Below are positions 1 through 64,000 of a stretch of DNA of 64,000 nucleotides, piece by piece. Numbering within the stretch: the first letter of the stretch is position 1; each line of letters starts with the position of its first letter. The translations under genes and the position numbers were made by a program. The DNA lies in the IMG/VR virus record IMGVR_UViG_3300026484_000007, positions 186,001 to 250,000 of that record. One strand, 5' to 3'. The notes beneath the pieces were generated by a model that saw only the letters and a list, made by a program, of their open reading frames with translations, had not been told where the DNA came from and did not search any database. Source of the stretch: a virus.

Positions 1-227
1 TTTATTTTTATATTTAAATAAGCTTTTTTTGCTTGTAATAAATATAAATCAAATTCGGTAATTCCTATTTCGATCTGATAAAGATTCATTCTGTCTTTAC
101 TAAAAAGATTTTTAGAAATTCTAAAAGAATGCACGAAATAAGAATTATTTGCATTAACCACGACATCCGGAGCTGGAACCATTTGCGCGGTAATGTTATA
201 ATTTTTATTTACTATTTTTTTTGACAT
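1..227 (-). CDS. Hypothetical protein, N-terminal part (runs off the left edge)
   Basis: A leftward frame opens with ATG at 225-227 and stays open to the window edge, giving 75 codons that begin MSKKIVNKNYNITAQMVPAP. A good ribosome site (AAAGGAGAT) lies just upstream on the minus strand, which decides the start. I do not recognise the family. It is the first gene after a leftward terminator and one copy of the AGTTCTAAAA intergenic element, so it probably has its own promoter. The C-terminus lies outside the window. Confidence 0.75.
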   Translation of the reverse strand, partial: MSKKIVNKNYNITAQMVPAPDVVVNANNSYFVHSFRISKNLFSKDRMNLYQIEIGITEFDLYLLQAKKAYLNIKI

Positions 228-245
228 TTTATCTCCTTTTATTTT

Positions 246-330
246 TTTAACCGCAAAAAAACTTGATTTTCTATGTAGCATCTTTTTTAGATACTAAGGA
301 TATATACGAGTTCTAAAATTTTCTATAGAT
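246..330 (-). promoter_or_regulatory. Intergenic control element, leftward copy
   Basis: Read leftward, this spacer contains TTTTAGAACTCGTATATATC, then a TATCTAAAAAAGATGCTAC block and a GAAAATCAAG block, ending just before the ribosome site of the leftward gene at 1-227. The same blocks in the same order recur before rightward genes at 22407, 35975, 40344 and 49636. I infer a phage promoter and/or a structured 5' leader. Confidence 0.55.
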
Positions 331-339
331 TTTTTCTGA

Positions 340-372
340 CGACAAAAAAATTGCTCGGTTAACGAGCAATTT
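340..372 (-). terminator. Leftward terminator with downstream GTCGTCAG box
   Basis: An 8-bp hairpin (ATTGCTCG / CGAGCAAT, loop GTTAA) ends the leftward pair of genes at 387-2160. In leftward sense it is followed by a run of seven T and GTCGTCAGAAAAA. That is the same box found after rightward terminators, so the box follows the direction of transcription. Confidence 0.8.
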
Positions 373-386
373 TTATTTTATCTTTT

Positions 387-1145
387 TTATCTTAATAAAT
401 TTATAAAATCTTTTTCGATATATAATTTTACTAAATTATTTAATTTTTCCGCTGATGTTCTATTAATTATATTCTTAAATATTTCTGTATAGTATTGTTG
501 CTTTCTTGTTTGATCTTCAAGAATATCTACAGAATATCCCAATTCACCTTTTTTCGTAATTTTTGAAAATGATTTTAATGATTTGATTAAATTATTTAAT
601 TTTTCTATTGAATAATCTAAAGATTCTATAATGCTTGTTCTTAAAAACGAATCGTGTGTTTCATAAAATTGAAATTCGTCTCTTGCTTGCGAAAGCGTTT
701 CTATTCCTGCTTTTTCAAGGACTTTGCTAATTGCAATATACGGTAAAAATAACATTACAAAATGTATTAATTTTTTTATAAGAAAACGTTTTTCTGAAGA
801 ATTAGATAATTGAAATTGAAAATCTTCAACTCCGATGCTTAAATAATTTTCATCAATTTTATGTAACCACGGTAAAAAGAATCTTTTCCAGAAAAATTCG
901 AATTCATTGTCATTTAACTTATCCAGATCATCTTCAAAAATATTAAAATTGAAATTTTGAATATCTAAATCTCTAAGATATTCTAAATCTTTATCTAAGA
1001 AATACATTATATCTTCTGATGGTTTTCGAGCCTCAAATGGAGTGATATCAAAATCTTCTCCATCGAAATTTATTTGATAAGAGATGAAAGGAGCCCCTAA
1101 ACTATCTTTAACTCCATTATTTTCTAATATTAAATCTTGAGTCAT
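387..1145 (-). CDS. Hypothetical protein
   Basis: This 252-residue leftward gene overlaps the end of the preceding leftward gene by 29 bp and has an AAGGA ribosome site, so the two form an operon that ends in the hairpin near 350. The sequence is rich in Asp, Glu, Phe and Ile, with a hydrophobic helix near residues 127-142 (FVMLFLPYIAIS) and amphipathic helices in the C-terminal half. I recognise no domain or catalytic motif. Its position apart from the rightward block gives no clear functional clue. Confidence 0.7.
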   Translation of the reverse strand: MTQDLILENNGVKDSLGAPFISYQINFDGEDFDITPFEARKPSEDIMYFLDKDLEYLRDLDIQNFNFNIFEDDLDKLNDNEFEFFWKRFFLPWLHKIDENYLSIGVEDFQFQLSNSSEKRFLIKKLIHFVMLFLPYIAISKVLEKAGIETLSQARDEFQFYETHDSFLRTSIIESLDYSIEKLNNLIKSLKSFSKITKKGELGYSVDILEDQTRKQQYYTEIFKNIINRTSAEKLNNLVKLYIEKDFINLLR

Positions 1146-2160
1146 ACTTCGATCCTTTTTTAATTTTTATTATTTTTTTGATTTTTCTTGATTTTAAATC
1201 TTTTTTATGAAGTCTTGCCGCTAAATCTATATGAGCTAAATCAGAAGAGGATAAAACTAAACCATTCTCTTTACCGATTTTTACTGATTTAGCGGAAAGT
1301 AATTTATTCTGAATCTCTTTAGTGATCTTTTTTAGATCACTAAAATCAACTCCAGTTTTTTCTTTAATTATTTTCCATTCAGCAAATTTACGATAGTTTC
1401 GTAATCGTTTTAAAGCTTTAAGATGATCGTATTTATTTAATATAACCGCTTCATAAGCTAAAACCATAATACTATTATGATTTCCTATCATTGTATAATT
1501 TCCATCATTTTCTATATAAAAAACTCCATTTCTAAATTCTTTTTTAGCGTATTCATGAAATTCCATGATTTCATGATATTTAGAAATACTTCTATCTAAC
1601 TCAATCCATAAACGATGTTCGAACGGACCACCCATATGTTTATCTTGATATAAAAAGAAACGATCGAAAAAAGATACTTCAGGAATAACGATGAATAATA
1701 AATGGATTCGGTATTCTTTTTCTTTCGATGTTTTTGAATTTTCTCCGATATTTTCTTCAATAAGCGAAAATTCATAAAAATAAAAAGCTGGTGCTTTTAT
1801 AATTTCAGAAGCTAATTTTTTATAATCCGATGGTAAAACGCCTGGAAATTGTTTATTTATTTTTTCAAAATAATTTAATATATCTTTTTTAGATTCAAGA
1901 ATCGGTACGATCGGAATATTGTATTCTTTGAGCTTATCGAAAGAATCTTTATAATTTTTTTTATAAATTTCGATTCCTTCATTTAAAAGTTTTTTACTTT
2001 CTTTATCTATAAAATCTATGGCTTTTTTAATTTCTTCTCTAAGATTCTTCGTATAAATTAATGGATTAAAAATATTTTCAGTTAATAAAATTTTATTTTT
2101 GGATGCGTTATTTATATAATTTATATAATTCGTATAATTGACTAATGAAGATTTTCTCAT
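1117..2160 (-). CDS. Hypothetical protein
   Basis: This 347-residue protein is the promoter-proximal gene of the leftward operon; its ATG at 2160 follows an AAGGAA site. It is mixed alpha/beta with a very basic C-terminus (repeated Lys, KIKKIIKIKKGSK). Residues around 175-215 are aromatic and His-rich (HMGGPFEHRLW, HEIMEFHEYA), but no known family is evident. A perfect palindrome AGTGATCT-TTTTT-AGATCACT (1321-1341) lies inside the gene and encodes SDLKK, one of the dispersed GATC hairpins of this genome. Confidence 0.7.
   Translation of the reverse strand: MRKSSLVNYTNYINYINNASKNKILLTENIFNPLIYTKNLREEIKKAIDFIDKESKKLLNEGIEIYKKNYKDSFDKLKEYNIPIVPILESKKDILNYFEKINKQFPGVLPSDYKKLASEIIKAPAFYFYEFSLIEENIGENSKTSKEKEYRIHLLFIVIPEVSFFDRFFLYQDKHMGGPFEHRLWIELDRSISKYHEIMEFHEYAKKEFRNGVFYIENDGNYTMIGNHNSIMVLAYEAVILNKYDHLKALKRLRNYRKFAEWKIIKEKTGVDFSDLKKITKEIQNKLLSAKSVKIGKENGLVLSSSDLAHIDLAARLHKKDLKSRKIKKIIKIKKGSKYDSRFNIRK
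1321..1341. repeat. GATC hairpin inside a gene
   Basis: A perfect 8-bp inverted repeat, AGTGATCT and AGATCACT, is separated by TTTTT. It lies within the coding sequence of the leftward gene at 1117-2160. The same 15-21 bp palindrome occurs dozens of times in genes and spacers of this window. Confidence 0.85.
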
Positions 2161-2495
2161 TATTATTCCTTTTTTGGCTTAGTTTTTTAATTATGATTCG
2201 ACGAGTCAACGAAGTCTAAAGTTTTAAACGCAAAAAACTTTGATTTTCTACGTAGCATCTTTTTTAGATACAAGCGATATAAAAGCAGTTCTAAAATTTT
2301 TAGAACTCGTATATATCTTTAGATATCTATAGAAGCGCAACGTTTTGGAAACTCAAGTTTTCAATAAAAATTATATCGAAAACTTTGATTTTCTACGTAG
2401 CATCTTTTTTAGATCTTCCGCGATATATACGAGTTCTAAAACAATTATGAAAAACTAAAAATTAAGAATTTTTTTAATAAAATAAGGAGATTAAA
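2161..2495. promoter_or_regulatory. Divergent intergenic control region with two copies of the repeated element
   Basis: This 335-bp spacer separates the leftward operon from the rightward two-component operon. It has two leftward-pointing copies of the intergenic element (about 2228-2290 and 2373-2440). Each has AAAACTTTGATTTTCTACGT, then GCATCTTTTTTAGAT, then a TATA-rich stretch and AGTTCTAAAA. Between them lie TTTTAGAACTCGTATATATC and AACGTTTTGGAAACTCAAG, so the block is a set of nested inverted repeats able to serve both directions. The ribosome site of the rightward gene (ATAAGGAG) closes the region. Confidence 0.6.
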
Positions 2496-3107
2496 ATGCA
2501 GAAAATAAAAAATGATATTGATTTAATATCAGATGAAATAAAAAATGAACTGAAACTGATCGAATCAAATCTTTATGCTTTATTCGATTCAAATGATCAT
2601 TCTGACGAACTTTATCAAAAAATTTTAAACATGCAAGACGATATACTTAATAATCCATTTTTCATCGAGCATGGTTTAAGTCAAGAATTTAATAAATTAT
2701 TTAAAATTCTTATTTTTTTAAGTTCTAAAATTGACACAAATGATAAAGAATTCAAGAAAAAAATGTTTGATATCTTAAGCAAATTCAAAGAGAATAAAGA
2801 AAAAAGCGTTGAACTTTCTAAGTATTATATTGAATATTTAAATGAACTTTTAAAATTAATTGAAGATTTAAAAAAAGAAAAAGAAAAAGAAAAGGCAAAT
2901 AAAGATCCAATAAATTACAAAGGAATAAATAAATTTTTATTTATTGTAAAAAATTTATTAATTTATTTATTTAATTCTAAACCAGTACAAGTTCTTTTTA
3001 GTGTATCTTTGGTAGTAGCATTTTTGTATGGTTTAAAAACATTTGACGTAAATTTCTATCAAGAATTTATTGAGTTATTTAAAACTATTCATAAAATATT
3101 TTTATAA
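2496..3107 (+). CDS. Coiled-coil protein with C-terminal membrane anchor
   Basis: The 203-residue product is mostly acidic/basic helix, with a Lys/Glu run at about residues 127-136. A hydrophobic segment at about 163-181 (VQVLFSVSLVVAFLYGL) probably anchors it in the inner membrane with the helical part in the cytoplasm. The start has a strong AAGGAG site. The gene is the first of a rightward operon, 12 bp before a receiver-domain protein that itself precedes a histidine kinase. An accessory or scaffolding role in that signalling system is inference from context only. Confidence 0.75.
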   Translation: MQKIKNDIDLISDEIKNELKLIESNLYALFDSNDHSDELYQKILNMQDDILNNPFFIEHGLSQEFNKLFKILIFLSSKIDTNDKEFKKKMFDILSKFKENKEKSVELSKYYIEYLNELLKLIEDLKKEKEKEKANKDPINYKGINKFLFIVKNLLIYLFNSKPVQVLFSVSLVVAFLYGLKTFDVNFYQEFIELFKTIHKIFL

Positions 3108-3119
3108 AAAGGAGTTCTA

Positions 3120-3971
3120 ATGAAAATTATAAAAAATTTATTGAAAAAAATAGAAGACTTTATAAGTGATCTAAAAAAGATCATTTATTATCAGGAAGAA
3201 AAAATTGAGGGGGATAAAGAAGCTAATTCGGGGGGATCGATTAATTCTACAGAAAAAGCAAAAAATGGCGCGGAAGAAATAATTAATTTAGAAAAAGAAG
3301 CGATAGAAATCGATGAGGAAATTCTAAAAACATTCGAAGAACAAGAAAAAACAATCAATCAATTTCAAAAAAATTATTCGGAAATTGAACCTCTAGATTT
3401 AGATAATATAGACTTTTCAAAATTCACCATTATTATCTCCGATGATCATTTAGGTTCTTTGAAATCAATTATTACTGATATAAAAATGATTCTAAAAAAT
3501 GAAACTCAATTTAGTTCGATTAATTCAGAAACCTTAATCAGAATTAAAAAAATAAAAGAAAAATTTGAGAGTCTATATGGATCTTTTTATGATATAAATC
3601 TTATAACTTTTAATACAGATTATGCTCCATATATCATAGAAAAAACATTAGAAAAATATCCAGAGCTTAAACCTAATATAGCGATACTAGATATTATCTA
3701 TGGAGGATTCTTAATTAAAGATAAGAAAAATTATATTTTAGATGGGGTTGACATTGCGGAAAAGATCGTAGAAAGATCACCAAATTGTTTAATTGATTTT
3801 TATACTGGATGCGACCTAAATAAAAATAGTGCAGAAGCAAATAAAATAAATAATTTATCTAAAAAAACTCAAGTACATATTACGGATAAAGACATTGATG
3901 ATAACCATCGTCTAAAACCATTAATTCGGTTATTCGAATCTTTTTTAGATACAACCGAAAAGGAGGAATAA
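3120..3971 (+). CDS. Receiver-domain (response-regulator-like) protein
   Basis: This 283-residue protein has a charged N-terminal helical half (about 1-100) and a C-terminal half resembling a CheY-type receiver. I see the paired acids after strand 1 (IIISDDH, D108-D109), a likely phospho-acceptor after a hydrophobic strand (NIAILD, D191), the switch Thr (FYTG, T229) and the conserved Lys (TDK, K257). Spacing between D109 and D191 is about 40 residues longer than usual, so there is an insertion. No DNA-binding output domain is visible. It sits between a membrane protein and a histidine kinase (2-bp gap), and I infer that it is the kinase's phosphorylation partner. Confidence 0.65.
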   Translation: MKIIKNLLKKIEDFISDLKKIIYYQEEKIEGDKEANSGGSINSTEKAKNGAEEIINLEKEAIEIDEEILKTFEEQEKTINQFQKNYSEIEPLDLDNIDFSKFTIIISDDHLGSLKSIITDIKMILKNETQFSSINSETLIRIKKIKEKFESLYGSFYDINLITFNTDYAPYIIEKTLEKYPELKPNIAILDIIYGGFLIKDKKNYILDGVDIAEKIVERSPNCLIDFYTGCDLNKNSAEANKINNLSKKTQVHITDKDIDDNHRLKPLIRLFESFLDTTEKEE

Positions 3972-3972
3972 A

Positions 3973-5517
3973 ATGAGTTCTTTCAATTCTTCTAATAAAT
4001 CTTCTAATACAAATGAAACAACCGAAACAATCGAAACGATTGAAAATTTTTCAAAAATATCAAAAATACCAAATCTTTCTCAATTAGATGATGAATCCGA
4101 AGCTCAAATAACTTCAGATTCAATATTTTCTAAAAATGGAAAAATTATTTTATTCTCTGGAATCTTTATTATATTTTTAATTAATATATTATTATTTTTT
4201 TATTTTAAATACGAAATAAATAGAGATTTAAAATATTTAAATCTCTATTCTGATATAAAGATCCAAAAAAGATACGAAGGTGATTACTTTTTTAAATTAG
4301 ATGAAAATCGTTTTATTAAAAATGAAAATAATTCAATTAAATTAAATAAAATTATAGGAATAAATATTTTCAAAGATGGATCTTTTAAAGATCCTTTTTA
4401 TTGCATAAATAAAAAGATTTATGTTTCAAAAGAATTAAATTTTAAACATAATTCGATTAAAATTTTATATCCATTGAATGATAAAATTTATTTTTTATTA
4501 CTTAATAATTTATTATTATTTTTATTCGTAATAATTTTATTGAGATTAAATAAATACTATAAAATGATCCATGAAAAAGAAACTGCTATTATAAAAACTA
4601 TAAAATTCAAGCATCAAAGTAATAATCTCGAAGCAAAGATTATTCAAGATATTGCTGAAAATATTCATCATGAATTAAAAACTCCTATAATTTCTTTAAA
4701 AAATATAATTAGAGAATACCAATTTGCTTTAGATATAATTCAGCAACTTGCGCAAAAAAAAGGTAATCGTTTAATTGATAGAATTTTTTATTTGAATAAA
4801 AATCCTACTTCATGTTGGTCATGTCAATTTCATGACATTGAAAATCCAGCATGTAGGTATTATTCAAAAAACGAAATTAATTTATCTAAAAAAATTATAG
4901 AATTAAATGAATTAGCTGATGTTGCGTTAAAAAATATTTTTGGTACCATAAAAATTACTAAGAACTTAAAATCATTTAAAGAACAAGTTGGTGAAATCAA
5001 TGTTTATGACGTGATTTATCGTTCGATAAGTATCTATCATATGGTGCAAAAATATAAATTCAAATACCAAATCGATCCAAAATTAAAAGAATGTTATCTT
5101 AATGGATTAAATCCAGAAGTTCTTACTAATATTTTATTAAATCATATTAAAAATTCATTAGAAGCAAACGGAACGATAATAACTTTTAAATACATTGAAT
5201 ACATAGAAAACATAGAAAATGATCCTGAAAAGATCTCTTCCAATAAATCAACTAAGCCTTCTAAACCTTTAATTCATATTCAGATAATTGATAATGGAAA
5301 TGGAATTCCAAAAGATAAACAGCGAAAGATTTATCAACTTGAATTTAGTACCAAAAGTGTGACTAAATTAAGAGGCGTTGGTCTTTATATTTCGAGAGAA
5401 TTATTACGATATTATGGAGGAGATGAGAAGTTAAAATTTAGTAGCCATTTAGGTACTATTTTTGATTTATATATTCCTATTAAATATTGTGAAAAAAAAT
5501 CAAAGGAAAATCAATGA
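3973..5517 (+). CDS. Membrane sensor histidine kinase with Cys/His cluster
   Basis: This 514-residue protein has two membrane helices (about 55-77 and 170-190) flanking a roughly 95-residue outer domain, then a helix pair with the H-box HHELKTP (phospho-acceptor probably H233). The ATPase domain shows an N-box (NILLNHIKNSLEANG), a G1 box (DNGNGIP), an F-like box and a G2 box (RGVGLYISRELL). Between the two dimerisation helices lies a C-x2-C-x2-H-x6-C cluster (C281, C284, H287, C294) that could bind a metal or Fe-S centre. Autophosphorylation on His from ATP and transfer to the adjacent receiver protein is the expected reaction. Full membrane histidine kinases are rare in phages. Confidence 0.85.
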   Translation: MSSFNSSNKSSNTNETTETIETIENFSKISKIPNLSQLDDESEAQITSDSIFSKNGKIILFSGIFIIFLINILLFFYFKYEINRDLKYLNLYSDIKIQKRYEGDYFFKLDENRFIKNENNSIKLNKIIGINIFKDGSFKDPFYCINKKIYVSKELNFKHNSIKILYPLNDKIYFLLLNNLLLFLFVIILLRLNKYYKMIHEKETAIIKTIKFKHQSNNLEAKIIQDIAENIHHELKTPIISLKNIIREYQFALDIIQQLAQKKGNRLIDRIFYLNKNPTSCWSCQFHDIENPACRYYSKNEINLSKKIIELNELADVALKNIFGTIKITKNLKSFKEQVGEINVYDVIYRSISIYHMVQKYKFKYQIDPKLKECYLNGLNPEVLTNILLNHIKNSLEANGTIITFKYIEYIENIENDPEKISSNKSTKPSKPLIHIQIIDNGNGIPKDKQRKIYQLEFSTKSVTKLRGVGLYISRELLRYYGGDEKLKFSSHLGTIFDLYIPIKYCEKKSKENQ

Positions 5518-5687
5518 ATGCAATAATGTCAGGAGCAGCTCCGGTTGCTCCGATGGCTTCATCGCGGACGATACAATCGATTAAACCGATGAAAGATCTT
5601 GGAAATAAATTAAATAAAGCTTACCAAGCTCATAAAGCGCACAAAGCCCACAAAGCTCGAAAAAACTATAAAAATAGAAAAAATTAA
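5514..5687 (+). CDS. Small basic peptide with AHK repeats
   Basis: A 57-codon frame starts with an ATGA overlap on the stop codon of the histidine kinase, so translation is probably coupled. The N-terminal half is Ala/Pro/Ser-rich (GAAPVAPMASS). The C-terminal half is Lys/Arg/His-rich with AHKAHKAHKARK, like histone H1-type tails. It may bind nucleic acid or be a packaged DNA-condensing peptide; the sequence supports only a strongly basic peptide. Its stop lies 37 bp before the next gene, which has its own ribosome site. Confidence 0.6.
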   Translation: MNAIMSGAAPVAPMASSRTIQSIKPMKDLGNKLNKAYQAHKAHKAHKARKNYKNRKN

Positions 5688-5724
5688 ATATAAAATTAAA
5701 TATAAAATTAAATAAGGATTTTTT

Positions 5725-6450
5725 ATGGCTGTACAAACTTGGCAAAACTGGAATAATCTTATTGATTGGATAAAGTTACAGATGGGTGCTCCAGTCTTAA
5801 AATTAGAATTGACGGACGATGACTTAATTGATCTTATAAAGAATCATACTCTTCCAGAATTCTCTAGATACTTACCTTTATATCGATATTATTTTATGAC
5901 TGAAGAAGAAAATTGTATTCAATTCGAGCCTACTAAACTTTATCAAATTAAGAATTTTCCTTTTAAAATTTTAAAAATAGATAGTATTATAGCTAAACCA
6001 AATATTTTAGATCTTAATCAGAACACGAGCGTTGCTTTATATTCCGGAGATATAACGAATCTTCTTGGAAGTAATTATATGAATCAAGCGAAAACAGTAG
6101 TTCTTGCCGATGATACTTGGACATTTATAGCTCCAGATAAAATTGAATTAATTAAATCAAATAACAGTGTTTGGATTTATGATGATTTCATTGCTAAACT
6201 AGCATGTATACATGAAGATCCATCAACGATCGATCCTGATCTTTATCCATTTTTAAGAGATTTAGCTTTAGCAGATACAATGATAATCATTGGTAGAATT
6301 AGGACTAAATTTAGACAATTTAATACTCCAGCTGGAGCAGTTGAAATGCCTTCTCAAGAATTGATTCAAGAAGGACAGCAATTAAAACAACAGACTCTTG
6401 AAAAATTAGATAGATTGCCTCCAGATCATTATTTATATTTTCTAGATTAA
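5725..6450 (+). CDS. Putative neck / head-tail connector protein
   Basis: This 241-residue protein begins MAVQTWQNWNNLIDWIKLQM and contains LELTDDDLIDLIKNHTLPEFSRYLP, a pattern typical of myovirus neck or head-completion proteins in which an acidic helix precedes a Pro-Phe-Ser-x-Tyr segment. The C-terminal half has the FLRDLALADTMIIIGRIRTKFRQFNTPAG type of helix-turn seen in such connectors. No catalytic motif is visible. The neighbours are virion proteins and the terminase. The family assignment is from pattern recognition, so the exact neck component is unknown. Confidence 0.5.
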   Translation: MAVQTWQNWNNLIDWIKLQMGAPVLKLELTDDDLIDLIKNHTLPEFSRYLPLYRYYFMTEEENCIQFEPTKLYQIKNFPFKILKIDSIIAKPNILDLNQNTSVALYSGDITNLLGSNYMNQAKTVVLADDTWTFIAPDKIELIKSNNSVWIYDDFIAKLACIHEDPSTIDPDLYPFLRDLALADTMIIIGRIRTKFRQFNTPAGAVEMPSQELIQEGQQLKQQTLEKLDRLPPDHYLYFLD

Positions 6451-6461
6451 AAATCTAACTC

Positions 6462-6480
6462 ATGATCTTTTTAAGATCAT
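6462..6480. repeat. Intergenic GATC hairpin
   Basis: The perfect inverted repeat ATGATCTT-TTT-AAGATCAT lies 12 bp after the neck-like gene. It has no T-run on either side, so it is listed as a repeat and not as a terminator. Confidence 0.7.
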
Positions 6481-6535
6481 TAATCATACACGAATAAACA
6501 AACGATTAAAATTAATTGTTTTTAAGGAGAACTTT

Positions 6536-7291
6536 ATGAAAGCTACATTTTCAGAATTAATTTATGAAAGTTATCAATATTTTACAGAATCCACAAAAGG
6601 ATCTAAAAAAGATCACAAGAAAAAAACTACGAAAAAAAGTGGATCTAAACAATCCAAGCAACCTAAATATAGCGAGGATGGGAAATCTGTAGAAGATCAT
6701 TACAGTAAACAGAATACCGTTTTAGGAAATGCCGCAGAATGGGCTGATCCTACTAAAGTTGTTGCTTCTGGTGTTAGAGGTTATGAACTTGGTAAAAAAG
6801 TTGGACATCCAGTAGCTGGGACACTTTTAGGACCAGAAGGAGCAATCGGAGCAGCAAGTAATACTTACGACGATGTTAATCTTGGATCTGTTTATAATTC
6901 TAATGAATTACCAAGAAAAATTCTCGGTTATGGATTAGGAGGTGCTGCAGTTGGTACTGGTTTAGCGTTAATGGGTCATCCTATTCAAGATTTAGATGAT
7001 GCAATTAATCAAGCGAATCCAGTAGATGATCAATCTATTTTTGAAAAAGGATATAATTCCGTTAAAGACTTTTTTGCGCAAGATGCATTACAGAATGATC
7101 CTAAAGATGCTGCAAATATAGTTGGTAAAAGTGCTTTACTTGGAGGTGCTTTAGGTGTAGGTGCTGGAGCAACAATCCCAGCAATGAGATACGCTGGAGG
7201 AAAATTATTCTCTGGAGATCCATATAAAGCAAGACAATTAGCAGGAAATGATGTAAATAATAGATTTTATCCATACGTTGAAAGAGTATAA
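6536..7291 (+). CDS. Glycine-zipper virion protein
   Basis: This 251-residue protein starts with a short aromatic/acidic leader (SELIYES), followed by a Lys-rich linker that includes a GATC hairpin coding GSKKD. Two Gly/Ala-rich hydrophobic hairpins (about 127-147, LGYGLGGAAVGTGLALMGH, and 197-215) look like membrane-inserting glycine zippers. Architecture and leader match about a dozen other proteins here, which suggests a packaged, ejected virion protein. An AAGGAG site sets the start. It is followed by a terminator with the GTCGTTAG box. The enzymatic role, if any, is unknown. Confidence 0.65.
   Translation: MKATFSELIYESYQYFTESTKGSKKDHKKKTTKKSGSKQSKQPKYSEDGKSVEDHYSKQNTVLGNAAEWADPTKVVASGVRGYELGKKVGHPVAGTLLGPEGAIGAASNTYDDVNLGSVYNSNELPRKILGYGLGGAAVGTGLALMGHPIQDLDDAINQANPVDDQSIFEKGYNSVKDFFAQDALQNDPKDAANIVGKSALLGGALGVGAGATIPAMRYAGGKLFSGDPYKARQLAGNDVNNRFYPYVERV
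6599..6616. repeat. GATC hairpin inside a gene
   Basis: GGATCTAAAAAAGATCAC, an imperfect copy of the genome-wide palindrome, encodes the linker GSKKD in the glycine-zipper protein at 6536. Confidence 0.75.
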
Positions 7292-7330
7292 AAAATATAA
7301 AAAAATATAAAAAAAATATAAAAATTATAA

Positions 7331-7372
7331 AAGTGATCCTTCCTGGATCACTTTTTTTGTCGTTAGAAAAAA
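7331..7372 (+). terminator. Terminator plus GTCGTTAG box
   Basis: The hairpin AAGTGATCC-TTCCT-GGATCACTT is followed by seven T and GTCGTTAGAAAAAA. It ends the transcript of the neck-like and glycine-zipper genes. The box after the T-run is conserved after most terminators here. Confidence 0.85.
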
Positions 7373-7396
7373 ACGAAGATCAAAAAGGAAAAAATT

Positions 7397-7705
7397 ATGA
7401 ATACTTTATCATTTCTCAATAAAAGATCTAAAAGAGATCTTTTAAAAATTGAAGAAAATTTTAATAAAGCTGCAGATTCAGAATTTAAATCTGGGATTAT
7501 TGGTGGGGTTCTTGGAGCTGGAGCAGGATATTTCGTTGGAGATCAATTATCGCCTTGGTATGATCATAGCGAGTACGGAGCTAGTAATAATATTATTACT
7601 AATAATTTACATAAAGTTAGTACATTTGGCGGAATGGGAGTAGGAGCCGCAGCAGGAATCGCTGGCGGGACAAAGTTATCAAATGTTTTAAATAAGAATA
7701 AATAA
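7397..7705 (+). CDS. Small glycine-zipper virion protein
   Basis: The 102-residue product has a leader (FLNKRSKRDLLKIEENFN) with I-E-E followed by a helix. Two Gly/Ala zipper segments follow, at about 33-49 (GIIGGVLGAGAGYFVGD) and 75-92 (GGMGVGAAAGIAGG), separated by a Tyr/His/Asp linker (SPWYDHSEYGAS). It looks like a minimal version of the larger zipper proteins. The leader contains a GATC hairpin encoding RSKRD. An AAGGA site precedes the start. Probable role: membrane-inserting, packaged protein. Confidence 0.65.
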   Translation: MNTLSFLNKRSKRDLLKIEENFNKAADSEFKSGIIGGVLGAGAGYFVGDQLSPWYDHSEYGASNNIITNNLHKVSTFGGMGVGAAAGIAGGTKLSNVLNKNK

Positions 7706-7739
7706 AAATAAATAAGAATTAATTTTAAAAGGAGACACT

Positions 7740-8021
7740 ATGAATTTTTTAAATCAGTATGGAATTAAAAATTTAGAATTAATGGAATCTGTTATCGTTT
7801 TATTTGAAAATGAAATTAAAAATCAAATTAAAATTTCTCATCCTGGAGCATTTACAGATTACTGCAAAAAACAAGGATTTTCTGGAGTAACTTGCGATTG
7901 CATATGTAAAGCTATGGCTAGTAATGATAAAACTTTACACAAACGAGCAAATTTTGCTTACAATTTTGGATTTAAGAAAAAAGGACAAACTTGTAGCTGT
8001 ATGGAAAAACAAGGGAAATAA
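7740..8021 (+). CDS. Small Cys-rich phage protein (GAFT-x-A/C-type motif)
   Basis: The 93-residue product contains HPGAFTDYCKKQGFSGVTCD and then KRANFAYNFGF. This matches a short motif found in many phages and other large viruses (proline-Gly-x-Phe-Thr, a Gly turn, and a terminal K-R-A-x-F-A helix), whose function I do not know. Six cysteines (two CxC pairs) are unusual for that motif and could bind metal. The N-terminus carries a virion-type leader (LELMESV). A GGAGA site precedes the ATG. Confidence 0.55.
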   Translation: MNFLNQYGIKNLELMESVIVLFENEIKNQIKISHPGAFTDYCKKQGFSGVTCDCICKAMASNDKTLHKRANFAYNFGFKKKGQTCSCMEKQGK

Positions 8022-8030
8022 GGATCAATT

Positions 8031-9152
8031 ATGCGACAAATAAAATATTTAGAGATCTTAAATGAAGCATCTCGAGTCGACAAAGAACTTAATAAATTAA
8101 GAAAAAGCAATCCAGAAAAAGCTAGAAATATGATGTCTAAGCTTACAGTGCATGCAAATAAATCTATTTTAAATAATAATATTTACACTAAAAAAGATGA
8201 AGGCAAAAAATTTATGGTTGACAAGCCTTTGAATTATAATAAAATACATTTTGCAGCTAACGATAAATTCAATGAAAGTTTTTTTAATGACTTTAAAAAA
8301 AGTTACCGAGAACGATTAAAAGCAATTCCAGAAAACCCTACAATTTCTTCTATTCCAAAAGAAGAATTTAATCAACGATTCGCTGATAGACGTTTTATAA
8401 TGAATAATAATAAAGTAAATAAATTATACGATATGGGATATCTTAATAAAGATGCTTATGATAAAGTCCTGAAAGTAAAAAATTCTGAAAATTTAAAAAA
8501 TCATGTTCCAGAAACATACGATAATCCTAATAAATTTTCTCAAAAAGAAGAATTGAATTATCCAGATAAAAATAATAAAGGGTATACGATCTCTTATCAA
8601 GGAAAAAATTCTTTTGATTTCTTTATGAATAAAAATAAAGAATTTTATAGCAATGTTCCTTTATTTAATAAAGGAGAGAGACAAGCCGTAATTCATCCTC
8701 CTGGGACTATTTATACAAGTGTATTTGATAATAAAGATTCGTATAAAGAGGAGTTAAGATCTTTAAAAGATTCTGATGGAGGAAGTTGGTATGCAATGCG
8801 AACTGGAGAATATGGCGATGAGCCTATTCAAATTAAAGGAAAAATAAAAGGCAAACATATCATTACGCCACCAAACGCAGAAGCTCCTACCGAAGGGTTA
8901 TTGGATAGAGATACAATTCAGAATTTAATCAATAAAAATAAAATAAAAGTAAAAGATTATAAAAATCCTAATGTTTATGATTATAATCAATATGATGATT
9001 CTTATCCTGAACACGTTAACCCTAAATATAATGTAATACGGGCTAAATTAGATCCTGATAGCTTTAATGATATTTCCAACGAAAATGGAACTTACAGATA
9101 CATTGTTTCGCCAAATTATACTTATACAAAACATTTCAAAGGAAAAGGATAA
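8031..9152 (+). CDS. Hypothetical virion protein with processing leader
   Basis: This 373-residue protein begins MRQIKYLEILNEASRVD. The L-N-E-A-S is the clearest form of the leader shared by virion proteins here, which predicts cleavage after the Glu. The rest is hydrophilic and alternates Lys/Asn-rich stretches with a C-terminal alpha/beta region (about 185-370) rich in Tyr and Pro. I recognise no family and cannot assign catalysis. It is followed after 2 bp by the endonuclease VII-like gene, so the two are co-translated. Confidence 0.6.
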   Translation: MRQIKYLEILNEASRVDKELNKLRKSNPEKARNMMSKLTVHANKSILNNNIYTKKDEGKKFMVDKPLNYNKIHFAANDKFNESFFNDFKKSYRERLKAIPENPTISSIPKEEFNQRFADRRFIMNNNKVNKLYDMGYLNKDAYDKVLKVKNSENLKNHVPETYDNPNKFSQKEELNYPDKNNKGYTISYQGKNSFDFFMNKNKEFYSNVPLFNKGERQAVIHPPGTIYTSVFDNKDSYKEELRSLKDSDGGSWYAMRTGEYGDEPIQIKGKIKGKHIITPPNAEAPTEGLLDRDTIQNLINKNKIKVKDYKNPNVYDYNQYDDSYPEHVNPKYNVIRAKLDPDSFNDISNENGTYRYIVSPNYTYTKHFKGKG

Positions 9153-9154
9153 TT

Positions 9155-9757
9155 ATGGAATTAGATCCAAAAAAGATACAAGAAAAAGAAGATTATTATT
9201 TATATTATATGTCGCAATCTGATATTAAAAAACTTAAAGAAAAACTTTATAAAGAATACGATGGAAAATGCCCGGTTCTTAAAAAAGAAATACCTTTTGA
9301 TAAAATGGTGCTTGATCATAAACATAAATTGAAATCAGAAGAACCTGATAAAGAAAAAGGTGCATGTAGAATTCATTTAGAATTTAGAGTAAATGCAATG
9401 AGTGGAAAGATAGAAAATATCTTTAAAAGATACGGTTTCCATAAAGAAGATCTTTCTCTTCCAGACATGCTTCGGAATATTGCAGATTATCTTGATAAAG
9501 GATCCTATCGGGATACATATCAAGGAAAACCACTTTATTATATTCATCCAAATGAAGTTCCAAGAAGAAAAAAAGTTTCTAAAAGAGATCTAAAAAAGAT
9601 CCATAAATGGTATTTCGTAATTAAACCACGCGCAAAAAAATTACCAAATTTTACTTATGAAAATGAGGAATTTTTAAGGCTTCTTGAAGAAGCATCTTTT
9701 TTAGATACGAAATATAAAAATGTTAAACGATACGAAAGATTAAATAAAAATAAATAA
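9155..9757 (+). CDS. Recombination endonuclease VII-like resolvase
   Basis: This 200-residue protein resembles T4 endonuclease VII, which cleaves Holliday junctions and branched DNA during packaging. The motif VLDHKHKL supplies D54, H55 and H57, and FRVNAMSG supplies the conserved Asn (N80). The zinc knuckle is altered: C39 stands alone where the family has C-x2-C, and the second half is C-x2-H (GACRIH, about residues 71-74). The C-terminal 60 residues are an extra basic tail. Gene order next to virion and terminase genes fits a DNA-packaging role. An internal GATC hairpin encodes RDLKK. Confidence 0.75.
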   Translation: MELDPKKIQEKEDYYLYYMSQSDIKKLKEKLYKEYDGKCPVLKKEIPFDKMVLDHKHKLKSEEPDKEKGACRIHLEFRVNAMSGKIENIFKRYGFHKEDLSLPDMLRNIADYLDKGSYRDTYQGKPLYYIHPNEVPRRKKVSKRDLKKIHKWYFVIKPRAKKLPNFTYENEEFLRLLEEASFLDTKYKNVKRYERLNKNK

Positions 9758-9791
9758 AAATAAATAAAAATAAATAAAAAAAGGATAAACA

Positions 9792-10553
9792 ATGGTAATA
9801 TTTTTAAATGAATCAAGTGTTAAAACTATAAAGAACATTGGAAATCATATTAAGCAAGCATCGAGTAAGATGATTAAGAATATAAAAAATATAAAAAATT
9901 TATTATCAAAACCAATTGATTCGGTTAAAATTAATAATTTCCTAAAAAAGAATAAAATCAAAAACGGATCTAAAAAAGATCTTAATGAATCAGAAGAGAT
10001 TCTTTTAGAATCAAAGATAGAAAAAGCCATAAAAAATAAACCAGGAAAACTGACTAACGCTGATACTAACGTTAATGATACTTGTCTTACTGCAGCATTA
10101 AAAATTCTTGGAAAAGAAAAATTAATAGATAAATGCCAAGGATCATTATTAATGTTTTTAAAATTATATAAAAAAGCTGGAGGAGAGTTTGAAAAACTCA
10201 CGAAGGATAATATTGATTCTCTTAAAAAAGGTCATATAATTCTTGCAAATTTTGATCCAAAAAAACTGAAAAGTCCAACGGCAAAAAAAGTTACAACTGG
10301 TTTCGATCCAAAATATGGAGTTATGTCTTCTAACGTTTGGCATGGACCAAGCGGTCATATTATGATAGTAATTAAACCGGATAACGAAAATACATTGTTT
10401 CTTCATAACACGATGAATTCTAATGTAAATGATGCAGTTATCGATCATGCTTTATCATTAGAAATATATAAAGGAACTACTTTTATAAAAAATATCAAAA
10501 ATGAAAAACAATCTGCGTACGTGCTCGATTCTAAAGTTATTGAAAAAATGTAA
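9792..10553 (+). CDS. Putative virion cysteine peptidase (NlpC/P60- or CHAP-like)
   Basis: This 253-residue protein starts MVIFLNESSVK, a typical processing leader, followed by a basic helical region with a GATC hairpin (GSKKD). The C-terminal domain has a candidate nucleophile at the start of a helix (NDTCLTAALKIL, C98), a His after a turn (GPSGHIMIVI, H189) and a polar residue pair (FLHN, H205-N206). That order is seen in papain-like NlpC/P60 and CHAP peptidoglycan hydrolases. I infer a packaged cell-wall amidase or peptidase. The fold assignment is tentative because overall similarity is not obvious. Confidence 0.45.
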   Translation: MVIFLNESSVKTIKNIGNHIKQASSKMIKNIKNIKNLLSKPIDSVKINNFLKKNKIKNGSKKDLNESEEILLESKIEKAIKNKPGKLTNADTNVNDTCLTAALKILGKEKLIDKCQGSLLMFLKLYKKAGGEFEKLTKDNIDSLKKGHIILANFDPKKLKSPTAKKVTTGFDPKYGVMSSNVWHGPSGHIMIVIKPDNENTLFLHNTMNSNVNDAVIDHALSLEIYKGTTFIKNIKNEKQSAYVLDSKVIEKM

Positions 10554-10583
10554 ATAAAAATAAAAAAAATTAAAGGATAATCT

Positions 10584-11147
10584 ATGCTTCCGATGTTTCT
10601 TAATAAAAGATCTTTAAAAGATCTTTTATCGATCGAAGAAAGTTTTTTTAATTTTTTTAAATCTAAAAAATTAAAATACGAGTTTTTAAAAAAGGATCCT
10701 AAAAAGATCTCTCTTGATCATCTCGGTATTTATACGATAAAAGATAATTTAAAGGATAAAAAAATTGGAGAAGTTGAATTAATTATAAAAAATTATAGAA
10801 CTTTTTTAGCAGAATTAAATAAATCTAAAGATAAAGATCTTTCTAAACTTAGATTAACCGATGTAATTTTATTTTATCCAAATAAAAAAATTAATTATTT
10901 TTGTAATTTTCAAAAAGGATCTAAAATAGATGCTACTTCAAAATCTCAGTTTTTTATAGATTTTTTAATTAATTTTCATGAATATTATAAAACGCTTTCA
11001 GTATCAAATAAAGATCCAAAATATAAAAATTATAAAATTGGATTAATAATTACTGATAAAGACGTAAGTGATCTAAAAAAGATCACTTCTATAAAAAGAA
11101 CAATTTCTTTCAGAAAAATAGATAAAGATTTGAATCTAATTTTTTAA
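10584..11147 (+). CDS. Hypothetical virion protein
   Basis: This 187-residue protein opens MLPMFLNKRSLKDLLSIEES, nearly the same leader as the protein at 7397, with I-E-E-S as the likely processing site. The body is Lys-rich alpha/beta with no recognised motif. Three GATC palindromes lie in the gene (near 10605, 10697 and 11066), each coding a Lys/Asp-rich turn (SLKD, DPKKI, SDLKK). An AAAGGA site precedes the ATG. Confidence 0.6.
   Translation: MLPMFLNKRSLKDLLSIEESFFNFFKSKKLKYEFLKKDPKKISLDHLGIYTIKDNLKDKKIGEVELIIKNYRTFLAELNKSKDKDLSKLRLTDVILFYPNKKINYFCNFQKGSKIDATSKSQFFIDFLINFHEYYKTLSVSNKDPKYKNYKIGLIITDKDVSDLKKITSIKRTISFRKIDKDLNLIF
11066..11088. repeat. GATC hairpin inside a gene
   Basis: Perfect palindrome AAGTGATCT-AAAAA-AGATCACTT in the gene at 10584, identical in stem to several intergenic terminators of this window but here translated as a Ser-Asp-Leu-Lys-Lys turn. 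Confidence 0.85.
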
Positions 11148-11212
11148 ACGAAGAAGTAAAATAAAAAAATAAAAAAAATAAAAATATATTTTATATATAA
11201 TAGGAGTTAAAT

Positions 11213-12169
11213 ATGCCTAAACAATATCAACCTTTTTTAAGCACGATTGATGCTGCTTACAAAGATCTTCGATTTAAAATCGAAGGACGAGAACCGAAAA
11301 AAGTTATCGAAGAAGGTTTATTTCCTGAACCACCAGCGCAACCAACTAGAAAAATGGATCCTATTTCCAATGATTCTGATTCATCTAATATAGCTGGAAA
11401 ACTTGGACTAACGTTAGGTGGTCTTGGTCTAACAGCTTATGGAGCAAATGAATATTTTGATTCAAATGATGCGACTGATACACTTACGCAAGCTAAAGCA
11501 GATGCAAATGAAGTAGTCGATAAAGAAGTTCAAGCGAAAACGCAAGCAAATGTAAAAGATATAAATAATTTCCTTGCTACAAATAATCTAAATAAAATTC
11601 CTGAATATCATTCTAATAATTCTACAGTTTTTGCGAATACAAAAGAATCCGATTTAGCTCATAAACTTTACGTGGGTGGAGAAGGAATTGATACTGATTT
11701 TGAAAAAGCTTTAAATAAGTACCATCACGGAAATAAAGCATTAGTTGACTGGTTAACGAACACTGACGGTGGTTTCGAATGGGATAAATTATGGAAAGGA
11801 TCTTATGATTCTACTAGAAATAATTTATTAGAACAGTTAAAAGAAGCTAAAGCATATGCTGCTGGAAAACCAGTACCACTTAAAATGGGTCATTTAATTG
11901 ATTGGGGATTACATAATCCAGACAATGGAGCAGACGCATCCTCTCAAGCATATTGGGAAAGAGTAGCGAATGAAATACAATCGAAAATTAATAAATTGGA
12001 CGCAGCGGAACAAGAAATGGTTCATAATCTTAAACAACAATACTACGACAAATACATGGATGAACAATTGAAAGATAAATTACTTGCTTTCGATAAAGCT
12101 CATGGAGGCACTGGTAAATTTGATACAGTCGAAGAATTACGAGAATATCTTAAAAAACATAAAGGGTGA
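11213..12169 (+). CDS. Glycine-zipper virion protein
   Basis: This 318-residue protein has a Pro-rich leader region containing VIEEGLF, one glycine-zipper segment at about 61-79 (AGKLGLTLGGLGLTAYG), then a Tyr/Asp signature and a long soluble helical domain rich in Lys, Ala and Asn. The end of the gene is built into a terminator: its TGA lies in the 5' arm of the GATC hairpin. The domain after residue 100 is unrecognised. Leader and zipper place it in the same packaged protein family as those at 6536, 15238 and 33595. Confidence 0.6.
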   Translation: MPKQYQPFLSTIDAAYKDLRFKIEGREPKKVIEEGLFPEPPAQPTRKMDPISNDSDSSNIAGKLGLTLGGLGLTAYGANEYFDSNDATDTLTQAKADANEVVDKEVQAKTQANVKDINNFLATNNLNKIPEYHSNNSTVFANTKESDLAHKLYVGGEGIDTDFEKALNKYHHGNKALVDWLTNTDGGFEWDKLWKGSYDSTRNNLLEQLKEAKAYAAGKPVPLKMGHLIDWGLHNPDNGADASSQAYWERVANEIQSKINKLDAAEQEMVHNLKQQYYDKYMDEQLKDKLLAFDKAHGGTGKFDTVEELREYLKKHKG

Positions 12170-12202
12170 TCCTCTTTGGATCACTTTTTTTGTCGTTAGA
12201 AA
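12166..12202 (+). terminator. Terminator overlapping a stop codon, with GTCGTTAG box
   Basis: GTGATCC-TCTTT-GGATCAC is followed by seven T and GTCGTTAGAAAAAA. The stop codon of the upstream gene is inside the hairpin. Confidence 0.85.
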
Positions 12203-12214
12203 AAATCCATAGAA

Positions 12215-12424
12215 AAACTTTTGAAAAACTTTGATTTCTACGTAGCATCTTTTTTCGATACAAGCGATATAAAAGCAGTTCTAAAATTTTTAGAACTGCT
12301 ATATATCTTTGTGTATCTATCGTTGATCAACGTTCTGGAAACACAGTTTTTCAAAAGTTTTTTGCGTCCAGTTTTCTCCATCGTATCTCCTTAAACAATT
12401 TAAAAAATAAATTAAGGAGATCTA
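12215..12424 (+). promoter_or_regulatory. Intergenic control element before the terminase gene
   Basis: This spacer carries the repeated element in inverted order: AAACTTTGATTTCTACGTAG, GCATCTTTTTTCGATA, GCAGTTCTAAAA, then its complement TTTTAGAACTGCTATATATC and AACGTTCTGGAAAC. The two AGTTCTAAAA halves form a large inverted repeat. Because the orientation differs from other sites before rightward genes, either half may act. The terminase ribosome site AAGGAG follows. Confidence 0.55.
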
Positions 12425-14290
12425 ATGGAGATCATTACTAATACGATAGACTATGCAAGGGAATATTTAAAATGTAAATTAAGTCCTTTGTATTTTATTG
12501 AAAATTATATTAAAATCCCAGTGCCTGGGGGTATAATTACTCAGCCGGAATCTGATATTTGGAATGCTACTCCCAAATATAGAGATCTTATAAAATTATA
12601 TATGGATGAGCAAATACAAAATATCGCTTTCCAAGCATCAAGACAGCACGCGAAAACAACAACCGTCGCTCAATTGGTGCTACATGCTTTAATTTTTTAT
12701 CCAAGAATGAAAATAGAAATGCTTACTCTTACTAAAAAGAATGCTGAAGATACAGTCGAAAGAATTCTTTTTATGCATAATCATTTACCAAAGTGGTTGC
12801 AAGTTGGATTTAAAGGAAAAGCAGATTATAAAACATATATCCTTTTCTCAAATGATTCAAGATTCAATACAAGATTTATTTCAGGGAATATTAGTCCTGA
12901 TACCGTTGCAAGGGGGATGTCTGTACCATTCTTATGGGTTGACGAAGCAGCTTTTATTCCTCATATGGAAGAAGCTTGGGCTGCTGCACAACCTGCGATC
13001 GCAACTGCTCGAAAATTCGCTCTTTTAAATAAGGTTCCTACAAAGATCATTATGACCAGTACACCAAACGGTGCAGGAGAAAATTTCTTTTATAAAACGT
13101 GGTCTCGTGCATGGGATTATACTGAAGTTATGGATCTCGAAAAAAGAAAAGTTGTTCCTAATGCTCAAGAAATATTGAATTCCAATCCAGATAAAAACAA
13201 CTTCGTTAAACTTAAAATTCATTGGAGTGAAACTGGTAAAACTGAAGAATGGTATCAAAGACAGATCAAAGAACTACAGTTCAATATGAGAAAAGTAAAC
13301 CAAGAGCTTAACTTAGTATTCTTAGGATCTGCTTTTACTATTTTCCCAGATGAAGTAATCGCTGAATTCAAACCCAAAAAAGAAATAAAAAAGATCGATA
13401 TAGGATACGGAAATTATTTTTCACTTTTTGAAGATATAGAAGAAATTCTTTCAGAAAATAAAGAAGAAGTATTTATTCTTGGAGTCGATACTGCAGTAAG
13501 TACCGCAGCAAAAGCCGATTATAGTGCGATAGTTTTAACGAAAGGATCTACTGGAGAACAGATCGGAGAATGGCACGGAAAAGTTTCAGTTCTTAAGAGA
13601 TACGGAATTATTCTTAAAAAATTAATTCTTAATTTACTTAAACATTTTGATTTAGATGAAGATAATTTTAAAGTAATTATAGAAAGAAATAGCATTGGTC
13701 TTAGTATCGTTGAAGATCTTCAATACGATGATGAATTTGATTTCGGAGCATTTTTATATCGAACGGAGATAAGAAAAGGAGAAAAAGCTCCTGGGATCGC
13801 TACAAAGAAAGATACTCGGGAAAAAATGTTTGATCTTTTATTATCAATCGTAAATGAAAATCCAGGAGTTGTTCAAGGACCATTAATTCAAGAAGAACTA
13901 AGAAATCTTGAACAGAAATCAAGTGGAAGAATTGAAGCTGGTAATGGGACTCATGATGATATTATTATGGCTTATAACTTTACTTTATTTGTCCGAGAAG
14001 AATTAATTAAAAATGGAATAATTGCTTCAAAACATTCTCCAAAACGTTTTGATAAAAATACTATTATTAATGACGTTGATGTAGCGCTTTCGTCGATCAA
14101 TAATTATCAGTCTTTTTTAGATACAAAATCAAAAAATGACGATTTTATTTTTACGACTGATTTTGAAAATGAAAAAGCAAAAAAAGACATAGAAAAATAT
14201 AAAAAGCAATTAATGAAAGAACTTACTCCGAAAGGTATGAATTATACGGAGGAAGAAGATATTATTGGATACGATATTATAGCTTTTTAA
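12425..14290 (+). CDS. Terminase large subunit (DNA packaging ATPase-nuclease)
   Basis: This 621-residue protein has the two-domain layout of a TerL motor. The ATPase part shows an adapted Walker A (ASRQHAKTTT, K77), Walker B with catalytic Glu (FLWVDEAAF, D173-E174) and a coupling motif (IIMTSTPNG). The RNase H-like nuclease shows ILGVDTAVS (D355), the middle acidic region around VIIERNS and THDDIIMAY (D511-D512). It translocates DNA into the prohead through the portal and cuts concatemers. Length fits T4-type terminases. An AAGGAG site sets the start; the repeated control element precedes it. No small terminase gene is evident next to it. Confidence 0.93.
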   Translation: MEIITNTIDYAREYLKCKLSPLYFIENYIKIPVPGGIITQPESDIWNATPKYRDLIKLYMDEQIQNIAFQASRQHAKTTTVAQLVLHALIFYPRMKIEMLTLTKKNAEDTVERILFMHNHLPKWLQVGFKGKADYKTYILFSNDSRFNTRFISGNISPDTVARGMSVPFLWVDEAAFIPHMEEAWAAAQPAIATARKFALLNKVPTKIIMTSTPNGAGENFFYKTWSRAWDYTEVMDLEKRKVVPNAQEILNSNPDKNNFVKLKIHWSETGKTEEWYQRQIKELQFNMRKVNQELNLVFLGSAFTIFPDEVIAEFKPKKEIKKIDIGYGNYFSLFEDIEEILSENKEEVFILGVDTAVSTAAKADYSAIVLTKGSTGEQIGEWHGKVSVLKRYGIILKKLILNLLKHFDLDEDNFKVIIERNSIGLSIVEDLQYDDEFDFGAFLYRTEIRKGEKAPGIATKKDTREKMFDLLLSIVNENPGVVQGPLIQEELRNLEQKSSGRIEAGNGTHDDIIMAYNFTLFVREELIKNGIIASKHSPKRFDKNTIINDVDVALSSINNYQSFLDTKSKNDDFIFTTDFENEKAKKDIEKYKKQLMKELTPKGMNYTEEEDIIGYDIIAF

Positions 14291-14305
14291 AATAAAAGGA
14301 TTTTT

Positions 14306-15199
14306 ATGAAAAGAAAAAAACATTTAAAACATATAAAATACATAAATTATTTAAATGAAACTGCCACTATTGGAGCTCTAAATATAGGAAAAGCTGCAGC
14401 AATTGGAGCTGGGAAAGTAGGAGCCGCGACAGCCACCACTGGAGTTGCTTCTGGAGCTGGAACTGGAGCAACCGCAGGCGCAGGAATAGCTGGACTAAGC
14501 GCGTTAGGATTATCTGGTAAATTAATTAAGAAAACTTCAGAAGGATCTTTTAAAGATCACATTAGTAATTCAAACAATCAAAATATTTCTCAGAATATTC
14601 TAATGAAAGATAAAGAATTATATAATGAAATTTTCAATAAAACCAAACAGTTCGAAAATTCAAAAAATCTTTCAGGTGTTTATGATCACGGGACTACAGT
14701 AGGATATGGTAATGATGTTCGATTTTTAGAAGCTAGAGATTTTAAAGATTGGGCAAACGCAAAATCATTCGAAGGCACCCCATTTCAATCAAAATTTAAA
14801 CAATGGGCTTCTGATGGTAAATTTGATAAAAATGAACAACAAGAATTCGTCAATCTTGTAAATAAAAATCATTTAACTCCTGAGCAAATGAATACTATTT
14901 ACAAACATGAATTTGATGAAAGAATTTTACAATTGAAAAATACGTTAGCTAAAGAAGGTATCGATTTTAGCTCTTTACCTGCAAATGTAAAAAAAGTTTT
15001 AATTGATTTTAATTATAATGCCGGTACTGGAAATCTTTTAAAAACTTTAAAAGCAAAAGGATCTATTGAAGATCTAAAATCAGGCGATTATAATGATTTT
15101 GCTAACGATATTAAAACTAGTAATTGGTATAATAATTTTTTAAGTTCGAATATTGATAGACATCATTATATCGATGGAAATTTATCCGATTACGTTTAA
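14306..15199 (+). CDS. Membrane-anchored virion lysozyme (GH24-like)
   Basis: This 297-residue protein begins with a leader (INYLNETAT), then a long Gly/Ala hydrophobic zone (about 20-72), then a lysozyme domain from about residue 100. That domain has a Glu in KQFENSK (likely acid), the turn DHGTTVGYGND that fits the GH24 catalytic Asp/Thr region, and LPANVKKVLIDFNYNAGTG matching the conserved helix of T4-type lysozymes. It would cleave the peptidoglycan glycan strand. The N-terminal zipper and leader suggest packaging in the virion and membrane insertion at entry rather than release lysis. ASDGKFDKNEQ is an EF-hand-like insert. Confidence 0.7.
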   Translation: MKRKKHLKHIKYINYLNETATIGALNIGKAAAIGAGKVGAATATTGVASGAGTGATAGAGIAGLSALGLSGKLIKKTSEGSFKDHISNSNNQNISQNILMKDKELYNEIFNKTKQFENSKNLSGVYDHGTTVGYGNDVRFLEARDFKDWANAKSFEGTPFQSKFKQWASDGKFDKNEQQEFVNLVNKNHLTPEQMNTIYKHEFDERILQLKNTLAKEGIDFSSLPANVKKVLIDFNYNAGTGNLLKTLKAKGSIEDLKSGDYNDFANDIKTSNWYNNFLSSNIDRHHYIDGNLSDYV

Positions 15200-15237
15200 A
15201 CGAAAATGAAAAATTGAAAAAATTAAGGAGATATAAT

Positions 15238-16800
15238 ATGATATCTAATCCAAAAGATTTAAAAAAATTTTCTAAAGATTTTGATTATACTCATTATCTT
15301 AATTATGATAGTGTTCCAAAAATGATTCGAATAGAAGAAGGAGCGGCTAAAGTTCTTGGAGCTGGAGCATTAGGGGCAGGAGCTGGAGCAGGTCTTGGAT
15401 GGTATTTAGGAGATCATGATTTAATCCCAAAAGATCTTGGGGAATTTTTAGGAAATCATGATAGTAAAATGCTTGTTGATAAAGATCAAGCAATTGTAAA
15501 TGAAGAACTTAAGAAGCAATTATTAAATGATGCATTAAAAAGAAATCAAAATGTATTAAATACTTATAGCGAACTTAATAAATTCGCAAATCCATTCAAT
15601 GGTAATCATACTAATGAACCAGAATATTTTAGAAATCATATTTATGATAAAACTAATCATACTTGGGGAGAAGCTGGCACTGAAGTAGTTCGTAAAAAAT
15701 TAATGCACAACATTCAAAATGAATTAAGTGCCATCAGATTAGAAAAAATGGATTTAATTAAGAAATATACTGAGCAAGTTAAACATCTTTTAGCTTTAAA
15801 AAATCAATTAACTCCTACAGATCAACAACTTGTTTTAAAATTAAAAAATGAATTAATGCAAGCTCAAAACGATCCTTCAAATAATTCTCTTGATTTAGTA
15901 AATAATACATATCAAAACTTAATCAAGCAATTTACTATAGACAATGCTTCCGCATCTGGTAAAAATGCAGAGATTCAAAATGTAATTGATACATTTAAGC
16001 AAGATATTGATGCTACTACAGCAAAACTTAATCAAGTGATGGATGCTGAAAAACATTATGAAACTGCTAATAAATATATTAATCAAGGTCAAATAGATAA
16101 AGCGATGAAAGAAATCACTAATCCAGATAAACCTATCATTGATCCGAAAAAAGGTTATGAAGGACAATACGATAATCCTTATCTAAAAACAGCTTATGAA
16201 GATATGACTAAAGATAGACAAATGCAAGCGTATGTTAATGCTTGGAATCATGAACATCCAGATGAAAAAATTGAATACGATTCAATTGCTAATAGATTCA
16301 AAGGAGGATTTTTCAAAGATCATCCTGAATTACAAGATAGAGAAAATTTATTAAAATATTTTAATGATCCTAAACATAAAGAGTTATTTGCTAATAAAGA
16401 TCATTTAAAAGATTACACTGAGAAAAATTTAGACGCGTCTAAATTTACAGAACATAAAACAATTAAGACTGCAGTCGATAAACAACCATTATTGACAAAA
16501 GAACAAGCGATAGGAGCAGGAGCTGCTCTTGGAGGGTTAACGCTTGGAGCGATGGCAGTCGATGATAAAAAAGAAAAATCTGAAGATTTCAATGGATTTG
16601 GAGCTCCTCAATACCCAAACCCAGCATTCCAACCAGTTCATCAACCACTTCAGCAGCCAGCGCAATTACAATTTAATTCCCCAGCGTATGGACAACCTCC
16701 AGTATTTAATACAACTCCAGCTGGAGCATTACCTGCGCCTCAACAAACACCAACTCCAACAGCTCAATCGATATTAAATCAAAAACAACCGAATTCTTAA
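15238..16800 (+). CDS. Large glycine-zipper virion protein with proline-rich tail
   Basis: I start this at the ATG at 15238, which has an AAGGAG site, not at an upstream TTG; the protein is then 520 residues. The leader ends in RIEEGAAK, followed by a zipper (about 38-60, GAGALGAGAGAGLGWYLGDHD). A long helical soluble region follows, then a second zipper near residue 430 (IGAGAALGGLTLGAMAVD) and a Pro/Gln-rich tail. The stretch NAWNHEHPDEKIEYDSIANR resembles one in the protein at 33595, so the two are probably paralogs. Probable packaged, membrane-active protein. Confidence 0.65.
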   Translation: MISNPKDLKKFSKDFDYTHYLNYDSVPKMIRIEEGAAKVLGAGALGAGAGAGLGWYLGDHDLIPKDLGEFLGNHDSKMLVDKDQAIVNEELKKQLLNDALKRNQNVLNTYSELNKFANPFNGNHTNEPEYFRNHIYDKTNHTWGEAGTEVVRKKLMHNIQNELSAIRLEKMDLIKKYTEQVKHLLALKNQLTPTDQQLVLKLKNELMQAQNDPSNNSLDLVNNTYQNLIKQFTIDNASASGKNAEIQNVIDTFKQDIDATTAKLNQVMDAEKHYETANKYINQGQIDKAMKEITNPDKPIIDPKKGYEGQYDNPYLKTAYEDMTKDRQMQAYVNAWNHEHPDEKIEYDSIANRFKGGFFKDHPELQDRENLLKYFNDPKHKELFANKDHLKDYTEKNLDASKFTEHKTIKTAVDKQPLLTKEQAIGAGAALGGLTLGAMAVDDKKEKSEDFNGFGAPQYPNPAFQPVHQPLQQPAQLQFNSPAYGQPPVFNTTPAGALPAPQQTPTPTAQSILNQKQPNS

Positions 16801-16848
16801 AAGTGATCTAAAAAAGATCACTTTTGGAATTTTTTTGTCTTTTGAAAA
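16799..16848 (+). terminator. Terminator with variant GTCTTTTG box
   Basis: AAAAGTGATCT-AAAAA-AGATCACTTTT is followed by GGAATTTTTTTGTCTTTTGAAAAAA. It separates the virion block from the polymerase/primase block. Confidence 0.8.
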
Positions 16849-16893
16849 AATTTATATACAAAATGATCCTAAAGATATGTATAAGTGCATAAA

Positions 16894-16921
16894 AATATAA
16901 TGCAATGTATTGCATTATATT
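16894..16921. promoter_or_regulatory. Perfect 13-bp inverted repeat upstream of the beta' active-site gene
   Basis: AATATAATGCAAT and its exact complement ATTGCATTATATT are separated by GT, 43 bp before the ATG at 16965. It is unrelated to the GATC hairpins and has no following T-run, so it looks like an operator for a dimeric regulator or a leader hairpin. TTGCAATA follows directly. Confidence 0.6.
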
Positions 16922-16964
16922 GCAATAAAAAAGTAAAATACTAAAAACAGAGAAAAGGAAAAAC

Positions 16965-18308
16965 ATGGAAAATTTAAAAATTTTAAGTGTATCAAATTTA
17001 GATTCGACTCAAGATGTTCTTTCACAATCAACGATTGACGTAGTAAAACATTCTCCAAAAAAATGCTATAGAATTTTAAGTAAAAATGATTTTGGTAAAA
17101 AAAGAAGAATCAATATTGGATTCTTTAATAAGAAGACGAATTTTATAGTAAGCAATGAAAACTCTTTAATGACGTTAAAATTAGATAATAATGAATTAAA
17201 AGTTCAAGCAACAACAATCGATTCAATTGAAAAAAATGAATTCCTAATCTATTATATTCCTATTTTAGAATTAAAAAGATTAAATAAAATTAATGAGCAT
17301 ATTTTGATTACTACGCATGATGAAGATGATCCTGAAAAGATCATTAAAACAGAAGTTCCTTTAACTTTCGATTTAGGTAGAGTAGTAGGTAAAATTTTAA
17401 AATATAGAAATCTTGATGAATACATAAATGAAAATCTTTATAAAGATCCTGAAAAGATCAAAGAGGATGAAGCTTTAGAAATTTTTCTAAAATTAATTAT
17501 TGAGAATAATTCGGCGGGAGCAGTATCGCTTCATAAAAAATTAATTTTAAGTAGTAATGAAGAATTTTTATTTGGAATAATTTTTGAATTCTTCGAAAAA
17601 CCAAAAACTTCAGAAGAGAAAAATAAAATATATATAAATGATATTAACGTGTATAGTTTAACTATGATATTAAATCTTTTAGGTGCGAGTTATTCAATTA
17701 GAAAAACTCCAGAAAGAGGTTTTCAATTAAGATTTAAATTACCTATTTATTTTGAATATTTATTAGAAAAATTATACGATTCTAATAAAGAATCTTTTAA
17801 AGATCTTTCTAAAGAAGAATTTTTATATAAATTAAAAATGTTTAGACAATATAGATTCTACGTGCTTAAAAATGAAAACTCTAATGAAAACTCTATCGAA
17901 ATCAAAGAACTTAGTGGATATAGTACTTATAAAAAAGTCGTAGAAGATTTCAAAAAATTAGACAATCAAGATGAAACTTTAATTAATTTAATTAATATTG
18001 GAGCGATTGAATTAATACCAGTTTATGATCTAGTATTTGAAAAAGTGGAATGTCCAGTAATGTTTGATTTTGTGACAGAAGGTAGAGAAAAAGGAACTAA
18101 CTATATCATTCCTGGATTACCATTATTAAAAAATAGTGATGGAGATATACTTGGTGTTATGGCAGTATGGACAAAAGATGCTGCGCAAGAAGCTGATAAA
18201 AAATTTGGAATTAAAACTAAATCTAATTTAGTAAGTCCATTGACTGGTGGTGTTTATCAATGGATAGGAATCGATGGAATTCTTGGATTATATAATTTTA
18301 CAAAATAG
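16965..18308 (+). CDS. RNA polymerase beta' fragment carrying the catalytic loop
   Basis: The last 70 residues of this 447-residue protein match the active-site region of bacterial beta'. LLKNSDGDILGVMAV stands for the metal-binding loop (N390, D392, D394), followed by an EAQ-EA-like helix (TKDAAQEADKKFG), then SNLVSPLTGG and GIDGILGLYNFT, which fit the family's N-x-L-x-SP-x-x-G and DxxLGLYxxT segments. The first Asp of DxDxD is Asn here. The N-terminal 380 residues are not recognisable except perhaps a GKKR segment near 48. It covers beta' sequence missing from the other beta' pieces in this window and shares a transcript region with the primase. Confidence 0.7.
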   Translation: MENLKILSVSNLDSTQDVLSQSTIDVVKHSPKKCYRILSKNDFGKKRRINIGFFNKKTNFIVSNENSLMTLKLDNNELKVQATTIDSIEKNEFLIYYIPILELKRLNKINEHILITTHDEDDPEKIIKTEVPLTFDLGRVVGKILKYRNLDEYINENLYKDPEKIKEDEALEIFLKLIIENNSAGAVSLHKKLILSSNEEFLFGIIFEFFEKPKTSEEKNKIYINDINVYSLTMILNLLGASYSIRKTPERGFQLRFKLPIYFEYLLEKLYDSNKESFKDLSKEEFLYKLKMFRQYRFYVLKNENSNENSIEIKELSGYSTYKKVVEDFKKLDNQDETLINLINIGAIELIPVYDLVFEKVECPVMFDFVTEGREKGTNYIIPGLPLLKNSDGDILGVMAVWTKDAAQEADKKFGIKTKSNLVSPLTGGVYQWIGIDGILGLYNFTK

Positions 18309-18416
18309 ATTCAATTGATATACATTGATGGTAAAAATATTAAAAACTTTAAAAAAACTTTAAAAAAATAAAAAATAAAACCCTAAATAAAGGGAAAAGA
18401 ATTAAGGGAGAAATTC

Positions 18417-21400
18417 ATGGAAAATACTGGATTCAAAATAATCGAAAATCATAATTTTGATGAAATAAAAAGATATTGGTTAGATTTATATGGTGCAGAA
18501 GAATTAGCTTCTGATGAAACAATTAGAGTTGTTCCTCAAATCAAATTTGATAATGGAGAGCAAAAAGTTTTCACAATTAATAATCAAATAAACTCATTAT
18601 CTGGTTTTTTAGATTTCATAAAAAATATGGATAATCAATACGGAATAGGTAAAGTAGGATATAGTATTTCATCAGCAATATTCCATTATGATCCTGAAAA
18701 TAAAGATGATAAGGGTCAGGTTGTTAAGCCGAATGCTGGAACTTTCAAAAGAATAAAAAATGTAGTCGTGGATATTGATTTTCATATGGCGAAATCTAAA
18801 GATAGATTCGTGCTTGGATTTTTAGAAAATACTTATATTGATTTTGCTATTTTAAATATTTTCTTAAGCATTTCTGAAAAATTACAAGAAGCCGGAATTG
18901 ATGTTGTTAAACCTAAAATCGCTGGAATGACTGGTAGTGGTCTTCAAATTGTATTTGAAATGGATAGAGAATTATATAAAGATGATGCTCTAGTTTTTCT
19001 TACGTATCTAAAAAAGATCCTTGGTGGTTTAACTAAAGATTTAGCTTTAAAAGATCAATTTGGTAATATAGTATCTGCGACTGCTGAAGTTGATACAACG
19101 TTTGCGGATCTTGTTCACGTTCAAAGAGTTCTTGGAAGTATTAATCAAAAATACTTTACTTTATCAAAATATTCTAATGTATTTGAATTTAATTCTAAAG
19201 AAGAATATTTTAAAAATATTGATAGAATAAAAAACGAATATCTTAGTTTTATCAATGAAGCACAATTCCCAATTACCACTAAAGAAAAATATAATAAATA
19301 CATTACTCATATTATTGAAAGAATTAAAACTATTACTGCGAATGAAAGTGTGAATCAATTTTTCGTAGATAAATATTTACAATTAGCTAAAATGGAGCAA
19401 TACGCTGGAAAGACAGCAATTCGTCCTTCTGAAATGAAAAATATTGAATTAGATTTAATTTATAAATTAAAAGAAGAAGGAATAAAAACTATTGATTTAA
19501 TTAGAGATCTTGTAAAGATCGATCATGAGAGCTCTAGATTTATTGCTTTAAAATGTCCTTTTCATGAGGATACTAAATACAGTTTCGCAATTTATATTAA
19601 TGATGGAATTGATGTTCTTTACGATTTCCACGATGGTAAAAGTTATAATCTAGTTTCATTTTGGGAAAAAATTTACAATGTAAATAAAACGACAGCGATC
19701 AGTCAAATTTCTCAAAAAGCAGGAATTAAATTAGGCAAAGGGGAAAGAAAAGATTTCCAACAATTAGAAATCGAAGAAATCGTTGATCATCTTTTAGATA
19801 AAATTGATCTTGATAAATTTATTTATTATAGATTAGCTAATAAAAATAGAGTTTGTATTGTAAGACATAAAGATACTGGAGAAGCGTTCGTTTTCGATGG
19901 ACCAAAAATGATTGCTAGTCATGTTTTACAAAATCAATTAAAAGTTGAAGACGCTGATAAAAAATTACAAGAAGTGTTCTATAATAGATTCCAAGAAAGA
20001 ATTTTAATTGATGCTTTCGAAGAATTTCATCCAGGGAAACCTACGGTATTTCAAAGAGAATTCATTAAATTCGTGAATCTTTGGGTTCCAAGTAAAAATT
20101 ATTTAAACGCTCATGAAAGAGCTAAAGAATTAAAAGAAGAGCTTCAAATAGATAAAAAAATTCCTTTAGAAGATAGTATTCAAATTCTTAAAGAAAAAAC
20201 ACCTTGGACTTTCAAATACATTCAACAATTAACTCAAAAAGGAAATCTTTTATGGTTTATTAATTGGCTTGCAAATGGAGCTAAATATCAAGTTATGCCT
20301 ACTATTCCTGTAATTTTTGGTGTTCCAGGAGTTGGTAAGAATCTTTTTGTAACTACTATTCTTGAGTGGTATCATAATAATGAATATACTAAAGTAATGA
20401 CTTCTGATAGATTAATGTCTAATTTTAATAGTATTCTTGAAAATGCTAGTATGGTAGTTCTAGATGAAGGAGATGTATCTAATTCAAAAGAATTCGACTT
20501 CCTTAAATTCTTAAGTGGTAATAAGAATTTAATGATTGAAAAAAAAGGACAAGATGTAAAAATTTCTGAAAAATTCTTCAACATCATAATGTTCTCGAAT
20601 GGGGATATTCCAGTAAGACATTCTTTTGATGATAGAAGAATTCAATATTTTAAAACAGAGCAAACTTTATTACAAAGCTGCAAACAATGGGGTATCACAA
20701 TCGATGACTTCATTGAAAACGTAGAAAAAGAATTAGAAGATTTCTGGGGTATTCTTTTAAATATTAGCTTAGATAAAAAATGGAGCATTTCTAATGAAAA
20801 AGATAAATTATATATTATCCAAATTCTTAAACAGCATAGTTTTGGAGAATTAATTCTTAAATTATTAGAAGGTCAATGGAGAGATATTGCTTTACAATTA
20901 AATGAAAATATTTCAGATCCTGCTTTAATGAAAGCAAACCTTGAATTATTAAAAGAAATCAAAGAACATTTCGAAAACGAAAGCAAGCTTTCATTAACGT
21001 TAATTAATAGATATCTTAATGCTTTAAATTTTAAATATAAAACAAGTATTCAAAGATTCATTCAAAGAAACTCTTTACAAGACATTGGTATTGATATTGA
21101 GGTAACTTTAGAAGATGTATTAATTAAAATTGATAAAGAAAAACTTCAAAATTTAATAAATGTTCCTAATGTATTAACTATCAAAGAATATAAATCAATT
21201 GATAGATTTATTAGAATTCTTAAAAAAGCTATTGATAGTATAATTGATACGAAATCAAAATTTATTGAAGATGAAAAAATTATTGAATCTCAAGAGATTA
21301 AAGTAGAGACTGATATGGAAGCTTCGAATAAAAAAGAATTAGAATCTATAGGAATTTATGACAAAGATTCTCCCGAAATAGATCCAGATGGATTATTTAA

Positions 21401-21590
21401 AAATCCAGAAGTCAAAAAAGCGGAAAATGAAATAAATAAAATTTTTGATAAAGTGACCGATGAAGTGACCAATGAAGTATCTGAAGCATCTGATGAAAAT
21501 TCTGAAATTAATTTAGCGGTCGGCGTTAAACCAACGATCCCAGGCGCTCCAGTTCCTCCTCCACCAACACCTCCAAAAGGATCTTTTTAA
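18417..21590 (+). CDS. Primase-helicase (archaeo-eukaryotic primase plus SF3 helicase)
   Basis: This 1057-residue protein combines priming and unwinding. The N-terminal 290 residues fit an AEP-type primase: VVVDIDFH gives D119 and D121, MTGSGLQIVFEMD the nucleotide-binding strand, and VHVQRVLGSINQKY the basic motif. A degenerate zinc-finger-like segment follows (CPFHEDTKYSFAIY, C380, H383). The helicase core has Walker A GVPGVGKN (K641), Walker B VVLDEGD (D683-E684), sensor IIMFSNGD and Arg finger DDRRIQYF. The Pro-rich end is PVPPPPTPP. The architecture resembles the NrS-1 phage primase-polymerase. It probably acts as the core replication enzyme. Confidence 0.85.
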   Translation: MENTGFKIIENHNFDEIKRYWLDLYGAEELASDETIRVVPQIKFDNGEQKVFTINNQINSLSGFLDFIKNMDNQYGIGKVGYSISSAIFHYDPENKDDKGQVVKPNAGTFKRIKNVVVDIDFHMAKSKDRFVLGFLENTYIDFAILNIFLSISEKLQEAGIDVVKPKIAGMTGSGLQIVFEMDRELYKDDALVFLTYLKKILGGLTKDLALKDQFGNIVSATAEVDTTFADLVHVQRVLGSINQKYFTLSKYSNVFEFNSKEEYFKNIDRIKNEYLSFINEAQFPITTKEKYNKYITHIIERIKTITANESVNQFFVDKYLQLAKMEQYAGKTAIRPSEMKNIELDLIYKLKEEGIKTIDLIRDLVKIDHESSRFIALKCPFHEDTKYSFAIYINDGIDVLYDFHDGKSYNLVSFWEKIYNVNKTTAISQISQKAGIKLGKGERKDFQQLEIEEIVDHLLDKIDLDKFIYYRLANKNRVCIVRHKDTGEAFVFDGPKMIASHVLQNQLKVEDADKKLQEVFYNRFQERILIDAFEEFHPGKPTVFQREFIKFVNLWVPSKNYLNAHERAKELKEELQIDKKIPLEDSIQILKEKTPWTFKYIQQLTQKGNLLWFINWLANGAKYQVMPTIPVIFGVPGVGKNLFVTTILEWYHNNEYTKVMTSDRLMSNFNSILENASMVVLDEGDVSNSKEFDFLKFLSGNKNLMIEKKGQDVKISEKFFNIIMFSNGDIPVRHSFDDRRIQYFKTEQTLLQSCKQWGITIDDFIENVEKELEDFWGILLNISLDKKWSISNEKDKLYIIQILKQHSFGELILKLLEGQWRDIALQLNENISDPALMKANLELLKEIKEHFENESKLSLTLINRYLNALNFKYKTSIQRFIQRNSLQDIGIDIEVTLEDVLIKIDKEKLQNLINVPNVLTIKEYKSIDRFIRILKKAIDSIIDTKSKFIEDEKIIESQEIKVETDMEASNKKELESIGIYDKDSPEIDPDGLFKNPEVKKAENEINKIFDKVTDEVTNEVSEASDENSEINLAVGVKPTIPGAPVPPPPTPPKGSF

Positions 21591-21600
21591 GATCCTTTTA
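21576..21600 (+). terminator. GATC hairpin overlapping the primase stop codon
   Basis: AAAAGGATCTTTTTAAGATCC followed by TTTTA spans the end of the primase-helicase gene; the TAA is in the loop. It lacks the GTCGTTAG box and sits only 27 bp before the next gene, so it may be leaky. Confidence 0.5.
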
Positions 21601-21616
21601 TAAAAAGGAATTTTAT

Positions 21617-21889
21617 ATGAATGAAGTAATTAATGAAGCGGTTAATGTAATAGAATTTAAATCTTACTTATCTATAGATTTTTTAATTTATGTGGGCAGA
21701 TGGATTTTTAGTGCTTTTGTTATGATGATACCTTTATATTTTTTACAAAAATTTCAGATTTCTAAATATTTTAAAAAAATTAAAGGTTATAAAACCGAAT
21801 ACCAAGAATACATTGATTTAATTATTATTCAAATAATTGGAGCTTTTATTTTCTGGTATATTGATCAAATGATATTTAAAGGAGTTTAA
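21617..21889 (+). CDS. Small two-helix membrane protein (holin candidate)
   Basis: This 90-residue protein has two hydrophobic segments (about 21-42, LIYVGRWIFSAFVMMIPLYFL, and 67-84, LIIIQIIGAFIFWYIDQMI) separated by a Lys-rich loop, and a short N-terminal helix containing VINEAVN. Size and topology would fit a holin, but small membrane proteins of other function look the same and no lysis cassette is next to it. It is followed after 1 bp by a small beta-rich protein. Confidence 0.5.
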   Translation: MNEVINEAVNVIEFKSYLSIDFLIYVGRWIFSAFVMMIPLYFLQKFQISKYFKKIKGYKTEYQEYIDLIIIQIIGAFIFWYIDQMIFKGV

Positions 21890-21890
21890 T

Positions 21891-22187
21891 ATGGATGAAA
21901 TTCAAATGATTAACACATATAATAAAATTGTTGGTACTGTTTATGGAGAAGTAGAAATTGACGCGAACTCGTCATCAACTGTCGATATCTCTTCTCCGAT
22001 TAATGGAATTACAGCTGTGGTGACTTTAAAATTAAAAGATGATTCTGATGCGGATAATGTTATTTATAAATCAGAGCATTCTTTTTCTTACGAGATTAAT
22101 GATGATGGAAATCAAATCACAATCTATAACAATTCAACTGCGAAAGCAACTTGTGTATATACTATTATAGATTTATATTTAAATTGA
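21891..22187 (+). CDS. Small beta-rich protein (possible decoration protein)
   Basis: This 98-residue protein alternates Thr/Ser/Val-rich strands (TVDISSPINGITAVVTLKLK, ATCVYTIIDLYL) with acidic turns, which suggests a beta-sandwich, and has no signal or membrane segment. Such small proteins often decorate phage particles, but no family is recognised. It is tightly linked to the upstream membrane gene and is the last gene before a control element. Confidence 0.5.
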   Translation: MDEIQMINTYNKIVGTVYGEVEIDANSSSTVDISSPINGITAVVTLKLKDDSDADNVIYKSEHSFSYEINDDGNQITIYNNSTAKATCVYTIIDLYLN

Positions 22188-22204
22188 TCCTTTTGGATTA
22201 ATTT

Positions 22205-22370
22205 TTTATTACGAAAAACTCGTGATCCTAAAACGTTGAGCATCTATAGATACACAAAGATATATACGAGTTCTAAAACTATCTTTAAAATTTTAGAACT
22301 GCTATATATCGCGGAAGATCTAAAATAGATGCGACGAAGAAAATCAAAGTTTTTCAAGTTTAAAAATTAG
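22205..22370 (+). promoter_or_regulatory. Intergenic control element before the P-loop kinase gene
   Basis: In order: ACTCGTGATCCTAAAACG, a TTGAGC block, GATATATACGAGTTCTAAAA, then the inverted TTTTAGAACTGCTATATATC, a GATCTAAAATAGATGC block and GAAAATCAAAGTTTTTC. Same order as at 35770, 40135 and 49345. The two AGTTCTAAAA halves form an inverted repeat of about 25 bp. Confidence 0.6.
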
Positions 22371-22406
22371 AATTTAAATAATTTAAATATATTTAAAAGG
22401 AAAAAG

Positions 22407-23012
22407 ATGTTATATATAATTAATTTATTTGGAGGTCCTGGTTCAGGTAAAAGTACTACAGCAGCATCTTTATTTGGAGCAATGAAATCTTTAAAGAAAC
22501 AAAAAGAATCTTTTTTAGATCAATATCAAATTGAATTAGTAACTGAATTTGCTAAAGATAAAGTATACGATTTTCATCATATATGTTTAGAAAATCAATT
22601 TTTTACTAGTGGAAATCAATATCATAGAATGTGGAGAGTAATTAATTTTTGGAATTATCATAATTATAAAAATGGAATTATAATTACAGATTCGCCTATA
22701 ATAAATGGTATATTTTATGATACTCATCCAAAAAAGGAATTACTCAAAAAAGTTTTAATCGAATACTCTGAATTCGACGAATACAAAAACAATTTTGCTG
22801 GACTTGAACAATTTAATTATTTATTAATAAGAGATCATGATTTTGAACAATCTGGAAGACTTCAGACTTCAGAAGAATCTGATAAAATTACGAATGATAT
22901 TAAAAAATTTTTTAATAAAAATAATAAGGATCTTTTAGAGATTCAAACTTCAAAAGCTCAAGAATTTATTTTGAATGATATTTTAAAAAATATAAAAAAG
23001 GAAAAAACATGA
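22407..23012 (+). CDS. P-loop ATPase / nucleotide-kinase-like protein
   Basis: This 201-residue protein begins with a textbook P-loop, NLFGGPGSGKSTTAASLF (K15), followed by a KKQK segment, a strand ELVTEFAKD and IITDSPI as the likely Walker B/kinase Asp region. The YLLIRDHDFEQSGRLQTSEES stretch fits the lid of small phage kinases of the AAA_28 type. It probably phosphorylates a small molecule or nucleotide, and the nearby reductase genes suggest nucleotide metabolism. It overlaps the next gene by 4 bp (ATGA). The substrate cannot be read from sequence. Confidence 0.65.
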   Translation: MLYIINLFGGPGSGKSTTAASLFGAMKSLKKQKESFLDQYQIELVTEFAKDKVYDFHHICLENQFFTSGNQYHRMWRVINFWNYHNYKNGIIITDSPIINGIFYDTHPKKELLKKVLIEYSEFDEYKNNFAGLEQFNYLLIRDHDFEQSGRLQTSEESDKITNDIKKFFNKNNKDLLEIQTSKAQEFILNDILKNIKKEKT

Positions 23013-23449
23013 AAGAATTAGAATTGAACGCTTCGAACAAGCCAAATTTTTTATCGGATGAAGAAATTAATTCTCTTTTGGATGTAGTTTTCGATAAAAA
23101 TTTTATTGAAAACACTCAAAGAAAATATTTTACTAGCGATAATAAAGATGATATAATTAAAGGCCATCAATTAATACTAGAACATATTAGTGTTAGAATT
23201 GATAAGCTTTTACTTGGATTTAAAAATATAAAAATAGAAGGATCTTTAGCAGATCCAATAATAAAAATTCTTGGAGAAAATCAATATGATGATCACGTGA
23301 ATTTATTTAAAATTATTCAATCGACAAAAAATCTAAATAACGATATTATCGAAGCTATTGCTCAAATGGATTATATTGAAAATAAAATAAGAAAAAAAGT
23401 GGAAGAAAAGGAACTCGAAGATGAAAATACAGAAGAATGTCATTTTTGA
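23009..23449 (+). CDS. Hypothetical acidic helical protein
   Basis: This 146-residue product is coupled to the upstream kinase (ATGA overlap) and overlaps the RNase H start by 29 bp. It is predicted helical with an acidic C-terminus (EEKELEDENTEE). No motif is recognised. Placement between a kinase and RNase H suggests nucleic acid or nucleotide metabolism only by association. Confidence 0.6.
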   Translation: MKELELNASNKPNFLSDEEINSLLDVVFDKNFIENTQRKYFTSDNKDDIIKGHQLILEHISVRIDKLLLGFKNIKIEGSLADPIIKILGENQYDDHVNLFKIIQSTKNLNNDIIEAIAQMDYIENKIRKKVEEKELEDENTEECHF

Positions 23450-23909
23450 TAATAATACTAAATTACTAATTTATGCAGATGGTAGTTGTCTCGGAAATCC
23501 TGGAAAAGGAGGATGGGCAGCTCTTTTAATTTTTTTAAAAAATGGAGCGAAGAAAGCTGAAAAAATGATATCGGGTTGTTCTAAATCTAGCACTAATAAT
23601 AAAATGGAATTACAAGCAGTTATCGAAGCTTTAAAAACTATAAAATTAAATACTATTTCGTATCCAATAGAGATTCATGTTGATTCTCAATATGTTCAAA
23701 AAGGGCTAACTGACTGGAGAGAATCTTGGGAGTATCGAAATTTTAGAGGAGTAAAGAATCCTGAGCAATGGAAAGAATTGATTGATTTAATAAATAAAAT
23801 TGAACATAAAAAAATTAAAATATCTATCAATTATGTAAAAGCTCATAACGGGCATCCTGAAAACGAAAGAGTCGATGACGAAGCAAGAAAAAAAGCCGAG
23901 AGATGCTAA
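23421..23909 (+). CDS. rnhA: Ribonuclease HI
   Basis: This 162-residue protein has the complete RNase HI core: IYADGSCLGNPGKGGWA (D20), KMELQAVIEAL (E63), HVDSQYVQKGL (D88) and the late Asp in RVDDEAR (D152), plus the flexible His loop KAHNGHPEN. It would remove RNA from RNA-DNA hybrids, here most likely primers made by the phage primase. Length matches the bacterial enzyme. The start overlaps the previous gene and has an AAGGAA site 10 bp upstream. Confidence 0.93.
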   Translation: MKIQKNVIFDNNTKLLIYADGSCLGNPGKGGWAALLIFLKNGAKKAEKMISGCSKSSTNNKMELQAVIEALKTIKLNTISYPIEIHVDSQYVQKGLTDWRESWEYRNFRGVKNPEQWKELIDLINKIEHKKIKISINYVKAHNGHPENERVDDEARKKAERC

Positions 23910-23943
23910 AGAAATGCTAAAGAATGGCTAAAAGGGGAAGCGT

Positions 23944-24432
23944 ATGAAAAACATGAAAAACATGAAAAACATTTTTACATCCATAAAAGATCTTTTTAAA
24001 AAAGATTACGAAAAAATTATTGAAGAATTAAAAGATGAGCATAAATATTTACTCATTCTTTATCACGAAATTATTCATATTTGTACGGTAGAAAAAGATA
24101 TTGAAAGATTAAATAATATGATCGATAATTTTTTAAATATCTTAAAAGAACATTTAGAAAAAGAAAATAAAGAGATCTATGAATTTTTTGACAATACAAT
24201 TACTGATGAATTGATAAAAGAACATATCGAAAAAATTAGAAAAGACATCAAAATTATTGATAAAAAATTGAAAATTATTTTAAAAAAGCATAGAAAAATC
24301 AAAGAGGAAACCCTTGATTCATTCCTAAGAGATTTTTCTTATTTAATACAAATGATAATCAAAAGAGTTGAGTTAGAAGAGAATATTATATATTCTTATT
24401 TTCTTCGTAAAAAATCTTCAAAAGCAATTTAA
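23944..24432 (+). CDS. Hemerythrin-like four-helix protein
   Basis: This 162-residue protein shows an HHE/hemerythrin-type ligand pattern: DEHKYLLILYHEII in helix 1, a helix with FLNILKEHLEKENKEIYEFF (H and E), and a last helix RVELEENIIYSYF supplying a further acid. Such domains bind a di-iron centre and sense or carry O2 or NO in bacteria. The N-terminal MKNMKNMKN is repetitive. Not every canonical His is present, so iron binding is likely but unproven. It is followed after about 100 bp by a coiled-coil gene. Confidence 0.5.
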   Translation: MKNMKNMKNIFTSIKDLFKKDYEKIIEELKDEHKYLLILYHEIIHICTVEKDIERLNNMIDNFLNILKEHLEKENKEIYEFFDNTITDELIKEHIEKIRKDIKIIDKKLKIILKKHRKIKEETLDSFLRDFSYLIQMIIKRVELEENIIYSYFLRKKSSKAI

Positions 24433-24529
24433 AGAAATAAAAATTCATTATCAAATTATAAGCATATGATAATCATACGAAAATCATTCAAATGTGATAA
24501 AATTACAATAAAATCAAAGGAGACTAGAA

Positions 24530-25177
24530 ATGAAAAAAATTACATTAACTGAAGCATTATCTGAATTAAAATTATACGATAAAAAAATTACTAAAGAAAT
24601 ATCAGAATTAAGTAGATCTAAAAGCACAGTCGATTATGTTATAGGTAAAAATAAATTAACTGAAATCAATAAAATGACTGAAGAAGAGTTAAAAGAATAT
24701 GCTCAAAGCGCTGTAGATAAATTATTAAATTTAATTAAAAACAGAGGTATTCTTAAAGCAGCAATTGCTAAAGCAAACGCAATTACAACATTAAACGTTA
24801 ATGGAAAAGAATATACTATCGTAGAAGCTATTGAAAGAAAAAATAATATTTATAAAGAAAAAGAAATTTTAAATATTCTTGCAGAAAATTATAACAATGT
24901 TGCTTATAAAGTTTCAAGAATCAATGAAAATGCGAGAGATGAAGTAAATAGATTATTAGAAGCTAAATTATCTAGCGATAGTAAAAATCAATCGTCAGAT
25001 GAAATTGAAAAACTATCTCAAGTTCTTTTAGAAGCTAAAGAAGCTAAAATTCTCGATCCATATAAAATCGGAGATTTAATAGTAAAAATGCAAGAAGAAA
25101 TTGAAGAGTTCGAAACTAACATCGACGTAGCATTATCAATCGTAAATGCTAAAACAGAAATCGAAGTAGATCTTTAA
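24530..25177 (+). CDS. Coiled-coil protein, DIP1984-like
   Basis: This 215-residue protein is almost entirely helical. Its start (ITLTEALSELKLYDKKITKEI) and the segment ILKAAIAKANAITTLNVNGKEYTIVEAIERKN resemble DIP1984-family proteins of unknown function, where an LI-x-x-IN-x-TN turn precedes an EA-x-x-R-x helix. The function is not known. A strong GGAGA site precedes the ATG and a terminator with the GTCATTAG box follows, so it may be its own transcript or the end of one. Confidence 0.5.
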   Translation: MKKITLTEALSELKLYDKKITKEISELSRSKSTVDYVIGKNKLTEINKMTEEELKEYAQSAVDKLLNLIKNRGILKAAIAKANAITTLNVNGKEYTIVEAIERKNNIYKEKEILNILAENYNNVAYKVSRINENARDEVNRLLEAKLSSDSKNQSSDEIEKLSQVLLEAKEAKILDPYKIGDLIVKMQEEIEEFETNIDVALSIVNAKTEIEVDL

Positions 25178-25205
25178 AAGATCTACTTTTTTTTGTCATT
25201 AGAAA
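25166..25205 (+). terminator. Terminator with GTCATTAG box
   Basis: GTAGATCTT-TAA-AAGATCTAC is followed by eight T and GTCATTAGAAAAAATT. The stop codon of the upstream gene lies in the hairpin. Confidence 0.85.
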
Positions 25206-25224
25206 AAATTGTAAAGGAGAATAA

Positions 25225-27525
25225 ATGAACGATATTTACGTAATTAAAAGAGATGGAAGAAAAGAAAAATTTCAATTAAGCAAAATAAGAAAACAGATTG
25301 AATTTGCATGCGCGCCTACTTCAGTAAGTCCTCTTGAAATCGAAAGTCTTTTAAAGATTGATCTTCATAAACCAGATTTAAAAACTTCAGACATTCAAGA
25401 AATCATTATTGGATCAATTGTAAAAAATATTAATATTGATAATAAAGAGTGGGATTTAATTGCTGGTAGAGCAGCGATGTTTGATCTTTATAGAAACGTT
25501 TATAAAGTTACAGGTTTTGATCCAAAAGATTGGAGAGAACATATTAAATGGCTTACTGAAAATAATAGATACAGAACTGATATTTTATCTAAATTAGAAA
25601 AAATGGAGAAAGAAAGAAAATTAGAATTCTTAGATGATCTTTTAGAGAACTTTGTAACTGGAAATTATGATTTTCAAATGGTGTACTCGCAAGTACAAGT
25701 TATTAAATCTAAGTATCTTTTAAAAAGCAAAAGAAAAATTATTGAATATCCAGTGTTGACTGATATAGTTAATAGTATTATTTTATGCGATGGAACTTAT
25801 GAAGATTTTAAAATTCTTTTTGAAATGATTCATAATCAATATATTTCATTAGCGACTCCATTTAAAGCTAATCTTAGAATTCCAAATGGAAGTGTTACAT
25901 CTTGTTTTATTGGAGAAAATATCGATAGTCTTGCGGGAATTGCTAAAGCTTGGAAAGATATGGCTAAGATATCTCAAGAAGGTGGAGGAATCGGTTGGGA
26001 CTTTTCAAAAATTAGACCAGGAGATTCTTATACTGATAACGTTCCTAAATCAAATACTATCAATAAATGGCTTAAGATAGTTAATGATATTATGGTTGCT
26101 GTTAATCAAAGAGGAATTAGACCAGGAGCTTTAACTCCAGCAATACCTTGGTGGCATTTAGATGTTTTTGATTTTATCGATATGAAATCAGAATTAAATG
26201 GAGATCTTAGAGAAAAATGTTTTGACCTTTTCCCTCAAGTAACTGTAGATAATTATTTTATTGATGCGGTACTTAACGACGAAGAAGTTTATTTATTCGA
26301 CCAAAAAGAATATAAAGATTTAACTTGCATCGATATTACTGAGTTAGTCGATGAAAAATTATATGAAACTCATAAACATGTTGAAAAATTAATCAATGAA
26401 AATAAACTTACTCATTATAAAAAGATTAAAGCTAGAGATCTTTGGAAAAAAATCTTATGGGTATGGGTTGAGATAGGTGATTTTTATATCGCTCATAAAG
26501 ACAATATTAATAAAGCAAATTACTTAAAAAATGATCCTCAAGGAGGGATTACAAAGAATGTTAATCTATGTTGTGAAAGTTATAGTCTTACAAAAGCACC
26601 TACTCAATGGGCTTCAAAATCAATTAATGATGGTGATAGAGAAATAACAATTGAAACGGATGGTAGATATCATGCTTGTAATCTTTGTAGTATCAATCTT
26701 ACAAATCTTGTAGATAAATCGGAAGAATTTATTAAATTAGTTTCTAAATACGCAGTAATTATTCTTGATAGAGGAATTGATTTAAGTACTTTCCCAGTTC
26801 TTGAAGCTGAATTAAATTCAAAAGAATTAAGAAACATAGGTATCGGATTTGTAGGTATGGCTGATTATATGGCTTATAATAATAAAATGTTTGACACTGA
26901 AGATGGTCAAAGATTTGCGGAAGCTTTAATCGAAAGATTCTCTTGGTACGTTCATAATACAAGCGTAGAATTAGCTAAAGAAAAAGGATCTTATCCATTA
27001 TTCAAACCAGAAAATTATTATAAAATTCTTGGGCATAAACCAGAAGAATTAGAAAATTTTAGTAAAGCAAATGGAAATAATTTCCCTTGGAGACAATTAC
27101 AACAAGATATTTTTGAACATGGAATTAGAAATTTTTATTTATTAAGTCCAGCACCAAACACATCAACTGCGATCTTAAATGGATCAACAGCGAGTTTCTT
27201 ACCAGTATATAATAAAGAAATGTATCAAACAATGAGCAATCAATCAGTTCCTATTATTCCTAAATTTATTAAAGAAAAATTCTGGTTGTATAAAACTAAA
27301 TTCGATTATATTCCAAAAGATATCATCAATTATACTAGAAGACTTCAAAGATGGATTGACGCAGGAATTTCATTAGAAATTAATATTAATCCAGCTCTTA
27401 CGAATATCAAAGAAATTTCAGATGCTATTCTAGATGGTTTTAAATCTGGAGAGCTTAAAGCAATATATTATTCATTGACAATTGATGGTAAAAAACAAGA
27501 AGGTTGTGTATCATGTGCGAATTAG
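25225..27525 (+). CDS. nrdA: Class Ia ribonucleoside-diphosphate reductase, large subunit
   Basis: This 766-residue enzyme reduces ribonucleotides to deoxyribonucleotides. The N-terminal 90 residues form an ATP-cone (YVIKRDGRKEKFQLSKI). The barrel shows the active-site Cys of GSVTSCFIG, the NLCCESYSL segment (Asn, Cys and Glu), the second redox Cys region CNLCSINLTN, and PAPNTSTAILNGSTASF that binds the phosphate. The C-terminal tail ends EGCVSCAN, the Cys pair that re-reduces the active site. The gene opens an operon with a membrane protein and the small subunit, giving the phage its own dNTP supply. Confidence 0.95.
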   Translation: MNDIYVIKRDGRKEKFQLSKIRKQIEFACAPTSVSPLEIESLLKIDLHKPDLKTSDIQEIIIGSIVKNINIDNKEWDLIAGRAAMFDLYRNVYKVTGFDPKDWREHIKWLTENNRYRTDILSKLEKMEKERKLEFLDDLLENFVTGNYDFQMVYSQVQVIKSKYLLKSKRKIIEYPVLTDIVNSIILCDGTYEDFKILFEMIHNQYISLATPFKANLRIPNGSVTSCFIGENIDSLAGIAKAWKDMAKISQEGGGIGWDFSKIRPGDSYTDNVPKSNTINKWLKIVNDIMVAVNQRGIRPGALTPAIPWWHLDVFDFIDMKSELNGDLREKCFDLFPQVTVDNYFIDAVLNDEEVYLFDQKEYKDLTCIDITELVDEKLYETHKHVEKLINENKLTHYKKIKARDLWKKILWVWVEIGDFYIAHKDNINKANYLKNDPQGGITKNVNLCCESYSLTKAPTQWASKSINDGDREITIETDGRYHACNLCSINLTNLVDKSEEFIKLVSKYAVIILDRGIDLSTFPVLEAELNSKELRNIGIGFVGMADYMAYNNKMFDTEDGQRFAEALIERFSWYVHNTSVELAKEKGSYPLFKPENYYKILGHKPEELENFSKANGNNFPWRQLQQDIFEHGIRNFYLLSPAPNTSTAILNGSTASFLPVYNKEMYQTMSNQSVPIIPKFIKEKFWLYKTKFDYIPKDIINYTRRLQRWIDAGISLEININPALTNIKEISDAILDGFKSGELKAIYYSLTIDGKKQEGCVSCAN

Positions 27526-27818
27526 ACCAAAATGCTAAAAATGAAATCTTAAAAGAAATAAGACAATTAAGGCAAAAATTTGAAGAGGATCTTAGAAATA
27601 AAAGATTCTCTTCGGATATACCAGAGAGATCTTTTGCAGATCAGTTTGAGCAAATTGTCCCACCATTAACATTTTTAATAGTGGTTTTATCTATATTGAT
27701 TTTATTCATTGGTGATGTATACAATAAACATCAATTAAATAAATTAATTATCGAAAAAAATTGTAGTCAATTTTTAAATAAGATGCATGAAATAAGAGAA
27801 ATGAAGGAGAAAAAATGA
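27513..27818 (+). CDS. Small membrane protein between nrdA and nrdB
   Basis: The first plausible start is the ATG at 27513, inside the last codons of nrdA, giving about 101 residues. A charged helix (EILKEIRQLRQKFEEDLRNK) is followed by one membrane segment (LTFLIVVLSILILFIGDVY) and a short cytoplasmic helix. It overlaps nrdB by 4 bp (ATGA), so it is translated with both reductase subunits. It could localise the reductase to the membrane or be an unrelated passenger; no family is recognised. Confidence 0.6.
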   Translation: MCELDQNAKNEILKEIRQLRQKFEEDLRNKRFSSDIPERSFADQFEQIVPPLTFLIVVLSILILFIGDVYNKHQLNKLIIEKNCSQFLNKMHEIREMKEKK

Positions 27819-28885
27819 GCCAAATATCAAATCAAGTAAATCATAATTGTAAAGTTAAAAAATTATTTAATCCAGATGTTCAGGATGAACACAAATTATA
27901 CGGAGGTTGTACGACAAATACATTAGATCTTGCTAACGTAAAATATCCAGTGTTCGTTGATTGGGTGGATAAACAATACGCAAATAACTGGTTACCTCAA
28001 AAAGTTGATATGACTGGGGATTATAGTCAATACTGGAATGATTTAACAGATGATGAAAGAGTTGCGTTTGATAATATTTTATCTTTCTTAATATTCTTAG
28101 ATAGTATTCAAACGAACAATCTTCCTAATATTGCAGATTATATTACATTACCTGAGGTTGTATATGCATTAGCAAGACAAACATATGACGAAGCAATACA
28201 TAGTCGTTCATATGGATTAATATTAAATTTTAATATTAAAGATAAAGCTAAAATAGAAGAAATTACTTATCTTTGGAGAAAAAATAAAATTCTTTTAGAA
28301 AGAAATAAAAAAATTGCAGAGATCTATCAAGACGCAAAAGATAATCATTCTGATCTTAATTTTATCAAAGGTCTTATAGGGAATTTTATGTTAGAAGGAA
28401 TTTATTTTTATAATGGATTTCAGTTCTTTCATAATCTTGCATCAAGAGGTCTTATGATTGGAACAGATACTCAAATCAGATATATCCAAAGAGATGAATT
28501 AGGACATTTAAAGCTTTTCGCTGATATTATTAAAATATCGCAAGAAGAAAATCCAGAAATTTGGACAGACGAAGTTAAAGAAATCGTTTACGATATGTTT
28601 AGAGATGCTGTAGATCTTGAAATTAAATTTAGTCAAGATGTTATTGGAGATAAAATTCTTGGAATGAGTTCACAAGCAATCGAAGATTACGCTTATTGGC
28701 TTGGGAATAAAAGACTTAAAGAAATTAAATTAAAACCAATTTTTCCAGAAAGAAAAAATCCTTATTCTCATTTAGAAAAAATTGCTTCTGTCGAAGATGA
28801 AAGTTCAAATAGAACTAATAACTTCGAAAGCACATCAATTACTTATAAATCTCCAGAAATTCTTGATGGATGGGATCAAATTTAA
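27815..28885 (+). CDS. nrdB: Class Ia ribonucleotide reductase, small (radical) subunit
   Basis: This 356-residue ferritin-like protein carries the di-iron and tyrosyl radical site: D96 (LDSIQTNNL), E126 and H129 (YDEAIHSRSY), radical Tyr probably Y133, then glutamates in MLEGIYFY and the E-x-x-H of RDELGHLKLF. It generates the radical used by the large subunit. Length and motif order match NrdB. The segment GKDTQ typical of some subclasses is absent. It overlaps the upstream membrane gene by 4 bp. Confidence 0.95.
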   Translation: MSQISNQVNHNCKVKKLFNPDVQDEHKLYGGCTTNTLDLANVKYPVFVDWVDKQYANNWLPQKVDMTGDYSQYWNDLTDDERVAFDNILSFLIFLDSIQTNNLPNIADYITLPEVVYALARQTYDEAIHSRSYGLILNFNIKDKAKIEEITYLWRKNKILLERNKKIAEIYQDAKDNHSDLNFIKGLIGNFMLEGIYFYNGFQFFHNLASRGLMIGTDTQIRYIQRDELGHLKLFADIIKISQEENPEIWTDEVKEIVYDMFRDAVDLEIKFSQDVIGDKILGMSSQAIEDYAYWLGNKRLKEIKLKPIFPERKNPYSHLEKIASVEDESSNRTNNFESTSITYKSPEILDGWDQI

Positions 28886-28907
28886 AACCGATTTAAAAAG
28901 GAATCAA

Positions 28908-29093
28908 ATGTTACTTAAAGAATGTAATGGTTGCAAATATCTAGCTCGATTGATCGGTATAGGTCAAGGAGTTAGATGTACAAATCCAGAAAATCAAATA
29001 ACTGGAATGGATGGATCAAAAGCGATAGTTATATCTCAGATAGAGAATTGTAATTATTATAAGCAACATAAAAAAGATAAGAAAGAATCTTAA
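28908..29093 (+). CDS. Small Cys-containing protein
   Basis: The ATG at 28908, with an AAAGGAA site, gives 61 residues: CNGCKYL near the start, then VRCTNPEN and ENCNYYK. Four Cys (C-x2-C plus two single Cys) could bind Zn or an Fe-S centre. The tail is Lys-rich. Last gene of the reductase operon, 22 bp after nrdB, so an electron-donor role is conceivable but there is no thioredoxin- or glutaredoxin-type CxxC fold. A GATC hairpin (29096-29112) follows the stop. Confidence 0.55.
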   Translation: MLLKECNGCKYLARLIGIGQGVRCTNPENQITGMDGSKAIVISQIENCNYYKQHKKDKKES

Positions 29094-29095
29094 AA

Positions 29096-29140
29096 GGATC
29101 TTAAAAAGATCCAATTGAAATATTTTTTTTGAAATTTAAG
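29096..29140 (+). terminator. GATC hairpin and T-run after the reductase operon
   Basis: GGATCTT-AAA-AAGATCC is followed 14 bp later by a run of eight T. The distance is long for a classical terminator, so this is a weak call. Confidence 0.4.
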
Positions 29141-29160
29141 ATTTTCTTTAACTTTCTTTA

Positions 29161-29570
29161 TCAGGCGATAAAAATCGAATAATCCCGCCTGACTGGAGCG
29201 AAATACCAGTCACAAAATTATTTTACATGGGTTAAAATAAGGAGATCGCACTGAAGATGCGCTTTTATAATTACACCAAAAACGAAGGTTCGATTCCTTC
29301 CTTTCCCAACATAATAGGGAAAGTAGCCAAGAGGTAAGGCATTGGTTCCAAAATATAAATATATAACAATCGAACGAAAAGTTCAAAGTAAAAAATTTAA
29401 AATTTAATGCTTAAATACTAACTACTAAAAATTAACCTTCAAAATTTAAAATAAAAAGCTTTTTAAAATCTTGGAGGAAGTTTTAAGTGGCGAGGATTAG
29501 CCCGATTTTTGATCCAAGCTGCTTGATAGAGAAAGACTTCAAAACCCTCGCATAGTGCGAGGGTTTTTTT
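29161..29570 (+). ncRNA. Structured noncoding RNA region enclosing a permuted tRNA-like core
   Basis: About 410 bp without a credible gene hold many stems. Upstream of the tRNA-like core: AGGCG/CGCCT (29163-29190), GACTGG/CCAGTC (29191-29211) and CGCA/TGCG (29247-29261). Downstream: CTTGGA/TCCAAG (29470-29518) interleaved with GAAGT/ACTTC (29477-29540), a pseudoknot. A long-range pairing joins the first hairpin loop (ATCG and TAATCC, 29174-29185) with GGATTA and CGAT (29494-29506). The unit ends in a strong GC terminator. The two flanks thus appear to fold together around the core, as a split intron or ribozyme would; no known ribozyme core was identified. Confidence 0.55.
29275..29346 (+). 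tRNA. Circularly permuted tRNA-like gene (3' half precedes 5' half)
   Basis: In order: ACCAA (29275-29279, 3' anticodon stem), AAAC variable loop, T-arm GAAGG-TTCGATT-CCTTC (29284-29300), CTTTCCC (29301-29307) and discriminator A. An 8-base linker ACATAATA follows, then GGGAAAG (29317-29323), TA, D-arm GCC-AAGAGGTAA-GGC (29326-29340), A and TTGGT (29342-29346). The acceptor pairs perfectly over 7 bp and the anticodon stem over 5 bp, but the halves are swapped. The D-arm looks like glutamine tRNAs. The anticodon loop is split between the flanks (ATTAC before, TCCAAAA after), so identity cannot be read. CCA is not encoded. Confidence 0.65.
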
Positions 29571-29582
29571 GTCGTTAGAAAA
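29541..29582 (+). terminator. GC-rich terminator with GTCGTTAG box
   Basis: CCCTCGCA-TAG-TGCGAGGG, flanked by AAAA and seven T, then GTCGTTAGAAAAAATT. It ends the structured RNA. Confidence 0.9.
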
Positions 29583-29615
29583 AATTAGATAAAATTAGAA
29601 AAATAAAAAAATTTT

Positions 29616-29747
29616 GTAAATAAAATCTATGGGGAGCAATGCTCCCCATAGGGGGACTTTGTCCCCCTTGGAGGAGTGGAGACTTTTCGTCTCCACTCCT
29701 CTCTTTCTGCTATTTATATATCAATTAAAACTAAAGCAGTTCTAAAA
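29616..29747 (+). repeat. GC-rich multi-hairpin module, copy 1
   Basis: After GTAAATAAAATCTAT come the palindrome GGGGAGC-AAT-GCTCCCC, the hairpin GGGGGAC-TTT-GTCCCCC and a third stem GGAGTGGAGAC/GTCTCCACTCC. CTCTTTCTGCTATTTATATA and AGCAGTTCTAAAA complete the module. It is strikingly GC-rich against its surroundings. The last part is the promoter-like core found at several sites. Confidence 0.85.
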
Positions 29748-29765
29748 AATCTCCGTAAATAAAAT

Positions 29766-29965
29766 TACAAATAAAATCTATGGGGAGCATTGCTCCCCAT
29801 AGGGGGACTTTGTCCCCCACTCACTGGGGTGGTTGCCCACATTGGCAACGGGAGCAATCCCGCTCATTTGAGCGGGGCCCGACCACCCCGGAGGACTCAC
29901 CTCCTTTCTTGGAGTCCTCCTTTTTTGCTAATTAAATATCTGATAAAACTAAAGCAGTTCTAAAA
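29766..29965 (+). repeat. GC-rich multi-hairpin module, copy 2 (extended)
   Basis: The first two hairpins are those of copy 1, with CAT in place of AAT in the first loop. The middle differs: GGGGTGGT pairs with ACCACCCC around inner stems GTTGCC-type and CCCGCTC/GAGCGGG, followed by GGAGGACTC/GAGTCCTCC. It ends with ATATCTGATAAAACTAAAGC and AGTTCTAAAA, 80 bp before the gene at 30045. Confidence 0.85.
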
Positions 29966-30044
29966 AATCTTTATAAATAAATTTAAAAAATCTTTTCTAA
30001 AACAATATATAAATTATCAATTAAAATATATAAGGAGATTAATT

Positions 30045-30329
30045 ATGGCAACTGCTTTTCATAAAGATTACAATGCAGAATACGTAATCGGTGATGACGT
30101 TGTAAATTCTGAAGAAGTAAAAAATACTCAGCCAACTGTATTATCTAAAATTATAGATGGAAAACCAGCTGATGTTAATACCGAAACTAAAGATATGCTA
30201 ACCGAAGAAACTGTATGGTTTAGAAATGACAGAATCAGACAAACTCTTCAAGATCAATACACTGAAGTTTCTAGACAAACTTTTGAAATTGATCAATTTG
30301 AAACTACTGATTTACCAGGAAATCCATAA
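30045..30329 (+). CDS. Small acidic hypothetical protein
   Basis: This 94-residue gene has a strong AAGGAG site and stands alone between hairpin modules 2 and 3. The product is hydrophilic and acidic (YVIGDDVVNSEEVKN) with no cysteine and no membrane segment, and ends FETTDLPGNP. I do not recognise it. Its own promoter-like core and terminator make it a monocistronic unit, which suggests high or separately timed expression. Confidence 0.6.
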   Translation: MATAFHKDYNAEYVIGDDVVNSEEVKNTQPTVLSKIIDGKPADVNTETKDMLTEETVWFRNDRIRQTLQDQYTEVSRQTFEIDQFETTDLPGNP

Positions 30330-30365
30330 GCAAATATTGCGATGCATGGCGCTAATGGATAACTC

Positions 30366-30432
30366 GTATATATATCTCATAAAACTCCGGAGTTCTAAAA
30401 TAGAGCTCTGGAGTTTTTTTGTCGTTAGAAAA
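30366..30432 (+). terminator. Terminator with an embedded AGTTCTAAAA core and GTCGTTAG box
   Basis: AACTCCGGAG pairs over 10 bp with CTCTGGAGTT around a loop containing TTCTAAAA, then seven T and GTCGTTAGAAAAAATT. Upstream is TATATATATCTCATAAAAC, so a promoter-like core and a terminator are merged here. Confidence 0.75.
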
Positions 30433-30466
30433 AATTAGAAAAAATTAGAAAAAATAAAAAAATTTG

Positions 30467-30597
30467 CAAATAAAATCTATGGGGAGCAATGCTCCCCATA
30501 GGGGGACTTTGTCCCCCTTGGAGGAGTGGGGAATTTTCATCTCCACTCCTCTCTTTCTGCTATTTATATATCTAATAAAACTAAAGTAGTTCTAAAA
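30467..30597 (+). repeat. GC-rich multi-hairpin module, copy 3
   Basis: Nearly identical to copy 1 (29616-29747): same GGGGAGC-AAT-GCTCCCC and GGGGGAC-TTT-GTCCCCC hairpins, a slightly diverged third stem, and the same TATTTATATATC to AGTTCTAAAA end. The preceding terminator tail and A/T-rich spacer also match those before copy 1, so the direct repeat is about 180 bp and brackets the segment with the gene at 30045. The next 47 bp hold nothing I recognise. Confidence 0.85.
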
Positions 30598-30644
30598 ATA
30601 ATTAAAAATTAATGCGAAAAAAAGAGACAGAAGCGTCAGTAGGC

Positions 30645-31265
30645 TTAAGCCTCCGATTGATGCTTTTTAAGCAATTTATCGAAGGCTTTCAGATACCTAC
30701 TAATCTTGACAATATACACAATTGTCGCCCCTGAAATTATCCCGAATAGGAGTATAACTCCATTGTCGGGCAACTTCAGGTATGAATAGCCCATTAATAA
30801 TAGGGCCACAACCAATTGCACTCTCGAGCGCGCTTTATTCACGTCACTCGAAAACGTCTCCGCCTCTTCTGAATTCAGCAAGACGTTCGTCAAAACTGAA
30901 TTCATGTTCGCCTGAACGGCGAACAACAATACATACAGCGGAAAGATCAATACGACGATCTTTGCCGCTAATACTCTATCTATCTCCGGATGGAGATAGA
31001 ATAGGTACACTAGAATGCAGAAATACGCTACATCTAGTGTGCTTAATAACACGAAGCTCGCAAAGTAGCTAATTTTGTGTGTTAGCCACTTATTGAACTC
31101 CATCATTGTAGCGCTCATTAGACTAATGAACGCGATAAACCCAACCGAGAACTCACCATAAAGGTGAGACTCAAATGGTTGAATTATTTGGAAAGCTAAG
31201 CTTCCCAGAATAACTATCTTTATTCTTAATGTTAAGAATAAAGACTTCAATACTTCCATCTTCAT
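30645..31265 (-). CDS. Leftward polytopic membrane protein of foreign composition
   Basis: This 206-residue gene is the only leftward gene between 2496 and the right edge. It has an AAGGAG site 5 bp before its ATG at 31265. Five or so hydrophobic helices are evident (about 14-30, 37-55, 65-88, 100-118, 150-180), with the helices joined by short charged loops and a basic C-terminus (SRYLKAFDKLLKKHQ). GC content is visibly much higher than in neighbours, and codons such as CTC, GCG and CGC are frequent, which suggests recent transfer. Family unknown; cargo such as an exclusion or host-interaction protein is conceivable. Confidence 0.7.
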   Translation of the reverse strand: MKMEVLKSLFLTLRIKIVILGSLAFQIIQPFESHLYGEFSVGFIAFISLMSATMMEFNKWLTHKISYFASFVLLSTLDVAYFCILVYLFYLHPEIDRVLAAKIVVLIFPLYVLLFAVQANMNSVLTNVLLNSEEAETFSSDVNKARSRVQLVVALLLMGYSYLKLPDNGVILLFGIISGATIVYIVKISRYLKAFDKLLKKHQSEA

Positions 31266-31294
31266 CTTTTCTCCTTTGATTTTTTTGCTATTTT

Positions 31295-31326
31295 AGATAT
31301 CTCATAAGCCTTTACCAGTTCTAAAA
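31295..31326 (+). promoter_or_regulatory. Promoter-like core before the beta' N gene
   Basis: AGATATCTCATAAGCC followed by TTTACC and AGTTCTAAAA, about 100 bp upstream of the ATG at 31427. It aligns with the cores at 29715-29747, 29936-29965 and 30565-30597 (ATATCT, a spacer of about 15, AGTTCTAAAA). Confidence 0.5.
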
Positions 31327-31426
31327 AAAACTTCGATTTTCTTAACAAAGATTTTCTTAACAAACGAAGAAAATTCATAAGAATAAAATACAAATAAATA
31401 CAAAAATATTTAATTAAGGAGTATTA

Positions 31427-32875
31427 ATGGGTTTTGATTTACTCGATATAAATAAATTTATTAAAGAAAAGGATGCTAAAGAAGTAACATCCGAAAAAAC
31501 ATTTTTATTTACAAAAGGCGATTTTATTCCAGATCCAAATGGTTTATATAGTCCACAGATCTTCGAAGGAACTGGTATTAAAGGACAACGGGATAAATAC
31601 GGATACATATCTTTAAAAAATACAATTATGCATCCATTAATTTATAAGAATCTAAAAAAGATTGCTACAATTTTTTATTATGTAGCAACTTCTGAAAAAC
31701 ACGTTGAAATTATTGATGGTGAACTTATAGAAACACCACCAGAAAACGGTGGTAAAACTGGATTAGACTTTCTAATAAATAATTGGAAAAAAATTAATTT
31801 AGATAAATACAAGAAAGAAACGAATGAATTCTTTATTGAGTTTCTAAAGAAAGTTCAAGAAAAATTAATTTTTATTAATAAACTTCCAGTTATTCCAGTA
31901 CTTTATCGACCTTATACTTTTGAACACGGACGAGTAATTGAAGATGAAATTACTGAAAAGTATAAAAAAATTTTATTAGAATACAAAAAAACTATGGGAG
32001 GTCTTTCCGGTCAGCCTTTGAATTCGTTGAATTCTAAAAATTTAACTGCGTCTGAAGATGCAGTTAGTTTAACTGGAAGAAGATCTACTATATCTAACAT
32101 TGATAACCCATTAGGTATTTCTGATGATAATGGATTAGAATTATTAAATTCATTTATTCAGAATAATGTAAATTCTTCAGAAAAAGTTCAAAAATACGTT
32201 CAGGATCTATATGATTATTTTATTTCTAAATTAGAGAAAAAAGAAGGTTTCTTTAGAAGTAATTTAGTAGGTAAAAGATTAGATAATGTATCAAGATTAG
32301 TTGCTAATGCTCGTCCAGATATACCAGTAGATTGCGTAGGTATTCCTTGGCATGTATTAATTAATATTTTTGATTATTACGTATTAGCTGAGTTAGAGCA
32401 TAATAAAGATGTCGCTGAAAAACTTGGTCTTGCTGACATTAGTACAGTAGACTTTGGAAAACACATCTATTATATCTATAAAAACTGTGATATTTATTGC
32501 AAGTCGTTTCCTGAAAGACAACAGATATGGATAGAATTACTTACAGAAATCTTTGATAAACATGATTATCTTAGAGTAGTATTTAAACGGGATCCAGGTT
32601 GGTCAGCGAATTCATTCTGGTCAGTAAAACCATTAATCTTAAAAGGATGTTCGTATTACATTGTTGTAAATTCATTTTATTACAAACCACTTGGTGGAGA
32701 TAGTTTTAATACTAATATTCTAATTAAAGAATCTACTCAAAAATCTATTACTAAAGATTTAATTTTATCAAAGGATCCAAAAAAGATCCAAAAAAGATAT
32801 ACGTTAGAATTTCCAGTAGCTAATGAAGCAAAAACATTAAAAAATTATTACGAAAAAAATAAAAAGGAGAAATAA
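31427..32875 (+). CDS. RNA polymerase beta' subunit, N-terminal fragment
   Basis: This 482-residue protein follows the first third of bacterial beta'. GLYSPQIFEG and KYGYISL with MHPLIYKN fit the zipper region; FFRSNLVGKRLDNVSRLVAN fits the G-K-R-x-D-x-S-x-R core segment; IPWHVLINIFDYYV follows it. KRDPGWSANSFW then VKPLILKGCSYYIV correspond to the R-x-P-x-LH and F-x-P-x-L-x-x-G segments. At the place of the NADFDGD loop the protein reads YKPLGGDSFN (G423-G424-D425), lacking two of three metal-binding Asp. The gene at 16965 has a much better catalytic loop. An AAGGAG site sets the start. Confidence 0.8.
   Translation: MGFDLLDINKFIKEKDAKEVTSEKTFLFTKGDFIPDPNGLYSPQIFEGTGIKGQRDKYGYISLKNTIMHPLIYKNLKKIATIFYYVATSEKHVEIIDGELIETPPENGGKTGLDFLINNWKKINLDKYKKETNEFFIEFLKKVQEKLIFINKLPVIPVLYRPYTFEHGRVIEDEITEKYKKILLEYKKTMGGLSGQPLNSLNSKNLTASEDAVSLTGRRSTISNIDNPLGISDDNGLELLNSFIQNNVNSSEKVQKYVQDLYDYFISKLEKKEGFFRSNLVGKRLDNVSRLVANARPDIPVDCVGIPWHVLINIFDYYVLAELEHNKDVAEKLGLADISTVDFGKHIYYIYKNCDIYCKSFPERQQIWIELLTEIFDKHDYLRVVFKRDPGWSANSFWSVKPLILKGCSYYIVVNSFYYKPLGGDSFNTNILIKESTQKSITKDLILSKDPKKIQKRYTLEFPVANEAKTLKNYYEKNKKEK
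32773..32793. repeat. GATC hairpin inside the beta' N gene
   Basis: GGATCCAAAAAAGATCC near the 3' end encodes SKDPKKIQK, a linker beyond the conserved polymerase sequence. Confidence 0.75.
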
Positions 32876-33576
32876 TGGCTAGAGCACCTAAAACAACAAG
32901 ACGAAAAAGAAAAAATCAAGAAGAATTACAAACAGCACAAAATACTCAAGATGTACAAACAACGTTAAACGAAGAAGGATCTTTAAAAGATCCAAACAAG
33001 TTAACTGATTTAACGGAACCGACAGATTTAAAAGATCAATCTAATTTAACTGATTTAACTGAGCCAACAGTTGAAATCGATAATGAATCTAAAAATGAAT
33101 CTTTAAAAGATCTAACTGAGCCTACTATATCTACTGGCGAAACAACTGAGCCAACAGTTGAAAATGTATCTCAAGAAGATCCAACTGCAGAAGAGCTTAA
33201 AGAAACTTCAGAAAAAGAAATTTTAGAAGAAGCTAAAGAAGAAGCTAAAGAAGATACCAAATCTGCAAAAAAACGTAATACTAAAAAGCGATCTAAAAAA
33301 GATTCTGAGGTTGAAGTCGCTCAATCCAATCAATCTAATCAGATCAATCAAGAATCTAAAAAAGATCGAAAAAAGATCTCTTTTTTAGATAAAGTAAAAA
33401 TGGCTGCAAGAAATGAATTATCGGAAACCGAAAAATTAAAACAAGAATTAATTAAAAAATCAGTTTCTGATGTTTTAACTCAAGAATATCAAAATACCGT
33501 TTATGTATCTAAAGCAGATCAAAATAAAATAAAAGATAAACATGTTACTTATAATATGTCAGATCTTGGATTTTAA
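32875..33576 (+). CDS. Low-complexity charged protein with repeats
   Basis: This 233-residue protein overlaps the beta' N stop by 1 bp and has its ribosome site inside that gene. It begins with a basic patch (TTRRKRKNQ), followed by repeats of LTDLTEPT with spacing of about 20-30 residues, then Glu/Lys helices (EEAKEEAKED) and a basic segment. It is probably largely disordered. Tight coupling to a polymerase subunit suggests an associated factor, but low-complexity virion or scaffolding proteins look alike. GATC hairpins encode SLKDP and SKKD turns. Confidence 0.6.
   Translation: MARAPKTTRRKRKNQEELQTAQNTQDVQTTLNEEGSLKDPNKLTDLTEPTDLKDQSNLTDLTEPTVEIDNESKNESLKDLTEPTISTGETTEPTVENVSQEDPTAEELKETSEKEILEEAKEEAKEDTKSAKKRNTKKRSKKDSEVEVAQSNQSNQINQESKKDRKKISFLDKVKMAARNELSETEKLKQELIKKSVSDVLTQEYQNTVYVSKADQNKIKDKHVTYNMSDLGF
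32977..32993. repeat. GATC hairpin inside a gene
   Basis: GGATCTTT-A-AAAGATCC, perfect 8-bp arms, codes SLKDP in the low-complexity protein at 32875. Confidence 0.85.
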
Positions 33577-33594
33577 TATTAAAAAGGAGAATGT

Positions 33595-34326
33595 ATGTAT
33601 TTAGCGTTAATGATCGAAGAATCATTTAATGAATTTCTTCAAAAAAATAATCTTCCTCAAACTACTTTAGAAGAAACCCACTATTTAAAAACCGGAAAAA
33701 ATCCTGGTTCTTTTAATTTAATTGAAGAAGGAGCTTTAGCTCGAGGAGCTGGGCTTGGGGCTCTTGTAGGTACTGCTGCGGTAGGAACTGCTCTTGGTAT
33801 GGATCATAGTCACATGCATGACATGCGCGACGCTTACGATTTCGCTCATAATGATGAAACTGGATTAGAAAATTCAAAAATAAATCAAGGGATTAAAGAT
33901 GCTTTAAAATCAGATAATGAAACTGAATTTAAAGACAATAATGGAGAAGCTCCAAAAGATAAACCAGATTTAATTGATTCTGCGGAAGAAAGAAAGAAAA
34001 TCGATGAATTCGTGAAAAACTGGAATGCGGAACATAAAGACCATCCATTGTCGACTAACGACATTATTAGTAAATACAATATGACTCAAAATAAAGAATT
34101 TACTCAACTTCAAAGCAGAATCGATAATGCAGATTTAAATAAATCTAAAGCATTCCAATCTAATTGGGATAGTCTAAAACAAGGCGTTGGTAATCTTTGG
34201 AGTGGTTCTAAAGAAGGGCTTAACGATAAAGCGCTTGGAGCATTAAAAGTTGGTGGAGCAGCAATTGGTGGTGGAGCAGCAATTGGTGCAACATTAGGTG
34301 GAATTCTTGGAAATAATAGAAGATAA
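33595..34326 (+). CDS. Glycine-zipper virion protein with His/Asp signature
   Basis: This 243-residue protein has a double leader (MIEESFNEF and LIEEGALARG), then a zipper (about 47-66, GAGLGALVGTAAVGTALG) directly followed by MDHSHMHDMRD, the richest version of a His/Asp signature seen after the first zipper in this family. A second zipper ends the protein (about 218-240, GGAAIGGGAAIGATLGGILG). The middle NWNAEHKDHPLSTNDI resembles the protein at 15238. A packaged membrane-inserting protein is likely. The first start (MYLALMIEES) has a GGAGA site. Confidence 0.65.
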   Translation: MYLALMIEESFNEFLQKNNLPQTTLEETHYLKTGKNPGSFNLIEEGALARGAGLGALVGTAAVGTALGMDHSHMHDMRDAYDFAHNDETGLENSKINQGIKDALKSDNETEFKDNNGEAPKDKPDLIDSAEERKKIDEFVKNWNAEHKDHPLSTNDIISKYNMTQNKEFTQLQSRIDNADLNKSKAFQSNWDSLKQGVGNLWSGSKEGLNDKALGALKVGGAAIGGGAAIGATLGGILGNNRR

Positions 34327-34375
34327 TAGAAGATAATATAAAATAAAAATAAAAATTTTATAAAAGGAAGCGAAT

Positions 34376-35728
34376 ATGGCTTATGTTTTTAAAAAAGACA
34401 AAAACGGTAAATTAAAATTGATTAAACCATCAACCTCGGCTACCTCAACGACCGACAAAAGTGATCTTTTAAAGATCACTAATTCTCATAATTCTCATAC
34501 TTCACTCAAAAGAACAATTGAGGAAAATTCATCTGCTATTTTAGAAGTTCCTATAGAAAAAGAAACCGAAAAATTTATCGAGACTCGAGACTGGGTAATT
34601 CCAAAAAAATTCATGATGCCAGATTGGGTAGAAAAAAATTTAAAAGACTTTAAAGATCAAGCAAGAGAAATTATCTCAAACGCAGACGAATCTTCTATAG
34701 ATTCAATTAATCCTAAAATTAAAAAATTAATTGAAGAATTAATTCTTGATAATAAAGTTAAACCTAAGTATCCTTTAAATAAAAAGACTCTTGGAAAATT
34801 ATCGAATGAAATGTGGAAAGTCTTCGGTGAAGATGAATTCATGTATCGATATTGGATACTACAAGAAGCTGGATTTTTTCTAAGTACTTTTAAACCATCT
34901 GGATTTGAACCTGAGGCTCTACAATTACCTGAAAAATTCGTTAAAAGAAAAGACGCATTATTAAAAGAATTTGAAAAACGAGTTAAAGAACACGGTAAAG
35001 ATAAAGCGGTAGCTTGGATTGATAAAGAATTTAATAATTTAACCAACGAGGTAATCGATTACTGGGAAGAAAAAGGTATTAACGTTGTAGATATGATTAG
35101 ATCAGGAGCAAGAGGTGGTCCAGCGGATATTAGAAAAATGCTTGTTGCTGTTGGGTTAAGTATTGATAGTTCAGGAAAACCAAACGACGTTATTATGACG
35201 TCACAAATCGAAGGTTTATCTCAAACTCAATTCTTTCATTATTCTTCACAAGCAATTATGGCATTATATGCAAAATCTTCAGAAACTGCTGTTCCAGGTT
35301 ATCTTGCAAGAAAATTAAGTACAGTTGCGGACGCGGTAAATCTTTCAGAAGTTGAAGATTGTAAAACGAAGAGATTTTTGGAAGTAACAGTTCTTGATTC
35401 AGATGTTCTTAATGCGTTAGATGGTAGAGTATTGCATACAGGTAAAGTTATTGATTCTGAAAAAGATACTAATTTAATTGGTAAAAAAATTAAAATTAGA
35501 TCGCCTTTATATTGTAAGGCAACTGATGGTATATGCGCTACATGTTATAATAAAAAAATTATTCAGAAAATGAATTGGCAGCCTGGAGAAAAAATTGGGT
35601 TGCATGCAGCTACAACTCTTGGAGATCAAGCATTAGTAAACTTAACACTTAAAAAATCTCATGTTGGTCTTTCATTAAATATGGAAACCGTAGATTTAGA
35701 AAAAGATATTTTTCAATTCGCAGAGTGA
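34376..35728 (+). CDS. RNA polymerase beta' subunit, middle/C fragment (trigger loop and zinc site)
   Basis: This 450-residue protein begins with about 90 unrelated residues, then matches beta' after the active site: MIRSGARGGPADIRKML (M-x-x-SGARG), a DVIMTSQIEGLSQTQFFHY segment, the trigger loop TAVPGYLARKLSTVADAV (about 304-321), and the C-terminal zinc site C329, C380, C387, C390 (EDC, CKATDGICATC). GEKIGLHAATTLGDQALVNLTL fits the G-E-x-VG-x-x-AAQSIGEP-x-TQ-x-T-x-x segment. It carries catalytic elements but no metal loop. Its TGA lies within a terminator. An AAAGGAAG site precedes the start. Confidence 0.85.
   Translation: MAYVFKKDKNGKLKLIKPSTSATSTTDKSDLLKITNSHNSHTSLKRTIEENSSAILEVPIEKETEKFIETRDWVIPKKFMMPDWVEKNLKDFKDQAREIISNADESSIDSINPKIKKLIEELILDNKVKPKYPLNKKTLGKLSNEMWKVFGEDEFMYRYWILQEAGFFLSTFKPSGFEPEALQLPEKFVKRKDALLKEFEKRVKEHGKDKAVAWIDKEFNNLTNEVIDYWEEKGINVVDMIRSGARGGPADIRKMLVAVGLSIDSSGKPNDVIMTSQIEGLSQTQFFHYSSQAIMALYAKSSETAVPGYLARKLSTVADAVNLSEVEDCKTKRFLEVTVLDSDVLNALDGRVLHTGKVIDSEKDTNLIGKKIKIRSPLYCKATDGICATCYNKKIIQKMNWQPGEKIGLHAATTLGDQALVNLTLKKSHVGLSLNMETVDLEKDIFQFAE
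34459..34480. repeat. GATC hairpin inside the beta' middle gene
   Basis: AAGTGATCTTTTAAAGATCACT, near-perfect palindrome encoding KSDLLKIT in the non-conserved N-terminal extension of the beta' fragment. Confidence 0.8.
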
Positions 35729-35768
35729 TCTTTTTTAGATCACTCTCTAGCTTTTTTTGTCATTAGAT
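35722..35768 (+). terminator. Terminator with GTCATTAG box
   Basis: AGAGTGATCT-TTTTT-AGATCACTCT, then CTAGC, seven T and GTCATTAGATAA. The beta' fragment's stop codon is in the stem. Confidence 0.85.
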
Positions 35769-35769
35769 A

Positions 35770-35930
35770 ATTTTTCCTGAAAACTCGTGATCTTAAAACG
35801 TTGAGCTTCATTAGATATCTAAAGATATATACGAGTTCTAAAATTTATAAAACCGTTTTAGAACTCGTATATATCCTTAGCATCGAAAAAAGATGCTACT
35901 TGAAAAATCAAAGTTTTTCTTTTTCATTTT
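35770..35930 (+). promoter_or_regulatory. Intergenic control element
   Basis: ACTCGTGATCTTAAAACG, TTGAGCTTC, AGATATCTAAAGATATA then CGAGTTCTAAAA, its inverse TTTTAGAACTCGTATATATC, a GCATCGAAAAAAGATGCTAC hairpin and AAAATCAAAGTTTTTC. Block order is the same as at 22205, 40135 and 49345. Confidence 0.6.
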
Positions 35931-35974
35931 TTAAAAAATTGAATTTTTTAAACGAAGCCAAAAAAGGATTTTTT

Positions 35975-37066
35975 ATGAGCGCGGCAAGCACAACGAGAGT
36001 GATAAATTTAAACAGATCAATCTTTTATCTTAATCAATCTTGTGTAAAAGAAATTCATGAATCTTCAATGTTAATTGAAGAAATTTCAAGTAAAGAAATA
36101 ATTTCAAAAATAAGATCATTTATGCCTAATTTAGATAATAAAATTGCTAAGCAATTTAATAATATATATAGAATTTTATCTAATGCGTTAGCATCTAAAA
36201 AAGATCTTGAAAGAATAAAAAAGATCAATGATGAGCAAATGAAAGCCATCGAAAAATATTTAAAAAAGAATGGTATAAATACTAAAAAATTAAAAGATAG
36301 ACTTAAAGAGAAAAAACAATTAACTCCAACCGATTTAGATTTAATCATCGAGATGGGATTAATTGAATTAAAACACACAACTGCGAAAGATTTTATTGAA
36401 GTCGTAGCTTTCGTTTTAGTAGCTTTTATTTTAAATACTTTTATTATTTATTCTATACTTGATCTTATATTTTTCATCAATCCATTGGCTAATTATAGTC
36501 AAGCTATGATGGTAGCTGTTTCAATTGGAGCAGTACTTTCAGCACCATTCGTTGAAGAAGCTGGTAAACGAGTAAGTATTGAAAGAAAAAAAGGTTTACT
36601 GTATATTATAGGTTTTAATATTGCTGAATATACTTCTTATGTTTCTGCAGCTGCAGGAGCAGGTCTTGGATACATGATAATTATGATGATTGTTCGATTG
36701 TTACCGGTTGCAATGCATTTCTCAAATTATAGTATTCATCAAAAAGGTGATATTGATCAAAAAATAGCAGATAAGTATAAAATTTCTACTGAAAGAGATT
36801 TCAGACAAGACGCTCAACGAATAGCAATGACAATACATAGATTTTGGAATATTGGATTAATATTTTTAGCTCCACTTGCAGGTTGGGCAAATTCTTATTT
36901 TAGCAATAAATTTCCTGTGAAAAAAATTGAAGAAAAAATTGAACCAAGATCATATTTAAACGAAATTCAAAAATTCTTTAAAGAAAAATCTAAAACTTTA
37001 AAATACATTAATGCTAAAAAAGTAATCGAAAAAAATATCAAAAAAAATATCAAAAAGGATAAATAA
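35975..37066 (+). CDS. Polytopic membrane protein with PrsW/CPBP-protease-like motif
   Basis: An open frame runs back through the control element, but the ATG at 35975 with an AAAGGA site is the sensible start, giving 363 residues. The N-terminal 150 residues are helical and carry leader-like SSMLIEEISS. About four membrane helices follow. SAPFVEEAGKRVS (E194-E195, K198) in a membrane context, FNIAEYTSY (E218) and MHFSNYSIH (H248, H256) resemble the E-E-x-x-K, E and H sites of PrsW/CAAX-type intramembrane metalloproteases. Protease activity is a hypothesis; spacing differs from textbook members. Confidence 0.5.
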   Translation: MSAASTTRVINLNRSIFYLNQSCVKEIHESSMLIEEISSKEIISKIRSFMPNLDNKIAKQFNNIYRILSNALASKKDLERIKKINDEQMKAIEKYLKKNGINTKKLKDRLKEKKQLTPTDLDLIIEMGLIELKHTTAKDFIEVVAFVLVAFILNTFIIYSILDLIFFINPLANYSQAMMVAVSIGAVLSAPFVEEAGKRVSIERKKGLLYIIGFNIAEYTSYVSAAAGAGLGYMIIMMIVRLLPVAMHFSNYSIHQKGDIDQKIADKYKISTERDFRQDAQRIAMTIHRFWNIGLIFLAPLAGWANSYFSNKFPVKKIEEKIEPRSYLNEIQKFFKEKSKTLKYINAKKVIEKNIKKNIKKDK

Positions 37067-37338
37067 TGGCTTTAAAAACTTCATATATTGAATTAAATAA
37101 AGATTATCAAATAATTTTAGATAACTCTGGGCAAAATTCCTCAGCAGATAATTTTATTCAAGTTAATCATGGAACAGCAGAATTGTTCTTTGATACCGAT
37201 ACTCCAAGTTCATCTTCGATTGGATTAAGATGGTCCGCTGGAGCTCGAATTTTATTCGTGCCTCAAGGATCAAAATTATATGGAAGACTTTGGAAAAATT
37301 CCGATAGCTGTAGCGTAATCGTGAACAAAGACTCTTAA
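37066..37338 (+). CDS. Small beta-rich virion-type protein
   Basis: This 90-residue protein overlaps the membrane protein's stop by 1 bp. It is Ser/Asp-rich and beta-stranded (AELFFDTDTPSSSSIGLRWSAGAR), with a short GARILFVPQGSKLYGRLW segment like small phage decoration or fibre-associated proteins that bear one glycine turn. No charge-rich leader and no membrane segment. Function unknown; coupling suggests co-expression with the membrane protein. Confidence 0.55.
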   Translation: MALKTSYIELNKDYQIILDNSGQNSSADNFIQVNHGTAELFFDTDTPSSSSIGLRWSAGARILFVPQGSKLYGRLWKNSDSCSVIVNKDS

Positions 37339-37348
37339 AGGATAAAAT

Positions 37349-37756
37349 ATGGCTAATAAAAATTATACAGTTGGCCTTGATAAAAAATATTTAGATCTAG
37401 TTGACGCAGATCTAACTCCAGAAAATCAAAGATTTTTAAATGATTACGTTGCTAAAAAATTAAGAATGATAGATAACACTATCATCGCAAATCATCTTAA
37501 AAAAATGGATCAAGAAGCTTCTCATTATAAAAATCTTGATAACTTTGAAAAACAAGAGATAATTAATTCCGAAAGATGGAAAAATCCATTGATCGGTGCA
37601 ACTATTGGAGGAGCTCTTGGTTTTGGACTTACTGATGTAATCAGTGGAAATCCTACGACCGATGGAATATTTGGCGCTCTTGGGTTAGGAGTTGGAGCTT
37701 ATCAAGGTAAGAAATATACTGATTTTAAATTAAAAAGGCAAGGATTGATAAAATGA
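37349..37756 (+). CDS. Glycine-zipper protein
   Basis: This 135-residue protein has a soluble helical N-terminal two-thirds and a C-terminal pair of zipper segments (about 82-98, LIGATIGGALGFGLTDV, and 107-119, GIFGALGLGVGAY) split by a short Asn/Pro turn, ending basic (KLKRQGLIK). It overlaps the next gene by 4 bp (ATGA). It lacks the processing leader found in most relatives. Probable membrane-inserting virion protein. Confidence 0.6.
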   Translation: MANKNYTVGLDKKYLDLVDADLTPENQRFLNDYVAKKLRMIDNTIIANHLKKMDQEASHYKNLDNFEKQEIINSERWKNPLIGATIGGALGFGLTDVISGNPTTDGIFGALGLGVGAYQGKKYTDFKLKRQGLIK

Positions 37757-38496
37757 AACGAAGAAATTATTTTAATTATTTAAAAGGATCTGCAAAAGAT
37801 CTTTTAGAAGAAAATGATCGTTATCGAGCGTTCTATCCCACTTCCACTGCCGCTGCCGCTCCACAAAGATCAATTTGGTCGGATATGAAAAACGGCGCAA
37901 AAAATCTTGGGAATAGCATAGTAAATTCTGCTAGTAAATTTGGATCTAAAATAACTAATGACCCAAAAATTGCTGCAGCTACAGGAGCAGCGATAGGTGG
38001 AGCTCTTCATCTTTACGATGTTCATGATGCAAAATCTGATTTATCTGATCTTATGGGCAAAAATTTTGATGCAGAAAAAATTAATAAAGATACATTCAAT
38101 AGCAATTATGAGCAATACAAAGATCTTTATAATAAAGAAGGTATTAATAAATTTGATGCGAATAACGATGGATACTTAGATAAAAACGAACTTCATAAAC
38201 TTTATAATACATATAAAAATGATACAAGTTGGTTCCCGTGGTGGAATGATGCAGATGATAAAATCAGTGCGGCTAAAGAATATTATGATTATATTCAAAA
38301 AACTCCAGCAATGGATTTTAATAAAGATGGAATTGTAGATTCTAATGACACTAAAGCAATGAAAGATGTTGATCGTGTCGTTAATAGTAGTTTACCTGCG
38401 AACTTAATGGGTGGTGCTGCAATTGGAGGAGCTCTTGGATATGGAACTAATAAACTTAATTCAAAACTTAATTCAAAATTTGGAGGACATTCATGA
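37753..38496 (+). CDS. Glycine-zipper protein with EF-hand calcium sites
   Basis: This 247-residue protein has a leader (YFNYLKGSAKDLLEEND), an Ala/Tyr linker, a zipper (about 76-95, AAATGAAIGGALHLYDVHD) with the His/Asp signature, and a C-terminal zipper (about 215-232). Between them is a canonical EF-hand loop at 135-146 (DANNDGYLDKNE, all ligand positions correct) and a second EF/dockerin-like loop at 188-199 (DFNKDGIVDSND). Calcium binding is expected. It overlaps its neighbours by 4 bp on both sides, forming a translationally coupled trio. Confidence 0.7.
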   Translation: MKRRNYFNYLKGSAKDLLEENDRYRAFYPTSTAAAAPQRSIWSDMKNGAKNLGNSIVNSASKFGSKITNDPKIAAATGAAIGGALHLYDVHDAKSDLSDLMGKNFDAEKINKDTFNSNYEQYKDLYNKEGINKFDANNDGYLDKNELHKLYNTYKNDTSWFPWWNDADDKISAAKEYYDYIQKTPAMDFNKDGIVDSNDTKAMKDVDRVVNSSLPANLMGGAAIGGALGYGTNKLNSKLNSKFGGHS

Positions 38497-39260
38497 AAAA
38501 TATAAAAAAGACAAGAACGCTTAATTATTTAAATGAGGCATCTAATAGAGATCTTTCAATTGCTTTAACTGGATTAGGTTTTGGAATTGGTGGAGCCGCT
38601 CTTGGCGACTCAATATATGATGCTCACTTAGATCATTATAATTCCGAATTCCAAAAACAATTTTCCGATATTAATGCCACCAAAGATCAATTATTGAATG
38701 AAAAATTTGGTGATCCTGAAAATAATAAAGAAGCTCTTCAATCATATCAAGATCAATACAATAAAATAAAATTTGCTGATTTTAATAAAGATGGTTTCGT
38801 TGATGAACGAGAATACAACAAAGCACTTGAAAATTATAAAAATTATATTAACAGCGGAGGTAATAATCCATTCTCTGATAATTATAAAAATTTAGATTAT
38901 AAACCAGATACAGTAAAACAATTAAATACTTATAAAAATTTATTACATGATAAAGATTTTGTATCTAAATTCGATGTAAATCAAGATGGAACATTTAACG
39001 CAAGAGAATTACAGTTATTGAAAAAACTTCCAGAGTATCAAGACAGAATGAATTCTTTTGAATATCAACCATATTTATATGGAACTGCTGGAGCAATAGC
39101 GGGAATGAAATTAATGGATGCTGCGACTAGAGGCGAAAGTTCTGATAAAGATCGAATAAATTTTCCAAGTAATAGATTTGCTCCGTTTGGTGCTCCAAAA
39201 AGACCAAACGAATCTCAAGAAATCGTAGATAAAGTTCCACTACCACCGATAGTAAAATAA
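38493..39260 (+). CDS. Glycine-zipper protein with two EF-hands (paralog)
   Basis: This 255-residue protein begins with leader LNYLNEASNRD, followed by a zipper (about 25-45, LTGLGFGIGGAALGDSIYD), the signature DAHLDHY, and two canonical EF-hand loops at 96-107 (DFNKDGFVDERE) and 161-172 (DVNQDGTFNARE). A second hydrophobic Gly/Ala segment (about 193-208) and a Pro-rich tail (FAPFGAPKRP) close it. It is clearly a paralog of the upstream gene in layout. Virion packaging and calcium-dependent folding are inferred. Confidence 0.7.
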   Translation: MKNIKKTRTLNYLNEASNRDLSIALTGLGFGIGGAALGDSIYDAHLDHYNSEFQKQFSDINATKDQLLNEKFGDPENNKEALQSYQDQYNKIKFADFNKDGFVDEREYNKALENYKNYINSGGNNPFSDNYKNLDYKPDTVKQLNTYKNLLHDKDFVSKFDVNQDGTFNARELQLLKKLPEYQDRMNSFEYQPYLYGTAGAIAGMKLMDAATRGESSDKDRINFPSNRFAPFGAPKRPNESQEIVDKVPLPPIVK

Positions 39261-39294
39261 AAAATTATATAAAATTTAAATCAAAGGAAAATCG

Positions 39295-40047
39295 ATGTTA
39301 TCGAAAGACAAATTTAATAAATATTTAAAAATTGAAAATAATACTGTAATTGCAAAAGCACCTATCCGAATCGATCTTGATCTTTCAGAATACAAAAATA
39401 TATCGGAAGAATTTGATACGGATAATGATTCTGGAATTGCAGAGACTGCTAATGGAGTTTATGAGATTCCAGGATTTTTTACTTTAGAAATTCTTGATAA
39501 TGATAAGAATATCGTTGATAGTATTCAATTCTTTTTCCCATACAACGTATACTTATTAGGATCAAATAATTCTGAAATTAGTAGTACAAGATTTTTAATG
39601 GAATACGAAGAAGGGGATTCAATATTCTTCGCGAAATTTAAAAAACAAGAAACTGATATTAGAATTCTTGACAAATTATTTGAAAACGGGATAAAATATC
39701 TTAGTACAAGAATGGATTTCTTAATTTATAATATTTGGAAACAAGTTGAACCAACGATTAACGTTCCTTGGCATCACTTTGAAGTAATTGTTTCTCAATT
39801 GTATGGTAAAAGAGTTGAAGGAGGACATTACGTTCCTTTACGATTAACTAACGAAGAGTATTCTAAAAAATATGCTTTAAATACTAAACAAGCAGCGCAC
39901 TATTTTGGAGAATCAAGTGGATTCTTATATGGATATAGTAATGATGCGTTATTGACTAGTGTTTCTAAAGATAAAACAGTTCCGAAAAAATATAGACCAG
40001 ATTATTATATGGAAAAATTAATTGCCGGAGAAGTTAATGAAGTTTAA
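39295..40047 (+). CDS. Probable RNA polymerase beta' extreme C-terminal fragment
   Basis: This 250-residue protein has an N-terminal beta-rich part (about 15-110) and a C-terminal part resembling the end of bacterial beta'. VPWHHFEVIVSQLYGKRVEGG fits the conserved I-N-x-KHIEVIVRQM segment, and AAHYFGESSGFLYGYSNDALLTSVS fits the S-F-x-AASFQETT-x-VLTEAA region. Three beta chain pieces and another beta' piece are neighbours. If right, beta' is split after its zinc site as well. It ends in a terminator, the last gene before the beta operon. Confidence 0.55.
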   Translation: MLSKDKFNKYLKIENNTVIAKAPIRIDLDLSEYKNISEEFDTDNDSGIAETANGVYEIPGFFTLEILDNDKNIVDSIQFFFPYNVYLLGSNNSEISSTRFLMEYEEGDSIFFAKFKKQETDIRILDKLFENGIKYLSTRMDFLIYNIWKQVEPTINVPWHHFEVIVSQLYGKRVEGGHYVPLRLTNEEYSKKYALNTKQAAHYFGESSGFLYGYSNDALLTSVSKDKTVPKKYRPDYYMEKLIAGEVNEV

Positions 40048-40062
40048 AAACTTATAAAGTTT

Positions 40063-40112
40063 AAAAGTGATCTAAAAAAGATCACTTTTAATTTTTTTTG
40101 TCTTTAGCAAAA
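40063..40112 (+). terminator. Terminator with GTCTTTAG box
   Basis: AAAAGTGATCT-AAAAA-AGATCACTTTT then AA, eight T and GTCTTTAGCAAAATTT. The stem is identical to the terminator at 16799. Confidence 0.85.
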
Positions 40113-40134
40113 TTTTAGCGAAGTTCTATCGAAG

Positions 40135-40300
40135 TCAATAAAAAAACTTTTGAAAACTTGAGTTTCCAGAACGTTGAGCTTCTATAGATATCTAAAGATA
40201 TATAGCAGTTCTAAAAATTTTAGAACTGCTTTTATATCGCTTGTATCTAAAAAAGATGCTACGTGGAAAATCAAAGTTTTTCAAGTTTTAAATTTAAAAA
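40135..40300 (+). promoter_or_regulatory. Intergenic control element before the beta operon
   Basis: ACTTGAGTTTCCAGAACG, TTGAGCTTCTATAGATATC, AAAGATATATAGCAGTTC and TAAAA, then inverse TTTTAGAACTGC, TATATCGCTTGTATC, a CTAAAAAAGATGCTACGTGG hairpin block and AAAATCAAAGTTTTTC. Nearly 300 bp are gene-free here, all of it filled by the terminator and this element. Confidence 0.6.
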
Positions 40301-40343
40301 AATACAAAGAAAGAAAAAGAAAGAAAATTAAAAGGATAGTTAA

Positions 40344-41999
40344 ATGAAATTAGATCAATTATTAATGAAACAAAAAACATCTTTGAAAGACTCAGCATTT
40401 CCAGCTTTATTCGCTGGCGACGAAATTACTATAAGTTATTTACCTGAGATCGGAGCATCCGGAATAAATTTTATTAATAAATTAAGAAAGAAAAATATTT
40501 TCAATGAAGTTCTTATTTATCCATATTATACCCTTGGAGCGAAAAAAATTATTTCTAAAGATTACATTGCAGATTTTAAAAAATTAAATCCAAATATAAA
40601 GACTGTTTATAAATTTAAAACTTTCATGAAAAACAGAGCAAACGTGATCGATCTAACTCCACTGATGGATCTTTTTTCGATCCTAATCAATCAGCAGCCA
40701 AAATTTAAAGTTTTAAATGAAACGATTGATGCTATAAATAATTATTTTACTGAGAATGTATCTTCCCAAGATCCTACTGGAGAAAAACATTTTATTTTCG
40801 TGGATTGTAATTCTAAAAGCAATTTTAATTTCTTAGATTCTATTTATAGATTATTTAGAAAAAAAGCTTTCAAACTCAATCATGATCTTTTAAAGATCAA
40901 AGGTTTATTTGTAATAGCTTTAAACGAATCTGAAGAATTTGATATTTATCCATTAATCCATAAAAAAGAAAAACATTTAATCTTTCGACCTGATATTTAT
41001 AGATTAATCAAAAAAGATCTTACTGGGATCGAAGAAGAAGAAATAAACGAATTCGTTGATTCATATGAAAAAATCAATGAAGCTAGAAATAATATTTTAA
41101 ACATTACTGATAAACTTTTAAATAAAATTGGGAAAGGATCTGCAAAAGATTCGAAAGAGACTGCAGACTTTCTAAATCAATTAGGAAATGCTAAAGAAAG
41201 ATTTGAAAACTACATCGATTTAATTTATCAAGAATTATCAAGTAATGATATTCCTGGAAATGATTATATAGAAAAACTTCATCGTTTATTTCCGAAAGAC
41301 ACGACGGATCCAAAAAAGATCCAAAAGATTGAAAAATTAATTTCTTACATAGATGATCTTAATAAGATCTATAATGGATCAATTAAAATAAAAAAAGATT
41401 TAATTAATAAATCTGCTGATATTTATTATGATCCAATGGAGATCGTTAAGTTAGATGAAATTTCTGTTTATAATAAGCAGAAAACAGAATTCGATGAAGT
41501 GCTAGATAAATCAATGTTTGATTTAATTAAAAGTATTGAGCGAGATAAAGATGCAGGAATTGAAGTTCTTGATATTAAAGTAGAAGTTCAAGACACTAAT
41601 AAAAGTAGATTTAAAAAATACAAAGTTAAATTAAAGAATACTAAGTTCGGTAAAAAAACTCCATACGAAATAGAATTTCTTACTCCGTATCCTATCAAAG
41701 GAAAATATTTAAAAATAGGTGGAGTAAGATACATAATGTTAAATCAATTTATGGCTAAACCTATTTTAAAAATTAAGCCTAACATTGTAAGATTATATAC
41801 TCACTTCAGTACTTTCTCAGTAACTTTAAAAACTCATAAATATAATAATACTCAAGATTTCCACGAGATCTTAATGAAAGTTACTTCTAGTATAAAAGGA
41901 TCTAAAATAGATTACGTCGAATCTACTAACAATGATCCGCGCGAAAAATATAAATTTTATATCGATAGAACTTTTATAGATAAAACTATAGAATTATAA
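40344..41999 (+). CDS. RNA polymerase beta subunit, N-terminal fragment
   Basis: This 551-residue protein is the front part of a split beta subunit. The clearest match is near residues 450-500, where KGKYLKIGGVRYIMLNQFMAKPILK corresponds to the bacterial G-x-F-I-I-N-G-x-E-R-V-V-V-S-Q-L segment of the protrusion/lobe. The preceding 400 residues are divergent, with helical insertions and GATC hairpins. It ends 21 bp before the C-terminal beta gene, so the two are made together. An AAAGGA site sets the start. It would form with the other pieces a phage-specific polymerase core. Confidence 0.7.
   Translation: MKLDQLLMKQKTSLKDSAFPALFAGDEITISYLPEIGASGINFINKLRKKNIFNEVLIYPYYTLGAKKIISKDYIADFKKLNPNIKTVYKFKTFMKNRANVIDLTPLMDLFSILINQQPKFKVLNETIDAINNYFTENVSSQDPTGEKHFIFVDCNSKSNFNFLDSIYRLFRKKAFKLNHDLLKIKGLFVIALNESEEFDIYPLIHKKEKHLIFRPDIYRLIKKDLTGIEEEEINEFVDSYEKINEARNNILNITDKLLNKIGKGSAKDSKETADFLNQLGNAKERFENYIDLIYQELSSNDIPGNDYIEKLHRLFPKDTTDPKKIQKIEKLISYIDDLNKIYNGSIKIKKDLINKSADIYYDPMEIVKLDEISVYNKQKTEFDEVLDKSMFDLIKSIERDKDAGIEVLDIKVEVQDTNKSRFKKYKVKLKNTKFGKKTPYEIEFLTPYPIKGKYLKIGGVRYIMLNQFMAKPILKIKPNIVRLYTHFSTFSVTLKTHKYNNTQDFHEILMKVTSSIKGSKIDYVESTNNDPREKYKFYIDRTFIDKTIEL
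41306..41322. repeat. GATC hairpin inside the beta N gene
   Basis: GGATCCAAAAAAGATCC encodes DPKKIQK in a divergent helical region of the beta N fragment. Confidence 0.8.
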
Positions 42000-42020
42000 A
42001 TTAATCATAAAGGACAAAAT

Positions 42021-45000
42021 ATGATCAAAAAAGATACGTCTGATGCTACATTAAAATTAAAATCTGCAAAATTTTATATAGATTTTCATAATGAAAAAAA
42101 TAATAAATTATTTTTTTATGAAGTTTATTCTAAGAAAAAAGGAACTGCTGGAGCAGAGCGTCTCGAATACGCTTATATGACTCCAGACGACGAAGTGATC
42201 TTTTACAAACCCATCGATGATATCGAAGAGCATGAAATACCAAAGAAAGATCTTCGAGAGTTTCTTCTTGGTAGAATTAATAGCATAGCGATGTTAAAAT
42301 TAGGAGCTAGAGTTGATATTAAATCAAAATCTTCTAAACCTACTTTTAAAATTAAAGCGTTGAGCAATGAACCCGAAGTAATTCTTTTTGCTAGTATTAT
42401 TTTAGGATTAAGACCTGCGCTAGATTTCATGGGAATAAAGTATAGTTTTAATAAGACTAAAGAAGGTTATAAATCTATAAAACTATCCACTCAAGATGGT
42501 AAAACTAAATATTTTAATATTTATGCTAACTCTTTATACGATGAATACGTTTTAAATGGAATGTCTTCTTTTATTAAGAAAATTGAATTCACTGAAGAAA
42601 ATTTATCTTCTAAAGATGTATTCATAACTTATTTCGATAATCGTTTTGGTAAAGGTTTATTTAATTCTTATAATCAAAAGTTAGTATCTTTTATAGATAC
42701 AACGACTGAGCAAATTTTAAGATCGTATGGTTATAGTACGGATCCATTAAAATTATTATGTATAACTATGCCTAAGAAAATACTAAACGAAGCAGTCGAT
42801 GATATCGATAATCTTGAAAATAAAAGAATTAGAATGGCTGAAAGTATTGCTCACTCAGCTTATAATGCAGTTTCGCAAGCTCTTGTAAAATTCAAGAAAG
42901 AATCTAAATTAGATAACGTTAAATTACATATTCAAAAAGATTATATTATTAATAATCTTATTAACACTGGTATGGTTCAATGGAGTAATCCAGTTAACCC
43001 ATTAGAAGAATTAACTACTTCTGCAAAAATTACTAAAACTGGGGTTGGGAATCCATTAAAAGAACAGATCACTATAGACAAAAGGGATCTTAATGAAAGT
43101 TATTTTGGAGTTGTATCTGCGACACATACTAATGAGTACGGTGGAATAGGTTTAAACCAAACTCTCGTAAATAAAATGATGATCAAAGATAGATTCGGAA
43201 GTATTTTAATTAAAAAATTCCAAGATACTAATCCTTTTGAAATACTAAGTCCAATTGAAAGTATTGCTCCATTTATGGATACAGATGATACTACTAGAAA
43301 AGTTATGGGGAATCAGCAAACCTCACAATTCATTCAAGTTAAAAATCCAGATGTTCCTCTTGTTCAAACTGGTTTTGAAGCTTATATACCTTATATAGTA
43401 TCTGATAGATTTGCAATGAAAGCTAAAAAACCTGGAACTGTTAAATTAGAAAAAGACTATATTATAATGAAATACAATGATGGTTCTGAAGAAATCTTTA
43501 GTACTAAACCCACTAAAGCGAGAACTAAAAGAGGTCTTTATATTCCAATTGAATATAACGTTCTTGTAAAAGATGGTCAAAAAGTAAAAGAAGGAGAAAT
43601 CCTTGCAGCAACTAATTCTTTAAAACACGGAAAATTAGGTATAGGAAAAAATTTAGTAGTCGCAGAAATGTCTTATCGAGGTATGAATTACGAAGATGGT
43701 TGGGTAATATGCGAAGACCTTAAAGAAAAATATCAAAGTTCTTTATATGAAAAAATTACTATAATTATTCCAGAAGGTGCTAAGATTCAAGATTTTAATA
43801 TTGAATTAAATAAAAACACTAAACCTGGAGAAAAATTAATTTCGTATGTTACAAACGCAACTGAGTCTTTAGAATTCGATGAAGAAAATAGTATTACTGA
43901 TGAAAATACTGATGATTTAAGTACAGGTAAAGAGATTAGAGGTAATACAGTAACTTACTATAGTATCGGTGGACAAATTGCAGATTTTGTAATAAAATTA
44001 AATTCTACTAAAATTGATAAAAAAATTATAGAAAAATTTAAATTTCAAAATTCAGAAATTGAAAAAAAATTAAAGATTTGCGAAAAACTCAAAAATGAAA
44101 TTAATAAATTAGATTGTAGAGATAACATTGAACATCTTGAAGCTCTTGAAGTTGGTGGACATAAAGCAAATAAAATGGAGCCAGAAGGAGCGATTATTGA
44201 AGTCTATATCGAAACAGAAAATCCAATCAGAAACGGATCAAAATTTACTTTAGCGAGTACTGGTGGTAAAGGTACTGTACAATACATTATTGATAAAGAT
44301 AAAAAACCTTATACAAAAGAAACTGGATTAGAAATTGATTTTATTGCGACTCCGTTGTCAATCATTTCAAGAAAAAACCCAAGTATTATTTTACAATTGT
44401 ATCTTGGAAAAGTAATTTATTTTCTAAATAAAAAAGTTGAAGAATTAGCTAAAGAAAATAAAATTTCTTCGGTTAGAACTTTAATTACTAAAGTATTTGA
44501 AAGAATTGATAAATCAGATGATAAAGTTTATCTAAATCAATTAAAAGGATTCTTAAAAAATAAAGATGATTTTCTTAAAAAATATATTTTAAAACATGAT
44601 CCTTTAAATAACCCAGCTTTCCCAGCAATTATGCCTCCATTCGGAAGTAAATTAAGTACGAAAGATATCGAAGATGCTGCAGATATTCTTGGAATTCCTT
44701 TACAAGAACATGTAATAATTCCAGAAGAAGATAATAAAGAGACTAAATATAAAGTTACTGTTGGAATTATGCCAGTATTTTATTTAGAACATTTTCCAAA
44801 AGCTATGTCAGGGGTAAGAGGAAGTATTAATGTTAAAAATCAATTAACGACTGGACAAGGTCGTGCCGGAACTAAAGAAGGAAACGGAGCAATTAAACTT
44901 GGTTTATATGATATGTTTTCCGTTACATCAAGACGAGCAAATAAGTTCATTAAAGAAATGTGGGCAGTAAAATCAGATGATTACGAAGCGAAAAAAGAAC

Positions 45001-45140
45001 TTCGAAAGAAAATCATTAAATCAGCCGAAACTGGCGAAGAAATAAATGTTTCTGATATTGAAGTAAAACCAGAAGATATTACTACCAAAAAATTGATTGA
45101 AGCATATTTTTATGGAGCATGTTTGCAGCCACGTTTCTAA
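42021..45140 (+). CDS. RNA polymerase beta subunit, C-terminal fragment
   Basis: This 1039-residue protein carries the conserved beta core. NEYGGIGLNQTLV and PFMDTDDTTRKVMGNQQTSQ fit the rifampicin-pocket and N-x-D-x-x-R-x-x-MG-x-N-x-Q region; TGFEAYIPYIVSDRFAMKAKKPG follows. GKNLVVAEMSYRGMNYEDGWV fits the G-x-N-x-x-VA-x-M-x-W-x-G-YN-x-EDS-x-x segment. LASTGGKGTVQYII with DFIATPLSIISRKNPS and the C-terminal TTGQGRAGTKEGNGAIKLGLYDMFSV (Q-x-x-GGK-x-x-x-GGQRFGEME-x-WAL) complete it. The segment ends with an AVKSDDYEAKKELRKKI helix typical of the beta C-terminus. Confidence 0.9.
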   Translation: MIKKDTSDATLKLKSAKFYIDFHNEKNNKLFFYEVYSKKKGTAGAERLEYAYMTPDDEVIFYKPIDDIEEHEIPKKDLREFLLGRINSIAMLKLGARVDIKSKSSKPTFKIKALSNEPEVILFASIILGLRPALDFMGIKYSFNKTKEGYKSIKLSTQDGKTKYFNIYANSLYDEYVLNGMSSFIKKIEFTEENLSSKDVFITYFDNRFGKGLFNSYNQKLVSFIDTTTEQILRSYGYSTDPLKLLCITMPKKILNEAVDDIDNLENKRIRMAESIAHSAYNAVSQALVKFKKESKLDNVKLHIQKDYIINNLINTGMVQWSNPVNPLEELTTSAKITKTGVGNPLKEQITIDKRDLNESYFGVVSATHTNEYGGIGLNQTLVNKMMIKDRFGSILIKKFQDTNPFEILSPIESIAPFMDTDDTTRKVMGNQQTSQFIQVKNPDVPLVQTGFEAYIPYIVSDRFAMKAKKPGTVKLEKDYIIMKYNDGSEEIFSTKPTKARTKRGLYIPIEYNVLVKDGQKVKEGEILAATNSLKHGKLGIGKNLVVAEMSYRGMNYEDGWVICEDLKEKYQSSLYEKITIIIPEGAKIQDFNIELNKNTKPGEKLISYVTNATESLEFDEENSITDENTDDLSTGKEIRGNTVTYYSIGGQIADFVIKLNSTKIDKKIIEKFKFQNSEIEKKLKICEKLKNEINKLDCRDNIEHLEALEVGGHKANKMEPEGAIIEVYIETENPIRNGSKFTLASTGGKGTVQYIIDKDKKPYTKETGLEIDFIATPLSIISRKNPSIILQLYLGKVIYFLNKKVEELAKENKISSVRTLITKVFERIDKSDDKVYLNQLKGFLKNKDDFLKKYILKHDPLNNPAFPAIMPPFGSKLSTKDIEDAADILGIPLQEHVIIPEEDNKETKYKVTVGIMPVFYLEHFPKAMSGVRGSINVKNQLTTGQGRAGTKEGNGAIKLGLYDMFSVTSRRANKFIKEMWAVKSDDYEAKKELRKKIIKSAETGEEINVSDIEVKPEDITTKKLIEAYFYGACLQPRF

Positions 45141-45176
45141 ATTATAAGTATTTAGAAGATTTAGAAGGAGTCGACA

Positions 45177-46178
45177 ATGAAAAAAATGACTAAATTTTTA
45201 TCAGTGATCTTTTTAGGATCACTTTTTTTAAATCCACTTTCAGCCAATGATTATAATGATTATAATGATTATAATGATTGTAATGATTGTTTTGAATTTA
45301 ACGATGGAATCGCTATTCCTACAAATCCTATATTAAAAAATAGACTATCGACAAAAATTAGCAATAAAGAATTTTATATCAATGTGCTAAACACTTGTCC
45401 AGGTTTAACATCAAATGAAAAAATTTATTTTGAATTAAACAGAACGAGAATTGATAGTAAAACTGGAAATTGTTATACGGAAAGTAAAATTGTATCTATC
45501 GAAGATCCAACGATTCGTCTTTTTTTGCCAGAGAATGTTTTAAAATTAAAAGTTAAAGATAGTTGGAATATCGCAAAAATTTCGATCGATTACAATTTAA
45601 GACAAATGATTTATCCATTCAAAATAGTATCTAAAAAAGATTCTTCTGATACTTTTGCGGTAAGACCTGATCATTTTCGAATAAAAGTTTTTAAATCTTC
45701 AGCGTCTGATCCAACCGTATCATCTACATCATCCACATCATCTATACCATCTATACCAGCGGGAAATTTTATTTCACTTAAAATAGAAGCATTAGATTAT
45801 CAAGGGAATGTTGTGACGTACGATAAATCTACAGATGATTATTTAACTATAGAACTTTCTCCTGGAAATAAAATACAATTTATTCCTTATAATATAAAAA
45901 ACGGGCAAGGTTTAATAAGAATGATGTTTTCTTTATCTGCAGAAGATCAAGAAATTAAATTAATAGATGAAACTTTTTCTAATATAGATATAAACGATTC
46001 TTTAGAAGATCAACGATATTTTGAAGGAAAAGTTAATTTACGAATCTCAGAAAGATTCAAATCTTGGTGTGGAACTGGAACTGGTGAGAAAGAAAACGAT
46101 CCAAATAAAAATACAGTTCAGCCTAATATAAGAAATAATGTAAATAAAAATTTACAATACCATAAAATGCAATGGTAA
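45177..46178 (+). CDS. Secreted protein with signal peptide and NDY repeats
   Basis: This 333-residue protein starts with a clear signal peptide (MKKMTKFLSVIFLGSLFLNPLSA, cleavage likely after SA), so it should reach the periplasm or outer surface. It is followed by NDYNDYNDYNDCNDC, encoded by a tandem repeat of ATAATGATT units, and a beta-rich body with six or so strands and a Ser/Thr/Pro linker (SSTSSTSSIPSIPAG). Cysteines (N-terminal pair, CPG, CYTE, WCGTG) may form disulphides. Secreted phage proteins are uncommon; a role at the host surface is plausible. A GATC hairpin lies in the signal peptide codons. Confidence 0.6.
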   Translation: MKKMTKFLSVIFLGSLFLNPLSANDYNDYNDYNDCNDCFEFNDGIAIPTNPILKNRLSTKISNKEFYINVLNTCPGLTSNEKIYFELNRTRIDSKTGNCYTESKIVSIEDPTIRLFLPENVLKLKVKDSWNIAKISIDYNLRQMIYPFKIVSKKDSSDTFAVRPDHFRIKVFKSSASDPTVSSTSSTSSIPSIPAGNFISLKIEALDYQGNVVTYDKSTDDYLTIELSPGNKIQFIPYNIKNGQGLIRMMFSLSAEDQEIKLIDETFSNIDINDSLEDQRYFEGKVNLRISERFKSWCGTGTGEKENDPNKNTVQPNIRNNVNKNLQYHKMQW

Positions 46179-46226
46179 AAAATGGTAAAAACGATAAAAA
46201 TGGTATATTAAATTAAGGATTTAATA

Positions 46227-47420
46227 ATGATTATTACACACAATTATTATATTGATTTTTTTAAAGCCTTTAATCAGTTTCTTAAAAAGATTCTTGATCC
46301 TCGCGCTTTAAAAGACGGTAGAGGTATTCAAAAAATTGAATACTCTATCGCATCTAAAACACTTCTGAGTCATAAATTATATGGAAATGAATCTTTTGAA
46401 TATCCAAATTTAATTATTGATCTTCAAGATATCCATGCTGACGAAGGTGTAAGTACAATTAAAAATAATGCTTATGGTTTAATTGATAATATTAATACGG
46501 TTTATCTCGCGGATAATCTTGATAAGAATCAGTTTATTAAAGCAGAAATGAAAAAATATATTCTTAATTTTAATATTACTATTAATTTAGAAGAATCTGC
46601 TGATATGTTAAATTTTTATCATTTAATTACGAATCATGTTCCTGTTAATTTTACATTCGTGGATTTTTCATTCTTTTATGGAATAGACATTACTGAGTTT
46701 GTAAATGATGGGAATTGGGATTTTGATAATGATAATATTTTTAACGTATTTAAACAACCTGATCCAACAGAGAGAGATAAAGAGTATTATTATTCTTATT
46801 TAAAAACTCAACCAGAATTAGAATTAACTGGAATTTCTAAAAATGAAGATAAAGAAGGAATGAAGTACAGTATTCAAATGAATTTTCTTGCATCGTTCTT
46901 AATTCCTTCTTATATTTACGGAACGAATTTTATTAACATTGAAAGAATTGTTCTTCAAATAGATACTACTGATAAAGATGATTATCCTATCATCACTGAC
47001 ACAGAAAATATATTTAGTACAAATAAAATTAAAAAAGGATCTTTTTTAGATCCTAATAGTTTTATTTTAAATGAGGAAAACGAATCTTTTGATATAATTT
47101 TGAAAAATGAAGCTAGCGATGAAGAAACTTTAAATTCATTAAAACAATTTAATTATATTTTAAAACTCGAACCTGATCTTTTGGAGATCTTTTCTCAAAA
47201 AACTCCACATAAGACAGAGAAAAGATTAAATCTTTATTTAGAGAATTTTGAAATTGTATCTGAAGAAGATAAAACAATACTGAGAATCACTAAAGAATCT
47301 CAAAAGACGCATTTTTCTTTATTAGAAGATTTTTTTATAAATTATATAAACTATATAAAAAATGAGGAGAGCGAATCTTCTCAATTTTACAACTTTCAAT
47401 TATTTTATGCGGAGAAGTGA
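46227..47420 (+). CDS. Hypothetical virion-type protein
   Basis: This 397-residue protein is acidic alpha/beta, with NFNITINLEESADMLNFYHLITNHVPVNFTFVDFSFFYG and a long LNFLASFLIPSYIYGTNF region resembling strand-rich tail or baseplate proteins. I cannot name the family. Its stop codon lies in a GATC terminator. It precedes a run of leader-type virion proteins and could belong to the same structural block. An AAGGA site precedes the ATG. Confidence 0.55.
   Translation: MIITHNYYIDFFKAFNQFLKKILDPRALKDGRGIQKIEYSIASKTLLSHKLYGNESFEYPNLIIDLQDIHADEGVSTIKNNAYGLIDNINTVYLADNLDKNQFIKAEMKKYILNFNITINLEESADMLNFYHLITNHVPVNFTFVDFSFFYGIDITEFVNDGNWDFDNDNIFNVFKQPDPTERDKEYYYSYLKTQPELELTGISKNEDKEGMKYSIQMNFLASFLIPSYIYGTNFINIERIVLQIDTTDKDDYPIITDTENIFSTNKIKKGSFLDPNSFILNEENESFDIILKNEASDEETLNSLKQFNYILKLEPDLLEIFSQKTPHKTEKRLNLYLENFEIVSEEDKTILRITKESQKTHFSLLEDFFINYINYIKNEESESSQFYNFQLFYAEK
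47037..47053. repeat. GATC hairpin inside a gene
   Basis: GGATCT-TTTTT-AGATCC, a perfect arm pair, encodes GSFLDP in the protein at 46227; the same DNA sequence serves as a terminator stem elsewhere. Confidence 0.85.
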
Positions 47421-47443
47421 TCTTTTTTAGATCACTTTTTAAC
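47417..47443 (+). terminator. GATC terminator over the stop codon
   Basis: AAGTGATCT-TTTTT-AGATCACTT followed by TTT. No GTCGTTAG box follows, so this is a weaker terminator. Confidence 0.65.
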
Positions 47444-47482
47444 CAACTATAAAATTCTAGAAAATTAATTAAGGAGATTTAA

Positions 47483-48316
47483 ATGTCAAAATATTCTGAA
47501 ATCTTAGGGCAACTTATTAATGAAAATATAAGCAAAGCTCATGATTATATCACAAATCAATTAATTATGGAACATCTTTTAAAAACTGGTAAAGTTACAA
47601 TTGAAGAAGCTCAATTATTCAATCAAATGACGTATTCAGTGCTTTATGAAAGTTCTCATTTAATGGTACCAACAGTTGAAGAAATTCAAGAAGCGATGAT
47701 GCCACCTGCGCCAGCTCAAATGGGTGCGCCAGCTCCAGGAGCAGCAGGAGAGGAACCAGTTCCAGCAATGAACGAAGCGCCAGCTCCAGCTCCAGCAGAT
47801 GGAATTCCAAATGAGGGAGAACCAAGTCCTCAAGAAATTCAAGCTGCAATCGATGGTGGAGAAGCTCCAGCAGGTTTAAAAACATTAGTTGATCCAGAAA
47901 CAGGAGAAAAATTTCAATTTGATCCAACAAGCGGATCTGTAATGCCTGAAGCTAAAGACGACATGCCAGTACCAGGAGATACAATGGGAGATTCTGCAGA
48001 ACCAGTTCCAGCCCCAGAAGCAGAACCAGCAGCTCCAACAGATGAACCAGCAGCTCCAACTGATCAAGCAGGTTTACCTAAAAAAGACGTAAGTGCTAGC
48101 GAAGGAAATGTTGAAGAATCTACTGCTGCAGAAGCTACAGCAGCTACTGCGGAAGAATCTAAAAAAGATCAAAATATTGAAGAATCTGCGAATGTAGACG
48201 CTTCTGCAAAAGAAGAAGCAAAAGAAGAAGCAAAAGAAGAAGCAAAAGAAGAAGCAAAAGAAGAATTAAATGAAAATGAATTACTAGTTCAATCATTAAT
48301 GAATCTTATAAAATAA
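47483..48316 (+). CDS. Proline/alanine-rich virion protein
   Basis: This 277-residue protein has a helical N-terminal domain (about 1-75) with LKTGKVTIEEAQLFNQMTY, matching LIKNGKVTLEEAQIINEAI in the next gene, so the two are paralogs there. The rest is disordered: Pro-Ala-Glu repeats (PAPAPADG, EPVPAPEAEPAAPTDE) and at the end five copies of EEAK or EEAKE. GC content is locally higher because of the Pro/Ala codons. The sequence suggests a capsid-internal or scaffold-like protein. Confidence 0.6.
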   Translation: MSKYSEILGQLINENISKAHDYITNQLIMEHLLKTGKVTIEEAQLFNQMTYSVLYESSHLMVPTVEEIQEAMMPPAPAQMGAPAPGAAGEEPVPAMNEAPAPAPADGIPNEGEPSPQEIQAAIDGGEAPAGLKTLVDPETGEKFQFDPTSGSVMPEAKDDMPVPGDTMGDSAEPVPAPEAEPAAPTDEPAAPTDQAGLPKKDVSASEGNVEESTAAEATAATAEESKKDQNIEESANVDASAKEEAKEEAKEEAKEEAKEELNENELLVQSLMNLIK

Positions 48317-48347
48317 GATAAAATAATATTTTTAAAAGGATTAAATT

Positions 48348-48710
48348 ATGGAAAACAATCCTACTATAGTAGATAAGGTACTTTCGAAGATTATCTTCGA
48401 AAACCTTATTAAAAACGGAAAAGTTACTTTAGAAGAAGCTCAAATCATCAATGAAGCAATTATCGAAATCGTTGATAGATATAATCATACTATTATTGAA
48501 GAAACTGCAAAAATCAATACTTTAATGAATGTTCAAAATTCTCAGCCTCAGCAACCTCAACAACCTCAAATTAATGAAGCTGAAATGAATAGAATACTTC
48601 AAAGTATTGAGGAAGCAGCAATCGAAGCTACACAAAACAATCAAAAAATTATTGAAGAATCTGAAGAAATGTCAATTGCAGAAAAACTTGCATCTAAAGT
48701 TTTAAAATAA
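48348..48710 (+). CDS. Short paralog of the Pro/Ala-rich protein
   Basis: This 120-residue protein is mostly helical, with the shared motif LIKNGKVTLEEAQIINE at about 21-37, a Gln/Pro hinge (QPQQPQQPQ) and a second helix with repeated Glu. It is a short version of the N-terminal domain of the upstream protein. An AAAAGGA site precedes the start. No enzymatic motif. Likely structural. Confidence 0.6.
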   Translation: MENNPTIVDKVLSKIIFENLIKNGKVTLEEAQIINEAIIEIVDRYNHTIIEETAKINTLMNVQNSQPQQPQQPQINEAEMNRILQSIEEAAIEATQNNQKIIEESEEMSIAEKLASKVLK

Positions 48711-48746
48711 TTTTTAAAAAAATAAAAATCAAATTAAGGAGTACTA

Positions 48747-49031
48747 ATGAATTACTTTGAAAGAGTAAAATTACATGAAATTTGCGAAAGTGTAAAAGAA
48801 ACTTATCTTTTAAATAGCATCGAAGAAAATGCTAATGAAATCGAAGTTCTAAGAACTAAAAAATTCTTAACTGAAACATTTAATACAATTGAAAAATTAT
48901 TAATTGAAGAAGCAATTGCTGATGGTGTAAAAAAAGCAGCAATTATTGGAGCAGCAGGGTTAGCTGGAACAGCTGCAGGTTATGAACTTGGTCATGCTGC
49001 TGATGCAGGGGAATTAGCAGCGGGAAAGTAA
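48747..49031 (+). CDS. Glycine-zipper protein, zero-frame product
   Basis: This 94-residue frame has several leader-like I-E-E segments (LNSIEENAN, LLIEEAIADG) and one zipper (about 67-85, AAIIGAAGLAGTAAGYELGH). It stops at TAA (49029-49031) immediately after GGGAAAG. The sequence after the stop is strongly coding in the -1 frame, so this is probably the short form of a longer protein made by programmed frameshifting. Zero-frame termination would leave out the second zipper. Confidence 0.7.
   Translation: MNYFERVKLHEICESVKETYLLNSIEENANEIEVLRTKKFLTETFNTIEKLLIEEAIADGVKKAAIIGAAGLAGTAAGYELGHAADAGELAAGK
49022..49028 (+). other. Programmed -1 ribosomal frameshift site (GGGAAAG)
   Basis: G-GGA-AAG fits the X-XXY-YYZ slippery rule and is the same heptamer used in the lambda G/GT tail genes. 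The zero-frame TAA follows at once. An AGGGG stretch about 10 bases upstream could act as an internal ribosome-pairing stimulator. A weak stem (ATCCAGC / GTTGAT) lies downstream. Confidence 0.6.
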
Positions 49032-49255
49032 TTGATCCAGCTGCCCCAGAAGAAGTTGTAGTTGATAAAAATTTAATTACTGCAGATGACGTTGAAAAGC
49101 GAGAGATGAATGCTTTTGCGTTATCTGACTTATACAAACTTGCTCAGCAAAATCCTAATGCTGTTTTATATGGAGGAGCGTTAGGAACAGCTGGGTTAGC
49201 TTCTGGTGCAGTCGCTGCTCAAGCAATGAATTCTCAGAATCCAAGAAGTAGATAA
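49022..49255 (+). CDS. -1 frame extension of the glycine-zipper protein
   Basis: From the slippery site the -1 frame stays open for 75 codons after the shift, ending at TAA 49253-49255. It reads VIDPAAPEEVVVDKNLITAD and then a second zipper, VLYGGALGTAGLASGAVAAQAM. The frameshifted product would be about 169 residues with two zippers, the normal layout of its paralogs. No ribosome site or start codon precedes the extension, so it is unlikely to be a separate gene. A natural or assembly frameshift is the alternative. Confidence 0.65.
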   Translation, partial: GKVIDPAAPEEVVVDKNLITADDVEKREMNAFALSDLYKLAQQNPNAVLYGGALGTAGLASGAVAAQAMNSQNPRSR

Positions 49256-49270
49256 AAATTATAAAAATAT

Positions 49271-49320
49271 GGAGTTGTGATCTTTTTTAGATCGCTCTCC
49301 AGTTTTTTTGTCGTTAGAAA
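49271..49320 (+). terminator. Terminator with GTCGTTAG box
   Basis: GGAG-TTG-TGATCT-TTTTT-AGATCG-CT-CTCC, an outer GGAG/CTCC and inner GATCT/AGATC stem, then seven T and GTCGTTAGAAAAAATT. Confidence 0.8.
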
Positions 49321-49344
49321 AAATTCTGAAAAAATTCTGAAAAA

Positions 49345-49635
49345 AATTATAAAAAACTTGAGATTCGCGGACGTTGCGCTTCTGTAGATATCTAAAGATA
49401 TATAGCAGTTCTAAAATTATCAGAGTGGTTTTAGAACTCGTATATATCTTTGTGTATCCAAAATAGATGCTACATAGAAAATCAAGTTTTTCAATGTTTT
49501 CTTTTGATTGATTTTGATTAAGATTAATTTTAATTTTAATTTTAATTTTAATTAAATTTTATTTATAGCCAAAATCGATCTAACGAAGATAAAAATCTTT
49601 AATTTAAAAATAATATTATATACTAAGGAGAAATA
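49345..49635 (+). promoter_or_regulatory. Intergenic control element and AT-rich leader
   Basis: ACTTGAGATTCGCGGACG, TTGCGCTTCTGTAGATATC, AAAGATATATAGCAGTTC and TAAAA, then TTTTAGAACTCGTATATATC, TTTGTGTATCCAAAATAGAT and GCTACATAGAAAATCAAG. After it comes a run of TTTTAATTTTAA repeats (49510-49560) and an AAGGAG site. Together with the terminator this fills the 380-bp gap. Confidence 0.6.
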
Positions 49636-50478
49636 ATGAGTCTTTATACTTTAATTGAAGAAGCTTATAATTCTAAAGAAAAAGCTCTCGCGACAATGGG
49701 ACTTGGTGCTCTTGGAGCAGGAGTAGCTGCATATCATGGTCATAGCGTTGATCAATTAGATAATTTGATAGATAAAGAAACTGGATTAACCGATTTAGAA
49801 GCGAATAACTTTAGAGCAGACGCTGCTTTATCAAAAGATGGAATACTAGGGAAAGTGAAAGGAGTTTTTGATTTATCTACTGGTAAATTAGATCCTCGAG
49901 AATTAGCTAAAGCTTATCAAACAGATCCAGATGTTAAAAATTTAATAGATGAAAAACTAGATCCTGAAAGCAAAAAATATATATTAAAAATTATGAATCT
50001 TCAAGATAAATTCAATGATCATCTTTTTCATATTGAGAATGATAAAAAAGAATTACCTGGGGTATTTAATGGTCATGCAAACGCAACTGCTTACGGAGCA
50101 GCAGGATTAATGGGTGGGGCAGCTCTTGGAGCAGCAGCGACATCAGATACGCTTAATCCTAAAAAAGAAACTAAGCAGTTAAAGAAAATTGAAAAAGATT
50201 ATGAAAAAATTTTAAAAGATAAGCAAAAGCTAGCAGAAGAGCTTGAAAAAGAAAAAGCTTTACAATCGACTGTAAAAGATTATCATTTAGAGTCGACTCC
50301 AGCGCCTCCAGCGCCTCAAGCGCCTCAAGCTCAACCAGCGCCAGTTCAGATACCATTTCATCCAAACGTTCAATATTATTATGATCCATTAAATCCATAT
50401 GGTTTACCAGCTCAATCTACACAACCTACCCAACCTATTCAACCTATTCAACCTATTCAACCTACTTTATTAAGATAA
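49636..50478 (+). CDS. Glycine-zipper protein with proline-rich tail
   Basis: This 280-residue protein begins MSLYTLIEEAYNSKEK (processing leader), followed by a zipper (about 18-33, LATMGLGALGAGVAAYHGH) with the His/Asp signature HGHSVDQLD. A degenerate EF-hand-like stretch (FDLSTGKLDPREL) follows, then a second zipper (about 155-172, AAGLMGGAALGAAATS), a Lys/Glu coiled coil, and a tail of Pro/Gln repeats (QPIQPIQPIQP). It is a paralog of those at 37753, 38493 and 50497. A GGAGA site sets the start. Confidence 0.65.
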   Translation: MSLYTLIEEAYNSKEKALATMGLGALGAGVAAYHGHSVDQLDNLIDKETGLTDLEANNFRADAALSKDGILGKVKGVFDLSTGKLDPRELAKAYQTDPDVKNLIDEKLDPESKKYILKIMNLQDKFNDHLFHIENDKKELPGVFNGHANATAYGAAGLMGGAALGAAATSDTLNPKKETKQLKKIEKDYEKILKDKQKLAEELEKEKALQSTVKDYHLESTPAPPAPQAPQAQPAPVQIPFHPNVQYYYDPLNPYGLPAQSTQPTQPIQPIQPIQPTLLR

Positions 50479-50496
50479 CTTTTAAAGGAATTAATT

Positions 50497-52284
50497 ATGA
50501 AAAACGAGAAAAAAGAAATGAATTTTAAACCAAAAAAATTTAGAGAAATCGAAGAAAGTTTTTTAAAAAATCTTGGATTATATGGTGGATTGGGAGCAGC
50601 AGGAGCTGCTGCTGCAATCTATGGAAACGATCATTGGGATCCGAATGCGACTCATACTGAAGTTGTTGAAAAAGTAAAACATGGAGTAGGCGCGACTGGG
50701 GATAAAGCTGCATGGGACGCGCATGTAAAAAAGGAAAATGAATTTATAAATAATGAAACAGCTTCCGATTTTAATAAATTAATGAAGGGTAATTTTAGTA
50801 ATTCTAAGAACGATTACCAGGAATACCTAAAACAAACAGAGACTATCGATGATTTTAGAAAACTGACACCAGAACAGCAAAAACATTATATTCTTAGCTT
50901 AGCGGGATATGATTTCGATCATCCTGAAGCTTCTAAAAATACTTTAGCATTAAAGTTTGCTCAAGATTTTTATGCTCAAGAATTAGCTAAACAGTATCCT
51001 GAGGCTAAAAACCCTGAAATTTTTCAAACTATGGCTAAGAATTTCTTTGATAATAATAATACTAATGATACTTGGATGTTTAATAAAGATAATAAATTCG
51101 TTCAAGCTCAAGCAGGAGCTGAAAATTCATTCAACGATGCTTTAAAATTAAACAGTCCTAAAATTGATTTTAAAAATGATTGGACTACTTTTACTCAAAA
51201 TAAAAATCAAGATTATATGAACATGGGAAGAATTTTATCAACAGTTGATGGAAATGGTAATGATAATGGCAACAATTTAGTAAATTTTGGAGATTTTATT
51301 AAAAAAGATGGAACGTTTGATTTCAATAAAGCTTCGCAATTTTATAATGGAGATGTTAATAAAGTTAAAGAATTATATAAAACATTTATCGATGCCGCTG
51401 ATACTGACGCAGGCGATACGTTTTCAGGAGACAATATTAAAAATAAAAATCCTTACCCAAATCCGAATGGATTTTTTGATCATATTTCAAATTATTTTTC
51501 AAAAGGTAATATGCCTTTTAATAAAATTAATTCCATTGATGATTTAAAAGCTTGGAATGAAAAACTTTTAGAGACACAACCAAATGCTGCAAAAATATCA
51601 AATTATGATGCTGTTTATAGTGGATTTTTTAATCCTGATACTATGCATCCAGCTGGAACATTAAACAGTTCTCAAGGGACTGATCTTGATTCTAATTTAG
51701 ATTTTTCAAAATTAACTTTAAAAAGCGATACTACGACACCGTCACCTGTAAAAACAGATTTTGATCAATTCAATAAAAAATATGAATCCTATAAACCATA
51801 CGGAGACCAGGCAAATATTTTTATAAAAAACTGGAGTAATTCTACTGTCTTTGATGGACAAGGTAATGTAAAAGATACAGATTCTGTAGTTAATCCAAAT
51901 GAAAAGTGGAGAGAATTTGATTATGATAAAAATGGTAAGATAGATGAAAAAGATTTTGAAGCTTTTAAAAAGTCGGACGAATATCATAAAAAATTAGAAG
52001 AATACAGAAACAAACATCATTCTGAATACGAAAAAAAATTTTTAGAAAATTATAAAGGCAAAATTCCCGAAAAATATAATCCGGGGCATGATGAAATAAT
52101 CAAAGAAAAGAAAGAAGTAAAAGGTATTACTACTAAACCGATGGCTGGTCTTGTAGGAGCTGGAGCTGGACTTGCTGCAGCAGGTATAAGTTCTGCAATC
52201 GCTAACGCAGCAAAAAAACCTAATCATTCGCAGTTCCCAGCTCATCCAACGTATTCGCCGTATCCAGCATATCCTCATAGATAA
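50497..52284 (+). CDS. Large glycine-zipper protein with EF-hand
   Basis: This 595-residue protein starts with leader FREIEESFLKN, a zipper (about 28-45, LYGGLGAAGAAAAIYGNDH) and signature NDHWDPNATH. A long soluble helical region (50-540) includes one EF-hand loop at 475-486 (DYDKNGKIDEKD) and an EF-like stretch around VDGNGNDNGN. Near the C-terminus is a second zipper (AGLVGAGAGLAAAGISSAIA) and a tail of Pro/Tyr/His (PTYSPYPAYPHR). The size makes it the longest of the zipper family. Likely packaged; function unknown. Confidence 0.65.
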   Translation: MKNEKKEMNFKPKKFREIEESFLKNLGLYGGLGAAGAAAAIYGNDHWDPNATHTEVVEKVKHGVGATGDKAAWDAHVKKENEFINNETASDFNKLMKGNFSNSKNDYQEYLKQTETIDDFRKLTPEQQKHYILSLAGYDFDHPEASKNTLALKFAQDFYAQELAKQYPEAKNPEIFQTMAKNFFDNNNTNDTWMFNKDNKFVQAQAGAENSFNDALKLNSPKIDFKNDWTTFTQNKNQDYMNMGRILSTVDGNGNDNGNNLVNFGDFIKKDGTFDFNKASQFYNGDVNKVKELYKTFIDAADTDAGDTFSGDNIKNKNPYPNPNGFFDHISNYFSKGNMPFNKINSIDDLKAWNEKLLETQPNAAKISNYDAVYSGFFNPDTMHPAGTLNSSQGTDLDSNLDFSKLTLKSDTTTPSPVKTDFDQFNKKYESYKPYGDQANIFIKNWSNSTVFDGQGNVKDTDSVVNPNEKWREFDYDKNGKIDEKDFEAFKKSDEYHKKLEEYRNKHHSEYEKKFLENYKGKIPEKYNPGHDEIIKEKKEVKGITTKPMAGLVGAGAGLAAAGISSAIANAAKKPNHSQFPAHPTYSPYPAYPHR

Positions 52285-52296
52285 AAGGAGGATTTA

Positions 52297-52845
52297 ATGT
52301 TAAATTATTTACAAGAGCAATCTATAGGGCTTCAAGTTCTAAAATCAAAATTGGTTCCAGAAGAATCAAAAGAAGAATCTAAAAAAGATTCGAAAGAATC
52401 TTCTGGTCTTTTTAAGAAAACAGGTATCTTTACTGGATTAAGAGCTAGCGATAATTTTAGTAAAAATAAAGTAAAAGATGCGATAGATAAAACTTCAGAA
52501 GCCGCTTTCGATTCAATTGGAATGACCGAAAATAAACCTAAAAAAGATAATGAAAAATCTTTTGGTTACATTGCTGACAGCGCGTATCAAAAACTTCAAA
52601 AGATCGATGAAGTAATTAATATTTTTGAAACAACATTTCGCAATAACGTATTGACCGTCAAAGGAACTCATAAAAGAGGTTTACCGTATGTTTCTCTCAC
52701 TAAAGAAAAAATGGCTAAAACTTACAAAAAACCTCGAGCGCATGCTACTGATCCTCTTGGGAAAGATCCAAAACAAGCTGCGATAGATTTAAGAAAAAAT
52801 ACAAGAGTTCTTCAAAAGATCAAACAAGGAACACAAAATGGCTAG
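52297..52845 (+). CDS. Hypothetical protein
   Basis: This 182-residue protein is basic and helical, with Lys-rich acidic low-complexity (EESKEESKKDSKESS), a central helix (ADSAYQKLQKIDEVINIFETT) and a Lys/Arg-rich C-terminus. A GATC-type hairpin encodes SKKDSKE. It overlaps the gp53-like gene by 8 bp and is likely a baseplate or tail companion by position. An AAAGGAGG site precedes the start. Confidence 0.55.
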   Translation: MLNYLQEQSIGLQVLKSKLVPEESKEESKKDSKESSGLFKKTGIFTGLRASDNFSKNKVKDAIDKTSEAAFDSIGMTENKPKKDNEKSFGYIADSAYQKLQKIDEVINIFETTFRNNVLTVKGTHKRGLPYVSLTKEKMAKTYKKPRAHATDPLGKDPKQAAIDLRKNTRVLQKIKQGTQNG

Positions 52846-53173
52846 TATTCTTGTTGGTGATATTGATACGACAATGATCAACGGAATTCCAAATGAATTA
52901 ATTTTTAAAAATATATTAAATAATAATATTCAATTTTTTCAAGAAAACGAATTGAAAGCGTTAGATACTTTTAAGATCGATGAATCTTATAAATACCGTC
53001 CAGATAAAGTAGCTTTCGAATACTACGGAGAAGACGGCTATTATCCTCTCGTGCTTTACGCAAATAATATTGGATCAATTTTACAATTTAATCCAGAGAT
53101 TATTGGAGATGAGATAAAATTATTAAAACCAGAATATGCATTAAAATTAATAATTGATTATAGGCATAAATAA
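52838..53173 (+). CDS. Putative baseplate wedge protein (gp53-like)
   Basis: This 111-residue protein contains YKYRPDKVAFEYYGEDGYYPLVLYANNIGSILQFNPE. That fits the conserved pattern of T4 gp53 and related baseplate wedge subunits (P-x-x-VA-x-x-x-YG, then a Tyr/Trp, L-x-L-x-NN-I and a Phe/Pro turn). It would help build the wedge that triggers sheath contraction. The C-terminus reads LIIDYRHK. Position between virion genes agrees. It is shorter than T4 gp53. Confidence 0.6.
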   Translation: MASILVGDIDTTMINGIPNELIFKNILNNNIQFFQENELKALDTFKIDESYKYRPDKVAFEYYGEDGYYPLVLYANNIGSILQFNPEIIGDEIKLLKPEYALKLIIDYRHK

Positions 53174-53266
53174 TATAATAAATAATATAATAAATAATAT
53201 AATAAATAATATAATAAATAATATAATAAATAATATAATAAATAATATAATAAATAATATAATACA
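53171..53266. repeat. Tandem 12-bp repeat, eight copies
   Basis: TAATATAATAAA repeated head to tail from 53171; the last copy ends ACA. The repeat begins within the stop codon of the gp53-like gene. Just after it are two copies of CTTACTGAC. AT-only repeats of this kind may be slipped-strand expansions or an AT-rich unwinding element. Confidence 0.85.
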
Positions 53267-53345
53267 TATATGCGAACAGACGCAGTCAATTAACTGACCT
53301 TACTGACCTTACTGACTACGTCAAAACGATTAAAAGGAGATTTAA

Positions 53346-54374
53346 ATGTTATATCGAGAAATTAAAAGATTTCATCTCGAGAAAGTCCCGTTAAATCAAG
53401 AAACATTTGACGAATTAAAAAGAAGACTTTTTTTAGCTTTATCCAAATATAAAAGTTCTAAAAAAACAAGAATCGTTCATAAAATTATAGAAAATAATCT
53501 TTTTCAACTTTATTTTTTCAATAAAGATATTTCTGACGAAGTGATATTAATTTTTTCAGAGAATAATAAAATTACATTATTTCCTATAAATATTGATTTA
53601 ATTGCAGATTACTCGCCTGATGATATAGTTCATATCGCGGACCAAATTATTTTAACTCATAGAAAATTAAAAGAAGAAAAAGAAGTTTTAAGCGCGCACC
53701 AAATATACAATATTGAAAAATTAAATAAAAAATTAGAAGATTTATATGAAAGATATTTAGACGCTTTTGATTATTTTAAAATAATTGATATTCTTTATTA
53801 TGGATTTTTAAAATTCTTAGCGGGAAGAATATTCCTTACGAATCAAAAGTTATCGAAAGAAGTCCTTGAAGAACTATCAAGCATCATCTTTGAAATTATT
53901 TCAAAAATCTATACAAAAAGTGTTAAAAAATATTTAAATTCATATGAAGAAAAGATAGTTAAAGCTATCGCAGGTATCTATGTTTTAAGTGCTTTTAAAG
54001 AAGAAAATTCTTCAATGATTCTAAAAAAGATTCAAAAAATTTATGACGAAGAAGTTTTTTCAGCAATTAAAAAAATTAGAAAAGTAAGTATGAAATCTTT
54101 AGATGATCTTATTGAAGCTTTATTCGATACAGAAGTTTTTAAAGTTTCAAAAAATATTTTCAAAATCAATCTTAGACAAATCCTTGGTGACAAAGCAGAA
54201 TATTTTATACAAGGTCCAGCAAATGAATTCATTGCATTCTTGTGTTCTTTGAATCATAAAAATCAATTATTTAATGCTTTATCTCCGAATGAAAAGAAAA
54301 CTGTTAGATTAGAAGAACTTGTTTTTAATGAAAAAGGAAATGTGATCTTAAATAAATTAAGGCCAATGCTATGA
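53346..54374 (+). CDS. Hypothetical helical protein
   Basis: This 342-residue protein is almost all helix with alternating Lys/Glu and Leu/Ile/Phe. No signature is evident. The N-terminus lacks the processing leader, and the start is set by AAGGAG. It overlaps the next gene by 4 bp (ATGA), so it is coupled to a small membrane protein. It may be a tail or baseplate component because it lies in the structural block, but this is location only. Confidence 0.55.
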   Translation: MLYREIKRFHLEKVPLNQETFDELKRRLFLALSKYKSSKKTRIVHKIIENNLFQLYFFNKDISDEVILIFSENNKITLFPINIDLIADYSPDDIVHIADQIILTHRKLKEEKEVLSAHQIYNIEKLNKKLEDLYERYLDAFDYFKIIDILYYGFLKFLAGRIFLTNQKLSKEVLEELSSIIFEIISKIYTKSVKKYLNSYEEKIVKAIAGIYVLSAFKEENSSMILKKIQKIYDEEVFSAIKKIRKVSMKSLDDLIEALFDTEVFKVSKNIFKINLRQILGDKAEYFIQGPANEFIAFLCSLNHKNQLFNALSPNEKKTVRLEELVFNEKGNVILNKLRPML

Positions 54375-54682
54375 CGCCTACTATTATAAGAAAAGGATCT
54401 AAAAAAGATTCAGAAAAGAAAAAATTTTCTTTTCTATTTGAATATACGCCAGATGGCGAAATGTATCTTACAAAGATCACTCGACCTGTAAGCTATTTTA
54501 TTATGCTTTTTATTTTTATATTTTTATTAATTCTCAATAGTTTCAATGTAATTCATACTGACGAATTATATATTGAAACATTAAAACAAGTTCTGCTTTT
54601 AATGACAGGATTTTATTTTACTGCGCGCACGCTCGAAAAAATTCAAAAAGGATCTAAAAAAGATCCTTTGGATGAGAAATAA
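54371..54682 (+). CDS. Small membrane protein
   Basis: This 103-residue protein has two hydrophobic helices (about 40-56, YFIMLFIFIFLLILNSF, and 68-86, ETLKQVLLLMTGFYFTAR) and charged ends; N- and C-termini carry KGSKKD repeats from GATC hairpins. It overlaps the previous gene by ATGA. Two-helix topology could fit a holin or a virion membrane protein. It is followed by a strong terminator. Confidence 0.55.
   Translation: MTPTIIRKGSKKDSEKKKFSFLFEYTPDGEMYLTKITRPVSYFIMLFIFIFLLILNSFNVIHTDELYIETLKQVLLLMTGFYFTARTLEKIQKGSKKDPLDEK
54650..54666. repeat. GATC hairpin inside a gene
   Basis: GGATCTAAAAAAGATCC, the most common form of the palindrome, encodes GSKKDP at the C-terminus of the small membrane protein. 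Confidence 0.85.
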
Positions 54683-54720
54683 AAAATAATTTTTTAAATT
54701 AATTTTTTAAAACGATTTTC

Positions 54721-54765
54721 CCTAAAAGGATCCTAAAAGGATCCTTTTAGGATTTTTGTCGTTAA
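54721..54765 (+). terminator. Strong terminator with GTCGTTAA box
   Basis: CCTAAAAGGATCC-TAAAA-GGATCCTTTTAGG, 13 bp perfect stem, then ATTTTT and GTCGTTAAACGAAAA. The box is a variant of the usual one. Confidence 0.85.
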
Positions 54766-54803
54766 ACGAAAACCAAATTAATTTAATATTTTAAGGAGAC
54801 CTA

Positions 54804-57800
54804 ATGGGTGCTTTAGGTAATGAATATTTATATAAAAAATTGGTCGAAGAACAACAAGCGCAAGAAATGCGTAATAAAATGGCTTCGAAAAATAGTTTTT
54901 TTAATAAAAATATAATCGGAGGAACTCAGCGTATGACTGGTAGTCCATTGATTGGAGCTCTTGCTCCTACAATGGCTGCTGGAATGGGTAAAACGATGGT
55001 GACTGCTCACACAACTGACGCAGCTCTTCAAATGGCAGGATCTATTCCTTATTTATTTTTAAAAGCTGGTCAAGGAGCAAATTATTTAAATAAATATAAA
55101 CAATTAGATCTTAAATTTCAAAGCGGTTTGATGGATAATTATAGTGGCTTTAGTCATACGATGCATAATGCTATGAAAGTTCAAACTGCTTCTGCGGGAG
55201 CTAGTGCGGCTGCCGCTGCGCTTGGTCATACTGGAGCAGCTCAATGGATAGCTGCTCATAACCCAATGCTTATGGCTTTTCATGGATTAGGACCAAGTAG
55301 TGGGCTGGGATCTTTAACAGGAGCAATTGGAAAAGGAACCGCAGGACTTTTAGGTTTAAAAGGTGGTGCTGCGACAGCTCTTGGAACTCTTGGATCTTTC
55401 GCTCCTATGGCGTTAGCCCTTGGTGGGTTAATGTATGGTGCTCATAAATTTAATAAAATGGGTGGAAGCGATACAACCATCCAAAATAAAAAAATTAGAA
55501 ACGAGACTCCAAAAGTCAATGGTATTCAAAAGTTGATCTCCGAAGGATCATATAAGACACATGCGAATACTATTCAAATGCTTCAGGCTCAAAATTTATT
55601 AGATCCTTTTCAGACTTTACAATTAACTATCTTAAATGATATTAATCTTAATACCACAGCTAATAAATTAAGTTATATTGAAAAACACACGAAATCAACA
55701 GATAATGCTAGAGTAAGTAATGAATTAGCTAATAGATTTTATCAAGATGAATTTCGATCGAGCTCGTTGAGTGGTTCAAAAAATTTAAATAAAAATATTT
55801 GGTATAATGTAAACCAAGGGATCTCTTTAGGATCATTTAGATTATTTGCAAACTTAATGGGTCCTTTATCTCGAGTTATGTTTGGTCAACATGTTGGAGA
55901 AATTAATTCTCAAATCGATAGCATGCTGACTTCAGACAGCAGAAATTCTTTTCATAATGCTTTAACGAAAAGCGCAAATAAATTAAACATTCCTCATAAT
56001 TTACTTTCATCAGTTCACGCGAGCGCAAATGATTTTCTTAAGTATGAATCTTTTGAAGATCAATTATTAGGTTTAACTGCAAACATTCATGAAATATCAA
56101 GAACAAGTGCGTTAGCCCTTTTAGATATACGAACTGGTATGGGTTATAATCAAAGCACTTCTCTTGGTGATGGAGCAAAAACATCTGCTTTTAGTATCAT
56201 CGGAGACACCAAAGATTATCTAAAAAGAACAGCAGGAGTAAAATCATTTGAAGATAAATCTTTTGCTCAAAAATATTTTGGAAGCTTTTGGGGAACCTTA
56301 CTTGAAGGTGGATTAAGTTTTGCTCACGGATTAAGCACAAATGTATTAAAAGAAACAGCAAAACTCGGTGGTAAGCAATTAGATAAAGGATTAGTAAAAT
56401 TATTTGGAGCAGGATTCTCTGACGATCTTAATTACAAAGAAGCGGTTAAACAGAAAAAGATAAATAACTTACTTAAGTTAGCTGCTAAAAAAGGCGACAT
56501 CAACGAAGCATTTAATTCAATGACTAATTCTGATTATGATTTAAGTCAGTCGCTTCATATAGCGACCATCTTACATAAAGAAAGAAAAAAAGAACATTTC
56601 ACTGGAAATTATTCTGACGACATTGAAAAAGCTTTAAATGGTTTAGATCTTGAAACAGAGATAAATGAAAGTAATATCACAAAAGAACACGTTAAAAACG
56701 CTGAAAAAGTTCTAGATAAAATTAATAATACAATCAGAAAACTTAACGATGAAAAGAAAAGAATTACTAATCCAGATAGATTAGAAGAAATTAATAAAAA
56801 GATTAAATCATTCAGAAGAATAAAAACAATTGTAGAATCTCGATATTCTAAATTGAATCTTTTATGGATCGCTAAAAAGAATGGTGGAATTGAAAAAGCA
56901 ATCCAATCTGGTAAATTAAATTCTGATAAAGATGCTTTTTTAGCTTATAAAGAATTTGATCCTACTCAATCCGGAGGAAGCAATAGTTACGTTCAGAATT
57001 TATTAAATCCATTTTTAGATCCATTCAGACAAATGCGATCTTCTTTTATAAATTATAAAGAAAATCTTGCTCGAAAATTAAGAAATTCATTCAATATTTA
57101 TTCTCAAAAAGATATTGAAAAATTATACGACGACGCTAAAAGTAAACTTAGAAAAGTCGATTATGAAAAATCTGGTAGGGAATTTCTTGGTAAAAAATTC
57201 CCAGATATGATGATCCAAATTCTAAACGAACTTAAAACACAGAGTTCGTATTTAAAAGATCTCTTACGTTGTAATGGTTGTAGCGTTAAGCAAGTAAAAG
57301 GATTAATTTCAGGAAAATGGCGAGGTCAGTTTGGTGATATAATGACTGACTCAGAATACGATAGAAGACTTTCAACAGAAGCTTTATCCCAAGTGGAAGG
57401 ACAATTAGAAACCGGTAAAAGCAAAAGATTAATTGGAGGTCTTACTAAACACATAGGAATTAATCTTTTAAAATTGATGACTCTTGGATCAATCAAAGCG
57501 GAAGAATTCAATACTGGATCATCCGTTATGAAAAAATTTAGAATGTATACAAGATTAAATGACGATCAGCTTCAAAGAATTCAGGAAAAAGAAAATAAAG
57601 AAAAAGAATTCGAAAAAGAATTAAAAGAAAAAGTAGAATCTGAGAAAAAAAGTTCTAAAACTTTAGAAGTAATTGAAACGACTGTTAAAAAATGGTTTTC
57701 TTTTGAAAAAGAATCTAAAAAAGATTCAGAGAAGAAAGAAGAATCAAAGAAAAAATGGTTGGAAAATTTATTAGTTGGAGGTTTAGGTTTATCTCTTGGA

Positions 57801-59315
57801 GGTTTATTATATAGTGGGTTCGGTTATCTTGCAGAACATTTAGATCATATGATAGATAGCGCATATGAATGGATGCAAGATAACTCTTCAACATTAAAAA
57901 GTGTAGCTGCTACACTTGGTGGAATAGGAGCTGCATACGGTATTAAAAAAGCGAAAGACGCCGTTTTCGGAAAGAAACAGAAACCTAAAACAGATACTTC
58001 TGAAAAACCTAAAAACGATAAATCCAAAAATAAAAAAACTAATAAAACTAATAAACCTAAAAACAATAAACCTAATAAAATTAAGAAAATCGTAAAAAAT
58101 ACGAAACGATCATTAAAAGGTTTCTGGGGAATTTTCCTTGAAAAGCTTAAGAATGTTTGGGATCGAGCGCTTGATTTATTCAAGAAAAAGAATCCAGGCA
58201 AAGTCGATAAAAAATCTTATAATTTTATCAAAACTATTAAAAATTTTATATCTAAGGCTCCAGAAGCTTTCGTAAAATTATTTAAGAGTTTTAGATCTGT
58301 AAGCGGATTTTTAAAAGCTACTAAAATAGTAAGAGCTTTCTTTTCAATGTTAGCAGTTGGTGGAGCTGTTGTTTTAGGTTCCGCTGGAATTGGATCAGCA
58401 ATGATCGCAATATTCACTTCATTTATTATTTTCTTAGTAACTGATTTCTTAATCGATATTGTAATTGATTTAATTAATTCTACAGGTGAAGCTGAAAACT
58501 ACGAAGCTCAAATTGTTTTAGAATCATTGAATAATATTAAAGATTTATCAAATGATGTAGAATACTATAAATTTTTATCTTCGCTTGATTCATTAGGTAA
58601 TATTGATGCGGCGAACACGTTAGTAAAACATTATACACGGACTGGAGATCTTAAACATAATTTATCAGCACTGATTGGAGGCGTTGAAGATAATTATTTT
58701 GAGAACGATGGAATAATATTTAACTTCAAAGAAAAAAATAAAAATGGCGCTAAAATAAGTAAAGATTTTATAAAAAATACATTATACAATCATCTTCGAT
58801 TTAATGATACTAGTAATGTTATTAGAGAGATGAATGCATTTGAATTATATGCAAAAGATAAAGATGATATAAAAAATATGCAAGCAATTGCTAACTTTAA
58901 AGTAATAGTAGAAATGCTTGATGAAAAGAAAAAACAAGAAATCTTTAGTTCTCCAGAAGTCTTTATGAGAAACTTCAATGACTTCCTTAAACAGCCAGAT
59001 AACTGGATCAACTCTCACGGTTTAACTGGTAGAGTAAAAAAGAAAAATATTGAATTCACTAATAAATTTGGAGAAGATTTTAATAAAGCTATTTATTATG
59101 AAAACGAAATTACTCCGAAATATAAAGCTGGTGCATCAGCAATATCGGAAGTTGATTTCAAAAAACCATTAGAAGAAGCAGTACAACAAATTACATTAAG
59201 TATATCAGAAGCAGCATCAATAATCACTTCAGCAATTAATAATCAGACGGTTAGTCTTTCAGGAACTTTAGCAGCAACAAAAGTTGAAAGTATTTCGTCT
59301 ATATCCGAAAAATAA
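54804..59315 (+). CDS. Large structural protein, candidate tape measure
   Basis: This 1503-residue protein is the longest in the window. A Gly/Ala-rich hydrophobic N-terminal zone (about 45-220, with AAPTMAAGMGKTM and LGSFAPMALALGGLMYG) precedes a long helical body. Hydrophobic segments follow at about 990-1010 (LLVGGLGLSLGGLLYSGFGYL) and 1185-1225, between Lys-rich disordered stretches (KKTNKTNKPKNNK). LLRCNGCSVKQ contains a Cys pair. Length and mixed helical/membrane content fit tail tape-measure or inner-core proteins, which measure tail length or enter the host envelope. No lysozyme motif seen. A GGAGA site precedes the ATG. Confidence 0.55.
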   Translation: MGALGNEYLYKKLVEEQQAQEMRNKMASKNSFFNKNIIGGTQRMTGSPLIGALAPTMAAGMGKTMVTAHTTDAALQMAGSIPYLFLKAGQGANYLNKYKQLDLKFQSGLMDNYSGFSHTMHNAMKVQTASAGASAAAAALGHTGAAQWIAAHNPMLMAFHGLGPSSGLGSLTGAIGKGTAGLLGLKGGAATALGTLGSFAPMALALGGLMYGAHKFNKMGGSDTTIQNKKIRNETPKVNGIQKLISEGSYKTHANTIQMLQAQNLLDPFQTLQLTILNDINLNTTANKLSYIEKHTKSTDNARVSNELANRFYQDEFRSSSLSGSKNLNKNIWYNVNQGISLGSFRLFANLMGPLSRVMFGQHVGEINSQIDSMLTSDSRNSFHNALTKSANKLNIPHNLLSSVHASANDFLKYESFEDQLLGLTANIHEISRTSALALLDIRTGMGYNQSTSLGDGAKTSAFSIIGDTKDYLKRTAGVKSFEDKSFAQKYFGSFWGTLLEGGLSFAHGLSTNVLKETAKLGGKQLDKGLVKLFGAGFSDDLNYKEAVKQKKINNLLKLAAKKGDINEAFNSMTNSDYDLSQSLHIATILHKERKKEHFTGNYSDDIEKALNGLDLETEINESNITKEHVKNAEKVLDKINNTIRKLNDEKKRITNPDRLEEINKKIKSFRRIKTIVESRYSKLNLLWIAKKNGGIEKAIQSGKLNSDKDAFLAYKEFDPTQSGGSNSYVQNLLNPFLDPFRQMRSSFINYKENLARKLRNSFNIYSQKDIEKLYDDAKSKLRKVDYEKSGREFLGKKFPDMMIQILNELKTQSSYLKDLLRCNGCSVKQVKGLISGKWRGQFGDIMTDSEYDRRLSTEALSQVEGQLETGKSKRLIGGLTKHIGINLLKLMTLGSIKAEEFNTGSSVMKKFRMYTRLNDDQLQRIQEKENKEKEFEKELKEKVESEKKSSKTLEVIETTVKKWFSFEKESKKDSEKKEESKKKWLENLLVGGLGLSLGGLLYSGFGYLAEHLDHMIDSAYEWMQDNSSTLKSVAATLGGIGAAYGIKKAKDAVFGKKQKPKTDTSEKPKNDKSKNKKTNKTNKPKNNKPNKIKKIVKNTKRSLKGFWGIFLEKLKNVWDRALDLFKKKNPGKVDKKSYNFIKTIKNFISKAPEAFVKLFKSFRSVSGFLKATKIVRAFFSMLAVGGAVVLGSAGIGSAMIAIFTSFIIFLVTDFLIDIVIDLINSTGEAENYEAQIVLESLNNIKDLSNDVEYYKFLSSLDSLGNIDAANTLVKHYTRTGDLKHNLSALIGGVEDNYFENDGIIFNFKEKNKNGAKISKDFIKNTLYNHLRFNDTSNVIREMNAFELYAKDKDDIKNMQAIANFKVIVEMLDEKKKQEIFSSPEVFMRNFNDFLKQPDNWINSHGLTGRVKKKNIEFTNKFGEDFNKAIYYENEITPKYKAGASAISEVDFKKPLEEAVQQITLSISEAASIITSAINNQTVSLSGTLAATKVESISSISEK

Positions 59316-59331
59316 TTTTTAAGGAGCTTTT

Positions 59332-60783
59332 ATGGGTAAAAATAACACCGGTAACTCTAGTCCACAAATTCCAGGAATGGAAATTGAAGAACTTGATATA
59401 AAAACTTTAGCAAATTCCGGATCAGGTATTAAAGCAAATAAAATTCATTTAGTTGTTTTGGGTCAATTACCTGGATTCAATTCCGAAATTGATCCAAATT
59501 TTGCTTTAGAAAAATTAAATTTAAGAAACATTCCATTGATTGATTTTATTCCAGTTTCTTATAGTATACCTTTAATTAATAAAATGATGTCAGGAGCTTC
59601 AGAAGGATTATCTAAATTTAGCGCGATGTTAGCTGAAGGTGAATTTGGAACTATGGGATTATATTTAAAAAATGGATTAAGTTCAAGTTATAACTCTTTT
59701 AAATCTCTTCTTTCATCGGCAGCAAATTCTGTCAATCAAAAAGGATTCGTAGGCGCTTCGACATCTGCTCTTGCTGATGGAGTTCAGAATTTGACAAAGT
59801 TAGCAGATTCTACTTCATTGTATAACTATGAAGCTTCTCCAGAAAACGAATGTAATTTTTTATTTAATTTACTTTTAATGAGATACGTGAATTTGAATTG
59901 GGGGGTAGACGCCAAATCGCATATTTCTTCTTACCTTAAAGAAGATAAAAAAAATAAACAAGATGAAGCTAAAATAAAACAAGGATCGGAAGAATACTTA
60001 GGAGTAAGATTAATTGCTGCAAATGATGCTATGTATAATGAATCAATTAGTAATTCATTTGGACAAAATGAAGCTTTAAATGTCTTATCAAATAACCCGT
60101 TAGTTAACGCATTTTCTGGAGCGGCGACGTCTCTTTTCAATAAAGGAGCAAACGCAATTACAAACGCTACAAAAATTAATGCTCTGAATACAGTACAGAA
60201 TCTCCCTAAACTAAGTTATGGAGATGCATTGAAAGTCTTTGAAGGATCTAGTACTGGTAATATAATTACTCAAATTGCTCAAAGTAAATTTCTTGGAATG
60301 AATATAGCTTTACCAAAAGCTTTTAATAGTTCAAATTTTTCGGATAATTTTAGTATAACAGTGAAGTTATCTTCTCCGAGTGGACATCCAATTGATATTC
60401 AAAATTATATTATAAATCCTTTAAAAATTTTCTTATCTATGGCAGCTCCAATTACGCAAAATCTTGAAACATATTATTTACCATTATTATGGAAAGTACA
60501 AGGTTATGGTATTCATAATGATTTAGTAGCTTATATAAATAATATAACTATAATGAAAGGCGGAATGGAAAATTCAGTCAATGATTATCTTCAACCAACA
60601 ATGATTGAAGTAAGATTAACTTTAAGTACGATTTCTGAAACAATGGCTGCTGTAGCTGCTCCAGATGTGCTTGTTTCAGATACAAACGAACGAAACGCGA
60701 TTGGTATGACTACTCCTTTAAGATCAGCTGAATCTATGGACCAATCCAAATATAAAAGAGAAAAATACACTGTGAAATTATAA
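59332..60783 (+). CDS. Virion structural protein (tail/baseplate candidate)
   Basis: This 483-residue protein is rich in Asn, Ser, Leu and Ile. It has a Gly/Ser-rich N-terminus, a helical centre with repeated Ala, and a C-terminal domain (about 330-460) with alternating strands: SITVKLSSPSGHPIDIQNYIINPLK and GGMENSVNDYLQPTMIEVRLTLSTISE. The last segment, with P-x-x-I-x-V-x-L-T-L, resembles myovirus tail-tube or baseplate cap proteins. I cannot assign which. It follows the large structural gene by 16 bp with AAGGAG. Confidence 0.5.
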   Translation: MGKNNTGNSSPQIPGMEIEELDIKTLANSGSGIKANKIHLVVLGQLPGFNSEIDPNFALEKLNLRNIPLIDFIPVSYSIPLINKMMSGASEGLSKFSAMLAEGEFGTMGLYLKNGLSSSYNSFKSLLSSAANSVNQKGFVGASTSALADGVQNLTKLADSTSLYNYEASPENECNFLFNLLLMRYVNLNWGVDAKSHISSYLKEDKKNKQDEAKIKQGSEEYLGVRLIAANDAMYNESISNSFGQNEALNVLSNNPLVNAFSGAATSLFNKGANAITNATKINALNTVQNLPKLSYGDALKVFEGSSTGNIITQIAQSKFLGMNIALPKAFNSSNFSDNFSITVKLSSPSGHPIDIQNYIINPLKIFLSMAAPITQNLETYYLPLLWKVQGYGIHNDLVAYINNITIMKGGMENSVNDYLQPTMIEVRLTLSTISETMAAVAAPDVLVSDTNERNAIGMTTPLRSAESMDQSKYKREKYTVKL

Positions 60784-60825
60784 TAAAAATACAATAAATT
60801 ATAAAATTTTTTACAAAGGATTCAA

Positions 60826-60999
60826 ATGAAAAAAACAGAAAATGATAAAAATGATAAAAAAATTTTAGAAATAAAAGATCCTTTATCTAAAAAAGATTTA
60901 GAAATAGAAACAATCGTTTGCGATGAATTCTTAGAAGAAGGATCTTTTATAGAAATCGATTTAGACGTTATCGATTTCGTAGAAAAACTTAAAAAATAA
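60826..60999 (+). CDS. Small acidic peptide
   Basis: This 57-residue frame (MKKTENDKNDKKILEIKDPL) is preceded by AAAGGA and ends inside a GATC terminator. It is strongly acidic in the second half (CDEFLEEGSFIEIDLDVIDF). GATC palindromes account for KDPLSKKD. I do not recognise it; length, ribosome site and the closely following terminator support translation. Confidence 0.6.
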   Translation: MKKTENDKNDKKILEIKDPLSKKDLEIETIVCDEFLEEGSFIEIDLDVIDFVEKLKK

Positions 61000-61028
61000 A
61001 AAAGGATCTTTTTTAGATCCTTTTTAAA
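60998..61028 (+). terminator. GATC terminator
   Basis: AAAAAGGATCT-TTTTT-AGATCCTTTTT ends the virion-protein transcript before the gene at 61056. No GTCGTTAG box follows. Confidence 0.75.
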
Positions 61029-61055
61029 AATTAAAAATATAAAGGGAGATTAATA

Positions 61056-61634
61056 ATGTTAGATGATATTCAAAAACCACTTACAACGCTTATAAATATT
61101 TTTAATATTAATTTTATAGTAGGAATTATTTTATTTTCAATCGTTTTTACTATTGGAATGATTTTATTCAAAGATCAAATTAAATATTTATTTTATTCAT
61201 TTATGGATTTTATGAGATCTTTTATAGATCGCAAGTCTACTCAAAAATCTATAAAAGATCAACAGAAGCAATCTTCTTCGTCTTCTCCGCGCGCTCAGCT
61301 TTCTATACAAGAAGCGCAAGAAGTTAGACGATTATTAAACGATATCATTAAAGAAAAATTTAATTTTTATTTAATCAATGAATTATTACCTATGTACTAT
61401 GGTAATAAAAAACCAGATAAAAATGATATTAATGAATTGCAAGAAAGATTTTTCACTGATGTATCGTTATTGATCACAAAGGATCTAAAAAAGATCTTTT
61501 TAAAATATTATACTACAGAAGGTATAAAAATATACATTAATGAACAATTTTTGTATTACGTGAATAAAATTGATAAAGCTTTCTATACTGATCAGACTTC
61601 GATAGTTTCCGACGATTTATATAAATCGATATAA
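61056..61634 (+). CDS. Membrane protein with soluble helical domain
   Basis: This 192-residue protein has one hydrophobic segment (about 20-42, FIVGIILFSIVFTIGMILF), an aromatic/basic stretch, a Ser/Gln hinge and a helical C-terminal domain (about 85-190). GATC hairpins lie at 61217 and 61478. It precedes the portal gene. I recognise no family; a membrane-anchored assembly factor is possible because portal assembly in T4 begins at the membrane, but that is speculation. A GGGAGA site sets the start. Confidence 0.55.
   Translation: MLDDIQKPLTTLINIFNINFIVGIILFSIVFTIGMILFKDQIKYLFYSFMDFMRSFIDRKSTQKSIKDQQKQSSSSSPRAQLSIQEAQEVRRLLNDIIKEKFNFYLINELLPMYYGNKKPDKNDINELQERFFTDVSLLITKDLKKIFLKYYTTEGIKIYINEQFLYYVNKIDKAFYTDQTSIVSDDLYKSI
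61478..61500. repeat. GATC hairpin inside a gene
   Basis: AAAGGATCTAAAAAAGATCTTTT encodes TKDLKKIFL in the membrane protein at 61056. Confidence 0.8.
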
Positions 61635-61696
61635 CAACGTAATAAACGTAAAACGTAATAAAACGTAACAACACGCAACAACGTAAAGGAGAATAA

Positions 61697-64000
61697 ATGC
61701 CTACAAACACAAACAATATAAATCATAAAAATTATAAATTAAAAATTCTTCAAGAGGCATCTTGGGAAGATGCTTTTGAAGATGAAGATCCAGTTGATGA
61801 TGTTGTGGATAGTGCGTCAGCGCTAAACTCTCACGAACAGTCGCTTAAAGCAATATCATCTTTAGAAGATCTCGAAAAGATCGATAAACAGTTTGATTCA
61901 TTATATAAAAATTTTCTTGATAAAAATGATGATATTAATCTTTTTTCAGCGAAAGTTCAACGAATTGAATTGAGTAAAACATCTCAATTATATAAAAGAG
62001 AAAAAGAAAAAGAAGAGCCTGATGATCCTTTCGATGATCATAAACAAGCTCAGGAAGAATTAAATAAACTTTTCAATAATGAATCTAATGATATTCTTAA
62101 GATTTTCCAATCTCAAACTATTCATAATAATAGAAAAGATCTTTATGAGATGTACGATGAAATCGCTGATATAAATTATATTGCGTATAAAATGCTAAGA
62201 GTGTATCTTGATAATATTTTAATTAAGAATGCTCAAACTAAAACATTCATTAATATCAAAGAAAATGAAGATAATAAAAATTTAGCTAAAATCGATGATA
62301 CTAAATTAGATTTTATTAAAAAGATGCTTGATATGTTTTTAGTATTTTTTGATATTCAAAATAAGTTAAAAAACCAAATTGTTCCAAAGACTTTAAAGTA
62401 CGGAGATTTTTATATTGAAGTTGTTGATCTTTCAAAGATCGATAATATTCTTTATAGACAACCTCAATTATTAACTGAAAATTTCGTAATTGAAAATAAT
62501 GGAAGGAAAAAAACTTATAAAAATGTTTCTTACGCTTATCTTGAATTACCGTATAAAGAAAATTTTATGGAGTCTATGGATGCTGAAAACATTAATGAAT
62601 CTAAATTCGGATCTAAAAAAGATTCGATTCATGATTTAAATAATTTAGCTCCAGCAGGCAATAATTTTGAAAATTTGGAAGAATCCTTTCAATACAAACT
62701 TGAAAAATTACGAGATAAATTATCGGCGAGAGTTCTTGAAGAAAGCGATATTCCTTTTTTAAAAAGAAATGATAATGAAGAATTTGATATTGAAAATTTA
62801 TTTAAAATGGATCTTGATAAGATCGAAAATATTTATTTAAGATTACAAGACCCAAGTAAAGTTCTTAAAGTAGAGCAAGATGGAGTACTTTATGGGTATT
62901 TAGTAATCGAAGATGTCGATAGAGAAAAAAATGGGGATGAAGAAGAGATAAACATATACAAACGATTTTTATCGGATAATGAAAGTGGATCAAATGATGA
63001 TGTAAATAAAAATGTTACAAAAAATATTGCTGGAGAAATTTCAGAGAAAATCTCAGAAAGACTTGCGGAATTTATTAATCAGAAAGGTGATTTTGAAGCT
63101 ATTCCAGATGAACTTAAAGCATCATTAAGAGTAATTATTTATCAAAAATTACTTAAGAAATCTAAGATAAAATTTAGATTTTTAGAAACTTCTGATATGG
63201 TAAATTTTCATACAGTGATTGATAAATTTGCTCCATATGGAACGTCAATTTTCGATCCAATTATTCAACCAGTAAAAATGTATACTATTGGATTAATGAC
63301 TTCGATAGTATCAAGACTTAGTAGAGCTGCAGTGATTCGAAAATGGAATATTGAAGTAGGTAATAAAAGAAACTATCAAGCTGTAATCGAGCAAGTTAAA
63401 AAAGATCTTCGTAATAAATCAGTAACATACGATAGTCTTACTAGTATTAAAAATATATCAAAAATGATTACCGATTTTAAAGATATTGCGACAGTTACTA
63501 GAGATGGTCAAAGATTTATCGATCTTGAAGTGATGCCAATGCATGATCGATCTTTACCTATTCAAGAATTACAAGATCTAAAAACAGAATTAATTGCTGC
63601 GACTGGAATTCCTGCGACTTATTTAAATATGCCAGATGCAGTTGATCTTAGAGAGACTCTTGTAAATATTAATATCAATTTTGCAAATACTATTATTAGT
63701 CAGCAAAGTTATATCGAAGATGGTCTGAATATTTTATTTAATATTATTATTAAAAAATTATTAAATTTAAATGGAATACCAGATAAAGGTTTCAATATAT
63801 CTAGTATTTTTAAATTAACTTTAAACACTCCATTAGTACTTCAATTACAACAGAGTGAAGCTCTTGTTGGAAGTATAATTAATATTATTGGAGCATTGAA
63901 TCAAGCTCAGCTTCAGATAGATCCATTAAAATTATTAGAAATGTATATACCTCAAATGAATTGGGAAGCATTGAAAAAATCTGGAGAAGAATTAACTCGA
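61697..64000 (+). CDS. Portal protein (gp20-like), runs off the right edge
   Basis: From ATG 61697 (GGAGA site) the frame stays open for 768 codons to the window end. It begins with a processing leader (LKILQEASWED), then a charged N-terminal region. The conserved part resembles T4-type portals: IFDPIIQPVKMYTIGLMTSIVSRLSRA, RKWNIEVG, KNISKMITDFKDIATVTRDGQRFIDLEVMP and DLKTELIAATGIPATYLN, the last being the helix-turn that lines the channel. It would form the dodecameric ring through which terminase drives DNA. GATC hairpin at 62617 encodes GSKKD in the variable N-terminal part. Confidence 0.85.
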   Translation, partial: MPTNTNNINHKNYKLKILQEASWEDAFEDEDPVDDVVDSASALNSHEQSLKAISSLEDLEKIDKQFDSLYKNFLDKNDDINLFSAKVQRIELSKTSQLYKREKEKEEPDDPFDDHKQAQEELNKLFNNESNDILKIFQSQTIHNNRKDLYEMYDEIADINYIAYKMLRVYLDNILIKNAQTKTFINIKENEDNKNLAKIDDTKLDFIKKMLDMFLVFFDIQNKLKNQIVPKTLKYGDFYIEVVDLSKIDNILYRQPQLLTENFVIENNGRKKTYKNVSYAYLELPYKENFMESMDAENINESKFGSKKDSIHDLNNLAPAGNNFENLEESFQYKLEKLRDKLSARVLEESDIPFLKRNDNEEFDIENLFKMDLDKIENIYLRLQDPSKVLKVEQDGVLYGYLVIEDVDREKNGDEEEINIYKRFLSDNESGSNDDVNKNVTKNIAGEISEKISERLAEFINQKGDFEAIPDELKASLRVIIYQKLLKKSKIKFRFLETSDMVNFHTVIDKFAPYGTSIFDPIIQPVKMYTIGLMTSIVSRLSRAAVIRKWNIEVGNKRNYQAVIEQVKKDLRNKSVTYDSLTSIKNISKMITDFKDIATVTRDGQRFIDLEVMPMHDRSLPIQELQDLKTELIAATGIPATYLNMPDAVDLRETLVNININFANTIISQQSYIEDGLNILFNIIIKKLLNLNGIPDKGFNISSIFKLTLNTPLVLQLQQSEALVGSIINIIGALNQAQLQIDPLKLLEMYIPQMNWEALKKSGEELTR

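Follow-up and report, generated by a model that had tools for sequence, protein, structure and literature searches.

Two-component systems pair a histidine kinase (HK), which carries H, N and G boxes and autophosphorylates, with a receiver whose matching active site accepts the phosphate; receivers without an output domain (the CheY/Spo0F type) work by binding other proteins. Phages are usually thought to read the host via direct protein switches and not via phosphorelays. The locus described here, which encodes a membrane protein (p1), a receiver protein (RR) and an HK, resembles bacterial two-component systems with single-domain receivers (CheY, Spo0F and ThkA-TrrA of Thermotoga) in having an H/N/G kinase and a receiver fold with a five-residue active site and no output domain. 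It differs from them in the N-terminal helical extension of RR, the insertion after alpha-1 and the loop insertion after the phospho-Asp, in the FYTGNxLN signature of the RR family, in the presence of p1 as a membrane partner in the operon, and in being found, so far, only in phage contigs. Among NCBIfam and PDB profiles, the one nearest to the HK core is that of the LvrB-like hybrid kinases of Leptospira; the HATPase core is common to both, but LvrB is a hybrid with its own receiver, and the similarity is far below the curated cut-off.

Among viruses, the Clostridioides phage phiCDHM1 carries an AgrC sensor kinase (PMC7790227) and soil phages carry phoR genes (PMC10987575); these are host-type genes, and no conserved kinase-receiver-p1 cassette has been reported for them. 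A survey of jumbo phages has described a divergent receiver, cREC, which is associated with NAD/ADP-ribose enzymes and never with histidine kinases (PMC7824862). Like RR, cREC is a divergent receiver-like domain of large phages, but HK accompanies RR in all 25 RR-bearing relatives, and the cREC criterion is thus not met. Kinases that carry receivers in giant viruses and in viruses of brown algae (EsV-1, Hokovirus) also come up in a viral fold search with RR; they have the receiver fold in common with RR but are mostly large proteins from viruses of eukaryotes. In the lysis inhibition of T4, a periplasmic signal sets the time of lysis, with the RI antiholin binding the T holin directly (PMC11413866, PMC8385771); the likeness to the present cassette lies in the proposed logic only, T4 having no phosphorelay and no homologous parts. 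In the full-text literature (open-licence papers), no paper was found with wording such as 'phage-encoded histidine kinase'.

The p1-RR-HK operon and its proteins

The window, i.e. the whole stretch of 64,000 nucleotides that was analysed, corresponds to bases 186,001-250,000 of a 272,602-bp virus record. The terminase and RNA polymerase beta-like proteins of this phage are only about 20-32% identical to their matches in GenBank phages, which points to an isolated jumbo-phage lineage. The operon (23% GC) is poorer in GC than the window as a whole (28%). Four ORFs and the predicted functional residues of their products are located as follows (window coordinates; conservation refers to the phage families described below).

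2496-3107, plus strand: p1, 203 aa, with a helical cytoplasmic part of ~150 residues, one C-terminal transmembrane (TM) segment and a short tail
3120-3971, plus strand: RR, 283 aa, with an N-terminal helical extension (1 to about 100), a receiver domain (about 102-283) and no output domain
3441-3446, plus strand: acidic pair D108-D109 of RR, after beta-1, metal site; invariant in 26/26 RRs
3690-3692, plus strand: D191 of RR, after beta-3, predicted phospho-acceptor; invariant (26/26)
3804-3806, plus strand: T229 of RR, after beta-4, conserved Thr/Ser (T in 23/26, S in 3/26)
3888-3890, plus strand: K257 of RR, after beta-5, conserved Lys (post-beta-5 Lys in 26/26)
3973-5517, plus strand: HK, 514 aa, with two TM segments and DHp and HATPase domains
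4669-4671, plus strand: H233 of HK, predicted phosphorylated His, in the H box IHHELKTP; invariant (26/26)
4813-4824, plus strand: CWSC (C281-C284) of HK, in the loop between DHp helices 1 and 2, part of a three-Cys cluster; loop Cys in 17/26
5140-5154, plus strand: N box of HK (N390, N394); invariant (26/26)
5290-5304, plus strand: G1 box of HK, DNGNG in DNGNGIP (D440, G442, G444); D in 26/26, both G in 25/26, the remaining row gapped
5374-5382, plus strand: G2 box of HK, GVG in GVGL (G468, G470); 25/26, the remaining row gapped
5514-5687, plus strand: 57-aa basic ORF, overlapping the HK stop

The gaps between p1 and RR and between RR and HK are 12 nt and 1 nt, respectively, HK overlaps the 57-aa ORF by 4 nt, and AGGAG-like Shine-Dalgarno sequences precede the p1, RR and HK ORFs. 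Judged by this arrangement, p1, RR and HK form a tight operon, as the original prediction stated. The coupled small basic peptide that the same prediction placed after them calls for a correction: the 57-aa ORF has no Pfam match, no counterpart was found in the closest relative (L146) or the other cassette loci, where the best match has E 0.03 over a short stretch, and it is thus not conserved and probably lies outside the two-component system. The neighbour of the cassette, just downstream, is a head-tail adaptor gene.

The HK contains two strong hydrophobic segments, around residues 50-83 and 168-199, with a predicted periplasmic stretch of ~90 residues between them, and residues 384-503 match HATPase_c (PF02518, E 9.9e-12), passing the curated cut-off; together with H233 and the N, G1 and G2 boxes, this bears out the claim of a complete kinase. 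The Glu of the H box is kept in 26/26 HKs. The HATPase domain is found in all 17 family members searched, HisKA in four of the 17 (best E 0.0011) and not in the window HK. The nearest named profile is the bacterial LvrB (E 1.4e-11), and the NCBIfam matches to LvrB and AtoS are both far below their cut-offs. A C-x4-C pair is present in the N-terminal/periplasmic part of 17/26 HKs; in the window HK, the periplasmic pair is missing, and the DHp loop contains CWSC plus one further Cys. Metal or redox sensing by the cysteines of the cassette is a possibility, for which there are no test data.

The receiver is less readily recognized. The window RR by itself has no match in Pfam or NCBIfam and no significant one among PDB sequences, and PF00072 has no match in the whole phage; this profile matches four of the 17 RR family members, weakly (best E 3.3e-4). 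RR is accordingly below the Pfam gathering score and is classed as a divergent receiver by its fold and active site. The AlphaFold2 (AF2) model from the single sequence consists of alternating strands and helices (pLDDT 60) and has only weak structural matches; with 16 relatives (alignment A6), the pLDDT of the core rises to about 90, and in a fold search with this model, 16 of the 18 PDB matches at E below 0.001 are receivers (best E 1.9e-5), the best being CheY/CheB-type domains and most targets having TM-scores of 0.6-0.7. The fold is not imposed by the input, because the alignment comprises family members only and no ordinary receivers; it does, however, rest on one AF2 model from 17 sequences. 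Compared with seven ordinary receivers, the RR profile gives an hhalign E of 3.6e-8, with the acidic pair, the phospho-Asp, the next Gly and the Thr aligned. According to the model, then, RR has the (beta-alpha)5 receiver fold, and the absence of such a fold at 3120-3971, which had been set in advance as grounds for refutation, was not encountered. Matches of the RR alignment to a PI-phospholipase PDB profile involve one short FYTGxNxN stretch and were set aside in favour of the fold evidence.

The receiver active site (acidic pair, phospho-Asp, Thr/Ser and Lys) is met in 26/26 RRs, as is the conserved Gly; the post-beta-5 Lys is slightly displaced in the window RR and that of L146. There is one RR copy per record. 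In line with the expectation that the receiver lacks a DNA-binding part, RR comprises the helical extension and the receiver domain only; an output through protein contact remains inferred. In six relatives (L152, L154, L155, L160, L161 and L169), the N-terminal extension of RR is Cys-rich, with 4-5 Cys before the receiver, mostly where the HK loop holds few or no Cys; this might be a metal site.

The hydrophobic segment of p1 is single and C-terminal (around residues 158-185). Comparison of p1 with Pfam and PHROG yields no usable match, and it resembles no known family. HMM relatives of p1, each with one C-terminal TM segment, are present in 23 of the 25 other cassettes, whereas no recognizable p1 was found in those of L157 and L162. 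In all cassettes that have p1, it directly precedes RR and never adjoins HK.

Recurrence of the cassette in uncultured viruses

A profile built from the window HK and three HKs of bacteria (A5) detects 23 viral contigs, and one with phage HK members (A7) detects 25; merged, the two scans yield 26 other IMG/VR contigs with a family HK (L146-L170 and L132). One contig (L149) ends inside HK, and the other 25 are usable for counting RR and p1. RR is encoded just upstream of HK in 25/25 intact contigs and p1 upstream of RR in 23/25; L155 and L169 have one extra membrane-protein gene between RR and HK. Both proteins retain their catalytic residues throughout the 26 RR-HK pairs (the window and the 25 relatives), so that a loss of these residues in relatives, the other outcome that would have undermined the proposal, is not seen. 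The evolutionary distances are strongly correlated (r 0.80 for HK-RR, 0.73 for HK-p1 and 0.78 for RR-p1; each p 1e-4), as expected for genes inherited together. The presence of these genes in the same order in 23 further viral contigs, a search of the kind that the original prediction suggested, makes the cassette more than a chance arrangement. All the relatives are uncultured contigs, and several share metagenomes.

The closest relative, L146 (the same contig as L123), has at least 11 genes in common with the window phage. The identity is 71% for the head-tail adaptor and 64-65% for the clamp-loader-like protein and the terminase, compared with 45% for HK and 36% each for RR and p1, which indicates that the cassette has been kept in this lineage but diverges faster than those neighbours. 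A tree that includes ten HKs from bacteria or other sources places the window HK and 24 other phage HKs in one clade with a support of 100/100 and a long branch (L169, where the H-box pattern is unmatched, is excluded). The tree attests to separateness and not to a particular ancestor, because the outgroup is small and some of its branches are very long. An hhalign comparison of alignments A7 and A5 is circular, the window HK being present in both, and was not used.

Outside these contigs, tblastn searches of 50,697 GenBank phages with two family HKs yield generic HK matches only, and with three family RRs, two matches at E 1 and no others; a search of 72,556 plasmids with RR gives no match. 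Neither HK nor RR, used as a single-sequence query, retrieves anything related from GenBank phages, genomes or viral contigs; this failure reflects the limits of exact peptide patterns, which the profile scans overcame. A genome scan with peptides of the window HK reveals no close bacterial relative, but because only these peptides were used, bacterial relatives of other HK members are not excluded. The description of such systems as very rare in phages thus stands for the GenBank phages, where no relative was detected, but fails for uncultured large phages, in which the cassette family is recurrent. As far as these sequence comparisons go, p1-RR-HK is a conserved phage cassette, described here for the first time. 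If it is indeed restricted to phages, the only place where it is known so far, many uncultured large phages would run their own stimulus-response signalling in infection. The cassette also contributes three new protein families (p1, RR and the HK clade), to which come the two envelope proteins linked with it.

A search for the H box at the DNA level recovered one real HK among 13 contigs, and an ordinary OmpR-type regulator adjoins it. In two further contigs, an ordinary single-domain receiver adjoins an HK (L142:3683-5417, in a contig of 68 kb, and L145:3349-5333, in one of 545 kb); by the RR model, both are outside the family.

Proposed role and competing explanations

The reading that on balance appears probable, by a modest degree, is that of a phage-owned, envelope-sensing two-component system in which RR works through contact with another protein, probably p1, the role of the family being a late envelope event, with lysis timing or inhibition as the first candidate. 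HK would reside in the inner membrane, its small periplasmic part facing an envelope signal; upon this signal, it would autophosphorylate H233, using ATP that the HATPase domain binds, and the phosphate would pass from H233 to D191 of the output-less RR. Phospho-RR would then work through protein contact, the likeliest partner being p1, made just before RR from the same operon. Phosphotransfer and the signal are inferences for which there is no biochemical evidence, and the same holds for p1 as the target or partner of the receiver; p1 is the first candidate by its anatomy: with few exceptions its gene immediately precedes that of RR, the two proteins co-vary, and p1 tethers a helical cytoplasmic part to the membrane. 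What counts against the reading is that p1 has no likeness to a known family and is unrecognizable in L157 and L162, and that the window HK is without the periplasmic C-x4-C pair that most relatives have. The presence of the gene set, with catalytic residues intact, in at least 25 other viral pieces suggests that these viruses keep dedicated envelope sensing, possibly to time the burst, and the cassette offers a directly testable proposal on what phages sense late in infection.

Control of a late envelope event across the family, with lysis timing or inhibition ranked first, is suggested by the neighbourhoods. Among the 12 records with a detected endolysin, six have one (of three families) within 3 kb of the cassette, compared with 1.56 expected under uniform placement (P 0.0013). 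With late phage genes clustering as they do, this null overstates the enrichment; it also ignores kinship among records (L148 and L151 are related). In L132, the order is endolysin (PF00959, E 2e-25), Rz-like, Rz1-like (phrog_9385, E 1e-6), p1, RR, HK; in L147, a spanin-like pair precedes p1; in L126 (the L151 contig), p1 follows an endolysin (GH108) and a holin (3TM; phrog_3427, E 7e-29), and L148 shares this endolysin family and, as judged by eye, the holin. An M15 endolysin is upstream of the cassette in L163 and L169 and downstream in L165. The window phage itself is a counter-example, its detected M15 endolysin being 113 kb away and the gene next to the cassette being the head-tail adaptor, and endolysins are also far from the cassette in several relatives (G007, G010 and G019). 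Lysis control is the leading candidate role but is unproven, being inferred without biochemical evidence.

In 12 of the 25 relatives, the cassette is followed by a gene for a secreted protein of 82-137 aa with a GWxR-like motif, and in nine of those 12, next comes an intact barrel-like protein of 363-420 aa with a signal peptide and an aromatic last residue, the residue type in which outer-membrane barrels end; this gene is apparently broken in two more. One of the barrel-like proteins matches DUF3373. Both genes are missing in the window phage and L146, and the window member, with neither linked lysis genes nor a barrel, may be a stripped version. A phosphorelay-controlled lysis switch, in which the barrel, the periplasmic protein, HK, RR and p1 together span the envelope, sense superinfection or the state of the envelope and set the lysis time, is a tentative and rather doubtful elaboration; if true, it would be a counterpart of T4 lysis inhibition made of two-component parts. 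In L132, a complete chemoreceptor (dCache, HAMP, MCPsignal; 3645-5348) is encoded right after HK, an arrangement seen once.

The same secreted and barrel-like proteins are what speaks for superinfection or receptor control, whereby the cassette would sense the outer membrane and alter the envelope against other phages, the lysis genes being mere late-region neighbours. This is possible but unlikely, given that the window phage and L146 do without both genes and that p1 and RR are cytoplasmic or inner-membrane proteins. By analogy with T4, lysis control and envelope or superinfection control could be one system.

About as doubtful is the explanation that p1 assists HK, as an accessory sensor or a scaffold, and is not the output, with RR serving as a phosphate sink or acting on an unlinked phage protein. 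Like HK, p1 is membrane-bound, and the RR and HK of L157 and L162 persist without a recognizable p1, but p1 always precedes RR and is not found next to HK, and its distances track those of RR (0.78) slightly above those of HK (0.73).

Cross-talk of the phage HK or RR with kinases and response regulators of the host, or with its chemotaxis machinery, in place of p1, is compatible with the action of CheY/Spo0F-type receivers on other proteins and with the chemoreceptor of L132; it nevertheless seems unlikely, with p1 adjoining RR in 23/25 relatives and co-varying with it, and the chemoreceptor found only once. Finally, a recently captured, inert bacterial gene pair, functionless in the phage, is highly improbable and already disfavoured: HKs are common in bacteria and the nearest named profile is bacterial, but the phage-only HK clade is deep and long-branched, the catalytic residues are intact in all 26, each record has one copy, and the scan with window HK peptides gave no close bacterial relative. 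The reading of a phage-owned envelope-sensing system thus remains the preferred one.

Other features of the phage genome

A second HATPase match in the phage genome is, by sequence, a type II topoisomerase and not an HK. An 18-bp element, TTAGAACT[CG][CG]TATATATC, is found 38 times over the entire phage record when its reverse complement is counted, 35 of these copies being intergenic, and often as inverted pairs; the window copies include those at 2300-2317 and 2422-2439, and the element may act as a terminator or promoter across the genome. In the structural region, many ORFs (at window positions 8031, 7397, 10584, 14306, 38493, 50497 and others) begin with similar short peptides, ..YLNEAS.. 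or FLNKRSxxDLLxIEE, which may be a propeptide for capsid targeting; the ORF at 14306 also contains a weak lysozyme-like (Pesticin-type) region.

Past the window, at 258-272 kb of the record, several ORFs in a row have radical-SAM-like CxxxCxxC motifs. On the minus strand, record positions 141222-142160 (L097) encode a secreted solute-binding protein of the NMT1/TAXI type (PF16868, E 6.6e-8), unusual in a phage; a scan with this protein for the identity of the host was negative. Also on the minus strand, at record positions 134931-137477, two adjoining ORFs resemble, by eye only, the NAD-salvage enzymes NAMPT and adenylyltransferase.
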